NCBI GenBank assembly: GCA_015178975.1 | Contig: WHVD01000008.1 | Coordinates: 248,001-312,000, forward strand | DNA: 64,000 nucleotides | Reading direction: 5' to 3' | Source of the DNA: Hysterangium stoloniferum | Lineage: Eukaryota; Basidiomycota; Agaricomycetes; Hysterangiales; Hysterangiaceae | In this document: in pieces, positions 1 through 64,000 of the stretch | Numbering within the stretch: position 1 is the stretch's first letter | How the letters are laid out: the number at the start of each line of letters is the position of its first letter | Position numbers and translations under genes: made by a program | The notes under the pieces: model-generated | What the model was told of the DNA's origin: nothing | What the model saw: the letters and a program-made list of their open reading frames with translations, nothing else | The model's database searches: none

Positions 1-269
1 GAAGGATTAACAGACTACGGGGCTCTCACTAAGCGTGGAATTTTTATAGCAATGCATTTAACCCGTACCCTTTGCAGTAACGCTTCATTGCTAATTACGA
101 ACCCCACCCCAAACTGCATGAGAAAACCATACCGTGAAATTGCGTACAGTACCGTCGGGACGCTAAATCTTTTGCCCCAGATGTGATTGAATTCCTGGTC
201 GAGGTTAAGAACTACATCATATACCAATACGGCTGGGACAGTATCATCATCAGCCACACTACCGTCCAA
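1..269 (-). CDS. DUF6533-type membrane protein, N-terminal exon (partial)
   Basis: Reading leftward from about 260, the translation contains LVYDVVLNLDQEFNHIW followed by SVPTVLYAISRY. This is the hallmark of the DUF6533 domain found at the N-terminus of a large family of multi-pass membrane proteins in mushroom-forming fungi; their function is unknown. The usual family pattern is LLVYDYLLTL..EV..IW..... ..LY...RY. No ATG precedes the domain in frame, since a stop lies upstream near 279-281. An intron with an acceptor near 262 and a short first exon further right are therefore likely. Past RYGFLMQF the reading frame soon loses family character, so a donor is expected near 100-120. The rest of the gene lies left of the window. 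CpG content is normal, as in the other host genes here. Confidence 0.6.
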
Positions 270-299
270 AGTGAGCAGTTATGGGATGGCATACTCAGC

Positions 300-1027
300 G
301 CCGACATCGTTATGTACAAATGTACTTGTCTATAATAATTTAATTGCTGGGAGATAATATATCAAATCTCATTCCTACCCAGGAAGTGTGGCTTCGAGAG
401 GTGATTAAACCATTATCAACTTTGACCCGGACACTCCAGAGGGACTGGGGAAGCAATGTGCCAGTGGAAACGATAATCTTTTCTGGAGGGGATGGGGGAT
501 CTGTGTCTATAATGATGCAGGAGTTGAAGCAGCCTCTCCTGGAGAGGCTTCAGCGCTGTGGCTACATATGAAAACGAAAATAAACGCATCAGTCAGCCAA
601 GAACCATACCTAGGAAGGAAGAGTGGTTATGTCGAATACGCTTCCCGAGAAGCTCCACAAAAAACGAACGCACTTGAAGTTAACCTTGTAGACTCAAGCT
701 CCCTCTCAATATGAGAGTTGATTCAGAGTAATTATTCACATAGGAAAAACACTGCTTATTATCGATTCTATTAGCAAGTATTCTGAGTGCGCAGAGACAC
801 GGGTTTTGGCGCTCAACCTTGCGCCAAAGTAGCATACTGATGGTCTCACTTAGTTTGCCAAATTTAAGGAATTTTGCTTCTGTGTGCCTCGCGGGATCAT
901 CCATATATCCATATATCCATATGGGGTGAGTCCCCCGGTGGGGCGCTGGGGACCCGCGCTGTCGGTACCCGTATAATTTCTCCGATCTCCAGCTATTATT
1001 ACACGGCGCTTCGCACCTTTGGGGACT
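300..1027. other. Intergenic DNA, no supported gene
   Basis: No convincing protein is seen. A 75-codon open frame at 344-571 matches no family I know. A long minus-strand frame (680-1144) runs into the terminal repeat of the next element and has no protein-like features. A short microsatellite of about three tccatata units lies at 900-925. Confidence 0.4.
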
Positions 1028-1198
1028 AGTGTAGAGTGCCGCACAATCCCTCTTGCCTGGAGTAGTTCGGCACTCAACGTCCAGCCGAGCGTAGAAAGAA
1101 CTCCCATGCCTTTGTTCTCTAATCACGACTCGATTGACGCACATGATTTTCGCTCCCTATCATTCACCAGCCCTTTGTATCCTTTCTAATTATTTTAA
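1028..1198 (+). repeat. Split direct repeat A1 of the Ngaro-type element
   Basis: About 170 bp is repeated at 5769-5946 with many C/T and G/A differences. It begins with a hairpin, GAGTGCCG ... CGGCACTC. Likeness to A2 fades after 1198. Unlike A2, this copy retains its CpG sites. Confidence 0.8.
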
Positions 1199-2200
1199 AT
1201 CTCACAGGATGACAACTGGATGTGTCCCCCAGGGAGTATTTGCACACTTAGGTATCAATCTATGCAAGGAAGGGCCCCCACCCTGTGCTGATACAAGGTT
1301 GGATTTACCACCTCCTGGGCAGCTGCAATCACAGATCCCCCAGCATCACTGCAGCCCAACAATCCTGGTGGCAACAAGCAGGGCCAGCATGCAGGTCCCC
1401 AGTCACCCTCAGGAGAGATTGAGTGGTTAAATGTTCAGATAGCACATCTCATGGCCCAGTGACACACATTGGCAGGCAATCACTTTCTCCTTGAGCAAGA
1501 GGTGACACACACACAAGAAATACCCCCAAGCTTTATGAGGTTATTTGCAGACCCAGAAATAGTACAATGGGCCAATGTCACAGCATCTATGGCCAAAGAT
1601 TCCAAACCCAACAAGAAAGCTCCAATACCAGAGATTATCCCAGGATTCAAGGCCAATGCCTTGGAAATCCATGAGTACCACCTTCCTTTCCCCTTCAGTA
1701 CATGCAGACATTAGAATCTGTGCCACTTGCAGTATGCAGTGCCATCCACAAAATCTGGAGGGCCTTGCAGTATGCAAGCAGCTCAGTTCTATCTGTCTGC
1801 CCTGGGGTGCTGCCAGCACCCAGAAGGACTGTGATGCAGTCTGGAAAGCAGTGGGCCTACCATGCCATACTGCAATCCAAAGGATGAAAGGTGGCAGGTC
1901 TGCAGACCACACACTGATCCTCCTTTCTGCTCTGTCTGTTCCTTTTCCACCACTGTGGCATTGTGTATTGATCAATGGCTCACACACCTGTTTGCACCAT
2001 TTCAGCCATACCTCACAGGGTCAAGGAAGCCTTTAAGAACCTGCAATACATATGTCCCATAATCATCACTTACAATGGAAACATGCTAGAAAGCCGAGAG
2101 AGGCACAGAGGAGTTCACCTTCTCACCATCTGGCAGCATTATAGCCAAGGGGCTTGATTGTGGGAATGAAAAGAGCATCAGCATCATTGACTGGCTAGCA

Positions 2201-2836
2201 GTGGCAGTGGCAGCAGTTGATCGCACAAGGGCATATGGCGGTGACATTCAGGCTAATACTCTCATGACACACCACTCAATTGTGATGACCATTGCAAAGT
2301 CTCATAGTTGGGAGGTTGCCATGGACTATGATATCCAGCAATGCAAGGCAGTGGCTCACAACCTGACCCATGATTTGGGCTGCTTGGACACCAATACCCT
2401 GACAGTTATTTCAACACATGCCACACTGCACACATCAAGAACTGGTGGTCCTCCAGTCACACCACCAAAGTGCCCATGGTCACCAGGACCCCCATCCCCA
2501 CTGCTGGCACCATGGAAGAAGCCCTGCCCTGAAGGGGATAAGGCACATTGCTTTCAGTGCGGAGTGCAAGGACACTTTCCAGCAGAGTGCAGTGCAAAAC
2601 TCACCACAGCAGGGAAGAATGCTGCCCCAATTGTCCAGAACACCAGAAACAAACATACCCTGGCAGCACCCAACTGCAAGCAGTTCTGCTTTGGCTGGGC
2701 ACTGGGATCCCAGTGCAAGAGACAGTTGCATCAATACACACACCTGCAGCATCTGCTTCAAAAAAGACCATGGAGCAGGGGTCTGCAGACAGCTCTGATC
2801 CTCACAGGGTCACAATGCCACTTGACCACATCATAG
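2201..2836 (+). pseudogene. Gag-like region with CCHC zinc knuckle (Ngaro-type fossil)
   Basis: A zinc knuckle of the form C-x2-C-x4-H-x4-C (CFQCGVQGHFPAEC) lies at 2549-2590, after a proline-rich stretch. Such knuckles bind the element's RNA in Gag proteins. Its position 5' of the reverse transcriptase fits. The surrounding Gag sequence is too decayed to compare with a family. Confidence 0.6.
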
Positions 2837-3074
2837 CAGCTCGTACATTGAGTAAATATGGTATACTCCAGGATTGGCAGAACATTATATCTAATTTAAT
2901 GAATGGTTTTGACATTGGGGTTAATGCCCACTTGTCATGCACAGTTATTTTTTGAGAATCACAGATCTTCACTATTAGACACAGACTTTATTCACAGGTA
3001 CATACAGTATCAAGCAAGCAGGCAGCAGGACACTACTCCAGAGGCTACATACCAGAGGATCTGGAGCATATCAT

Positions 3075-4300
3075 TTGTCCATTCCAGACATCACCCTTGG
3101 GTCTTATCCCCAAACCAAAATCAGACACCTTCCACATAATCCAAGACCTCTCCTTCCCCTGAGGAGACTTGATACACCCCTCTATCAACAGCAGCATAAA
3201 CTCAGGCAACTTCCCAACCAAATGGACACCATGGCACTAATATTATCCTTACCAGATGGCTGTGTAGCAGCCACATTTGACATTTCAGCTGCTTACTGAG
3301 TAACACCCATATGACAAGATCAGCAAAATGCATGTTGCATTTTCTGAGATGACTTGGTGTATGTCGACCGAGCAGTGGCCTTCAGCTTAGCTTCAAGTGC
3401 CGGAGTATTTGAGAGCATTGTGGACATGTTGATAACCTTATACCAGAAAGCCAGCTTTGGATGGCTCCTCAAATGGGTCAATGACTTTCTGGCCATTAAT
3501 CTGCCAGGGCAAACATGGACCAAAGAGGACTTAATGAACCTAACAGCACAATTTGGCATACCATGGAGCCAAAGCAAGATGAGGCCTTTCTCCACAGCCC
3601 AGAAGTATATTGGTTTCATATGGAAATTGGACACCAGAACAGTAGCAGTCCCAATGGAGAAGCTACAAGAAACCCTCAATCTGGGCAGTAGAAGATGCAC
3701 ACTTTTCAGCAAAATGACACAGAGAGGCTGCATGGAAAATTAGTACACACCTCATCCATATTTCCCTGGATAAGACCTTTTCTATGGTCCATTGCTACAT
3801 TTGCATCCAGCTTTCACTCCCAAAGAGCAACATTGCACCCAAGTATGTCAGTACAGGCTGATCTCTTGTGGGTCCATTTTATATTCCAGCCCCTACCAAA
3901 TGAGCTACTGACCCCCTCTGCAGAGGTCATAGACATAAGCTAGTGGGGGGACACCAGCACGTCTTTCAGATTAGGCATCATAGTTGGCAACCAGTGGGCT
4001 GCATGGAAGTGGGCACTCAGTTTCAAAGTAGGCCCATATTGTCAATGCGACATTGGCTGGGCAGAGGCCATCACAGTAGAAATGGGCTTGAGAGTAGCTC
4101 TACAGAGTGGATTACTGTGTCAGCAAAACCTGGCCCATTCTACCATTTTGGTGCAGTCAGACAACAGTGGAGTGGTGGCTATTCTGAACAAGGGTTGATC
4201 ATGCAGCAAGGAGACAAACATGATACTCTAGGAGATTTACAAGCTGTTAGCCACAAATCGAATACAATTGAAAGCCAAATATGTACCAGCACAGGACAAT
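3075..4300 (+). pseudogene. Reverse transcriptase and RNase H region (Ngaro-type fossil)
   Basis: Motifs of a DIRS-order reverse transcriptase are visible: ATFDISAAY near 3270-3298, the equivalent of the first catalytic Asp block, and a catalytic-loop relic near 3475-3495. RNase H-like sequence follows to about 4300. The region aligns by eye in order and spacing with the better preserved element at 45-47 kb. It is broken many times. Confidence 0.65.
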
Positions 4301-4307
4301 ATTTTAG

Positions 4308-5593
4308 ATGCCCTCTCATGAGGGCATATCACCAATTTCCTCAAAGGTTTTCCAGGGGCATGCACCCATACCAAGATTGTTATTCCCAGGCACCTGGTAC
4401 AGTGGATCCAATCACTGTAGTTCCAGCCATGGTATCAGCTCCATTCACCCCACCTTTATGGGCACCAGCATCAAACCAGTTACATCTGGCCCCATCAATA
4501 CTGAGACTGCCATGTCAAGCAGGCAAGAGGCTGTTCAAGTGGAGAGGGGTCAACACCTCACCACCGGCTATGGTAGACCACCCAGTACTGCAACTACTCG
4601 TGGCCATTGCCTCAAGCATCACTATGGGATACCAAGGGGTATGGCACTGGCTTGCATAAGTTTCACATATTTTGCAATGCATTGTCTGTAGCGGAGTCAG
4701 ACAGACTCCCAGCATCCTTCCCACTGTTGCACTCCTTCACACTTTGGGCAGCAGCAGACCCATCATTTCTAGGGGAGGAGCTATCTGTCAGAACTACATT
4801 TGAGACGGTCTCAGTCAGCATGACACGAAAGTATCCTTAGGCAATTAGAGCATGGCACTTAGCACAAGGTTGGCCACTGCCACTATCAGATGATGAGCAA
4901 TCAAGAATTGGTTGGTCACTGCAGGGCCTAGAGAACTTATAAGGTAACACACAAAAGCAACCTCCCAGGCCCCAGCAAAGCTGGGGATGCTGTTTGCCTT
5001 AATGAAGACCTTATATTTGAGCAACATCTTCAATGCATGGATTTAGGCAGTTGCATACTGTGCCTTTTGGGGACTGATGTGTTTTGGAGAGGTCACAGTA
5101 TCCTCCTACACATCATTCGACACCAGGAAGCACCTAAAATGTAAGGATATCTGGATTAGCTATGACAATGATGGTAAATGTTGTGCACATCTGGACCTGC
5201 CTTCAGTGAAGACAGCCAGAGCTGGGGAGACCCGATCAGTGTTTATAGCAGACCAACAAGGGGTTTGCCTGATCAAAGCCCTAATCAATTTGTTGCAAAT
5301 TGTCCCAGCTGGCCCTGACGATCCTTTGTTTTGCTAATGGGATGGCAGAGGCAGCATCAAATAAATAACAAAGAAAGCAGCACCTGAGCAGATAAATATG
5401 ATCCTTGGGGCCTGGGGATGGGGAAATGCCTTTGGCCACTCATTTCGTATTGGTGGCACTTCATTTTTCTTAGCAGAAGGAGTTGATCTTGAGATTGTTC
5501 AATTAGCAGGCAGGTGGAAATCCTTAGCTTATGAAACATATATGTATAAGGGCCTTCGAACAAATCACATTGCATCACATCAGGAACCTGTCA
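4308..5593 (+). pseudogene. Tyrosine recombinase region (Ngaro-type fossil)
   Basis: The C-terminal catalytic part is clear. HSFRIGGTSFF at 5437-5469 gives the H-x-x-R motif. GRWKSLAYETYM about 20 residues later supplies the conserved tryptophan and the tyrosine region. The same HSFR...GRW...Y layout is present in the second DIRS-type element. The recombinase would act in the nucleus to insert a circular DNA copy. It is broken in several places. Confidence 0.8.
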
Positions 5594-5671
5594 GTATGAG
5601 ACCAGCCTGCCTAAGGTTGGGTAGGTGGCATAGCCTCACCATGGTGGTAGGCAAGCCTCATTGGGTGAGTG

Positions 5672-5767
5672 GTGAGTCTGACTAAGCATACCTGAAGAGC
5701 TAATGCTCTTCCCCTACCCAACCATACAGCTCCTCATTATGGTCAGTTCAATATAGATGAAGCTGGA
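5672..5767 (+). repeat. Split direct repeat B1
   Basis: 96 bp repeated at 6108-6203 with about 85-90 percent identity by eye. It contains the perfect inverted repeat GAAGAGC-TAAT-GCTCTTC. It lies directly after the recombinase region and directly before A2. Confidence 0.85.
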
Positions 5768-6107
5768 AAGTGTAGAGTGCTGCACAATCCCTGGCTTGCT
5801 AGGAGTACTTCAGCACTCAATGTCCAGCCAAGTGTAGAAAGAACTCCCATGACTTTGTTCTCTAATGACAACTTAATTTACACACATTCTTGAATATTTT
5901 CGCTCCCTATCATTCACCAGTCCTTTATATCCTTTCTAATTATTTTAGCCACCCACCCATCCCCATTGGGTTAAATGACATCACAGGAAAACAGTTGTAT
6001 ACCTGTGATAATACAGTCATCAATCTGTAATATAATGATGAAATCAGGATACCAGTTATTAATAGCAAGAGTTGGAAACTGCACAGGGAGACCCACCCTC
6101 CCAAGCA
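5768..6107 (+). repeat. Split direct repeat A2
   Basis: The first 180 bp match A1. Most CpG positions of A1 read TG or CA here. The leading hairpin persists as GAGTGCTG...CAGCACTC, with both arms changed in step. The last 160 bp match A1 only weakly. Confidence 0.75.
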
Positions 6108-6203
6108 GTGAGTCTTACCAAGCATACCCAAAGAGCTAACACTCTTCCCCTACCCAACCATACAGCTCCTCATTATGGTCAGTTTGATATAGACAAAGCT
6201 GGA
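6108..6203 (+). repeat. Split direct repeat B2, right end of element
   Basis: Second copy of B1; it ends the B1-A2-B2 block and marks the right end of the Ngaro-type element. The internal inverted repeat seen in B1 has decayed here. Confidence 0.85.
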
Positions 6204-7076
6204 CTGCCCTCAACCTCTGCCCTCTGCAAAAATAGCCACCATTGATATAATACTCTGGTGGGACTTGGATGAGTTATACAGTGCCAGGCTGCATTTCTTC
6301 TCATGCAGATGTAGGGGATATGACTGCTGGATGGCCTGCTTGGGTCCCACAGGTGACACACTGCCAGGGTGACATACAAAAGGTACATTGGATTTTTATT
6401 TATTCTATATATATATTTACATATCAACTCCCTTCTCCCTCTACACCTTCTATGCAAATTGTTACTTTGCCACCATCTAAATTCCATGTCATTAAATCTT
6501 CTGACATATAGGTTACCAAGTAAATATTTGGTATGAACTATATTTACTGATGACACTAGATCTACCAAGGATCCGACCTCACATGAATGGGACAGTACAA
6601 CCATTCAGGCTAGATTGTGGGGTCATTTCAAATTTCCATTCAAGATCACTTCCAGCTAATGTAACAACCAGGAATGATACCACCATGTGCACATTGTCTG
6701 CTGCACAGTGATGATAATATTGCACATAGTCAGTCATGCAATGTCAACAGTGCTACCCCAACTGTGAACTTTGCACCAGCTTTGATGACTAGTACTTTGC
6801 CATCTGGACTTCTGTTAATCTGTTGGCCAATATGCAACTTGAAGTGCCCCCTTTATGATGCACTGTACTGATTAATGCTGACGATCAGATAGATGAATTC
6901 TGTCAAGACCTGTTCCCAGGAACTCCACAGAGTATCCTTCAGATATTATATTAGGTTCTGAACCATCTTCTGGACCAGTATAAAGATCCAGAATCCACCA
7001 GAACCCAACCCACATCCCTCAAGTCCCCTTTGACTCACATCCCATTCTGTCAGTCTGCCCCCAACTAGACACCTTC
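6204..7076. other. CpG-poor DNA, nothing recognised
   Basis: AT-rich, nearly CpG-free sequence without a convincing frame or repeat pair. It is probably older repeat remains between the Ngaro-type element and the first Gypsy LTR. Confidence 0.4.
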
Positions 7077-7217
7077 TGTTATGACCCGGGAAACCCACCG
7101 GACTCCGGACTCCACCCTATATACACCCGACACTCTGTATCTCACGGACCAGTCACCGGACTCCAACCGGACTCCCAGAACCCCTCTAACAGAGCATAGA
7201 ACCCTGCTCCCATTATG
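7077..7217 (+). mobile_element. Left piece of a Gypsy LTR (family C)
   Basis: Begins TGTTATGACCCGGGAAACCC and matches, in reverse, the LTR at 36225-37066. The remainder of this LTR is at 17627-18333. The Gypsy-1 element sits between the two pieces. Family C LTRs contain an internal imperfect duplication of roughly 100 bp, which explains why a similar stretch occurs on both sides of the insertion. Confidence 0.65.
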
Positions 7218-7731
7218 GTCCCATGATTAGTACCAATCTTTGTCAGAGATCTTATTGGTGACCAATGGATAGTTAAGGGAGTTGTCTTGCAGAATGACGA
7301 TGGAAGTATACTAGCCACTCCTGCCACTGCTATCTCTAGGGAACGTGCCATGATACCTCTCGCTAACCCCTCTCTGACACCAAGAATCATTAGATGAGGG
7401 GAAACTGTTGGATTAATTCATGATGCGAACAAATGGGCTCAGATGCCTAGATCTTCAACTGAGAAGGCATCGATGCAGTCAACAGCAACCAAGATTGCTC
7501 ACCTCATAGAGAGCCTATCAAGAATAGAAGAGGAGTGTGTCTCTAATCCTCGACCTTCTGGACAGCCCCCAGAACAGGAACTTGCAGATGATGATTTCAA
7601 CCCAGCAGGCCCTAAAATGTCAGAGGTTGCCACCACAGAAACATTTTGGGCGGAGGACCTACATAAGTTGGTTAACTTAGGACCTGACATTCCTACTGAT
7701 GTCTCCTCCCGCTTGGAGTCGGTATTAACTA

Positions 7732-7760
7732 AGGTAGGTGTCACTTTAGTTTGGCACCTG
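7732..7760 (+). repeat. Left terminal inverted repeat of the Tc1/mariner-type element
   Basis: AGGTAGGTGTCACTTTAGTT followed by a weaker match (GGCACCT..TATGTAA) to the right end. Flanked by TA on the left. Confidence 0.9.
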
Positions 7761-8251
7761 TTTATGTAAGCAAAAAAGTGACCTACTTGCACTCCTTTCT
7801 GTGCTTCCACAACATAGATAATCTGTAATTAAAGCCCAGGGAAGTGGAGTTGGATCCATTCCTCCAGTTCTCAGGTTTAAAACTTGAAAAATAATTCACC
7901 CTTGCCAAGTAGTAGGACTTACAAATTTTAACTTTTTTTTTGAGTCTCTGAATGCTTAAAAACTCATTTCCATGTGATTCTGAGATTTTCAAAATTTCGC
8001 AAGTGTCAGTATTGGCCACTTACATAATCATCACGTGATATATTGGGCAGCCTTGTTTTAAGGGCCTAAAATTGGGAAAGAAAACTGTATTAAATTCAAA
8101 TATATGTACTTATCTTACTTACATAAAAATTCTCCTAAGAAAAAGAGGGTATAGCTGCACATGTACTTGTGCAGTAAGCTGTGCACTTGATCACAGGCCA
8201 CATTACATAAGCAGCGCAGTGGCAAACGCGTGGTTGCACAGTTCCACTACC

Positions 8252-10900
8252 ATGCCTCAGAAGTTTAAAGCTGCACAATCTCGCATCAAAAACCTTGGAT
8301 CCAAGGCACAACAAAAGCCCTCAGTGACAATCAAGGATGTCCCAGATGATGATGACTTCAATTGCAAACCAGTTTCTCTCAATCTAGATCAAAGCAATGA
8401 AAGGATGTATGAGGAAGCATTTATTGTGGATGAAGAAGATGGATCTCTCACCTTGGTAGCCTTTCTTGATGACTTTGAGGAAGAACCTCTACTAGATCTT
8501 GCTCATGATTTGGACTCAGATGATGAAAATGATGAAAATCCTAGAGATAATTACCCAGAGATTCAAGAACTCTCTGACCTGGAACAGTTCTCAAGGATAC
8601 TTGCTGAGGCACAGAGGATAGCAGTTGAGGGTGAAGATGAGAGGTTAAAGGAAAACAGGCGACAAAAGAAATATCTCAAAAACTCTGCACGAACAAAATG
8701 AAGGCATAAACAGATTGGAAAGGACCTAGAGAAGCAAGGTTACCTTTCCATTAGGACATGGTTTGCGAAAGCCAATGCTGCAGAGAGTGAGGTTAATGAG
8801 GTTGCTAGGGGGCAGAATTCTGAGTCAGATGTGGAAATGGCCACCCTTGACAAAGATCAAGAGAACATATCTGCTGGAAAAAGCGACTCAGTGAGCTTGA
8901 TCTTATGGACTGCTGTGGTTATTGTTCTACTGACCAAATATTATTAGTCAATTGAAGAAATTGAAAGACAGGTTAACACTGAAATATATCCACCTTCCAA
9001 AGCTCATGAAAAGGTTGAAGAGCTCCTTCAGGCACTACAAGAAGGCCAAAAACCTGGGGACAACACTCTATCCACAGAATCCAATATCATACTGGATCAA
9101 TTAAATTACAAGGACTTACCAAAGCTTCGGCAAGCCTGTGCAGCACTGACTGTGAAGAGCAAAGATAAGAAAATTGATGTTCTTTTTCGAGGACGGCTTA
9201 CTGGGATAGTTGGGACATTGAACCTTTATCTTGACCCACAGCTCTCATATACCTGGTGCGAGGCTTCTCTTATTGCATCAAAATCACAAGGCCATGGAGT
9301 TAGCCATGCACACAATCTGCGAACATGGATACATCAGTTCCTGGGTTCTGGAAAATTACCTCTTCAAAGATATGGAAAGCTACGGGGTACCCTTCTTGAT
9401 GATGAGGACTTTTCACAAGCAATACAGATTCACCTGTCTGGAATTGCCAAGAACAACTATATCCAAGCTCAGGATATTGTTGACTTCATGCAGACACAAG
9501 AAATGCAAGAAAGGCTTGAGGAATTGGTTCCAAGAAAAAGAAGATATCAATACGTACCACACAATGGTGGCTCCACAGGATGGGATGGCAATATGGGAGG
9601 AAAAGGAATGGTATGTATGTTGATGGCCATGAGAGGGAAGATGTTGTCAAATACTGGATGGAATTTATTGAACGGTGGAAAGTCTATGACAAGTGGATGT
9701 ATTCATATGATAATGATGGAAACCGCGAAGGTGAACTCACTGGATTCCCTGTCCCACCTGGCCAACGTTTCCAGCTCATTCTTATCACCCATGATGAATC
9801 AACATTTTATGAGACTGACCATCAGAAAACCATGTAGGCCCATCAATCAGATAAAGCAGTCCCATTAAAGAAGGGGGAAGGTGTTTCTCTCATGGTCTCA
9901 GATTTTTTGACCGTTGAATGGGGAAGATTGCAAAGTGAGGATGGCATGGAGTGAGTTAATATTGCACTCTAAATTTAGAATTACTAATTAATCTATGAAA
10001 TGCAGGTCAGCATGCATTGTCTTCAAAGCAGGAAAAAATTGTGATAGCTACTTCTCGTCTGATAACTTAATCACACAAGTTGACACAGCCATCAATATTT
10101 TTGAAGGATTGACAAATGGGTTTGCAACAGGTCTGTTCATTTTTGATAATGCACCGAGCCATCAGAAGCGTGCAGATGATGCACTTTCTGCAAGAAAGAT
10201 GCCAAAGTATCCATCTGCAACCTGGGTTCATCGCAAAGGAGGCTCTCACATGCAAAATACTGTGTTATCAAATGGAGACACCCAGTCCTTTTATTTCAAA
10301 GAGGACCACCCTACAATGCCTGGATGGTTTAAAGGGATGGAACAAATCATCCGGGAACGAGGCCTATAGAGGGAAAGTGGCTTACTTGCACAATGTGAAG
10401 GTTTTAAATGTGTACAAGGAAAAACTGACTGTTGCTGCTGTCACCTTCTTTTTACCCAACCAGACTTTGTAGCACAAAAATCTCAACTTGAAGAGTTCAT
10501 CACATTGCAGGGTCACATCTGTGACTTTTACCCAAAATATCACTGCGAGCTTAATTTTATTGAGCAGTATTGGGGTGCAGCAAAGTTCCATTACTGAAAC
10601 ACCCCCAAAACCAATAACATTGTTGAGATGGAAAAGAATATACTTACATGCTTGGATGATATCCCTTTGCTTCAAATAAGAAGGTATTTCTCTTATCCTT
10701 CTGGCCACTATCTGATCTCATTGTTTTCCCATGCTAGATATGCAAACAGGTCTGCCCGGTTCATATCAGGTTATGATCTCGGACTGTCAGGAGTGGAGAC
10801 TGCATGGGTCAACAAAAGATACCATGGCCATCGTACATTACCTCCAATCATGCTTGCACAAGTACGGCAAGCTCAAATTAATATGCCTGTACCATTATAG
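8252..10900 (+). pseudogene. Tc1/IS630-like transposase, broken
   Basis: The likely start is the ATG at 8252 (MPQKFKAAQSRIK). A very acidic segment of about 150 residues follows, up to a stop at 8698. Helix-turn-helix-like sequence follows at about 9150-9540 (VSHAHNLRTWIHQFL). Catalytic residues are the D in HDESTFYE (9793), the D in FDNAPSHQ (10145) and the E in CELNFIEQYW (10562). The second D and the E are about 139 codons apart, separated by a segment rich in cysteine (CEGFKC, DCCCC). A tail ending YHGHRTLPP runs to about 10880. The frame changes at least four times and there are internal stops at 8698, 8945 and 9835, so no functional protein is expected. Similar transposases are widespread in mushroom genomes. 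Confidence 0.8.
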
Positions 10901-10993
10901 TGACTCCAATTCATTTTTTGACTTCATAATAAATTTTTCAAAAATTTGATTCGCAAATTTGGCCACTCTTGGTGCTTAGTAATATGATTACAT

Positions 10994-11022
10994 AAGGTGC
11001 TGAACTAAAGTGACGCCTACCT
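10994..11022 (-). repeat. Right terminal inverted repeat of the Tc1/mariner-type element
   Basis: Reverse complement reads AGGTAGGCGTCACTTTAGTT then CAGCACCT. Flanked on the right by TA at 11023-11024. Confidence 0.9.
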
Positions 11023-11039
11023 TAAGAACATCCAAGCCT

Positions 11040-14000
11040 TTGGAGTAGATGGGCGTTTGGGACAAGTAGACGTCAAAGTCAATGTCCCATTGAAAGAAGG
11101 CATGCAACCTATTTCAATGTCAATGTTTCCAACTTCCCCAGCCAGTAGGAAGGTCATTGATGAACAAATGGATACTTGGTTTCAATAGGGAGTAATCGAA
11201 CCGTCCAAAAGTCCTTGGGGGGTGCCAGCCTTTGTCATCTATTGCAATGGGAAACTGCGAGTGGTGATTGACTATAGGAAGTTGAACAGCCTAACAGTTC
11301 CCAACGAATTCCTGTTGCCACGCCAGTCTAAAATAATGCAAGCACTTTCAGGATCCAACATCCTATCTTCCTTTGACGCATTAGCTGGCTTTACCCAACT
11401 TGAAATGTTAGAAGAAGATAAACCAAAGACCACCTTCAGATCACATCGAGGACTGTGACAATTCAGGAGAATACCTTTGGACTTCATAATGGACCCTCTA
11501 TATTCCAGAGAGTTATGCAAACTGTACTTGCACCTTACTTATGGATATTCTGCCTAGTTTATATTGACGACATCATGATCTTTTCTAAGACATGGGATGA
11601 TCATTTAGAGCATCTAGACCAGGTTCTACAAGCCATAATTGCAGCGGGAATCACTCTCTCACCCAAAAAATGCTATGTTGGGTATAACTTGATTCTATTA
11701 CTAGGGCATAAGGTGTCTAGAGTCGGTTTTTCAACCCATCAAGAAAAGGTCCCTGCCATACTGGAACTAGCTACGCCTTCCAAGATAGCAGATCTTCAAC
11801 GTTTCCTCAGGATGGTTCTGTACTTCTCAGCTTACATACCATTTTATTCCTGCACGGTTGCTCCACTCTTCAACCTCTTAAAGAATGGAGTCCGTTGGAC
11901 TTGGGATTCCAAACACACCTGAGCTTTTGAAGACATCAAGGTTGCGTTGAGCTCTGCTCCAGTACTCAGACACCCCATGAGTGGCATGCCTTATCAGCTA
12001 TACACAGATGCTTTGGACTTCACACTGGGATGTTTGTTGTCTTCAACAAATACAGAGATGACGCTCAAGAACCTAAAAGATACTAAAATCTACATCCAAG
12101 CAAGATCAGCCTTCGATCAATCTCAAGACATGCCCATTTTCATTACTCATTATAAAACCAAGGAGCCGGAATTCACTTGGACGGATTCCTGGGCCTCATA
12201 TTTTGATGACACCAGTGTCACTGTCGAGCATGTTATCGCCTATTGGAGCTGCACACTCAAGAAAGCAGAATGTAATTACTCAGCCATGGAGCGAGAAGCG
12301 TTAGCTGCTAAAGAGGGACTAGTCCATTTCCAGCCCTTTATCGAGGGAGAACATATCCTTCTGATCACTGACCATGCGGCATTACAATGGGCCAGATCTT
12401 ATGAGAATAACAATTGTCAACTGGCCACATGGGGGGCAGTATACGCTGCATACCCCAGTCTGGAAATCTTACATTGAGCGGGATGGATACACAGTAATGT
12501 TGAGCCACTGTCTAGACTTCCTCAAGTACCTGACTGTGCTAGTCCCACGAGAGATGACCTCTTACTAATTGTAGTGGATTCTCACAACTGGAATGACAAC
12601 GAGACATTATGGGAGAACAAACCTGCGGAAAAGGCCGTCTTTCTCACTCATCACGAGTTAGTTGAACCAATTGGAACAATGGAAGAGGTCCCCCAAATGA
12701 AATGGGATTTGCACAACCTCCCCAGAAATGATGAAATTGAGGAGGCAAACCTTACTCTCTCGAACCCCCAATTGCTTATAGAAATCGATGAGAATTATGC
12801 TAAGGAACTTCATGACAGATATCAGAAAGATCCCACCTTCAGAAATCATTACACTGCCGATCCCATTTCCCCAAATATGGTAGCGACCCCTTCACACTAT
12901 TTCATCGGCAAGAATAAGCTATTATTCTTTCGAGATTCAGACTGGAAAAGTTGAATCTGCATACCTAGCAGCATGACATCAACCATACTCAAATTGATAC
13001 ATGACAACCCCTTTGAAGGAGCTCATGCAGGTGGTCACAGACTTTTTCAGCTGATGAAGGACCAGGTTTTCTGGCTGAGGATGTTGCAGGACTGCATGGT
13101 GTATGCTCGCAGCTGTGACATATGCCAGAAAACTAAGGTTGATCATTCCACTTGACAAGGAGCTCTTCGACCCGTGGATGTACCCTTAAGGCCATTTGAG
13201 GTTGTCTCAATGGACCTGATTACCAGATTGCCTCCTTCTGTGGAGGGTGCTTACTCAGCCATATTTGTCACTGTGGATAAACTCACATGTTTTTAATTTG
13301 TGAGTGCATGACTTCAGATCTATCCACAGAAGGATTTGCACAAATCTTTGTGAATAAAGTAGCCGCTCCTTTCGGCCTACCCTCAAGGATAATCTGTGAT
13401 CGAGATAAGAGATGGACCTGTAGGTTCTGGAGAGAGGTCTGCAAGGTATACGGAAGCGTCCTTGTGGTATCCTCGTCCCATCATCCTCAAGCTGACGGTC
13501 AAACAGAGAATGCCAATGCTATCATTGAGCAAATGCTCAGAGAGTACTGCACTTCTTCGAAAGAGGAATGGTCTAAATGGACTCAGGTGGTGGCTCATAC
13601 CTACAATTTGACGGTTCAGAGTTCAACAAGCTACGCACAGGCCTTTTTGCTGATGGGATACTTACCAAGAGGAATGTCTCGCTGCCTAGGAGGGGACAAC
13701 CCCGTGGTTCCCAGGGAATTGTCGGATAGCCCTTTAGTCAACCAATGGATCTTAGAATTGGAAAACCATCGACAGGTGGCATGGGATTTGATTGCATGAG
13801 CAAAAGAAATGCAAGCTCGCAGCTACAATAAGAAAAGGAGATCGGTGGAAGATATCTCAGAAGGAGATTATGTTCTAATCAATCCCCACTCCCTCAAGCT
13901 TGTCAAAGGCAAAGGACCTGGGAGGAAACTTATACAAAGATGGATAGGGCCATTCGAAGTCTTGGAGAAGGTCAATCCTCAAGTCTTTCGACTCCACATT

Positions 14001-14225
14001 CCCTTGGAATATTAACTACACCCAGTGATCAACCGAGACCATCTTAAAAAGTACCATCTCTCCCCCAAGGAATTCGGATCAAGGGAGCTACTCGAGAATC
14101 CTCGGGAACTAGACCATAACGAAGAGGAGTACAAAGTAGAAACTATAGTAAGACACAAAAAGCATCGAAATCAACTCCTTTTCCAAGTTCGATGGAAAGG
14201 ATATGGACCAGAAGAGGACACCTAG
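11040..14225 (+). pseudogene. Gypsy-1 pol: reverse transcriptase, RNase H, integrase, chromodomain
   Basis: The reverse transcriptase spans about 11100-11920, with the YIDD catalytic box at 11561-11572. RNase H spans about 11950-12480 (YTDA... and TDHAALQWA). The integrase zinc-binding and core parts span about 12970-13800 (CDICQKTK; SSSHHPQADGQTEN). The chromodomain lies at about 14115-14225 (FQVRWKGYGPEEDT). A chromodomain at the integrase C-terminus defines chromoviruses and is thought to guide insertion into heterochromatin. The region is broken in several places and is treated as a fossil. Confidence 0.88.
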
Positions 14226-14569
14226 TTAAATGGCAACAACCTTCATAATGTCCCCACTCTTCTCAGAGCTTACAAAACTATTTATCAAATCTAATGATCA
14301 TTTCACCTTCTCATGACGACAACACTGTTTATTTACTTTTAACTCTCCTCTTCACTATTCATCCCCCTCGGCCTTTCACCTCAATAACCGAGTGGAGCTT
14401 AAAATTAATATAAAATACGTAAATCTGCTAAAGAAAATTTTATCCCCCTATCTCTTCCCTCCACATCAACCTCTCAAATCAGCACAGTATGTTGCAGGAA
14501 CAACAACCCAAACCCAAGTTCCCCAACTTCAAAAGAATACCGTGACCCCAACTTATTAATACTTCTACC

Positions 14570-17012
14570 ATGTCATCTCGTACTGAAAATGTCGAGCACT
14601 GTACAGGTAATTCTGGGATGCCATTGTCGATGCACTCCACCATGCAGGACAACATGGCAGGAACCTCCACCAACTCAGGGAGCGGAACTGCTTTCACTCC
14701 ATATACTCCTCCCCCCAGACCCCGATTCCCAACTTTAAAAGGATACCTCGACCCCAAACAACGGTTCCTCCTTCCCCACCACCTTGAACAGAAATTGTTG
14801 AGCACTTGGGGTAGGCCACTTTGTCTTCATCCACATACCCTATGCGGACAGACCCCATTCCAAAAGCTGCACCGTGTCCTCTGGTACTTGGGGGGCTCCC
14901 TCGGGAACATGGAGCGAAACCCCCCCACCCCCTTGTAGTATCTTCCCTTCCACCAAGGAGGAGATCAGGAAAAAATGGCAGTCCGAGGCTTTCTCCATGC
15001 AGGTTCAGGAGGAATTAAAAATGCTCAAGAGGAAGAGGAGGGAGGAGTACTTAGAAGGACAGCGAAAGAGGGGGCTAGGGATAATGTCCCCTCAAAGCGG
15101 ACACAGCAGGAATGGAGGAGAATGGAAGGAAACAACAACCCTTCAACCATCGCTCCCCTCCCGGGCCATAAATGGACGGATTTTGCTGAGACAGATTGCA
15201 GTGATGGGGGCACACCATGTGTTCGGAGTGTAGGACAGAAAAGCAGGAAAGGAAAAGACGGGGTCACCTTCTATGATTGGGACAAAGTACGGAGGATCAA
15301 ACTACAAAGCATTGCATTGTGACACAGGGACGGAGTTGCACTACCTCCCAGACCTCCTTCCCAATGTGGGCCTCAGGAACGAACCTACTGGATGGCACCC
15401 ATCGATTTCTCATCTGATTCAGAGGATGACCGATCGTGCTACCCCACCTATGATGGCAAGTACCTTGGCACTGATTGCCCCAAAGGTTTTTTACTTCCTG
15501 ACAACATTCACTTCTTCACGAGTGACCCTAATCAACGACGAAAACTGCCGACTTCCGTCAGAGTTTGGAGGGGGTAACGTCCAGCTGACCCTGCGATGCC
15601 ATCCAGCTCCACTCACCTCTCTCCACCTCTGCCCATTTCTTCTGCACCCCCACTGCAGCACTTTACACTCTTTTCAGAGCTGCCAGGAGGTCTTGAACCA
15701 TCCACCGACCCACCTTCTCTTCCCCCCATACCGTTACCCCTCCCCTCCACAGGACCTTCCCTCATACCACCACCCTCACTGCACCCAAGCCCTCTCCAGC
15801 ACCATGGCCAACCCCACCCCCCCGCACATCACCTGACCCCCTTGTTGCCACCCACTCTACCCCGACACCATTGTTCCCTGTGGTGTCAGACACTTCCCTT
15901 GTTCCCCTACCAATGCGGAGTCCACCACCCGTCTCTCCCTGCTCACCTTGCATTTCCCTGGGGAGCCCCATTCATCAACCCAATATTACATTGATGAATG
16001 TTGATCACCCTATCCAGGAAGTCCTCGCAGCGCCTCCCTCAGTCATGGAGGAAGTTCTCGAGGTGCCTCCCTCAGTCATGGATGTCTTCGAGGAACCCCC
16101 CACCACAGAGGTCTTCAAGGAACCTCCCCCAGCCATGGAAGTCTTTGAGGAGCCTCCCCCCTGAAGCAAAAAGGCAAAGGGGAGGCGGAAGGCTGATGTT
16201 CAGGCTGACGAGCCCCTTGCCATTGACCCTTTCCCGGCTGACCCCATTTGCAGCCCCCCGCCACAGCCACCCTCACCCCCTCACTCTCGGGACATGGCCG
16301 ACTTGGCTCATTTCTTACAGGCAGGTTGGATGCATGTGTCCATTAACTACCCCTCTGACATTTTCACTGTGGGACGCATGTTAACACGACTGGGGCCAAC
16401 CTTGCAGCACCCCCTTCTTAAAGGACATATCCAAGGGTATAGTGGGTCTCTCACGCTGTCAGACCGCATGAGTACGTTTTACTTATGCGTCAATGACCCT
16501 AAGGAACAGCTGCGTTTAGCGGAGGATATCAAACGGGTTGAGCTCTCCATGTTTTGGTCCCTGCTCATTGACTCCTCTTGTGTCCTTCCTGAGCATGCAC
16601 CGATCCACTTGGCTGTGGACCTAGTTGACCTGTTAGAGCATCTGTTGTCGGATTCTGACACCTTGGGAGGACTTCCCTCTGGTGGAGATGCAAGCTGCGC
16701 ACCACTTCTCACTCCTGCCCTGCCATCACTACACCCCCAGCCTCCTCTCATTGCCCACATTACTGACACCTCCGCTGATCATGTTCATGCCATCATTCGA
16801 ACACACCAGAAGGCCTACGGTTGTTGGGTCTCTTCAATCCAAAAACTGGATGGGTTGACATCTGCCAACGATGTTTTGAAGTGGGAAGACATTGCCCTTT
16901 CCTTTCGTGCCAAGCATCTCACCTGGGGAAACGCTATCCTACACCTCGGAGGTTCATCGCAGGACACATGGGGAGGAGTTCCAAGCATCCTTCAACACCT
17001 TCTTTGACATAG
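14570..17012 (+). pseudogene. Extra coding region 3' of pol in Gypsy-1 (function unknown)
   Basis: About 2.4 kb of sense-strand coding-like DNA lies between the chromodomain and the 3' LTR, where most chromoviruses have nothing. It begins MSSRTENVEHCTG. A lysine/arginine/glutamate-rich helical segment (EELKMLKRKRREEYLEGQRK) lies near 15000-15070. A proline-rich tract follows at about 15600-15870. Short imperfect repeats around PPSVMEE fill 16020-16165. A globular-looking C-terminal part starts at 16294 (MADLAHFLQAGW). I see no transmembrane or signal segment, so there is no case for an envelope protein. I do not recognise any domain. It fits the general class of additional ORFs (aORFs) described for plant and fungal LTR elements. 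About four breaks. Confidence 0.5.
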
Positions 17013-17032
17013 CTCTTCGACCTGGGGGGCAC

Positions 17033-17626
17033 TGTGAGAGGTATGGTGAAATATACTCAAGAAATATAGTCTGGATGAGCTCATACTATATTTCCATTAT
17101 TATTTCTACTTTCTCTCTATTTTATTATACACTTATAATTAGTTCGACGACCTATGTATGTGGTACATCGACTCTTGTGGGCGCATACATGCCAGACTTA
17201 TGTATTCTAGCACCTGTAGTTAGAACTCAGACACTTTTTACCCCACAACCACGACTTACCCAGACACCAGTTAGTGTCCTGTAAGTTGTGATTGGGGTAT
17301 TGTCTCAACTGTCACAGATGGGCTTTGACTATCTATGCAATCAGAGTTTCGAACTATACTAGTCAAAACTCCACCTTTATCTCAATCTGTGCAGACTACA
17401 TCTGCACTACTCTGTTATTTGACTCTCTCATTATCCTCTTCTACACTCGAGCAGTCATTCAGAAACATACTTCACAGTCAATTCTCCTTATTCATTCTAG
17501 CTCTCTATTCTACTTTAGATAGCTATTTCACTCGACCATATTGAACTAAACAGTCAATACATCTTTGTGTCATACCTAAATGGTCAATATTCTTTGTATA
17601 TAGAACGGTTAGAACTTCCACCACTC
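17033..17626 (+). repeat. 3' LTR of Gypsy-1
   Basis: Starts TGTGAGAGGTATGG right after a purine tract (CCTGGGGGGCAC) and ends CACTCTTCACA, giving TGTGA...TCACA ends. About 594 bp. The start is well supported by the purine tract; the end is placed where family C LTR sequence resumes. Confidence 0.65.
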
Positions 17627-18333
17627 TTCACAATACCCAACTCTCTGTGCCTGTCACTGGACTCCGACTGGACTCCTGGAACCCCTCTAACAGAGCATAA
17701 AGCCCCACTCCCATTATGGTCTAATGACCTGTCATGTTTTGGACCCTGCTCCATTCCATTCCGTCCCTAATACCTAGTTTGGTATTTACTTGTTTCGTTT
17801 TATGTTTAATAGTTCTGCCCCTCATTAATACCAGATTTGGTATTATTACATTTCACAGTCTATATAAGTCTCCTATTTTCATGTACTTAGAATCCAGTTT
17901 GAACCTCAAACAAGTTGGAATCTCAAACAGGTTAGACCCTCAAACAAGTTAGACCCTTAAACTAGTTACACCCTGAATATGTCCTGATCCAGTCTCTAGT
18001 CCTCTTGTCTGTCTGCACACTCAATTCCCGGAACTCCCACAGGAACTCTGGAATCTACATCATCCTGTATGCATTCTGTCAGCTCGAAATATGGACACCC
18101 AAATGAGTGTACGAGGGCACAGCACATAAGCTGAAGCCAAGTTTATCTCAGCAGTTAACTTCTGGTAATGATTCTGATACACTGTCTTGTACTACTAATC
18201 CCCACAAACTCCCCAGACTTAATACCCAGGGACTCTGTGGGACATTTCCCAGAAGAAAGTGTGTTCAGAATTAATTACTGGAAACCTCCACAGGACTTCC
18301 TTGGAGCCTATCCCTTGTGTTGAGAACTTAACA
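17627..18333 (+). mobile_element. Right piece of the family C LTR
   Basis: Matches the interior and 3' end of the inverted LTR at 36225-37066, including TGGTATTTACTTGTTTCGTT and the end GAGAACTTAACA. Together with 7077-7217 it frames Gypsy-1. Confidence 0.75.
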
Positions 18334-20300
18334 AATTCTGAGGAAAGGCATGGACTAACCAATGATGATAATGAAATCATACTGTGACTGAGGGAGATCT
18401 GCAGGAGATTTTAGGATTTTACCCATGATTGTGCAATGGGAGATAGTTGTGGTTGATGAGTGATGGTTTTTAGTCCAACAAGCCTAATACAGGCTGAGGC
18501 TGTTTTGGTAAAAACCATATGTGAATGATTATATAGTATGATGCATATTTTTACTCACTATGACTTCCAAGAATTATAGGAATATGACATATTGAATACA
18601 TGTGCTCTACAGCTGTTATAATACTGCCCTGATCTTCAAAATTGTACTTGTGAGCATTCTTGTCAATCACCTTCCATGTAACATCCACATCAGTCAAGGG
18701 AAAAGCATACCATGAAGCATAACTTTCTCAAAAATGTGGATTGGTGAATTGTTGAACCATGCACATCTTGGAAAGCTCCCTCATGACTTTATGGCAAGTG
18801 ATTTTAGAATGTGGGCCCAACAGTGGGAGTGAGGACTTTGAAGAAGAGCAGAATTGACAGCTGACATGGACTGTATTTCATAGTGGGGCTGTGTACAACA
18901 ATGGCAGCATCAATGTCTGTCACTCACCTATGCAAGGGTCAATTTCCTTCCAACATCCTATATGTATCTTCCTTTTTGCTTTTGTGACACACACATCACC
19001 AGGGCAACCATTACTAGGCATGAATTAGATTAAATATTTGAATAAGGAATTGATAGCATACACATGCAGCTGGATACTTTCACACACCCCTTTGTGCTTA
19101 AGCCAAATACTTTGTGAGTATCTGACAATGGGATAGAGATGAATCCAACATCCACAAATTTAACACAGTAACCAATGTGGCTCTATTCTGATAACATCTG
19201 CATCACTTGGGAACTGCTACTTCCATTCATCTTTCCCAGGCCAGCAACATTGTGGATAGTTCCTGTTCCAATAGCCCTTCCTTTGCCATTAGGTAATGGG
19301 TCATGCCACAGCATTTGTGTGGCCAGTTACAGGCTGTTTATATCCAGATGAACATGCCCCAGCCTCCACTCCATCTTCAATGAGTACCGTCTCACCAGAG
19401 TAGTCACCTTTGATGGACCCAGATAGAGCAGCTATGAGAGATACTCACACAGGTGCAATTAATGGGCCAGGTTCAATTCTGAACACATCCATCTATTGCA
19501 AGAAGTACTCGAGTCATGAATCAGCAGCACCTGCTGTTCCTTTTGTTGTGCTATAAACACTCTTCTAACAGTAAACGAAGATGGGTAGTAAATAGACATA
19601 CCAAACTTCATCCACATTGATTACAGCATTGACCTAGTTCTCTATAAACTGACAAAAGACACATACACATCACTGTTACTATCAACCATGTTTATATCAC
19701 TTGTTAGCAGCTATGTAGTAGATGTTAATGAGCAAGCTGGTTGGTGGATCACGAGCAACTGATGCCCTATGTATGTAGCTGAACAATGCTGTCATAGATT
19801 GAGGCTGCCTTGAGACAAAAACCTTTAAAGAAGCAGAGCTATAACATGAGGAGCATGCATTTCTGTATTATATATGTTGCTTTGAAGAGGTGTTTTGAAA
19901 AATGGGATCCCTGAGGAACCAAAGAGAGCTATGACATGTGAGGCATAGTGATCCCAATCCACATTGCCACCCCTCAAAGAAAGGTGACAGTACCATCTCC
20001 AACTTTGCAGACATGTTGGAGATGGATGAGTATTGTAGTTGCTCTCGTAGAAGAAGGTTGCACTTGGCACCTCACTAGTTGGCTATGGTGATCTGGGTCT
20101 GGTTATGGGCTATGGATCCATGGTAGTATATCTGGTATATTTGGGTGGGGACCTCGGTTACTCTAAGTGGAGGTCCCCACATAGGTCACCACTATGTATT
20201 AGCACTCAGTGGGGATCAGTTCTATACCCTATATATTCCCCAAAAGGGCCTAGAAATCCCAACGAGGCACCAAAAACCTCTTATTTGTCAGCATGGAAGC
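18334..20300. other. Old CpG-free DNA, nothing recognised
   Basis: Nearly 2 kb almost without CpG. An 81-codon minus-strand frame (19825-20070) and faint coding-like stretches on the minus strand near 19580-19650 could be an ancient transposase, but no family motif is visible. Confidence 0.4.
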
Positions 20301-20309
20301 AATTTTGCA

Positions 20310-20500
20310 ATTGTGGGTGCATTTTTTGCATGTGCGGGAGTATTTTTGATACCACAGGAGCTTTTGTGATGCTGCAGGAGTATTCTGTGATGCTGTGGGA
20401 GCCTTTGTGACATTGCAGGAGTAGTTTGTGATGTGTGTGGAAGTATTTTTTGGGAGCTTTGTGATGCCATGGGAGCTTTGTGACACTACAGGTGCATTTT
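20310..20500 (+). repeat. Degenerate tandem repeat, about 22-27 bp unit
   Basis: Seven or so variants of a unit close to GCAGGAGTTTTTGTGATGCT. The units are diverged, so the array is old. Confidence 0.6.
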
Positions 20501-20869
20501 GGATTTGCAAGTGCAGGAATACTGGAAGCCCACTGTCAAGCCTTGAGGCTGCCACTCCCATCTCCTTTCCCTCTCTCATCCAGCCCTCTTCTCCTCACAA
20601 TTGGCATTTCTCATTATCAAGGTGTGTTGAGACTGTATTTACTCCTATTTAATTAGTCCTTTTTGATAAATTAAACATTTATTATCATGTTATCATCCTG
20701 ACAGAATCGCCTCCCTTCTGGCCCATATTATAGGTGGACCTTCTCTGAGGTATTTCTGGACTTTTGGGGCTATATCAACAGTGTGGTGAGCTTCTACTTA
20801 TTATTAATTAATTTTTGCTGTTTTTACTGATTAAATAATGTATTTGCAGTCAAATTGTCCTTTCCTGGC

Positions 20870-21620
20870 AGTTCTTCTTATTCATGATTTTCCCATACAC
20901 AGTCTGAAGGCTACTTTATAATTTCAGGTGTATTATGTGCTTCCTTATGCTGTTTTAAATTATTTATGCTTTATTATTTGCATTTTTGGGCTATTTTAGA
21001 CCCATTTGTCTAACACTCCACTACTTTTGTGAGTTCTCCCTGTGAATATAGGTGGAGTATTGAAGGTGATTCATGTCCCTGGAATTAATTTCATCTTTTT
21101 TTGCTTAAAGATAATTCATATATGTAGTTGGCATTGATCTCCATTGTCTGGCTTTGTAGCTTTGTTACTGTTTCTATTCCTTCTGGAAGATATAAGAACA
21201 CCTCCAGGTTAGTATTGATACTCTCCTATGTTGTTAAAAATTATTTATACATTATTGTTTGCATCTTTGGATAATTTTAGATCCATTTGTTTGATCTGGT
21301 TTTCCCTGTCACTCTCCACTGCTTTTGTGAGTACTCTCTATGAGTATAAGTGGAATATTGAAGGTATGTCCTATCCCTGTGTTTAATTTCACTTTTGTTT
21401 GCATAATGATTATTCATAGTGGATATTGACTCCCATTGTGCATTATGTGGTTTTGTTGCTTTTTGCTGTTTCTATTGTCCCTAGAAGATAGAAAATATGT
21501 ATTAATACCTTCCCTCATTCTGTGAAACATTATTTATGCTTTATTCTTCACATTTTTGACTTATTTTAGCCTAATTCATTTCAACTCACTCCCTCCCTTT
21601 TCTCCCCCCCTCATTTATAG
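20870..21620 (+). repeat. Two to three degenerate copies of a roughly 290-bp unit
   Basis: The blocks around 20940-21200, 21225-21490 and 21515-21600 share ATTATTTATGCTTTATT, CTCCACT(A/G)CTTTTGTGAGT and GGTGGAGTATTGAAGGT-like words in the same order. It looks like a diverged tandem duplication in a transposon leader. It lies just upstream of the repeat-coding frame at 21810. Confidence 0.55.
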
Positions 21621-21809
21621 GTTTTCTGTGTCTGCTGCTGCTGCTTTGTTATAGATAAGCCAGATAGCTCCCTTTGTGATATTTCACTGGTAGTTTGCTT
21701 CTCCATTATTATGGATTGAACACCTGAGCATGACTAGGAAGAGGAGTAAATGTGGCATAGGGCACAATTGCAAATGACATCTCCATCTGACTGTCATTAA
21801 CATTCAGCT

Positions 21810-22565
21810 GTGGTTGATTATAATGTACCATCCCCTGCTTCACCATTCCCACATCTCCCTATTGGTGCACATCAGTCTGATGATCCATTTTTTGTTGCTA
21901 CACAACCACTGTCTACAGGTGGCTCTGCTATAGTTGACTCTGATGCAGTGGCTGCCTTGCAAAGGCAGTATGAAGCTTTGCCACCTTTAAAAAAAACCTA
22001 TTAGTGGGGTCATGCATGAGGAAATGTAGCTGCTCAACTGCAGCGACCAATTTTGCAGTTAGCATCACATCCAGAGCAAAGTGAACCAGCAAATGTATCT
22101 GTTCAGCCACAGGCACCAGGTCATGCATAAGGGAATGTAGCTGCTCAACTGCACCAACCAATTTTGCAGTTAGCACCACATATACAACAGGGTGATCAAC
22201 CAGCAAATGTACCTGTTCAGCCACAGGCACCAGGTCATGCAGAAGGGAATGTAGCTGTTCAACTGCAGCAACCAATTTTGAAGTTAGCACCACATATACA
22301 ACAGGGTCATCAACCAGCAAATGTACCTGTTCAGCCACAGGCACCAGGTCACAAGACAATATAGCTGCTCCATTGCAGTGGCCAATTTTGCAGTTAGCAC
22401 CACATATACAGCAGGATCATCAACCAGCAAATGTACCTGTTAAGCCACAGACACCAGGTCATGCAGAAGGTAATGTAGCTGCTCAACTGCAGCAACCAAT
22501 TTTGCAGTTAGCACCACATATACAGCAGGGTCATCAACCAGTAAATGTATTTGTTCAGTTGTTAT
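21810..22565 (+). pseudogene. Repeat-coding region, five 37-residue units (probable Helitron leader)
   Basis: Five imperfect units of 111-114 bp start near 22019, 22133, 22245, 22356 and 22469. Each codes for a version of PILQLAPHIQQGHQPANVPV plus QPQAPGHAEG, and the unit length is close to a multiple of three. The same motif style (VPILQLAPPQCHHP) precedes the Helitron domain at 37.1-37.2 kb. I therefore infer that this is the N-terminal, low-complexity part of a Helitron protein cut off from its catalytic part. A stop and some length changes break the frame. No other known domain is seen. Confidence 0.45.
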
Positions 22566-22620
22566 GACAGGAAGATCCACCCTGCACTCCGATTGGAAGA
22601 ATGATAAAAAGTCTTCCAGC

Positions 22621-22652
<32 letters not shown>
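22621..22652 (+). repeat. (AAC)n microsatellite
   Basis: About ten AAC units inside the Gag remains of Gypsy-2a; in frame they code for an asparagine run. Confidence 0.95.
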
Positions 22653-25573
22653 AGGTCAGCAGTCCAGTAAGCAAACTGGAAATCCCAACCTTATGGGCAA
22701 GCTCAGACCTGATGGCAAACTTACCCCACAGGAAAGGCAGTGGTGTATGGACAACATCCTTTGTCTCTTGTGCAGAAAACCTGGTCATTGAGTTCCAGAA
22801 TGTCCATTGGTGAAAGCAAACTCTGTAAAAAGTCGTACAGCCAAGACTTCCTCCACAGAATCCCCATCAAAGGACAAACTGGCTTCCAACACAAAAAAAG
22901 AGTAAGCAACTCCATGGACTCTGTGTGGGTTGGGAGTTGCATTACCTCTCCATGCATTCATGAGTTTACTCATCTTAACACATCTGCTCTTTAGAACTCT
23001 GACTTGTTTTTTTATTAAACTTATGTCTAATATGATCCCAAAATTCATTTTTTCAGCACTCATAGATTCTGGCTTGACTCATTGTTTTTTAGATACAAAA
23101 TTCATGGAAATAAAGTTATCACCCAAGCTTGCAACATATCCATCCAGTTCCCATGTGGAACATCTCAGTTGGTCACTTTCTATGTGACCCAGTTAGACTC
23201 AAGTTGCTCGGTTGTCCTAGGACATAACTGGCTTACCCAATACAATCCATTGATTGACTGGGTATCAAACAGTATAATTTTCTGGACACCCATGGTACCT
23301 GAAATGGAGAAGTTCACCTCATGGCTTTTCTGTCTCAGACTTTCACCAGACCAGAGCTCAATTATGACATTCATGACAAGGAACTCCTAGCAATTTTTGC
23401 AGCTTTCAAATCATGGCGACACTATTTGGAGGCTCAGGAATTCCAATTGATGTTGTAACAGATCACAAGAACCTGGAATATTTTTCAACTACTAAACTTT
23501 TGACCTGCTGGCAAGCCCAATGGTCCAAATATCTATCAGCATTTAATATGATTATCTGTTTTCGACCTGGCCACCTTGGCAGCAAACCCAATGCTTTGAC
23601 TAGGTGATGGGATGTCTGTCCAAAAGAGGGAGCAACAACTATGCCATGGTAAACCTGCACAACTTGAAACCCATTTTCACAAATCAGCAGCTTACCACAT
23701 CAGTCCACACAACTTTTCTCATCTATCCCATCATCTGTGGAATTATCATTATGGATATTGAGAAACTACATCAAGATGTTCTGTCAGCAATTCTGCTAGA
23801 TCCAATAACTAAAGCATACCTTGACAATCCCATGGACCCTGGTCAACCCCAGTAGTCTCTTGATCAGCATGGTTTCATTAGACTTAACAATCACATATAT
23901 GTACTGGACTCTGATGGCCTCCACCTCAGGATTCTCCAGTACAAACATGACCATCCACTCTTGGGACATTTTGGGTTTAACAAGACTCTATCAATGATAA
24001 GAAGAGAATATACTTGGCCTGGACTCTGAGACTTTTTTAAGCACTATTGTAAATATTGCATTACTTGTCCACACTCTAAATCACAGCATCACAAGCCATG
24101 TGGCCTTTTGAAACAACTCCTGGTACCAGAACACCTGTGGAATTCCATTTCTATGGATTTCATTGAACACCTACCAGACTCTGAAGGCTTTTCTGCCATT
24201 TTAGTCATTGTTGACAGATTCTCAAAACATGGTATTTTCATCCCTACATATGATACCATCACATCTGTGCAGTTAGTGGAACTTTTTATTATTAATGTAT
24301 TTTTCAAGCATGGAGTTCCATCTCATGTAACTTCCAATTGAGGATCAGAGTTTGTATCACTTCTTTAGATCCCTCAGGAAATCCTTGGACATGAAATTAC
24401 ACTTCATGTCTGGACATCACCCAGAAGCTGACAGACAAACCAAACATGTCAATAAAACATTGGAACAATACCTCTGTGTATATTGCAACTATCAACAGGA
24501 CAACTGGAAATCCCTGTTACCACTTGCAGAATTTGCTTACAACAATGCACCCTCAGCCACTACTGGCATTTCCCTGTTCTTTGCAAATAAAGGGTACAAT
24601 CCAAATATTACAGTATACCCAGAATGGAATCTTGCCTCTGCCTGTGCTCAAGAGTTTGTCACAGACCTCCACAAGGAACTCCAGACTGCAAAAAAATCTG
24701 TACAAGAGCAATATCAGCATTCAGTGGACAAAAACCAGATTCTGCCACCCAACTTCAAAATTGGTGATTGTGTTTTTGTCAAAGCCCAATTCTTCCAGAC
24801 TACCCATCCATCAAAGAAACTCACTGAAAAATATTTAGGTTAGTTTGAGTTAATAGCACAAGTAGGTTCAGTTTCATGGACCCTACAGCTTCCAGATAGT
24901 ATGTGCGTGGTACACCTGGTACTGTATTTCATGTTTCTATGCTAGAATTGTGTACTGCTAACACTATCTCAGATCACATGCAATCTCTGCCTCCTCCAGT
25001 CATTATTATGGAGAACCTGAGTTTGAAATCTCACAAATTTTAGACTCAAAAATAGATAAGCATCAATGCACTTGCAAACTGCTTTACTTGGTCAAGTGGG
25101 CAGGTTACAAGGGCACTGATGAAGAGACATCATGGATTTTGGCCATGGAACTCAGTAATGCCACAGAGATCATCACTGACTTTCACACAGCTTTATTTTT
25201 CCCTGTTGCCCTATGTCTCTCTTTGCTTTTACAGGTTTCTGACTTGTTTATTTAAGTCTTAGTGGATCTCCTGTGGACTTTTATGTTTCACATTTTTTTT
25301 TTTTTTTAAAAAAAATTATTAAACTTTATTATTTGTTCATTCAATCTACTTTTATAGGACTATTCTTTTGTCTGACTTCAGTTAACTCTTGTTGGACTTC
25401 TACCAGCTCCCCAGGGACTCTGTCCTCAGAACTCCCAACCTGGGGCTCCAAATACACATACCCACTGTACTCTGCCAAGAGCACCCAGAACTGCCTGCAG
25501 AGTCCCTGGAGCATCTCCACCACAGTCCCCTGAATCCAGTTGCTCTCTTCAAGCAACTGGTTTTGGGCCTCTA

Positions 25574-26389
25574 TGTTACGACTGGAAATTCCACTGGACT
25601 CTGGGCACTAACTTATACGCACCCATGCCCTATACATACCCATTATCAGTTTACTGGAATTCCCGCTGGACTCCGTACATCAGACTTGTCTATGTTCGTC
25701 TTTGTTACGTTGTGTTTCAGTCACTGGAAAACCCACTGGACTCCGTCTCTGTCTATATCTGACCTCATCCCGCACATCAGTCACTGGACCCTGCTCAGAA
25801 AACCCATCACCCCTCTAACAGAGCCCCATTCCCATTTTAGTCAAATGACCTGTCATGATTCGGACTCTGCTTCCACTCCATTTCCTGTTATGGTTTATGA
25901 TTTGTCACTATTCGGACTCCGCTCCATTCCATCCCATTCCTAACACCAAATTTGGTGTTTACTATTCCCGTTTTATGTTTTGCTCGTTTCATTTCATCAT
26001 TACTGGATTTGGTATGACATTCACTCCATGGTTTATTTAAACTGGCAGATGTTGTACATACAATCCAGTCAGAAAATCGGCTTAGATTCCCCCCAGTAAT
26101 CTAATACATTTTCCGCTCTAAACTCCTACTTGAATTACACCACTCACACTAGTTGGAGCCCACGGGCTCCGGCGCATCTATCTCTCTCACCAATCTCGAC
26201 TCACGACCCACGACCTCAGAACTACAACCCCTCAACCCATGACCCCTGCCCAGACTCCCTGGGATTCCTGTCCACCTGTCTGAAATTGGACAACACACTC
26301 TAGCGAGGGTGCAGCCTATAAGCTGAAGCCAAGTCCTACTGGATATCCTGCAGGTTTCTCCAGAAACCCGCCCTGTACATATCCTAACA
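25574..26389 (+). repeat. 5' LTR of Gypsy-2b
   Basis: 816 bp with TG...CA ends. Contains CACCAAATTTGGTGTTT (an inverted repeat) and, near the 3' side, the GGAGCCCACGGGCTCC palindrome seen in all LTRs of this family here. Confidence 0.92.
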
Positions 26390-26775
26390 GTATTTTCTGA
26401 CTAAGACTCGCAGATTGTTTTCAATACGCCACCAAGAAAGAAAGCGAACGCACAGGCATCATTACCTGGACTGTCGACTCTTCATTCCCCATTAACTCTG
26501 TATACCAGCCAGATGCTTGCAAACCAGTCAGAACCCATGGAAGAAGCCCGTATCGAAGAAGTCCCAGAAAACCAGGACGAATCTGTGGCCCCCGACAAGG
26601 GCAAAGGTGTCAAAAATCCTCTGCCTATTGAACGACTGCACTTGGGGGACCCTACTTCTGAATTTTTAGCAGGTACTATAGATAAATGTATGACACACCT
26701 GCTTGAAGAACAAAAGAAAAAGGAACAAGAACCTCCACGGTCAAAAGTCAATGCTCTGGAACCCTTCACGGGTTC

Positions 26776-26943
26776 TGTGAAGAGTCGATAGATTCTGACC
26801 GCTCGATGTATGAAGAATAGTATTTATTCAACTACTATTATTAAGTATTGACCGTCCTGTACAATACTGTAGATTACTAGACTGAAAGTACTAGTAAAGA
26901 GATGCACTACACGTCACAAGAGCAACTGTACAGTTGCTCGTGA
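26776..26943 (+). mobile_element. LTR fragment (same family as the solo LTR at 28436)
   Basis: 168 bp starting TGTGAAGAGTCGATAG, matching the first part of the LTR at 28436-29085 closely. It includes the 20-bp palindrome at 26920-26939. It sits between the Gag start and the protease of Gypsy-2b. Confidence 0.8.
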
Positions 26944-28435
26944 CGATGTCTAATATGATTCCGAAATTCATTTTTTCAGCTTTTATAGATTCTGGCTCGA
27001 CTCATTGTTTTTTAGATACAAAATTCACACAAAAAAATTCTTTGTCAACTTATCCGATAAATCCCATTGGTCTCTGCCTCTTCGATGGCACAAGTAATTC
27101 GGTTGTTACCCAAGCTTGTGATTTACCCATCTGTTTCCCGTGTGGAACATCTCAATTGGTCACTTTCTATGTGACCCAGTTAGACTCAAGTTGTTTGGTG
27201 GTCCTAGGACACAACTGGCTTACCTGCTACAATCTGTTGATTGACTGGATAGCTAACAGTATAACATTCCAGACTCCTGCGGCAGCTGAGGAAACTGTGC
27301 CTGACCCGGCCTCCATGGCACCCATGGCCTTCCCAGCACCTGCAGTCTCAAGGACTCCTGTGATCCCTACGGCACCCATGGCTTCCCTGGAACCCACGGC
27401 ACCTCTGTCTATTTCTCTGATTAATGCTGCAGCTTTTATTAGGGCTTCAAAAATGGATGGGTCCCAGGTGTTCACTATCACCTTAAAAATTGTTGCAGCA
27501 ACTGGACATTTTTCAACCCCGGTATCCGAATCTGAGAAAGCCACTGACCTAGAAGGTGTCCCGGAGAAATATCATGACTTCACAGATGTTTTTAGCAAGC
27601 GAAAAGCTGACCGGCTTCCACCCCACAGAGAATATGACTTAAAAATCGATCTTGAAGACACTAGGACATACATATTTACCTGCTCTCATCCATGGAACTC
27701 TCCGCAATCCGTGATTTCCTGGATGAACATTTGTGCATAGGTTTTATCAGACCCTCAAAGTCTCCTTTTGGAGCACCTGTTCTGTTTGTCAGAAAAAAGG
27801 ATGGATCCCTTCAACTATGTGTTGATTTTAGAGGACTCAATGCTGTCACCAAGAAGGATAAGTATCCACTTCCACTTATATCTGATCTGCTCGATGCTCC
27901 GTGGAATGCCCAGATTTACACCAAATAGATCTCAAACACACCTATCACTTGGTCTGGATCGCTGCAGGCGATGAATGGAAAACCACTTTTAGAACCCGCT
28001 ATGGTGCCTTTGAGTGGTTGGTGATGCCCTTTGGACTCACCAATGCTCCATCTGTTTTTCAGCATTTTATCAACGACATTTTCTCTGACATGCTCAATGT
28101 ATGTGTTATTGTTTACTTGGATGACATTCTTATCTACTCCGAGAAACCCGCAGAACATGACAAACAAGTCTGTGAAGTTCTCCAGAGACTCAGACAACAT
28201 GGTTTATTTGCGAATGGTAAAAAATGTACTTTTGCCACGGACTCCGTGGAATACCTGGGTTTCATGATGGGACCTGACAGACTCCGCATGGATGAAACTA
28301 AAGTGCAAGTCATCAAAGATTGGCCTGAACCCCAAAAAGTCAAAGATATACAATCCTTCCTTGGCTTTGCCAATTTTTACAGACAGTTTATCCACGGATA
28401 TTCCGACATCATGGTACCCCTTACCCATCTTACAT

Positions 28436-29085
28436 TGTGAAGAGTCGATAGATTCTGACCGCTCAATATACGAAGAATAGTGTTTATTCAACTACTATTA
28501 AGGAGTATTGACCGTTCAGTACAATACTATATGTAGATTACTAGACTGATAGTACTAGTATAAGGACGCACTACATGTCACAGGAGCAACTGTACAGTTG
28601 CTCGTGATGACTAGAATTAGAGAATAGAAGAGTTGACCTTTACGGTACAACTTGTAGCTAGAGGTAAAGAGATAATCAGCAAATGACTGAATATCTAGGG
28701 TAAAGAGATAGCAGTGCAAGTCGACTACAGTGTTGACGAGTGCGGAGTTCTGAGAGTGAAACTCAACCTTCGCAGTTCGAGTCCAAATATTATCAGTATG
28801 CAAGAAGACGCTACCTCTATAGGTAGCAGAGATATTACCCTTGACACCTCTCGCTATTCAATGTCTGAGTCATTACGAGGTGGTGTCTGCTGGGTAAAAA
28901 GGTGTCTGAGTTCTAATTGGTGCCGAGTGCACCCACAAGTATACACAATGCTTCGAACTAATGAAATGATGGAATATTCAAAGAATATAACAGATAGATA
29001 AATTTGAATAGAATGTGTAAAATATAAATAAAATAAAAGGAGTGTTTTACCACAATGAAACTGTGGTAAAAGCATACTCCTCACA
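28436..29085 (+). mobile_element. Solo LTR, 650 bp, with 5-bp target duplication
   Basis: Starts TGTGAAGAGTCG and ends ACTCCTCACA, so the ends are TGTGA...TCACA. Flanks are TACAT (28431-28435) and TACAC (29086-29090), a target duplication with one difference. The flanking Gypsy-2b reading is continuous across the site. Contains the palindrome GAGCAACTGTACAGTTGCTC (28584-28603) and, near the 3' end, a long hairpin around GTTTTACCACA...TGTGGTAAAA. Confidence 0.88.
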
Positions 29086-29864
29086 TACACGTAAGGATAC
29101 TCCATGGAATTTTAATGATAAGTGTCAAAAAGCTTTCAATCTTTTAAAAGATTCTTTTTCTTCAGCTCCTATTCTGTCACATTGGAAACCAGACTTCCCG
29201 CTCATCGTTGAAATGGACGCCTCAGATTATGCACTTGGAGCCATTCTGTCTATCCAGGACTCCGACAGAGAAGTCCACCCCATGGCTTTTCTGTCCTGGA
29301 CTTTTACCGGAGCAGAGCTCAACTACGACGTTCATGATAAGGAACTCCTGGCAATCTTTTCAGCTTTCAAAGCATAATGACACTATTTGGAAGGCTTGGG
29401 AACTCCTATTGACATTGTAACAGATCACAAAAACCTGGAATACTTTTCTACCACAAAATGTTTGACCCACTGGCAGGCCCGCTGGTCTGAATATCTATCT
29501 GCCTTCAACATGATTATCCGCTTTCGACCCGGCCATCTCGGCGGCAAACCCGATGCTTTAACTAGACAATGGGACGTCTATCCTAAACAGGGGAGCAATG
29601 ACTATGCCACGGTAAACCTGCACAACCTGAAACCTATTTTCACGAATAAGCAACTTACCGCATCAATCCCATTGTCCGTGGAATTATCATTATGGATATT
29701 GAGAAGTTACATCAAGATATTCTATCAGCAATTCCACTAGACCCGATAACTAAAGCTCACCTTGACAATCCCATGGACCCTGATCAACCTCGGTGGTCTC
29801 TTGATCAGCATGGTTTCATTAGACTTGACGATTGGATCTATGTACCAGACTCCAACGGCCTCCA

Positions 29865-30170
29865 TGTTAGAGTATGATACTACAGCTCTAACATAGTCTA
29901 TTATGATCTCCATATTTTTCTGATATTTGTAGTATTTTTCCCAGCACTGTAGGTGCAGTATTGAGTGAGTTACCTTAGGTCAGTACCTCCTGTATAGGTG
30001 CTTAGATAAGCACCTAGTAGTATAGTCCACTGTGGGTGTGGGAAAGTCTCCTTAGTGTTTACTTTCCAATCACACTCACAGGTATGTCTTTACAGTTGAA
30101 TATACTTAGTGTTTACTTTCCAATCACACTCACAGGGTGTTCTGCAAAGTGTTATTCAACTGTTTCAACA
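29865..30170 (+). mobile_element. Solo LTR, 306 bp, with 5-bp target duplication
   Basis: TGTTAGAGTATG...GTTTCAACA, flanked by CTCCA (29860-29864) and CTCCG (30171-30175). An internal tandem duplication of about 32 bp (CTTAGTGTTTACTTTCCAAT, then CACACTCACAGG) occurs at about 30051-30083 and 30103-30136. It lies inside the integrase region of Gypsy-2b. No other copy of this family is in the window. Confidence 0.85.
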
Positions 30171-31679
30171 CTCCGCCTCAGGACCCTTCAATACAAACAT
30201 CATCATCCACTCTCAGGACATTTCGGGTACAACAAAACTCTATCATTAATAAGAAGAGAATACACTTGGCCCGGACTCCGTGGATTCGTTAAGCACTATT
30301 GCAAATCTTGCACTACTTGTCCCCACTCGAAATCTCAGTGACACAAGCCATACAGCCTTTTGAAACAACTCCCGGTACTGGAATGTCCATGGAATTCTAT
30401 CTCTATGGATTTCATTGAACACCTACTGGATTCCAAAGGCTTTTCCGCCATTCTAGTCATTGTTGACAGATTCTCAAAACAAGGTATATTCATCCCTACT
30501 TATGACACAATTACGTCCATGCAGTTAGTGGAACTTTTTATTATCCACGTATTTTCCAAGCATGGAGTTCTGTCCCACGTGACATCCGATTGAGGATTAG
30601 AGTTCGTATCTCACTTCTTTAGATCCCTCGGGAAATCCTTGGACATGACATTACATTTCACGTCTGGGCATCACCCGGAAGGTGACGGACAAATCAACCA
30701 GACATTGGAACAATCTCTCCGCATATATTGCAACTACCAACAGGACAATTGGAAATCCTTGTTACCACTTGCAGAATTTGCTTACAACAATGCACCTTCG
30801 GCCACTACTGGCATTTCCCCGTTCTTTACAAATAAAGGATATAATCCAAATATTACAGTACATCCAGAACAAAATCTTGCCTCTGCTTGCGCTCAAGAGT
30901 TCACCACGGACCTCCACGAGCTCCACGAGGAACTCCGGACTGCAATACAGTCCACCCAAGAGCAATACCAACATTCAGCAGACAAACACCAGATCCCGCC
31001 ACCAAACTTCAAGATTGGCGATCATGTTTTTGTCAAAGCTCAATTCTTCCAGACTACTTGTCCATCAAAAAAGCTTGCTGAAAAATATTTAGGTCCTTTT
31101 GAAATTATCGCACAAGTAGGTTCAGTCTCTTGGACTCTACGGCTTCTGGATAGCATGTGTGCGGTACACCTGGTATTTCATGTTTCTATGCTAGAACCTT
31201 GTACTGCTAACACTATCCTGGATCACGTGCAATCTCCGCCTCCTCCAGTCATTAATGATGGAGAACCTGAGTTTGAAATCTCACAAATTTTACATTCAAA
31301 AATTGACAAGCGTCGATGCACTTGTAAACTGCTTTACTTGGTCAAGTGGGCGGGATACGAGGGCACCGATGAAGAAACTTCATGGATTTTGGCCATGGAA
31401 CCCGGTAATGCCACGGAAATTGTTACTGACTTTCATACAGCTTACCCCTCAAACCTGGACCACTATCATCTCTCTGACTGCACTCCATGGACCCCGTGTT
31501 ACGTTTGGACTCATTTACATTATTCCCTGTCACCCTATGTCTCTCTTTGCTTTTACAGGTTCTGACATGTTTTTCAAGTCCTTAAGCAGATTTCCCATGG
31601 ACTTTGATTCTTATGTTTTCACGCTTCACTTTTATGTTCAAAAAATTATTAAACTTTTATATTTTCTATTCATCTACAT

Positions 31680-32628
31680 TTATGGGACTGTGTTTTTTCC
31701 CTGCCTCCTCAGCCATCTCCTCAGGGAGCTCCGCGACCTCCGCAGCAACTGCGTCCTCATCTGACTGGCATCCTTGGAACTCCCGACTTGTGGCTCTTCA
31801 TACACATAGCCGCCATACTCTACCAGGAATCTCCAAAACTCCTCACGGAGTCCACACAGTTCCTTTGCCACCACGATATGGACCTTGTTGCTCTTCCAGA
31901 GCAACTCGTTTTGGGCCTCTATGCCCTTGCCGATCCATCCCAAAACCTCGTCCAACCTGGAAAATCCGTCTGACCCGCTAATGTCTCGCGCCCTGGACCC
32001 TGCGGCCTGCTCATGAATTAAAGAACACCTCACTTTGAGGTGCGTGCATTGGTAGCAGCCCGGACCCTGGCTGGACTTTCGATTGCATTCAGTGTTCCGG
32101 TCATTACAACCGAAACACTGCGGGTCATTCTGTGGGGTAGGTGGACTGGTGCCACCTTCCTTGCCTTCTGTTGATATGGTTAGTTCCCTGGTTATCCCAC
32201 TGACCTGAGGCTTACCTTTTGGGGGCTCTCCAGCTCCCCCTCGGACTCTGACTCAACTTCTGTCACCTTGTGCTGAAAATGCCAAGTCAAAAAAAAAAAC
32301 GACAAGTTGAACAGGGACTTACCTTGCCCGCAACTACCACGGCCCTCTCCGCAGCCGCCCAGGCTTTCTCCGTGGCAACCCATACAGCCTCTTCCTCATC
32401 CCTCTTCCTCTTCTCCTCTGCCACTTTTTCCATGGCCAAAGCTGCCTGGTACTCCCTATCCAGGGCCTTCTCGACCTCCCTGGCTTCTTTTTCGGCCTCC
32501 TCCCATTGTCATTGTTGCTCCTCCTGCTGTGCCAAAATTTGGGCAGCAGTGAGTGGCACCCGATAAAGATTGTCCATGGAAGGACCGGTGGTCGGCATTG
32601 CTCTGCGCGGTGTTGGTTTTGGTCCCAT
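31680..32628 (-). pseudogene. Antisense extra gene of Gypsy-2b with zinc-cluster-like motif
   Basis: Runs opposite to gag-pol, between the chromodomain and the 3' LTR. It begins MGPKPTPRRAMPT at 32628. Next come a charged, heptad-like helical stretch (about 32300-32500, runs such as EEAEKEAREVEKAL and EKRKRDEEEA) and an acidic patch (VESESEGELESP). At about 32033-32126 there are six cysteines spaced C-x2-C-x6-C-x9-C-x2-C-x6-C, which is the spacing of fungal Zn(II)2Cys6 DNA-binding clusters. A C-terminal segment follows (LDEVLGWIGKGIEAQ; VEYGGYVYEEPQVGSS). The same gene, same strand and same place occur in the older copy. It may be a captured host gene; its function is unknown. Broken in about three places. 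Confidence 0.65.
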
Positions 32629-32800
32629 TATGTCAAAGATGGGGGTAATAAAGATATATATATAGGCTTGTCGCATTTGAACCTTACTTCCAGATCACAT
32701 GACTCTTTGACACATACATGTAACTGACATGACTTTTGACACATGCGCATAGCTGACAAGAACCTTATCAAGGTCTAGAGCCTCTTTGGGACTTCAGCAT

Positions 32801-32813
32801 AAAGGGAGGGTAC
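32801..32813 (+). other. Polypurine tract of Gypsy-2b
   Basis: AAAGGGAGGGTAC lies directly before the 3' LTR. The matching AAAGGGAGGTAC precedes the 3' LTR of Gypsy-2a at 34371-34382. In LTR elements this tract primes plus-strand DNA synthesis. Confidence 0.8.
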
Positions 32814-33538
32814 TGTTACAACCGGAAATCCCACCAGACTCCAGGCACTAACTTATACGCACCCATGCCCTATATGCACCCATTATCAGTTTACCGAAAT
32901 TCCCGCTGGACTCCATACATCAGACTTGTCTATGTTCATCTTCATTACGTTGTGTTTCAGTCACTGGAAAACCCACTGGACTCCGTCTCTGTCTATATCC
33001 GACCTTGTCCCACGCGTCAGTCACTGGACCCCACTCAGAAAACCCGTCACCCCTCTAACAAAGCCCCATTCCCATTTTAGTCAAATGACCTGTCACAATT
33101 CGGACTCCTCTTCCACTCTGTTTCCCATTATGGTTTATGATTTGTCACTATTTGGACTCCACTCTGTTCTGTCCTGTTCCTAACACCAAATGTGGTGTTT
33201 ACTATTCCCATTTTATGTTTTGCTCATTTCATTAGATTCCCCCCAGTAATCTAATACATTTTCCACTCTAAACTCCTACTTGAATTACACCGCTCACACT
33301 AGTTGGAGCCCACGGGCTCCAGCACATCTATCTCTCTCACCAATCTCAACTCATGACCCATGACCTCTGACTACAACCCCTCGACCCACGACCCCTGCCT
33401 GGACTCCCCGGGATTCCCATCTGCCTGTCTGAAATTGGACAACACGATCTAGCGAGGGTGCAGCCTATAAGCTGAAGCCAAGTCCTACCAGATATCCCAC
33501 GGGTTTCTCCAGAAACCTGCCCTGTAGGTATCCTAACA
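32814..33538 (+). repeat. 3' LTR of Gypsy-2b
   Basis: 725 bp, TGTTACAACCGG...ATCCTAACA, shorter than its 5' partner. Followed by the CTCTA target repeat. Confidence 0.92.
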
Positions 33539-33543
33539 CTCTA

Positions 33544-34174
33544 TGCCTGCAGCTATCTGCCCTAAAATATCCTCCAGGCCCAAGGGCCTGTCCAAGCAAC
33601 CCATTTCCCATGCCACAGATCCTGTGGGCTCATGAACCAGTGAGAACCTCACTTTGAGGTGCACACAGGGCCAACAGCCTGGTCCCTGCCTAGACTTTTG
33701 GTAACATTCTGTGTTCTGGTCATTACAGCTGGAACACCATGGTTGTTCTTTGCCTCCAGGCAGACTGGAGCTGTTTTCCTTGTTTTCTGTTAGTGTGGTC
33801 AGTACCTGGAAACCTCCACAGACCCGAGACTTGCATTTTGGGGGCTCTCGGGCTCCCCCTCAGACTTGGACTCAGCTTCCACCACTTTGTGCTAAAAAAG
33901 AAAACTGCCTTGGCATGTTCCATGGCAACCTGTGCTGCCTCCTCATCCCTCTTTCTCTGCTCCTCAGCCTCCTTCTCCATGGTCAGTGCCACCTGTACTC
34001 CCTCTCCAAGTCCTCCTTGGCCTCTTTGGCTTTCTTCTCTGCTTCCTCCCTTTGTCGATGCTGCTCCTCCCACTGCACCAAGATTTGGGAAGCAGTGAGC
34101 AGAGCCCAATATAGGGAGCCCATGGAGGGCCTGGCACTGGGGATTGGCCTGCAAGGCATCAGTTTTGGACCCAT
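33544..34174 (-). pseudogene. Antisense extra gene of Gypsy-2a, N-terminal half
   Basis: Starts MGPKLMPCRPIPSARPSM at 34174 on the minus strand and parallels the antisense gene of Gypsy-2b along its length. It shares the helical stretch EEAEKKAKEAKEDLERE and the cysteine region near 33640-33735, now diverged. Its C-terminal half lies at 25341-25573 (minus; AEYSGYVYLEPQVGSS), displaced by the Gypsy-2b insertion. Finding the gene in both copies shows it belongs to the family and was not picked up once by chance. Confidence 0.65.
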
Positions 34175-34382
34175 ATTGAATAAGATGATGGGGTAATAAA
34201 GAGGAAGAAATTTTATTATTTCAAAATTTTATATAGGCTTGTTGCATTTGAACCTTACCTTCAGATCACATGACCTCTTGACACATACATGTAACTGACA
34301 TGATTCTTTGACACATATGCATAACTGACAAACTTTATCAAGTTCTAGAGCCTCTTTGGGACTTCAGCATAAAGGGAGGTAC

Positions 34383-34866
34383 TGTTATAATCAGAAGATC
34401 CACCAGACTCCAGCTACTACCATATATGCACCCACACCCTATATGCACCAGTTATCAGTTAACTGGAATACCTGCCAAGACCAGACATCAAACCTGTCCA
34501 TGCCTGACCCTCTGTGTCTTGTGCATCAGTCACCAGACTGCTGGGTCCCACACACATCAAAGCCTGTCTATGTCCGACCCTGTTCCACACCAGTCACTGG
34601 GCTCCACCCAGAGAACCTGACAGCTCTCTAACTGAGCCCCATTCCCATTATGGTCTAATGACCTGTCATGTTTTGGACTCCGCCTCTGTTCTGTTCTATG
34701 ACTAACACCTAATTTGGTGTTTACTTATCTCATTTCATGATCACTTGTTTGGATCTCATTATTACTGGATTTAGTATAAATACATTCCACAGTCTATATA
34801 GTCTGGCAGATGTTGTACATACAATCCAGTCAGAAAATCAGCTTAGATCTTCCCAATAATCTCAGT
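34383..34866 (+). repeat. 3' LTR of Gypsy-2a, incomplete
   Basis: Starts TGTTATAATCAG after a purine tract and follows the Gypsy-2 LTR up to CCCAATAATCTCAGTACA. The last third of the LTR is absent. Confidence 0.8.
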
Positions 34867-34877
34867 ACAATGACTTA

Positions 34878-35072
34878 CAAAATGTATCCAATGTTTTGCA
34901 GTTTCAACTTGTATAGCTTATACCCCAGTAGATAAAATCATAACAATCACCAAAATATTTGCCAACAAGCTCTATCATGTATAGTCCAAGGCACCATGAG
35001 GTCATTATGTAATATTCATATATGGTAACAATATGAATATTTTAATAGAGAGGGGTCATTGGATACCTTTTG
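34878..35072. mobile_element. MITE of Tc1/mariner (Stowaway-like) type
   Basis: 195 bp with 16-bp inverted ends, CAAAATGTATCCAATG on the left and the complement of CAAAAGGTATCCAATG on the right (one mismatch). TA flanks it at 34876-34877 and 35073-35074. It has no coding capacity. Confidence 0.75.
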
Positions 35073-35074
35073 TA

Positions 35075-36224
35075 ACTGACAAGATTAGGCAGGAAATTAC
35101 TTGTATTTAGTACTTGGTATAGCCACCCTGTTGACTTTTCTGGGATTTGGGTTAGTGAGGGATCACGAGCATTAGGGCTCGGGTCACGGTGGTTTGGAAT
35201 TCACCACATATTTTGGGTTATATAAGGTCTATTTGTATTTGTTTAGTCCTTATCTGTTTACAACGAGTACTGCCACCTCACTCAGACAAACGGAAAGTTA
35301 TATGGTCTAGGAACAGCACCATGAAAACTTAACACACCCTTTGCCTTTAATACATCTCCAACCCTCCTAGGCATACTTTCAATCAAATCCTGGCACACCT
35401 TTGCATCAATCTTTGTACCATTCCTCCACTACCCTCTGCCAAAGCTCTTCCATCTCCTGGGATGCATTCTTGTACTGTACCCTGCCAACCTCCTCTTCAG
35501 GTGATTCCATAAGTGTTCAATGGGATTCAGGTCAGGAGACTGTGCTAGCCATGAGAGACCCCTGAAACCATTTTCTTGGAACCAATTCTGGGCCTTCTTG
35601 CAGGTATGCTTGGGGTCATTATCCTGCTGGAGATGACATCATCTGCAGATTTACCATAATCCCTGAGGCTGGCTTGCAGGTCATACTCTAGAATCTGTAT
35701 GTAGAGATCCCCATCCATCCTTCCATCAATCTTGCATACATAACCAACCCCTCCCCACAGCATGCACCCCCATATCATCAAAGATCCACCACCAAACTTC
35801 AGGGTTCTCTCAACCAGCCTGTCACTCAAGCCCTCCCCTGCCTTTTTCCACACCCACTTCCTACCATCTGACCCCAGCCTATTGATTTGTCTCATCAGAC
35901 TACACCACTGTCTTCCAGTCCTCCACAGTCCAATTCTGATGTATCAAAGCAAAGTCCATCCTCTCCTTTCTATACTTCTTAGAAAGAAGAGGCCTTTTCT
36001 TCTTTACCACACGCTTCATCCCAGCTGCCTTGAGTCCATGATGTACTGTTTGAGGATTGAGTGACTGGTTGGTGATAGTGCAAAGTGCCCTTGTTGCATC
36101 TACAGCTGTATCAGCCTTCCCAGAGCTGATAAGATGTTGTGCAAAACAGATGTTGGCTGTAGAGAGTTTGGAAGGATGACCACCAGAGGACTTAGAAAGG
36201 TGGGAATGATGTTTAGAGTGAAGT
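35075..36224 (-). pseudogene. Tc1-like transposase (DD34E), broken
   Basis: On the minus strand the motifs run in the classical Tc1 order. A helix-turn-helix remnant (TITNQSLNPQTV) lies near 36050-36100. VVWSDET carries the first catalytic Asp near 35900-35920. The DNDPKHTCKKAQ block lies near 35590-35620. SPDLNPIEHLW lies near 35500-35530, and its Glu is 34 residues past the first Asp of DND. The end, ESMPRRVGDVLKAKG, lies just before 35340. The frame slips by one base near 35635 and a stop lies near 35425. A 206-bp LTR sits in the 3' end (35129-35334), and the 5' end is replaced by an inverted LTR at 36225. Nearly CpG-free, so old. Confidence 0.85.
35129..35334. mobile_element. Very small solo LTR (TRIM-like), 206 bp, CACCC target duplication
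   Basis: TGTTGACTTTTCTGGG...ACTTAACA with TG...CA ends. Exact 5-bp flanks CACCC lie at 35124-35128 and 35335-35339. Removing it restores a smooth Tc1 3' region. It contains several CpGs while the host Tc1 has almost none, so it arrived late. No other copy in the window. Confidence 0.75.
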
Positions 36225-37066
36225 TGTTAAGTTCGCGAACAAAGCTCCATGGATAGTCCTGCAGAGGTTTCCAGTAATTATTCTGAACACACACTTGCTT
36301 CCGGGAATTGTCCCATGGAGTCCCTGGGTAATAAGTCCTGGGAAAGTTCCAGGGATATTAGTACAAGGAACGGTGATATCAGAATAATTACCAGAAAGGT
36401 AGGGTACAGGCTGAGATGGACTTGGCTTCAGCTTATAGGCTGCGCCCTCATACACTCATTCAGGTGTCCATATTTTGAGCTGACAGAATGTGTAAAAGGA
36501 TATATAGATTCTGGAGTTCCTGTGGGAGTTCCGGGAATCGAGCGTGCAGATAGACAAGAGGAGCAGAGACTGGATCAGGGGTGTAACTTGTTCGAGATTG
36601 AAACTGGATTCTAAGTACATGAATATAGCAGACTTATATAGACTGTGAAATGTAATAATACCAAATCCAGTATTAATGAGGGGCAGAACTATTAAATATA
36701 AAACGAAACAAGTAAATACCAAACTAGGTATTAGGGATGGAACGGAACAGGAGTGGAGAATGAATCATGACAGGTCATTAGACCATAACTGGAGTGGGGC
36801 TCAGTTAGAGGGGTTCTGGAAGTCCAGTCGGAGTCCGGTGACTTGGTGCACAAGATAGTGTCGGGTATAGACAGGTTTGATGTGCAGGAGGTCCAGTGGA
36901 GTCCGGTGGGTTTTCTGATGACTGGTGTGTGAGACGCAGAGACAGATCATAACAGGAGCGGGGTTCTATGCTTTGTTAGGGGTTCTGGGAGTCCAGTCAG
37001 AGTCCGGTGACTGGTACATAAGACACAGTGTTGGGTGTATGTAGGGTGGAGTCCGGAGTCCAGTGG
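36225..37066 (-). mobile_element. Family C Gypsy LTR, inverted and nearly complete
   Basis: On the minus strand it follows the LTR pieces at 7077-7217 and 17627-18333 and shows them as one unit. It includes the internal duplication and ends GAACTTAACA. Its first 20 or so bases are missing at 37066, where Helitron sequence begins. Confidence 0.8.
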
Positions 37067-38222
37067 AGTCTGCAGTGGGCACCACCACAACTTCACCATC
37101 CACCTGGAAATCCAGCCCCACAACTGCACTATGGTCATCTACCTATTAATGCCATTCCACAACTCCAGGCACAGGTACCCATTTTGCAGTTAGCACCACC
37201 ACAGTGTCATCATCCACTGGAAAATCCAGCTCCACAACAGCAACAGTTAGCACCACCTCCTGCCATGCCCCCACCTCCTGCCATGCCCCCACCTCCTGCC
37301 ATGCCCCCACCTCCTGCCATGCCCCCACCTCCTGCCATGCCCCCACCTCCTGCCATTCTACAGCCTGCAGCCATGCCTTCACCTCCACCACCCATTCCAC
37401 AATTACCCATTGAATGGCAACCAGTTGTGGAGGACAGGTTTCAAAGACATGATTTGGGACATATGGATATACATACTGTGTTCAGACTGTGGAGCTTTGG
37501 ACTGGATGGATGAGCATATCTCAAATAGCTCTAAGACACATCCAAAATTTGGCAAGTGTTGCAAGTGAGGAAAGGTGTCCCTTCCAATGCTTGAGCCAGT
37601 CCCTCACACTTTAAGGTCTCTCCTGGAAGATAATACAGACAATAGCAGAGAATTTCTTAAGAATATTCATGCCTATAATAATGCATTTTTATTTACATCA
37701 CTGGGTGTCAATTTGGATGAGTCTGTCTTGCAAGGTGGTGGTGACCCATATGTCTTCAAAATCCATGGTGAATTGTATCACCAGCATGGTGCCTTGATTC
37801 CTTATGGAGAAGGTATATCATGTAGTTATGCTCAACTTTACATCCATGATCCTGCATTGGCACAGGAGGATGGACAGATACAAGCATTGCACCAGAGGCA
37901 GAATCACAGGGCAAATAGAAACCTAAACAACCAAACTTTTTCTGACCTGCAGGATATGATGGAGCAATATAATCCCTTTATAGAACTCTAACAACCTTCC
38001 AACTGGTGATGAACTTGTAGTAATCCTGCCTAGAGTGTGTGTTTGGATGAAGCACAAGCCATTTATACACCCCTTCATTATGTCATGCTCTTCCCCAGAG
38101 GTGAGGGTGGTTGGTCATGGGAGGAGAGCATCACTTCCAGGCAGCAATTATGGAAGATATTGAAGAACCATATCATATGGTTGCACTATCACAGTTATAT
38201 GAAACATTATCACCTTCACTAA
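37067..38222 (+). mobile_element. Helitron fragment: leader plus Helitron-like N-terminal domain
   Basis: After a proline-rich leader (37080-37410) the translation shows the conserved Helitron N-terminal pattern. A cysteine-rich start (FGKCCKCGKV near 37550) is followed by NSREFLKNIHAYNNAFLFTS, then FKIHGELYHQHGALIP and YAQLYIHDPALAQ (37640-37860). A further conserved piece, YTPLHYVMLFPRGEGGWSWE, lies at about 38067-38126. The frame shifts near 37990. The Rep (HUH) nuclease and helicase parts are missing; the fragment ends at the repeat/host border near 38230-38320. Helitrons move by rolling-circle replication. This piece has no CpG at all over 1.2 kb. Confidence 0.85.
37252..37354 (+). repeat. 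18-bp tandem repeat coding for PPPAMP
   Basis: About six near-identical copies of CACCTCCTGCCATGCCCC. Being six codons long it keeps the frame and codes for repeating PPPAMP within the Helitron leader. The low divergence suggests recent expansion. Confidence 0.92.
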
Positions 38223-38230
38223 AGTATATT

Positions 38231-38719
38231 ACACTCCAAGAATTCCCTTGGGTGACAGTGATTTTCTATAGAGAGAATAAGGTCTAAAGATCTACATCTT
38301 ACAGACTATGCTGTATTCAAGCGAATAAATGAATTATTACAGCTATACTTTTTCGTGAAATATGTCGGTCCATCGCTACTCGTACTACTACGAAAACCAA
38401 TGGAGACGTATTGTAAATGACTCTGCAAGTTGGTTGTGTTAAAATTTAGTCCTTGGCTTTTCGTCACGACCATCTCTGAGAAGAATCAATTGTATGGAGA
38501 TGGCGAATTTGTATGACAGCGTTTAAGAAGTAATCCCGCGCCACAAGTACATGAAATATGCGGAATGAATTCAACAACTTTATGATACGTTATAGCAGGT
38601 AGGAGGTAGAGACTTCATACAGGCATAGAGCAAGACTACAATGTCTCCCTTTCGTGGTAGGGCAACGCACAACACCCCTTTCCTTATCACCTCATGCAGT
38701 TCCAACTCCATCAACTAAA
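38231..38719. other. Border between repeat block and host DNA; no gene seen
   Basis: CpG is absent up to about 38320 and frequent immediately after (TTCGTG, GTCGGTCCATCG, ACTCG, ACGAAAA). The host side is probably the 3' flank of the F-box gene. Confidence 0.6.
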
Positions 38720-40484
38720 CTAATCATCCAGGGGATATATCGACGTAAAAAAATCCCCCAGACCGACGGGTGTGAACTTTACAGAAGACTCTGCCTTCTG
38801 ATATCTCAGTATACTGCCATATTCGTCCCTGATGAATTCAAATCTGTCAATATATTTCAACGTCGGATGTGCAAATAGTATTTTGAATAGTTGTTGTGCT
38901 TCGGGGGAGTCCCTCGGGTCTATGGGGAATCCGTTCAAATGGGTTAGGTGTCGGTGTGAGAATGCTTTGGATTAAGTTTTCTGCGTCGTGGAGCTGACAT
39001 GATGTGATGAGGGTTGAGTTACGGTTTGAGAACGAATGAGAGTAGGATGCATAATGAAAAAAAAAAATTGTTAATTGGAAAACAAGGGTTCTATGAGGCA
39101 GCACACACATTCATTGTTTTGTTTCTTTTTGGTAGGGGTAAAAAGAGGTCAAGCCGCTCCAAATGCGGCACAGCCTTTGCGAATAGTGGTACAACACTCA
39201 ACGACATGTGACATATGGCAGCACGTAAAGTTGTCATTCTACACATAAAGGGGAAATCATGGCGAGTTACTGGGGAATCGATAAATTGGATATGTGGGGC
39301 GACATCAGCAGGAATGGCCTCCCTTAGAAGAGAGATGGTCCCGCCACTGCCGGAACTTAACTTTAAGGAGTGAAGGCGAGGAAGGGTGTGTGGCTCTATG
39401 TAGAATGTGTTGCCATCGAGCAGATCGAGCCAGAAGCATTCGAGGGATGGGTGGTTCGCAAGGAATGAGGCTAAAAGGCTGCCGTATGGGGGCACACGAC
39501 CCTCTGGGGTATTGTTATTTCCACTTCCATCCTCACGTTGGCCTTCCTCTTCTTCTCGATATTGAGAGGCCCGTGCCAAAGCGTCCACGTCACCTTTTAT
39601 TGTCAGTCTACGGAGCATCGGCCATTCGGCCGCTTCAAATATACTTGATATATCAAAGAGTTCTGCCATATCTGAATGAGAGAAAACTAAACAGATGTCA
39701 ACGAGGTTGGAGCATGCGATAAGCATATCCTGTATGGAAGACGTGTAAGGTACTTTCTCTTCATTGTAGTCGAACAGCTGCAAGGAAACTTTGGTGAGGT
39801 TGTGGAACTGGGGAAGCTATACACGGAAAGTTGAGCCAGACGCACACGCAGTTGATAAAGAAATGGAGTGGTACATACAGGACTCAGTATATCATTCATA
39901 TCAGAAGTCTCTTCCATATCCACATCCGAGGGTGCTCCAAAATCAGAATCAGAGGGCATGCCTGCGCCCGCAGTCTCTTCAGACGGATTGTATATCAAGT
40001 CGAGTTCCTGAAGATCAGGAGAGCTTTCTGCAACGGCTTGGAACACGAATTTTAAGGACTTTATGGGCTCGGAACCCCAGCAGAAGCGCCTCAACTTCAT
40101 TCGTTTGACAACCTGTGCGATGAGAACGAAAGTCTCCGCGTATGCAGCATTTGTCATACCAGTATTAGGGGATGACATGAGGGGTTTAAAGCCGTCGAGT
40201 GACCTAGGAACAAGACTGTAATAAAATTCGCGATCCATAACCTCTAGTGTGTGTATTCCTCGCAGCATGCCGGCAGGGCACGACAGAAGGGCTTTCCAAA
40301 GATCTACAGTGCCAGCATGGCAGCGAATATGGCGGAAGTCGATATGACGGGGTATAATAACTTTACAAAAGACTGTTGCTGTCAATGCAAGATGAAGTAA
40401 ATCAGCGGGTCGATCGATGAATGAGGAGATGTGATCGATAAGTTCAGTAGGATGAGTGAAGAGAGCGCGACCTGACAGAGACAT
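38720..40484 (-). CDS. F-box/leucine-rich-repeat-like protein
   Basis: Three exons: 40484-39879, 39807-39105 and 38964-38720. They sum to 1554 nt, a protein of about 517 residues. The ATG at 40484 gives MSLSGRALFTHPTELIDHIS, and residues 8-45 form an F-box (HPTELIDHISSF...DLLHLALTATVF...VIIPRHIDF). The rest alternates leucine-rich strands and helices (LVDICLVFSHSD, WPMLRRLTIKGD, LPRLHSLKLSS, VPHLERLDLFLPL, HPTLKYIDRF), as in fungal F-box/LRR proteins that present substrates to SCF ubiquitin ligases. Intron 1 (71 nt) has a perfect GTATGT donor. Intron 2 contains an A/T run, and its donor (GTGCTG at 39104) is weak; it was chosen because it keeps frame. A wide acidic insert (EETSDMND) precedes intron 1. 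The substrate is unknown; such genes are very numerous in mushrooms. Confidence 0.8.
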
Positions 40485-40729
40485 AGTCAACTTGAACAAG
40501 TGGAGATAATAAGACTAATATACTTATATGGTCTTTACAACGGGCTTCCTTTTCGGAGTTTGTTTCGAAATCGGCCGAGTTATTATTGTGTCACGCTGAT
40601 GCTCGGCTTACACCCGCCGAAGCCCGGGCACGGTCCAGATGATAAATAAGATAATGTTAATGGAGGCGCTACAATTAGGAGTCGCAAATAAGGAACCACG
40701 GATATTTCACATGCAACCTGCTAATATTT

Positions 40730-40748
40730 TCGAACCCAATAGGTTCGA
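40730..40748. other. Hairpin between F-box and permease genes
   Basis: TCGAACC-CAATA-GGTTCGA, a perfect 7-bp stem in the AT-rich space between the F-box promoter side and the permease 3' end. Its role is unknown. Confidence 0.4.
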
Positions 40749-40823
40749 TTCAATAGTATAATCTCAATTATCCCAACTCTCACAATACAAAAAAATCAAA
40801 CATAAAATCTGATGCCCACCAAT

Positions 40824-43083
40824 CTACGCAACAAATTCCCAAACCTTCCACCACCACCTTTGCACCTTTGTATTCACACCAACACCCCTGCTCTCATTCT
40901 CATCTGCCGCCTCCGCAACAACACTAGATTCATCCCCATCCCCATCATCACTCCACTCCCCAACACTTAAATCTACGTTCTCCAGATTGGGCATCTCAAT
41001 TCGATGCACGATCTTCCAAACAGCAAATAGAATTAACATAGATGGGAGTTGGAGGTAAAGCGATATGAAGGATGGGATATTGAATGTTGGGATGAAGGAT
41101 GAGTAACCTTGGACTGTTGGGCATTGTTAATTATCGCCAAAAGAAAGAACGGGAAAAAGGAAGAGAAGAAGGCCGGACTCACTGAGGATGATTAGAGAGA
41201 CTGTTATAACCACAAACGGGGGCCCCCACCCCCACGTCCACTCCGCTCCTCTAAACTTCATATCGGACCTCTTTCGTCCCTGCATAATCCACGCCTTTCT
41301 GAATCTATAACTTGCTAGGCCAATGGATACCCAAGCAATCTACAAAATAAAAATAAAATCCAAACCATTACCACAAAACATGCGACAAAACGCTTCAAGA
41401 TTGCACTCGCCTGATTCGAAACCCCGACCAAATTTAATAACCACCCCCACAACTCCCCCCTCCCCACATATTTCGTCAGCCCGACGACACCTGACACGGC
41501 TGCGGTCGCTAAAAGTGCAAACACGGGCACACCCCTTTTGTTCGTCCACTGAAGGAAACTAGGAGCATGCGAATGTGGGCGAAGGGACATATTATGTAGA
41601 ACGCGCGTGCCAGCGAAGAGGGCATGATTCCCTGCAGAGAGAACGGAGGTGAGGATGGTGGTGTTCATTAGTGTTGCTGCGAATTTCGACCCGGCCATAG
41701 TGAAGACAATTGTGAAGGGGGATGTTGTTATGCTTTGATTTGAAAGGTTTGGATAGTCCCAAGGGACTTTAACGAAGAGAGATATTAATTACCTGTCGTG
41801 AAGGACAATGAGATGGCGGGAGATTAAAGTCATTCATACCGTTTAATCCGACTAGGAGGATACTTAGGACATAGAAGAGGAGGATGCTGGGGAGGGAGGT
41901 TGGTTAGCGGAAATTGGCGTATGGTTCAGAGATAAGGAGTGCTACCGGAAAAACACAAACTTGACAACCCTGGGCATATTCTTGGTCGGATCTTTCGTCT
42001 CGCCCGCAGTTATCCCGAGTGATTCGGTTCCGCCATCTATTGAAAACCAGATACAAAACAGAAAGTAAATTTGACATCAATACAAGAAAAATAGCAACGT
42101 CAACTGACAGGCAAAACTGGCGGTAACAAACACCTTCGCAAATCCCGCAAATCCACCCACAAATGGGGCCCCGGGTATACTCCAATTCTCAAAGCCAATA
42201 ACACGATGTGAGGTATTAAAGCCGAGGTTTACAAATGTACCCGTGATTATAAATGCTACGATAGTGATTACTTTGACAGATGCGATCCAATATTCTGGGA
42301 GGTAGGCATAGTGAGAGGAAAGGGAGCAGAAGCAGACGAAATAAGAAACGGACCTAACTCGCCATATGCCCCGACACTAAACGCATTAACACCCAACAAG
42401 AAAAGCAAAAACGCAAGCGATACAATCCATAAATAACCATCAAACCAATAAGCCAAGACGATCTGTGCGGCTGTAAGGTCTGACGCCACAGAGACGGCGT
42501 CATTGAACCAGTAATTCCAAGAGAGGGCGAAGCCATAGCTGTCGTCTACAAAACGAGTGGCGTAAGCGTTGAAGCTTCCTATTACGGAGTTAGCATGGAA
42601 GAAAGGGGTGGTTATGGTGGTTGCGTGCCTGAGATGGGATATTGGGTTGCCATTTCGCCGAGGAGGAGAAGAGTAATGTATACGACAAATCCGATAATAG
42701 CGTAGCATATTACGAGGGAAGCAGGACCTCCTTGTGCTAGTGAGCGCCCAGTGCCAAGAAACAGTCCTGATAAATAAACACTAAGTACGTCGTTTATTGA
42801 GCCAAGGCCAATACCAAGAAGCACCTGTGCCTATTGTACCAGCTGTATTGACCAGTTGTCAGCGAAGCTGTGATAGGGAACGTATTTTCACCCACTCACC
42901 GACCGCAATCATCTGAACCTGTCTCGCCGACAATCCCCTCTTCAACTCTCCCATTGTTCCCTTTACCTCGTCTTTGCCATCTAGCCCTATCGAAGGGTTC
43001 CCAGGACGGCGAACTCCATATCCAGATTCTATGCCGTCATCAATCAGTCGAGACCGTTCATCAGTATTGAGTCTAGATGTCAT
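40824..43083 (-). CDS. Amino-acid permease, YAT/APC family
   Basis: Ten exons: 43083-42900, 42842-42825, 42766-42629, 42578-42354, 42294-42109, 42036-41946, 41886-41840, 41766-41411, 41339-41183 and 41113-40824. They sum to 1692 nt, 563 aa. The protein has a hydrophilic N-tail, then GTIGTGLFLGTGRSLAQGGP (TM1 signature), LLLLGEMATQYP, ALSWNYWFNDAVS, the core GGTESLGITAGETKDPTKN, and NTTILTSVLSAGNHALFAGTR before the conserved GVSNQ-IAWVSIG. These are hallmarks of plasma-membrane proton-coupled amino-acid permeases with about 12 membrane spans. Exon 2 is only 18 nt. Two introns start with GC, not GT: 42628 (GCACGC) and 41410 (GCGAGT). Both are forced by frame and by family conservation. A CACGTG lies 80 bp upstream. 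The substrate cannot be told from sequence. Confidence 0.9.
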
Positions 43084-43162
43084 TCCCTTGACCGAACAAC
43101 ATCGAGCGCGAAAGGGCTTGTAAGTTTATAAACCTACAGCAAGGTCGATCGCGTCATAGAGT

Positions 43163-43168
43163 CACGTG
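43163..43168. promoter_or_regulatory. CACGTG motif upstream of the permease
   Basis: E-box-type hexamer 80 bp before the start codon. The same word lies 104 and 108 bp before two other host genes in the window. A bHLH factor (Cbf1/Pho4/Ino2 class) is the usual binder; inference only. Confidence 0.4.
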
Positions 43169-43598
43169 ATCGTTTAGGCTAGGCGGTCTATTTGCGTAAC
43201 GCCAGTCATCAGCACGCCATTTGATATAGCATACAATCCACCCCTAAGTCTAGAATAGAGATTCATATGAATACTTTAGAACCATTGAAAAACTCCTATG
43301 TGTAGATCGGCGGAGGAACAGGTGAGAGCAATCAAGCTCGTGGATGCACATGGTGTATTGAGGTGTGAATCAGGTATTGGTAATGGTACTAGTCGATGAA
43401 GCCGAAGCACGGGAACGATCAAAGACCTGTCCGGATTCCATGCACACTATAAGGTCGCAGTGATATGATATCGTACTGATATCCTACGAAAGAAAATAAG
43501 AGCGAGTCAGTAGAAAGATACACGGGAAACCGGAATTCAGACCAGACGATTACAGCGCTTTGCATTACGTAAGGCGCCGTGCTAGAAAAAACTGGTTT

Positions 43599-43616
43599 GG
43601 ACAAATTAGTTTGTCC
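43599..43616. repeat. Terminal hairpin of the DIRS-type element
   Basis: GGACAAATTAGTTTGTCC, a 7-bp stem with 4-base loop. The counterpart in the reversed copy at about 52395-52413 reads GGACAAATTACATTTGTCC. Confidence 0.6.
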
Positions 43617-43931
43617 ATTTTCTCTGAAGGAGGCACGTGACATTAGCAAACAATGCTACGCATTATTTCTTTGTTCTCCCCACTCTATTTTCCTCTTTGT
43701 TCTCTCCTATTGTCCTTAGGCCATATATAGTGCATTCCATAGTACATACCTCTCCATCTCGTCCCGTCTCAATTCCGCACTCGATCGTCTTCAAAGACTT
43801 CGAGTTCCGCTCAAAACTTTTACATACTACTCGCACACCTCACAGACGATCTTCGTCACACGCATTGCGAAGTCCGACCCATTCGCTGGCTCTGATTTCC
43901 GTTTTTCTTATTCCCTAGATCACGATCGACG

Positions 43932-45002
43932 ATGTCTAATAATCTTCCCTCAGGCTCTGATCCACACCATTCTACGGGCATTGCGCCTGCTCCCGACGAG
44001 ATGCCAGCCCCGCCGCTATCGCCAATTGCTACATTACCTCCATCAACCGACCAGCAGCCAGCGCCTTCAGCGGCATTACCCCCATTTTCCAACTCGCAGC
44101 TTCTGGCCTTTATTCACAACTTAGCCGCCAGCGTCGCAGCCCTCCAGCGGCAGCAAGAGCAGCAGCAGCACTCAACCGCTGGGCCACCGCCTCATGCCCC
44201 CCTGCCCTATCCTGGCCATTATCCTCCAACAATTCATCCTACCCTTGTGGTGCCCCCGCAGGCTCCTTTCGCTTTCCAACCCATACCTCCGCCTTCGGCC
44301 GCCACAGGGTTCCTGCCTCCCCCTGGGACTTTGGGCTCCGGTGCGTCCTCTTCCTTGACTTCCCTTTTCCCCGAAATCGAGGAAACGATGCTGCTGGCAA
44401 TCATTCGGCACTCCTTTCGGCCCATCCAACTTACAAAGTTGGATGTGCGCATTCATTCTAAACCACAAAAACCTACCTACGAATTTCGGGATGGCGTTTA
44501 CGTGCAGGCTGAACGATCGTCCACAAAGGATTTTCCTAATTTCGAATCGTTTTACTACCCTCTTTCCCGTTATTTCGGCATACTCCACGCCCATGTGCTT
44601 TCAGGCCCTCCATCCCCCGCCGTTACAAATTTTATCCTCAGCACTTCCAGTTATCTGTCACTGCTTTGCTCGTGGTATTTGGAATATGATTGGATGGCTC
44701 TCCTGAACTATCACTTCGCATTTCATTCCAAACGTCTGGCCGAAATGGCTCGGGGCGATTTCTCCCATTGGGGCGATCTCGACTCTTATCTCCAAGGGCA
44801 ATATCTTGTCGGCCACCCCCGTGTCCGCCCTGCAAAATCTGCAGCAACTCATACCGGAAGTGAGTCTTCCAAAAACACGCATTGCCTAGACTTCAACTAC
44901 CGGAAATGTTCACGAGAGAAGTGCTACCGCATCCACAAATGCAGGCTGTGCGATAGCACCGAACATGGGGCTATTTCTTGTCCCACAAAGAAATCCGCTT
45001 AG
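43932..45002 (+). CDS. DIRS-type Gag-like protein with two zinc knuckles
   Basis: 356 residues. The first 150 are rich in proline, alanine and glutamine (including a QQEQQQ run). A globular part covers about residues 150-310. The C-terminus has a CCCH-type finger (CLDFNYRKCSREKCYRIH; C-x7-C-x4-C-x3-H) followed at once by a CCHC knuckle (CRLCDSTEHGAISC). Paired fingers of this kind end the Gag of fungal DIRS elements and probably bind the element RNA. The stop lies 10 bp before the start of the next coding region. Confidence 0.75.
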   Translation: MSNNLPSGSDPHHSTGIAPAPDEMPAPPLSPIATLPPSTDQQPAPSAALPPFSNSQLLAFIHNLAASVAALQRQQEQQQHSTAGPPPHAPLPYPGHYPPTIHPTLVVPPQAPFAFQPIPPPSAATGFLPPPGTLGSGASSSLTSLFPEIEETMLLAIIRHSFRPIQLTKLDVRIHSKPQKPTYEFRDGVYVQAERSSTKDFPNFESFYYPLSRYFGILHAHVLSGPPSPAVTNFILSTSSYLSLLCSWYLEYDWMALLNYHFAFHSKRLAEMARGDFSHWGDLDSYLQGQYLVGHPRVRPAKSAATHTGSESSKNTHCLDFNYRKCSREKCYRIHKCRLCDSTEHGAISCPTKKSA

Positions 45003-45011
45003 GGTCATGGC

Positions 45012-47141
45012 TTGGTGAGGAGATTACCCTCGCCGTCTCCCCACTGTAGCCCCAAAGGCTTATCTCCGGTCACTTGGTCCATAGCTCACTCGTCTCTGCC
45101 TCCTCTCCCCTTCCCTGATCTTTTTTCCCCCGGTCCCCTTCCTCCTCTCCGCCCTAATACTGACCCCCGTTGCAACATTCCACCCATCTCCCCCCACACT
45201 CTTCCCATTGTTTCATCCCCGCTGAATTTAGATGCCTGGGAGTTCCATCTTCGGGACTACCCTGATCGCACCTTTGTCATGTCATTACTGCACATAATAA
45301 AACATGGGGCCGTCATTGGCTTCACTGGCAATGATCATGAGCAACATTGTAAAAACTTAGCATCCGCATTTGAGCATCCGGAGGAAGTATCTTCCACTAT
45401 TAATAAGCTCCTATCACATTCACACGCTGTGGGCCCGTTCCCCACCCCTCCGCTGCCAAATTTTCGCTGCTCTCCTCTAGGCCTCGCTACACGTAAACGA
45501 AGCTCCAAACGACGACTTATCAACCATTTATCTTGGCCAACGTCATAATCTGTCAATGACGGGATTCCTGATTCAGAAGCCTCCATCATTTATGAACCCT
45601 TCATGGCTGCCCTCCAAGCGATTCGGACATTTGGCCCTGGCACCCTGCTAGCCAAACTCGACCTTAAGGAAGCTTTCCATCATATCCCCGTAGCTCCATC
45701 ACAATGGCGCCTCCTTGGTTTCCATTGGGCATCTAAATTCTATTATGCAATAGTACTCGTTTTCGGGCTGCGTTCCGCGCCTTATATCTTCAACCTCTTC
45801 GCTGAAGCATTACACTGGATCATTGTGCGCCACATTCCAGCTGCTCTTTGCCACTATTTGGATGATTTCTTGCCAATCTTTCCTCCAAGCACTTCACTGC
45901 ACACTGCTCATGCTGCCATTGACTGGTGCCAAGCCCTTGGACACCAGCTTGGCCTCTCCTTTCAACACGAAAAAACCATTCGGCCATGCACAAAATTAGA
46001 ATATCTTGGCCTCGAAATTGATACCATCGCCATGGAAGCTCGCTTACCAATTGACAAACTCACGTATCTCCGCAGCATCCTCAATGCAGCACTTGCTGCC
46101 CATACTTTTACATTAAAGCAAATTCAAGAATTGGTTGGTTTCCTACATTTTTCTGCGCAAGTAATCCCCCATGCTCGGGCATTTATCCGACGTCTTATTG
46201 ACTTCTCCATGACCTTCCCTTCCCCATTCTCCCACCGCCACATGCCTGCCTATGCCCGTGCAGATATCCGGTGGTGGCACGCTTTCTCTCACGCCTGGAA
46301 TGGCATCACTATCATCCAGCCCTCAATCCCAACACTGCACGTATTTACTGATGCTAGTGGTCGCAAAGGTATTGGTGGCATTTTCGGTAACCAGTGGTTT
46401 GCCTCTCGAATACCCCGCCGCTTTCGAGATCGGGACATCCAATTCAAGGAAATATACGCCGTTCTGCAAGCTATTACCCGCTGGGGTACTCTTTGGTCTG
46501 GCCACCATATTATTTTTCACGTCGACAATTCCGCTATTGTCGCTTCACTTACAAAAGAAACCACCCGCGCCCGTTTCACAATGTCCATTGTCCGCAATAT
46601 TGTCATGCTAGCATCGTTTCTAAGATTCTCTTTTTCTTCCTCTTGGCTTTCTTCTCATATGAATGCCCTTGCTGACTCTGCCTCTCGTTTTCAATATGCA
46701 CGCTTATTTACTCTTAAACCTTCCTTGCATAAACAGAATTGCTCGAACAACCCCCTGCTCGTTGGTATCAGACGAATGCTCACCTCTCCCCACCAGTCGC
46801 CTTTTTCCTCTGGTATGGCCTCGCCAACAGCACTCGGAAAACATATAGCACAGGGCAACGGTCCTTCATCGACTTCATCACCCTCCGACCCCATCTCCTC
46901 AACCAGGACCGTTCTTTCCTCCCCGCCAGCAAGAACGCCATCGTCGAATGGGTTGCTCATCTCGGGCTCACAAGACAGCTCAAAGCATCGACAATCAAGG
47001 CATATCTTGGACATGTCAAGTCACTCCACATCGACGCAGATCTCACTTTCGAGGCCGTCGAAGCTCCCCTCATCCAAAGGGTCATCAGAGGCATCAAGCG
47101 CTACTTTGGTGAGCGTGCCCGCCATCCCATGGCACCAATAA
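45012..47141 (+). pseudogene. DIRS-type reverse transcriptase / RNase H region
   Basis: The reverse transcriptase shows LLAKLDLKEAFHHIPV (first catalytic block) and ALCHYLDDFLPIF (the LDD box near 45850). The RNase H part contains LHVFTDASGRKGIGG and HVDNSAIVASLTKE near 46340-46550, and NALADSASRFQYA near 46660-46700. It overlaps the recombinase frame by about 400 bp in another frame, an arrangement typical of DIRS elements. Preserved over most of its length. Confidence 0.8.
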
Positions 47142-47812
47142 CCCTTCCTATTCTTCGACACCTCATTACTTTCTCTTTCCCACACTCATCACTTTTCGCT
47201 GCTACAATCGACGCAGCCATTAAGCTAGCATTCGCAGGATTTTTACGCTGCGGGGAATTTACCATCAAAGGGAACAAATTTCAGGCCTTCGATCCTTCGG
47301 CTCACTTGACCAGGGATGCCATTTCATTCTTTCCTAATTTCGAGGAGCCCTCTCATATTACTATCACTTTTCCTGCCTCTAAAACTGACCCCTTTCGGAA
47401 AGGCGTCACCACTTACGTTGCGGCAGTAGCCGCCACCACTTGTGCGGTGCAGGCCCTCAAATACCTCTTCACTGTGGATCCACGCTCTCCCAATTCACCG
47501 CTGTTTTGCAACAGCGATGGGTCCCCCCTCCAGTACTCACTCTTCGTGTCTTCTCTCAAATCCCTCCTCCAAACTGCCGGTTTCAATTCTGCCTCCTTTG
47601 CAGGTCACTCCTTTCGTAGAGGTGCGGCTTCCTCCGCTGCTGAAGCAGGGTTCACCGACTATGAAATCCAATTGTTGGGGCGTTGGCGCAGCGACGCCTA
47701 CAAACTTTACATCGAGTCCTCCTGTACACGTGTACTCAACCTCTCTGCCAGGCTTCATTGGGCCGTTCCTAACACTCAACCTCCCGGCCCGCTGGACCTT
47801 CGTCTCGCTTAA
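46739..47812 (+). CDS. DIRS-type tyrosine recombinase
   Basis: 357 residues in one open frame. An N-terminal SAM-like core-binding part (STRKTYSTGQRSFIDF) is followed by the catalytic domain. FLRCGEFTIKGNKF gives the first catalytic Arg region. HSFRRGAASSAAEAG gives H-x-x-R, then LLGRWRSDAYKLYIES gives the conserved Trp and the active Tyr region. It would cut and rejoin the circular DNA intermediate at the target. Its N-terminal 130 codons overlap the RNase H end in a different frame. The family shares motifs with the broken recombinase at 4.3-5.6 kb. Confidence 0.85.
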   Translation: MLEQPPARWYQTNAHLSPPVAFFLWYGLANSTRKTYSTGQRSFIDFITLRPHLLNQDRSFLPASKNAIVEWVAHLGLTRQLKASTIKAYLGHVKSLHIDADLTFEAVEAPLIQRVIRGIKRYFGERARHPMAPITLPILRHLITFSFPHSSLFAATIDAAIKLAFAGFLRCGEFTIKGNKFQAFDPSAHLTRDAISFFPNFEEPSHITITFPASKTDPFRKGVTTYVAAVAATTCAVQALKYLFTVDPRSPNSPLFCNSDGSPLQYSLFVSSLKSLLQTAGFNSASFAGHSFRRGAASSAAEAGFTDYEIQLLGRWRSDAYKLYIESSCTRVLNLSARLHWAVPNTQPPGPLDLRLA

Positions 47813-48006
47813 GTCTTTGGCTTGAGCACGGCCCGATCTTTTCTGGTCACGCAAAAGAGCGGTGGCGACGCAATAGAACTCTATTCGCTTGCCCAGAGTC
47901 ACGAACAAACGACAGAGACCGTGCTCACAGTCTGACTACACTCGGCAAGTGATTACATAAGACGGCTTTCAAAGTCAGAATCAGTATCGAGCGTCGGTCA
48001 TTGTGT

Positions 48007-49212
48007 ATGACAACAATTCCTAAACGTAACGTGCACGTATTCAGTTCCTCCAATGGTGTAGAAGTGGCCGGTGAGTTCAATGAGAGAACGCTTATCATCT
48101 TCGTGTCTAATCACACGCTAGGATTCTTTCAGCATGGAGGCGTTTCAATCTCAACCTTCATTGGCTGGATCAACGAAATCTGCTACATTCCTGTAGAATG
48201 GGCTTTGTACCCATGCCAATTCAATAATAATCGTGCAGCAGATGGCCCAGCTCTTCATTCCAGCAGTGAGAATGAGCTTCGGCCAGGATGTTACGTCATT
48301 CGCACTCTTTCCCCCGGTGAGTTATTTGTGTATTTCTTAACGCTCGTTGCTGATATCAATGATATAGAAATAGGACAGGCTTCTGTGTATTTGACCACAG
48401 ATGTTCCCCGCACGCGCATATACTCCGTCAACTACACCTATACTCCTCATGTCCGTTTCGATTTACTGTCAAATCAAGACTTCTTACGATTTAGCTAGAA
48501 TACAAACTTTGCGCAGCGAGTCAGAGCTCGTGACCAACGATGCTGTATTACGGGGCAATTAGTTGCGGGTGATGATTACACTGGATTTGAAGCAGCTCAT
48601 ATTTTTCCGCTGAGCGAGATAGACACTGTGAGTTTGAGGTATCCCAATTGTACCCATGTTACATATCTCGTGTGTTTCCAACAGTGGAATAGTTCAAACT
48701 ATAGCCGTTTCATTGAAGATGATCAAATATTACCTGGATTCGAAATGAATTCTGTTCAGCAGGGCTTTTTGTGCTCCTCGACCGAACATCGCATGTTTGA
48801 TGACTATTCAATTGGGGTGAACCCAGACGTGAGATCCAATATTTTTTGTTATAATCACCTCCGTACCAACTCTTTACAGAACAATTACCGGATTTATGAC
48901 CTTGTAGGCCGCGATCCCAGTCGCTCACCGCATGGCAGAATATTCTATCGCAACTTGAACGAGCAACAACGCTATCTTCCTTCTCCAGATCTCTTACGAG
49001 ACCATTTTCGTCAGTGCGTCCTTCGCCACGTCAAAGGTGCTGGGGAAGTCAATGACGCTCAGAAGCGATTTGATCCTGACATTGATCTTGGTTCGGGAAG
49101 ATTCAACCTTGCAACCGGCAGCTGGTGGTCTACTGCAGAGGGGAAGAAACAATTAGAGGCTGAGCTTAGAGGGAGGCTTTGGGAGGACCGTCATGCAAAA
49201 TGCGACGTATGA
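48007..49212 (+). CDS. Fungal HNH-nuclease-domain protein
   Basis: Five exons: 48007-48316, 48368-48450, 48499-48627, 48685-48828 and 48880-49212. They sum to 999 nt, 332 aa. The N-terminal 130 residues form a beta-rich part of unknown role. The HNH part starts at FAQRVRARDQRCCITG, continues FEAAHIFPL (the H of HNH) and MNSVQQGFLCSSTEHRMFDD (the N and second H), and then NNYRIYDL and LLRDHFRQCVLRHVKGAGE. This order is that of the fungal HNH_2-type family, which is abundant in mushrooms and of unknown physiological role. The third intron has a GTGAGT donor; the second is only 48 nt. The ATG at 48007 is the first in frame and lies only about 90 bp beyond the end of the DIRS-type element, so the promoter may be element-derived. 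Confidence 0.85.
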
Positions 49213-50130
49213 AGTTGGTGAACTCCGTCAATGATTGAAGAGCAGATTAATGGAAAAAACAAAATGATGTACATACAAGTATCAGAATCAAGTGGGTGTA
49301 CACGTGAATTTGAGGCGCTTCGTCATATTGAACGGAGGTGAGAATATGTTGGACCCATTGCCATCTATAGTCGCTAGTTAATCCTGTCAGTGACATTACG
49401 TACCAAGTTTCGTGAAACAAGGGAATAACTATTTGCTACGTCAAACGTCCTGGAGGAAAAAGAACAGGTAAAAATACAATGATGACTCGGGCTTGACCAC
49501 TTTGACGTATCTTGGTGAGACATCGTTGCACACTCCAGAAAGAAAAAAGAACAAGGTACCTACCCACTGTCCTTTTACGTCTAGCGGGGAACTGCCCGAT
49601 GTGATGACATAGCGCAGTGTGCAGAGGCTCTTCAAGAGGACATGGCTGGGCAAGCTCACCAGCTCAAGCCGAATACCCAGGTTTAGTTTGGCATTTCCGG
49701 ACGGTGGAAAATCCTCAGAAACCTAAACCATTTAATATCTTATTGTTCCCCGAACTGTGATCTCGATGTCAGATTTGATCCGGCAGCTGTGTATGTCTAC
49801 TGTGACATTGAATGTCGGTATATCCCCACCCCCTCAAGTCGTATTCGTGTACCGAGTCGGGGCGGTACGGGCAATGACAATATGGCGGGCGGGGGTGGCA
49901 CGATGGCGTGAAAGGACTCCAACGGAGCACCACTGTAACAAATGTAGTTAAATATGGTGTTGTGCAGATGATTGATGGACCTTTTCACCCCTTAAGAAGT
50001 CTCTCAAATACCCGGATTGTGACTTCCAGTGCAGCGCGGCTAATGCGTTACGGCTACCTCCTTCAGTGACTGTAGTACATCAGTGAAGTGGTTTAGCCGC
50101 TGGAGCTGCCGGGCATGATCCGGTTTGCTC
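49213..50130. other. Host intergenic DNA, no gene supported
   Basis: Normal CpG content, short frames only. GC-rich around 49840-49930. Confidence 0.5.
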
Positions 50131-51734
50131 CTGTCCCTTTTTTTGGCTGTAGAGGATAGGTGCTGACTCCAGAGGCTCTCAGAGTGCTTAGAAATATGTA
50201 TAACAGAGTTTCATTACTTGGAACCCGAGATCTCCTCTTTAATTGTCTTATTCATAGGAGATAGGCACTAGCTCCCAGAGGCTCTGAGAGAGAGTAAATA
50301 CATTCACATAGATTTAGATACAGCCGGCTAGAACCCCAAGCCACTATATTACTGTGACATAACATGTGTCAGTCACAGTAGCATACCAGTCACCGTTCAA
50401 ACATTCCATGACATACTTATAGCGGTGTGGCCCTGCTTAGTGTCCCTTTGTGCTCTCATCACCTTCCTCTTTGTGACCTTATCCTTTCTCTGCCTGCGCA
50501 TCTAGTGCTATCCACACTTGTTTCCTCATCTCCGCCTTCATCTCTACACATATCTTCCTTCACCTTCACATCATTGTCTCTGCCTTGACACTTTGGATTC
50601 ATCTTGGCCCTCACCCCTACACTTGTCCTTACTTCTGCCTGTAATATACTGTTTCTCCTTTTTCTTTTTTTTCTTTTTTTGCTTGTCACATTACTGTCCC
50701 TGCTGTGCTGGAAGACACAGTATTGTTACTGTTGTCCTTCTCACTGGGTAATATTTTTTATAACAACAAGCTCTACATGTTTTCATGACAGCCAACTATA
50801 CTGGTTGTTTCATTGCTTGTAGTGTGAACATTGTTTATGGCTTGTTTTTATTTATTTATGTATTTTATGGATCATTTTTTCTTATATTTTATTGTGTTTT
50901 GTAATTTGTGTGACTAGTGATACTAATGTTTGATAATAATAATAATCACTTTCCACATCACAATTGTATTTGAATTTTTTAAATTTATTTTTCTAAATGA
51001 ATATTTATTGTAAATATTATAAATACAGCTAGAGTAACTAGAGTAGTGAGAGAAAAAATATTTGCAAGAGATATTGTTGTCTCTATAGTGCTCTGAGAGC
51101 ATTTGAAACCAGGCAATGTTCTCTGAATACTCTGGTGCCGCTAGAGCCTCCTGGAGGCTCCAAAGCATATGCTCATTTTACTGATGTAGTTGGGACATTT
51201 TGTAAGGTCATTGATTGACCTCACTTGGTCAGTACAGACAGGACTAATTTTTCTCTGTTCGAGTTGTTAGAATACATATGTGAGGGATACAGGTAGAAGC
51301 TTCTGCTTGTAACTACATTGATCAGGGGTTAATATATCTTGGCAGAACAATGGAGTGTGGGCATCAGAGACACAGTGGGAAACAAAGGACAATGGAGGTG
51401 GTGACATGAGGTAAGAGAACAAAGAGACAGCTCGGCAGAAGACAAAGATTAGGTAAAACAAAAGAGAGTTGTGTGGAACAATGGGGAACTTATTGGTAAT
51501 GTGTGCCTGTGGTAAGACGGCCAGGATTACACATTTCCAGTGGAAAAAACATTAGTCAAAAGCATATTCCTGAGACTTCTAGAAGATCCTATTCACAGTA
51601 TGAAACTAGTAGAAATAGTAAAAGGATATTACAATGTTTTGATGCTTTTAAGAAATTTGTAGATGAATTGGAAGAGAAAATAGAATAATAGATTTACATT
51701 TATATACAAATGTAAATATATTTTTAACTCAATA
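50131..51734. other. CpG-poor repeat DNA, unrecognised
   Basis: Starts abruptly with low CpG. Contains two related pieces around GGCTCT(C/G)AGAG (50150-50195 and 50250-50295), a pyrimidine run at 50655-50690, and a 61-codon frame at 51503. It is probably LTR or other transposon remains; no diagnostic motif. Confidence 0.4.
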
Positions 51735-52525
51735 TTAAGCTCTCTTATTGTTTGTTTGTAAGTCTGGGCAAGCAAAAGAGTTACATTGCATCACCACCAC
51801 TCTTTTGTGTGACCTGAAATTGATTGGGCCGTGCTCAAGCCAGTGGAAGTGAAATACAAGAATTGTAAGAAGTATTCCTAGGGAAAGTGGAAGGGTGGGT
51901 GCAAAAAAATGGAACTTGAAGTCTTTGGAGACTATTGAGTGCAGAATTACGATGAGACAAGATAAAGGATATGGGAGATGATGTGTAGTATATATAGGAA
52001 ATAGGACAAAAGGTGATAGACAATAGGACAAGGGAACAAAGAGAACAATCAAGTGGTAATGTGTCTTTATCTCACTCCGGTCTGGTGAACAACATCATGT
52101 TGCGGTCTAAAGCAGGAGCCGGCTGTGACCACAGATGACAGAGAGGCATCCATGGCAGCAGGCATGGGCCGCTACATAAGACTAGTTAAGGTACAAGGAA
52201 ACTTAGAGTTGTAGCAAAGAAAGAGGGATGGTGGGTGGGAAATAAAAAGAACTGTCACAGGTGCTGCGAGTATCCTGTTAGATGGGAGATGAAGGAACAG
52301 AGACAAAGAGAAGGGGAAAAGCACTAGTGAACAATAGGGGAGATTGTCACATGAAGTGACATTGGGTGAGACCTATGATCACTAAAGAACTCGGACAAAT
52401 GTAATTTGTCCAATCCATCTTTATCTCACTCCGGTCTGGTGAACAACATCATGTTGCAGTCTAAAGTGGGAGCTGGCTGTGACCACAGATGACAGAGAGG
52501 CATCCATGGCAGCAGGCATGGGCCA
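51735..52525 (-). mobile_element. Non-coding derivative of the DIRS-type element (A-B ends) plus 100-bp duplicate
   Basis: Read in reverse, 52060-51880 matches the A region of the 43.6-kb element (GCACTCAATAGTCTCCAAAG, then ACTTCAAGTTCC). 51838-51735 matches its B region (CTTGAGCACGGCCCAATC...CTTGCCCAGACTTAC). A therefore passes directly into B, as at the right end (A2-B2) of Ngaro-type elements. A second A-like stretch with the terminal hairpin lies at 52413-52300. A 100-bp sequence precedes each A (52066-52171 and 52424-52525, about 95 percent identical). No coding sequence lies in between. CpG-poor, hence older than the 43.6-kb copy. Confidence 0.65.
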
Positions 52526-52599
52526 AATGGGGCAGAGCTTAGAAAGGCTGGAGGACTGGGAGAAGTGGTCTGTGAATGTGGCCAGAAGACCTGATGTTG

Positions 52600-52860
52600 T
52601 TAGGAGTTGTTAGGAGACAATGGAAACAATAGGGCAAGTCCCGGTAAGGCTGTAGGTTGTCTTGAGAGAAAGAACCTTGGGGGAGGCCTTGAGATTAAGG
52701 TTGGGGGTGATGGAGAACATAAGGGTGAATTCAAAGTGAGAGACAGCATCAGCAATGGAATTATTCTTGGAAGGAAGCCATTTAGATTCAAAAAGAAAGT
52801 CAAGCTGGGATGCGAGCCCAAGGAATTGACACAAGAGTTCCATTGTGGGAGATGAGCAGA
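52600..52860 (-). pseudogene. DIRS-type RNase H fragment
   Basis: The minus-strand translation (SKWLPSKNNSIADAVSHFEF) parallels the RNase H end of the 43.6-kb element (SSWLSSHMNALADSASRFQY). Same strand as the derivative at 51735-52525, so probably part of one dismembered copy. Confidence 0.6.
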
Positions 52861-52938
52861 TGGAGAGCTTGGTAATAGCAGAGTGTACATTTGATTATCA
52901 GTATTAAATATAACATGATGGCCCCAGAAATGGGGACC

Positions 52939-53730
52939 TGTTACAACCGGAATTCCCGCCGGACTCCAGGCACTAACTTATATGCACCTGTGCCCTATAC
53001 GCACCCATTGTCAGTTTACCAGAATTCCTGCCAGACTCCATATGTCAGACTTATCTACATTTGACTTCGTTATGTTGTGTATCAGTCACCGGAATACCCA
53101 CCAGACTCCGTCCCTGTCTATGTTCGACCTCATCCCACACATCAGTCACCAGACCCCACTCGTAAAACCCATCATCCCTCTAACAGAGCCCCATTCCCGG
53201 TTTAGTCAAATGACCTGTCACAATTGGGACTCCACTCCCACTCCATTTCCCATTATGGTTCATGATTTGTCACAATTTGGACTCCACTCCGTTCCATCCC
53301 GTTCCTAACACCAAATTTGGTGTTTACTATTCCTGTTTCATGTTTTGCTAGTTTCATTTCATTATTACTGAATTTGGTATGTCATTCATTCCACGGTCTA
53401 TTTAGTCTGGCAGATGTTGTACATACAATCCAGTTAGAAAATTGGCTTAGATTCCCCCCAGTAATCTAATACATTTTCCGCTCTAAACCCCTACTTGAAT
53501 CACACCGCTCATGCTAGTTGGAGCCCACGGGCTCTGGCACATCTATCTCTCTTACCTATCTCGACCTACATCTCGACTCACAACCTCTCAACCCACGACC
53601 TCTGACCTATGACCCCTCGACCATGAACCCTGCCCGGACTCCCGGGATTCCCGTCCGCCTGTCTGAAATTGGACAACACAATCTCACAAGGGTGCAGCCT
53701 ATACGCTGAAGCCAAGTCCTACCGGATATT
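52939..53730 (+). mobile_element. Gypsy-2 family LTR, plus orientation
   Basis: Starts TGTTACAACCGGAATTCCCG and follows the Gypsy-2b LTR to ACCGGATATT, then gives way to an inverted LTR copy. Keeps some CpG. Confidence 0.88.
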
Positions 53731-54738
53731 GGGTTGAGAGATCTTGAGTCGAGACGTAGGTCATGAGTCGAGACGTAGGTCATGAGTCGAGATGTAGGTC
53801 GTGAGTCGAGACATAGGTCGTGAGTCGAGACGTAGGTCGTGAGTCGAGACGTAGGTCGTGAGTCGAGACGTAGGTCGTGAGTTGAGACGTAGGTCGCGAG
53901 TCGAGACGTAGGTCACGAGTCGAGACGTAGGTCACGAGTCGAGACGTAGGTCACGAGTCGAGACGTAGGTCACGAGTCGAGACGTAGGTCACGAGTCGAG
54001 ACGTAGGTCACGAGTCGAGACGTAGGTCGCGAGTCGAGACGTAGGTCACGAGTCGAGACGTAGGTCACGAGTCGAGACGTAGGTCGCGAGTCGAGACGTA
54101 GGTCGCGAGTCGAGACGTAGGTCGCGAGTCGAGACGTAGGTCGCGAGTCGAGACGTAGGTCGCGAGTCGAGACGTAGGTCGCGAGTCGAGACGTAGGTCG
54201 CGAGTCGAGATGTAGGTCGCGAGTCGAGATGTAGGTCGCGAGTCGAGACGTAGGTCGCGAGTCGAGACGTAGGTCGCAAGTCGAGACGTAGGTCGCAAGT
54301 CGAGACGTAGGTCGCAAGTCGAGATGTAGGTTGAGATAGGTAAGAGAGATAGATGTGCTGGAGCCCGTGGGCTCCGACTAGTGTGAGCGGTGTGATTCAA
54401 GCAGGGGTTTAGAGCGGAAAATGTATTAGATTACTGGGGGGAATCTAAGCCAATTTCCTGACTGGATTGTAAGTACAACATCTGCCAGACTAAATAGACC
54501 GTGGAATGAATGACATACCAAATCCAGTAATAATGAAATGAAACTAGCAAAACATGAAATGGGAATAGTAAACACCAAATTTGGTGTTAGGAACGGGATG
54601 GAATGGAGTGGAGTCTGAATTGTGACAAATCATAAACCATAATGGGAAATGGAGTGGGAGCGGAGTCTGAATTGTGACAGGTCATTTGACTAAACTGGGA
54701 ATGGGGCTCTGTTAGAGGGATGACGGGTTTTACGAGAT
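53731..54738 (-). mobile_element. Gypsy-2 family LTR, inverted, with expanded minisatellite inside
   Basis: From GGGTTGAGAG (53731) and again from 54328 to 54738 the sequence is the reverse complement of the Gypsy-2 LTR. It includes GGAGCCCGTGGGCTCC and CACCAAATTTGGTG. The 19-bp array lies exactly where the LTR has two such words. Confidence 0.85.
53744..54327. repeat. 19-bp minisatellite, about 31 copies
   Basis: Unit GAGTCGAGACGTAGGTCAC with a few variants (GTCATG, GTCGTG, GTCACG, GTCGCG, GTCGCA) that occur in blocks, a sign of stepwise local duplication. The LTR copies elsewhere contain the seed twice (CTCGACCTACATCTCGACTC), so the array grew from the LTR itself. Because 19 is not a multiple of three, each minus-strand frame reads the same 19-residue cycle (DLRLDSRPTSRLATYVSTR) without stops. 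This is not a gene. Confidence 0.95.
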
Positions 54739-55223
54739 CAGACTCCGCTTCATTCCGTCCCATTCCTAACACCAAATTTGGTGTTTACTATTCTCGTTTT
54801 ATGTTTTGCTAGTTTCATTTCATTATTACTGGATTTGGTATGTCATTCATTCCATGGTCTATTTAGTCTGGCAGATGTTGTACATACAATCCAGTCAGAA
54901 AATCGGCTTAGATTCTTCCCAGTAATCTAATACATTTTCCGCTCTAAACTCCTACTTGAATTACACCACTCACGCTAGTCGGAGCCCACAGGCTCCAGCG
55001 CATCTATCTCTCTTATTCATCTCGACTCATGACCTCTCAACCCACAACCTCCGACCTACAACCCCTCGACCCATGAACCCCACCCGGACTCCCCGGGATT
55101 CCCATCTGCCTGTCTGAAATTGGACAACACAATCTCACGAGGGCGCAGCCTATAAGCTGAAGCCAAGTCCTACCAGATATTCTGTGGGTTTCTCTGGAAA
55201 CCCACCATGTACGTACCCTAACA
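54739..55223 (+). mobile_element. Gypsy-2 family LTR, plus orientation, 3' part
   Basis: Resumes the LTR in the plus sense from CAGACTCCGCTTCATTCC and runs to the end GTACGTACCCTAACA. With 52939-53730 and the inverted middle it forms a plus/minus/plus cluster. Confidence 0.85.
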
Positions 55224-57365
55224 ACAGGGTTGACCCTAGAGGAGCAATGCATATTAAATGATAAGTGGACATATTTTCAGCAAAGAAATAGGTCCAGGGC
55301 AGGTGCAGAAATTGACATGAAGAGAAGAAGTGACAAAAAATCAACAGGATGTAATCTGGTTGAAAGCTGGGTCCCAGGTGAGATCTGAGCACAGGTCCTA
55401 ACAGCAAATATCTGATATCATAGTAATTGCAGACATCCTCCTACATTCTATCACACATGTATTATGTTCATAACATTGTTGAACATTCTGCATTATTGTC
55501 ACAAGATTACTTGAACAGAACAGCAAATCTTTCAAGGAATACTAGAGCCTTTGTGCTCTGACTCTGGATGGCAGGTTATTACTAGAGAAGATTCAGTGAG
55601 CATAGAATGAACTACATACACATTGGATTAACTTAGTTGGGAGAATGTCAAGTCAAGCCATTGCTGGGGGTGAATATGAGGCTTGCATGACCTTAGCAAA
55701 CAGATGTACAATATCATGGGCAAGCATGTCCAATTGCAGGCAAGTCCAATTGCATTGTCACAAGTATATGTTCTGATAGTGGAATTATACCTACATAGAT
55801 TATCAAACACATGACAATATGACAATGTGTTCACATCATTGATCAACAAATTATTAAAAAGATCTTAAAATCTATGATACAGTGACTCTCAAAACCTTTT
55901 CAATGCTTGACATTTGCATATTGGCAGGCCACTACCAGGGGAGAAAAAATAGCAAAATATCTCAAAAAAATACAGTATATAGCTAAACATATGTAGAATC
56001 AGTGTCTAGAATATTAATATCCATTTTCAGTATGCTAAAAATAGTTTATTCAGGCATGCTCACACTAATCCACACTATGGCTAAGTAGGGACACTAGTAG
56101 AGGGAATCCAAAGATTAATATATTACATATGTGGGTATGGATGCAGTACAACTTGTCTCACCTAGTAGAGGGAATCGAAGATAAAAGATCTAAGGAGCCC
56201 TCTACCCACTACCAAGCTAAATACACAAAAGTCAGACAACTGATCAAACTGATCAACTACCACAAGATACCTGAGACACCCCCCTATGTCGCCTTGGCTA
56301 CCCAATGCAAACAAGATCCCGATCAGGAAGTTGAAAGGTGTTTGACAATTGACTCAGTCGAAGACCCATCAAATGGTAGCCAGCAATGTCAGGAACAAAT
56401 CTATTGTTAGTGAACTTGTCCCCTTACAGAAGGTATGTAGTATGTAGTAGGATGTATCATGGCACTTAACTGTAAACCAAAGGCTAAGGTTGCAAAGGTA
56501 ATACAGTAAGTCTCAGTCTGGCTGGGACTAGCAAAAAGATTAAGCAATGCAAACAATACCTCAAAATAAATGAAGGTATTATTGCATAGCTTTGACATGA
56601 ATCAAATTTCTCTCAATAGTAGTCAAATAATAATTGAAGATCTTCTACTATACTGAGTATGGAATGCCTCATTTGATGAAGTATTGATTTGTCTTGATGA
56701 TAAAGCATTAGGCAATAGTAAGATGTGAAGGCTCACAAATAGTGTGTCAAATAATTATGATAATTGTGTGAGAAAAGAATGAGACTTGATAAGTAATACA
56801 GAGAACTATTATACAGACTTTCAGTGGAGATTTTATGACTGCTCTCTCTCACTTCTTTCATTGCCATTTTATGCTATTTATAATTTACATATGATGATGA
56901 TTTGAGATAAGAATGAAATCATCAAATGATGTTAATCTGAGACAAGTTGAGGGTTAGTTGAATATTGATTTGAATAATGTCAAAAGATAGTTGAGTCCTT
57001 TTTGTCAAAGTCAAGTCAAAGTATTGTCAAAAAGGTCTTGAATGTTTTTTGTGACAAGCTTCTAAACACAAGAGGAGGATTCTGCATTGGCATTCTTAGT
57101 CAATATTCAAACTGAAGAGTAGTAGTGTACAAGATGTGGTTTTATACAAAGGCAAACAGAAGCATGGAGGGCCAAAAATAGAGATATGATATTAATAGGA
57201 CAAAGGAAATCAGGAGATCAAAAAATGGCATGAAACAACAGGAAAAAAAAAGATAAATACTCTGAGGTGGCAAATGATATGGTGAGGTGATGCAAGAATG
57301 CTGTCAGAACAGAAAATGGAGCAGCTAGAAAAGGAAATGATTAACTGGATGTGCTAATTACTGTA
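55224..57365. other. CpG-poor DNA, mostly unrecognised
   Basis: AT-rich, few CpGs. One exception is 56160-56400, which has several CpGs and a 93-codon frame (56129-56410, MWVWMQYNLSHLV...) with no known domain. The word CTAGTAGAGGGAATC occurs at 56094 and again at 56163. Confidence 0.4.
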
Positions 57366-57580
57366 TGTGATGGGGACAAAACTGTTCGAATGAGATTGCA
57401 TTAGTATTTGATTTATAGTTTGATGAGAAATAATTCTTATGTCATAGAATTCTTAGGGTATATAGCCAACATATATGACTACCTAAATTAAAAATTTCAG
57501 GTCAATTGGTCAAGTACTCATTGAGTTATTCAACATTCTTTGACATATAAAAATCATTGGAACAGTTTTGTCCCCCACTG
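57366..57580. mobile_element. MITE with GGGGACAAAACTGTTC ends
   Basis: 215 bp. The left end contains TGGGGACAAAACTGTTCGAA and the right end is the complement of GTGGGGGACAAAACTGTTCC, continuing AATGA on both sides. TA flanks it at 57364-57365 and 57581-57582. It is probably a Tc1/mariner-derived, non-coding element. Confidence 0.75.
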
Positions 57581-57582
57581 TA

Positions 57583-58240
57583 TTGAGGTACTACTGACAA
57601 AGATGCCACAATCAGAGGGACCAATGTCTGATGCTGAATGAATAGTGATTCTGGAAGGATGTTTGGAGTGCCTTAATTAATCATTGTCATAATGGAACAA
57701 GGCTGTGGCTGATCCAGATGTCTCACAGAGTACTTTGAGTGAAGATTATAGAGCTGGCAGTCACCCCTTGAATAACAACTCTTCCAACTCCAAACAATTG
57801 TGATTTGAATTGCATTGTCAGCAGTGTCTAGGTTGGTTCAGGGAATATGACTATCAATAACTCAGAGGTCAATGTCTGACATAGTGGGATTGGCATCTAC
57901 ACACTCCTGTCTTCTCACATGTACAGTTTTGTGTTAATGCTTCCAAGAGGAACAAATTGGGGAAGAATGAAAATCCTATTCCAAGATATGACTGCTGATG
58001 TAGTGTTTAAGGACATTATTATTGACCCATAAGTAAGCATTCAAGCACAGTTGCAAAGAGACTGGCTTACATATGTGTGTCTCTTAGATTCAATAAATTC
58101 AAAAAGTATATATATATTAGTATAGAATTATAAATAATTAATAAGATTTAAAAATAAGTTTCTGAGTTAAATCACATGCCCTGATAAGTACTTAAAATTG
58201 TTGACACAGAGGAAAGTTGTGTGGAGTATGTGGGAGCTTA
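57583..58240. other. Old CpG-poor DNA; possible transposase relic
   Basis: The plus-strand translation near 57600 (MPQSEGPMSDAE) and downstream has the feel of the start of a Tc1-like transposase but is too decayed to claim. CpG returns at about 58249. Confidence 0.3.
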
Positions 58241-58281
58241 CCCCCACCGGTTCACCCTGGTACTATATAAATTGCATTACT

Positions 58282-58293
58282 CACGTGACGTCA
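58282..58293. promoter_or_regulatory. CACGTGACGTCA composite site upstream of the hydratase gene
   Basis: An E-box (CACGTG) overlaps a full CRE palindrome (TGACGTCA), 98-109 bp before the start codon and some 35 bp inside the CpG-normal region. bHLH and bZIP/ATF-type factors are the expected binders; inference only. Confidence 0.5.
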
Positions 58294-58390
58294 GGGACGC
58301 GTTTAGCTCGTGACAAACCGGTTGTTCGCGAGAACCGAATCACTTCAACCAATACACTGAACCTTGCAACGTCATTCTCACTTCATATCC

Positions 58391-59964
58391 ATGTCTGCCA
58401 ATCTTTCCAAGGCAGTTGGGCATCAGTATGAGTCCCAAGATGTAGGCAAACTTGTTTATGTGCTTCTTGTTTGCTGACCAGCTTCAAACAATGATTGTTA
58501 TGTCCTTGACGTCAATTCTCAACGATGCACTGTTCCTTACTTACCTTTCAAAGGTCACATGGAATAAACGCGACCTGTTGTTGTACGCCGTCGGTATTGG
58601 AGCCAAGAAGGATGATTTCGCATTTGTGTATGGTGCGTGAGTAATAGTAACCGACCCTCAAACGTCTCTGATGTTTTTTTGATCGTTGACTAGAGCTGGG
58701 TATGTTCTTACAATAAGACCGACATGAAGTGAAACCTACGAACTGAGACAGACAAGGCCTTCGCCGCCTTTCCCACTTACCCGGTCGTGATGCCCTTCAA
58801 GTGTGCGTACCCCCCCACAGATCCCTGTCATCCCCTACATCCACCATAACATATCTTGTCTTCCTTATAACAGTGGACCTTACTGATGTTTCGAACTTCC
58901 GTGAGCAAGTCAAAGGTCGCGGTCGTACAGTTGAGGGCTTGCCGACATTCAATCCTGATCGGGTGGTGGGTTGTCTAATATTGGAGTAATTGTGCCTCAT
59001 GGTTGATTCGCAATTCAGGTGCACGGGTCACAATACATCGAAATAATCAAGCCTATTCCCGTTATCAGCGGCCCCGGTTGGAAGCTCGAGAGGAAGCTAG
59101 TTGGTGTTCATGAAAATAGTGTGTTCGCCTCTTGAAGAATCTATAGAGCAATGTCTAAGTTTCGATACCCATCCACAGAAAGCGGTATTGTCGTAGACCA
59201 AGAGACAGTTCTCGTGAACCCTCAAGGGGAAGCGTATGTCCGCATGTTTGTCAGTTACATTGCTCTCTCCTTTGACTTTCAGATACTGAGGCTCTTCTCT
59301 TGCACCACAGTCATCCAGCTTCAATGTCGGTGCCAAAGCATACGGCAAGCCCTTCAGAAAAGCTATCACGGCTGCTCCTGCCGCAAAACCAATCCCAAAA
59401 GATCGTAAACCATCATACATCTTCACACAAAATATTTCGGAGGAGCAGGCGATTATCTATAGGTTGAGTGGAGATTACAACCCACTTCACATTGGTCCGT
59501 CTCGTCTCTCTCTTGCCATGGCCCAATTCGCTTGAATCAATGATTGGTAGAACCAGCCATTGGTATCTCTGCGGGCTTTGGTGGACCCATTTTACATGGT
59601 CTTGCGACATTCGGATTTGTGGCTCGTGGGATTCTCTCAGAAGCTGGGAGTAATGACCCAACCGCATTAAAGGCGTTTGGAGCAAGATTCACAAGTCCTG
59701 TGAAGCTTGGGGGTATGTCATCTGTCACATGTGCTTGGGCAATTTCATAACGAGAACCGTTAAACAGATAAAATTGAGACCTCCGTCTGGGAAGTAGGCC
59801 CAGGTCCGAACGGGACGACAGAGTTGGTATTCCAGACGAAAAATCTGAGTTCTGGGAAGGTGAGCATTAGTCTGTGGTTGACATTAGTGTATTTGACACT
59901 ATGGCAGCTCTCTCTTGGTGCTGGAATTGCGTTTGTAAAGAAAAGCGAGAAGAGTAAGTTGTAA
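58391..59964 (+). CDS. Peroxisomal 2-enoyl-CoA hydratase 2 (MaoC/hot-dog fold)
   Basis: Ten exons: 58391-58441, 58554-58632, 58752-58802, 58874-58965, 59019-59118, 59179-59249, 59311-59494, 59551-59712, 59768-59859 and 59908-59964. They sum to 939 nt, 312 aa. The N-terminal hot-dog half has WNKRDLLLYAVGIGAK and FAAFPTYPVVMPFK. The C-terminal half has the hydratase-2 motif SGDYNPLHI, where the Asp and His are catalytic in this family, then AGFGGPILHGLATFGF. The last codons read SEKSKL, a classical PTS1 signal, so it should act in peroxisomes. There it would hydrate trans-2-enoyl-CoA to (3R)-hydroxyacyl-CoA in beta-oxidation. It corresponds to the hydratase part of the fungal multifunctional Fox2 protein but stands alone, without dehydrogenase domains. 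Confidence 0.9.
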
Positions 59965-60868
59965 GATAGACATGATAGTAGTTCGGAACTGTATGCCTTC
60001 AATGATGAACATGAGCATGGTTATTTTATTCTTTACCAGTTTTTCTCGCCTGCGTGGATGCTAGACCATCATCCCCATACTTGGTCTGTTGCTATGTCAT
60101 CGCTATGGAAACAGACTACAGTGGAAAAGTACCCACCTTGCGTTAAACTTGGTTCAATCTTCATTCACGAAATGATATCTGAATTTGGACGATGCACAAA
60201 ATCTACGGCAAGAAGGTACCAGGCACTTCCCGATGGCCGGGTTCGGGTTGGCCCTACCGTCTGGCCTATGCCCGTGCCGAGAAGGCATGGACAGCTCCGA
60301 GCGTATATATGTTTGTGATATATATTAACAAAACTGAAATGCGTGCCTAATATAAAGTAATTCAGTTGCCTACTTATCCGTGAAATTCTTTTTTTCATGT
60401 TGGGCCATATTGTGCTCTAGGACATTCGGCCCCGTTCAGCCGATCGGCATTGCACCGCTAGCCAAATCAATCCGTGACAACGATGACGCTCCATTGATGG
60501 CGGCGATTCAGCTGAGACATACTGCCTGGCTCCTTACGGGACATAGTAACAAGGGATTCTTCTCAATACCTGAGATGATACCACTCTGCGTTATCTAGAG
60601 CTTCCTGCTGTCATGACAGACATTGAAGGAACCTGCAAAATAAATTTCAATGTTTCTCCGATAACACTCCAAGTTTAGCGCCACAGCTCCAAGGGACTTG
60701 TTTTTTAATTTCAAATCATCATCCCATAGTGATCGAGTGATCATGGCCTTCGGATCACGTGCAAATTAATTGCCATAACGTATGGCGTATGATGCTGCGG
60801 TGCGGGCATAAGATAACCTTCTGCGAAGCACATTCACCTCATTCCTCGTCTTTAACCTCTATCCCCTT
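59965..60868. other. Intergenic DNA between hydratase and mannosyltransferase genes
   Basis: CpG-normal. Frames at 60058-60318 and 60380-60598 have no recognisable domain or splice context, so no gene is called. Confidence 0.5.
60756..60761. promoter_or_regulatory. CACGTG motif upstream of the mannosyltransferase gene
   Basis: E-box-type hexamer 108 bp before the start codon at 60869; see the matching positions before the permease and hydratase genes. Confidence 0.4.
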
Positions 60869-62605
60869 ATGTCGGGATTTCCAGTAGGGCGCGCGAAGTT
60901 GATTAGAATCCTAGGTCCCATCCTCATCATTTTGGTACGTTCACCAGCAGACTGCAGCGCAACAGGTCCACATTCACGCACACCCCTCTGTTCAGGCGTC
61001 ACTATTCCTTATATTTAACTTCACGTCCGCTAACTTTTCATATTCCTTCGGACTTCGTGTCTATCGACCACAATCGGCACAGGATGCTGTGTGTTCTACC
61101 TCCGAACCCTTACAACGACGTGCCAACGCGACATTCGTCATGCTAGTTCGTAACGACGAGGTTAATCATGCCATTTCTTCTATCAAGCAAGTCGAAGACC
61201 GCTTCAACCATAGGTATAATTACCCTTGGGTTTTTCTAAATGACGAACCATTTTCGGACGAGTTCGTCCAGTACGTTGATTTCTTCCAACTTCCTGAGGA
61301 CCCGCCACTGAGTGCGTCGGCAGACGTACATCAATACTGACCGATGGTAACGTGTCGTATGGCTTTATTCCCAAATCACAATGGAGCCAGCCAGCATGGA
61401 TAGATTCTGAGAAGGCAGATAAGGGAAGGCAGACCATGATTGACGAACATGTCTTCCATGGAGGTGAGATCCTTGTCCAATTCGGGTATGCCATCTTCTA
61501 AATGTGCTCCAGGAAGCTTGCCGTAAGAATTCTTTTAGTGTACAGGGATATGGCTGATCTAGTGGTTAGATACCAAAACATGTGTACTTATAATTCTGGC
61601 GTAAGTGGTTCGGATAATGTTGTTCGCGCGATAACATTGATTGAAACAGTTTTTTTACCATCATAAATACCTCGAGGAGTTTCGCTGGTATTGGCGTGTC
61701 GAGTGCGCCATTTTTTTGTCCTCGACTGGCATCTCTTACAAGCATGTTATCTCATAAAGGCCCGATGTCGATTTCTACTGTGATATCGACTATGATCCTT
61801 TTTTATATATGGAGGATAATAATAAAACCTACGGTATTTCCATCCCACACTGCTGTCTGATGATTATTGACAACTATTCATACCACAGGATTCACCATCA
61901 CATTGTATGAATTCGAACGAACAGTTCGTAGTCTATGGGGTACCGTAAAAGGTACGCCTACCCGTCGTCTTATATGAATGGATTGTCACAACAACAATGT
62001 AGAGTTCATAAAGGAACATCCACAGTATATCAACCCTGACAATGCGATGGGGTTCATCTCGGATAACGACGGAGAATCGTATAATATGTGTCACTGTTCG
62101 TCCATTTCAAGGATGATTTTCACCGTCCGTATACTCACGGGCCACATAATTTAGTCTGGAGTAACTTTGAGATTGCCGACATGGATTTCTGGCGTAGCGA
62201 GGCTTATTCCAAATACTTCGACTATTTATACAAAGCAGGAGGATTCTATTACGAGGTATTTCCTAACTTTAAAAAAAACCCACATTTTGCATCTTTCTAA
62301 ATCTTCCAAAAAGCGCTGGGGGGATGCTCCCGTCCACAGCATCGCCGCATCACTCTTCTTGCCAAAATCTAAGCTTCATTTCTTCTCGGATATAGGTTAT
62401 CGACATTCGGTATACACACATTGTCCCCAAGGAGAGGTTCATACTAAGGGAAAATGCTGGTGTAATCCCGCGGATAATTTTGGTGCGTGTTACTGTCTTG
62501 AATCTTCGGTTTTTGGAGTTGATTCATATTTTGGTTATTGTTGATTGTATGCCTAAAGATTATCAGTCCTATTCATGTATGAGGCAATTCGATAGGATTT
62601 TTTAA
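60869..62605 (+). CDS. Alpha-1,2-mannosyltransferase, GT15 (KRE2/MNT1/KTR) family
   Basis: Eleven exons: 60869-60934, 60996-61270, 61324-61463, 61563-61600, 61650-61702, 61760-61833, 61889-61951, 62003-62095, 62155-62255, 62314-62482 and 62559-62605. They sum to 1119 nt, 372 aa. Residues 10-33 ([20 protein letters not shown]) form a single membrane anchor of a type II Golgi protein. Family blocks follow in order: [105 protein letters not shown], and [14 protein letters not shown]. The family transfers mannose from GDP-mannose to O- and N-linked glycans of cell-wall proteins. All introns are GT-AG. It is a little shorter than yeast Kre2 because the stem is short. Confidence 0.92.
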
Positions 62606-63505
62606 ATGAGTTCCTGGGCAAGGATAGATAGATGGCTGGGACTCCTCATTTTATATTCGCCGCCTCCAATGGTCCGGTACGATCCTTAGAGCCATGTACG
62701 CTACCCCTCGATTGGCCCCTTCCACCACCCCAACTTATATTTATTGGTAGGCATGGCAGGGGTCTCTGACTGTCACTGTAATAGCGAAATAAGCAATCTA
62801 ATAGTAATTGCGTATTATCGCCCTCTTTACAGTGTCGTGAGTTTGTGCTTTCATGGGCCTTTCACATAGTCAAGATTGTATTCAGAGCGTCGATTAATTC
62901 AGAAATAGGCATGTGATTGTCAGACTGCTAATAGTTGTATCACTGAACATTCAGACTCTCCTGACCACGGAAGTGTCTTTATGCTCATTTTCTTTTTTCT
63001 TTTTTTTCTAAAAAAAAAGTATCGCTGACTGGTCTTTAAAAAGGTAGTTGCAGTTCGTATCATGATAAGTAGACCGTTCCAAAGTCATAGACGGTCATAC
63101 CTACTCTACAATCATGTTGGAATATTTTGATGATCGGTGTTCCATAGCCATTGAGGGCATTTACTGTGTTAGCTGATGCGGTTACTCTTTTTTGTTCCAG
63201 AGACCGGAATCTAAATATTTGTATTGCAAACAATCTTTTTGGGTGGTCCTAGTTAGTTGAAATCTATAAGAGACTTAGTACTTTGTCGCCCCCACGGCGA
63301 AAACCCGCGGTATACTTTCAACAGATCAAAGGATGAGTTGTATTTAAGTTAGATTAATAAGTCATTTTTCCCACATGCTTAATGAAACATCCTAGCAATA
63401 TGCCACACGACTCCCGAGAGAAACTGGTGTCTCCACGCCAACGCGGCAAAGGTCGCAGTAACGACCATAATACGATTCTACCAGATGTAAACCGCGGGGA
63501 TTATT
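62606..63505. other. Intergenic DNA, no gene seen
   Basis: CpG-normal, AT-rich in places, with a T-run/A-run at 62990-63020. Only short frames. Confidence 0.5.
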
Positions 63506-64000
63506 TCAGTTCATGGTATTAATGTGACACGCCGGAAATTCAGGAAAACGACTGTCATCAAATAATAATTTGTGGCTTGGACAGGTCACATACACAGCAT
63601 AACTAATTGTCTCAGTGAATGAGGCACCAAAAATATTTGAATCCCCTCCCAGATATGAACTACTGTTTAAGAAAAGAGAAATGTAATTTTCGTATGATTG
63701 TTCAACATTATTACCCTCGCACAAGTAATCCCACCTCACGCATTTCAGCCGCAATCCTCCGCAACGAATACAGGACCCCCACCTGCTCCAACAGCATTCA
63801 AATCCGGTTCCGGGTACGGCGTGACAAGCTCGGGATGTGAGTTGAGAGGTCCGGGAATCGTACCAGTGATATTGGTAAGGGGAATATCCGTAACGTGTGC
63901 GTTCTGGTAGCCTGTTTTTTGGGCGACGACGTCGAATACATTGGCCAAAGATCTAAGGACATAAGATAAGAATGCAATTTCCGGTCATCAACGCCTGTAA
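63506..64000 (-). CDS. Unrecognised host gene, C-terminal part (partial)
   Basis: On the minus strand 63948-63745 codes for a confident-looking exon (NVFDVVAQKTGYQNAHVTDI, then PGPLNSHPELVTPYPEPDLN and AGGGPVFVAED). It probably continues from an upstream exon past the window edge; a candidate acceptor (CCTTAG) lies near 63957. A second stretch, 63640-63525 (FTETISYAVYVTCPSHK), may be a later exon. Codon use and CpG content are host-like. I cannot name the family. Splicing is uncertain. Confidence 0.45.

Follow-up and report, generated by a model that had tools for sequence, protein, structure and literature searches.

An antisense gene with two predicted introns and a zinc-cluster-like module in a Gypsy retrotransposon family of Hysterangium stoloniferum

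Our analysis revealed that a Gypsy family in the genome of Hysterangium stoloniferum, an ectomycorrhizal basidiomycete according to excerpts of the literature (PMC7550596), carries as a regular part a gene on the strand opposite to gag-pol, between pol and the 3' LTR. Judging by its codon-phased variation among natural copies this gene is shaped by purifying selection, and its product is likely a nuclear DNA-binding accessory protein that acts on the element.

The element and its antisense gene

A younger LTR element occupies positions 25574-33538 of the 64-kb window, by which we mean the whole stretch of DNA analysed, as delimited by LTR pairing and target site duplication. The source assembly comprises 111 Mb, and all genome-wide counts given below come from this H. 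stoloniferum assembly. The 5' LTR (25574..26389, plus strand) was placed by LTR comparison, the 3' LTR lies at 32814..33538 (plus strand), and the two LTRs are flanked by the 5-bp duplication CTCTA (25569..25573 and 33539..33543, plus strand), as is expected of a Ty3/Gypsy chromovirus. A purine-rich tract adjoining the 3' LTR was read from the sequence at 32801..32813 (plus strand). The gag-pol region (26405..31565, plus strand) was delimited by domain searches, with gag assigned by position only. In pol, a Pfam search found RVP_2, RVT_1, RT_RNaseH_2, Integrase_H2C2 and an SH3-like domain above cut-off and in Gypsy order, and the chromodomain PF00385 at the integrase C-terminus scored 20.4 bits against a cut-off of 25.1 in this decayed copy. 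The element interior also contains a direct repeat of 175 nt with 88% identity (26776-26946 and 28436-28610), perhaps the ends of a small insert.

The antisense accessory gene of this element extends over 31667..32628 on the minus strand. The original prediction had described a coding-like antisense region with an MGPK start, charged helical and acidic parts, a six-cysteine block and a VYxEPQVGSS segment. All of these are found on the minus strand as described, and the region indeed represents a real coding gene, although not a single open reading frame: alignment of 30 natural copies revealed three exons and two introns. Exon 1 (32323..32628, minus strand) holds the MGPK start and the charged helical region. 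It is followed by intron 1 (32273..32322, minus strand; 50 nt, GTAAGT...TTTCAG), which is bounded by GT..AG in 50 of 56 distinct loci, and by exon 2 (32216..32272, minus strand) with 19 codons for an acidic and a basic, nuclear-signal-like stretch. Intron 2 (32168..32215, minus strand; 48 nt, GTAAGC...CTAACCATATCAACAG) shows both GT..AG and a branch-like CTRAC site in 56/56 distinct loci. Exon 3 (31667..32167, minus strand) encodes the zinc-cluster-like block, a helical region and VYxEPQVGSS; the six cysteines, spaced C-x2-C-x6-C-x9-C-x2-C-x6-C, lie at 32025..32117 (minus strand).

Across the 30 copies, gaps per kb amounted to 4.0 in exon 1, 32.8 in intron 1, 2.3 in exon 2, 11.9 in intron 2 and 2.8 in exon 3, and base differences in this alignment were no higher in introns than in exons. 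Gaps in multiples of three made up 36% in exon 3 versus 34% in intron 1; this lack of an excess gives no support for a coding function and is as expected, because these copies are decayed. The window copy itself is broken: exon 1 is interrupted by one in-frame TGA stop, and two deletions shift the frame of exon 3.

The antisense gene had originally been attributed to two copies in the window. Its sequence is indeed present in both, but the second is half of the split gene of an older relative, and what had been taken for an independent complete copy at 33539-34174 turned out to be its N-terminal part only (33539..34174, minus strand). Here the older reading runs up to ...AAGIE at the LTR boundary and resumes on the far side at 25573-25341 with EAQNQLLEES...VYLEPQVGSSED...SPIKVD; this C-terminal part (25341..25573, minus strand) includes VYLEPQVGSS. 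Since the split reading rejoins across 25574-33538, we conclude that the younger element jumped into the antisense gene of its older relative. In the piece at 33539-34174 the last cysteine of the block is replaced by phenylalanine, and a partial match to the older element's 3' LTR was found at 34383..34862 (plus strand). A tandem array of approximately 114-nt units stands at 22008-22558, presumably within the older element's gag region. Several more LTR pieces of this family are located in both orientations at 52938-55223 of the window and seem to be nested or solo LTRs.

Occurrence and selection among natural copies

Among 1347 first-look candidates in the genome at least 150 were scored as matches to the exon-3 protein, and combined match lists gave at least 173 distinct genomic places with such a match. 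Further natural copies next to Gypsy integrases, as the original prediction had anticipated, were readily found: all 40 pol ends scored, out of 1603 first-look candidates, carry the antisense gene or a remnant of it. At 24 of them a listed exon-3 match lies 120-132 nt away in tail to tail arrangement, and exon-3 sequence is present at all of the other 16, in some as fragments only. The flanks of 60 loci were examined, which represent 56 distinct loci due to four pairs from the same place (L003/L038, L005/L043, L013/L053 and L019/L031). The gene stands tail to tail with pol in 57/60 loci (53/56 distinct), and an LTR match in either orientation lies upstream of the gene in equally many (57/60; 53/56 distinct). 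Among the loci examined no gene copy was clearly free of an element; L041 had neither a pol nor an LTR neighbour and lacked exon 1.

After intron removal, 18 natural copies could be read over their full length, encoding proteins of 285-294 amino acids. Full-length copies with canonical splice sites numbered 0/30, 3/31 (L035, L059 and L060) and 15/28 in three row sets, and copy L019 is open, yet has TT as its first donor. Over 990 aligned columns, nine full-length copies (L077-L085) show 0-7 nt differences from L077, and they are therefore regarded as recent. As judged by eye, the differences among old copies (alignment of L001-L030) consist largely of CpG to TpG/CpA changes, which seem to be the source of many of their stops and which make CpG methylation of this Gypsy family by the host probable.

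Selection was assessed on a codon set for exon 3 consisting of 44 rows chosen from 88 loci, which represent 43 loci since L013 and L053 are one place. Ratios of dN/dS were calculated by the Nei-Gojobori method from 16 of these chosen rows, cysteines were counted in all 44, and codon counts for exons 1 and 2 were based on 24 of 31 rows. In the 43 chosen loci, variable non-CpG columns of exon 3 numbered 33/119, 18/128 and 73/109 at codon positions 1, 2 and 3, respectively, with heterozygosities of 0.087, 0.043 and 0.269. The same phasing was seen in exon 1 (0.091, 0.085 and 0.277) and exon 2 (0.065, 0.017 and 0.207; 24 rows each). Gene-frame dN/dS was 0.20, or 0.09 without CpG codons, whereas the minus strand read in its two shifted frames gave 1.1-2.2 (16 loci). 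The selection that the original prediction proposed to look for in the minus-strand frame is thus borne out by the dN/dS values and by codon-phased variation in three exons. The six cysteines are kept, in order, in 44, 44, 43, 44, 43 and 44 of the 44 chosen rows (43 places), so that the block is conserved among copies as well. In the loci examined, none of the outcomes that would have spoken against the gene, i.e. absence of the region, lack of minus-strand constraint or loss of the cysteine block, occurred. In a comparison of 10 loci, dN/dS of the antisense gene (0.10) was similar to that of the pol C-terminus (0.13).

Coding on the sense strand was considered and rejected. The sense-strand frames, calculated without CpG codons only, gave dN/dS of 1.17, 0.22 and 4.29 (16 loci); the frame with 0.22 is interrupted by stops in 43/43 loci, and the frame with 1.17 is the one that is open, in 7/43 loci. 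A mosaic origin of the gene was likewise considered, with dS of about 0.8 in exon 3 versus 0.13-0.24 in the adjoining pol C-terminus (10 of 14 loci). A separate history of the gene was dropped because in a sliding profile (49/56 loci) the values dipped locally at the pol end instead of jumping within the gene alone. This pol end (window positions approximately 31190-31590; L001-L060) has a low non-CpG heterozygosity of 0.065-0.10 versus 0.18-0.23 deeper in pol, which recombination or an overlapping function could cause.

The predicted protein, a putative promoter and candidate target sites

The predicted protein of approximately 294 amino acids contains the basic nuclear-signal-like stretch, then the six-cysteine block and next to it what is probably a helical region. 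Zn_clus (PF00172), the family of Gal4 and Leu3, was the sole fungal-regulator match in Pfam, with an E-value of 0.28 for a whole natural protein. In their natural order the modules scored 10.0-18.7 bits and thus missed the curated cut-off of 21, and we therefore use the label 'zinc-cluster-like'. Matches to Zn_clus were obtained for 20 of 25 exon-3 sequences at E-values up to 5, the best being 0.0028. The cysteine spacing is exactly that of yeast Leu3, and when a profile of the 25 natural exon-3 sequences was aligned to the DNA-binding domain of Leu3, all six cysteines fell into register; this match has an E-value (0.33) that is not significant and ranks after two talin chains. An AlphaFold model of exon 3 based on the same 25 sequences reached a mean pLDDT of 41.5, too poor for a fold search.

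The block differs from PF00172, in which the basic recognition half comes first, in that its basic residues lie in the second half; the lysine that Gal4-type clusters have in their first half is absent. When the module's halves were exchanged, the Zn_clus score rose in 6/6 cases (e.g. from 15.0 to 20.7 and from 18.7 to 24.1 bits), with only the module at 24.1 bits (1/6) exceeding the cut-off; in Leu3 it fell from 39.2 to 28. It has to be considered that the exchange makes the middle loop shorter as well and that Leu3 is the sole control; moreover, for one of the six modules the natural order also gave an alignment along the module's length (16.1 bits). The module would thus look like a zinc cluster with swapped halves, the basic, recognition-type half being the second.

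Upstream of the gene we identified a TATA-like box (32653..32666, minus strand; at -36 in the window copy). Among 50 distinct upstream sequences with a length of 150 nt or more, 47 had TATAWA within -150..-1 of the ATG, 46 of these at -56 to -61; 200 base shuffles gave a mean of 11.9 and a maximum of 20 of 50. The last 160 nt before the ATG are largely conserved in an alignment of 22 copies. Two 24-nt repeat units, a candidate operator, stand upstream of the TATA box (32706..32758, minus strand); the repeat was found in L077, with units at -155 and -126, and both units are visible in most other rows of the 22 copies.

The LTR offers a second candidate. GGACTCC occurs five times in the LTR of a young copy (expected 0.10; reached in 0/1000 shuffles), and three of these five stand as the palindrome CGGACTCCG, which has CGG half-sites. 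The window LTRs carry five copies, in the 3' LTR, and three copies, respectively. In terms of conservation GGACTCC falls between the 47th and 78th percentile of LTR 7-mers (47 loci), i.e. not clearly above the rest, and its role as a binding target is therefore a guess; CGGACTCCG is best seen as a candidate lead.

Possible functions and relation to known systems

The likeliest role of the gene, albeit an unproven one, is self-regulation. We would give a probability of roughly 55% to an element-encoded regulator, in a Ty3/Gypsy family of probable chromovirus type, that binds the DNA of its own element and tunes transcription in trans. RNA polymerase II would start at the internal antisense promoter, the two introns would be spliced from the antisense transcript, and the protein would enter the nucleus by means of its basic nuclear-signal-like stretch. 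Retrotransposition could leave the introns intact, since the genomic RNA corresponds to the opposite strand, on which they are not shown as such. The six-cysteine zinc cluster would then bind element DNA, with the helical region after it perhaps serving for dimerisation; targets would most likely be the CGG-type LTR sites (repeated CGGACTCCG) and/or the repeats in the gene's own promoter, and transcription of new as well as old copies would be tuned in trans. A more specific version, in which a zinc-cluster regulator with reversed halves recognises CGGACTCCG together with its own promoter repeats and forms a feedback or anti-silencing circuit that is copied with the element, is put forward tentatively and seems rather doubtful to us.

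Other explanations have to be weighed against self-regulation. The protein might bind element DNA as an anti-silencing or chromatin factor and counter CpG methylation and heterochromatin of the host. VANC plays such an anti-silencing role for VANDAL elements. The probable methylation of the family (CpG to TpG/CpA changes in old copies, by eye), the young copy L077 with its intact gene and many CpG in its LTR, and the CpG contained in CGGACTCCG would all fit, but no sequence feature is specific to chromatin and the searches gave no relative of known function; we consider this explanation unlikely. Somewhat less probable still is a role in the retrotransposition machinery rather than in transcription, namely in nuclear import, integration targeting or as an integrase partner. 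The constant position beside the integrase C-terminus and the combination of a basic nuclear-signal-like stretch with a zinc cluster are consistent with it, and for some plant antisense proteins, which are nuclear, excerpts of a review mention a suggested role in retrotransposition (PMC7264820). However, the gene is encoded separately on the opposite strand, a DNA-recognition-type module suits transcription better, and pol already has a chromodomain-like stretch, though one that scores below cut-off.

The RNA itself could also be the product, pairing with genomic RNA and limiting copy number by RNA interference, an idea that is discussed for plant elements in excerpts of the same review (PMC7264820). 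The conserved antisense promoter sequence would indeed make antisense RNA, but protein-level selection in all three exons as well as conserved cysteines and splice sites would be needless for pairing. Because the constraint is codon-phased, antisense RNA as the sole function is very improbable and largely refuted; it may act in addition. A functionless chance reading frame carried along by the element was rejected and is hardly conceivable to us. While open frames alone mean little, since the sense frame is also open in some loci (7/43), the gene frame has a dN/dS of 0.09-0.20 versus 1.17 in that open sense frame, and codon-phased selection is accompanied by conserved introns with their splice sites and by a conserved TATA promoter sequence. 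The selected gene may thus be a switch that the mobile element brings along for itself. That such genes regulate elements is a long-standing guess, which becomes directly testable here because one antisense gene combines a recognisable DNA-binding-type module, two strand-marking introns, a conserved promoter sequence, candidate targets and young intact copies. If true, the swapped-half zinc cluster would also widen the fungal Zn(II)2Cys6 DNA-binding class.

It has long been known that LTR retrotransposons can carry accessory genes on the antisense strand. In HTLV, the spliced regulatory gene HBZ is likewise antisense, with transcription coming from the 3' end of the retroelement; it encodes a bZIP protein of an animal retrovirus and has its promoter in the 3' LTR. 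The H. stoloniferum gene resembles HBZ in being antisense, at the 3' end and, as predicted, spliced; no sequence relation is claimed. Excerpts of a 2020 review state that no clear similarity of the products of such antisense genes to other proteins has been described (PMC7264820). The closest fungal counterpart by description is the antisense gene brtn of Boty, a Gypsy element of Botrytis cinerea (Zhao et al. 2011, as cited in excerpts of PMC7264820, PMC8365987, PMC4227169 and PMC5987419). As in the H. stoloniferum element, gag-pol of this fungal LTR element is accompanied by an extra gene on the antisense strand that stands between pol and the 3' LTR; Boty has a chromodomain, where pol of the window copy has a chromodomain-like stretch below cut-off. 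Boty differs in having an ascomycete host, and brtn is likened by description alone, the excerpts giving no introns, zinc cluster or promoter for it. In plants, excerpts ascribe a promoter of its own to gene23 of maize Grande and place its product in the nucleus, and they describe TRP28 of Silene Retand as predicted to bind DNA (PMC7264820, PMC11963269). These aORFs-3R, which include that of rice RIRE2, are likewise compared by description and not by sequence; Retand is a plant element and not a chromovirus, and no zinc cluster is named for plant aORFs-3R in these excerpts. Neither a basidiomycete nor a zinc-cluster antisense case was recognised among the titles and abstract openings listed by literature searches, and a word search of the main text of a 2011 survey of fungal LTR elements (PMC3248453) returned neither 'antisense' nor 'zinc'. 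The architecture as such is thus already known, and its spliced zinc-cluster-like version in a basidiomycete seems to be new.

The original prediction had further proposed that the family captured a host regulator gene. This found no support, as protein similarity searches, which required shared 5-residue words, yielded neither a host paralogue nor an outside homologue, and a scan of viral contigs found no relative of the antisense protein; an origin by host gene capture is therefore regarded as unproven. Gene sets often omit transposon proteins, and as the search was word-based and covered H. stoloniferum as the only fungal genome, the absence of homologues carries little weight. The only matches from the protein searches were two H. 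stoloniferum gene models, which are seemingly fragments of the same antisense gene.
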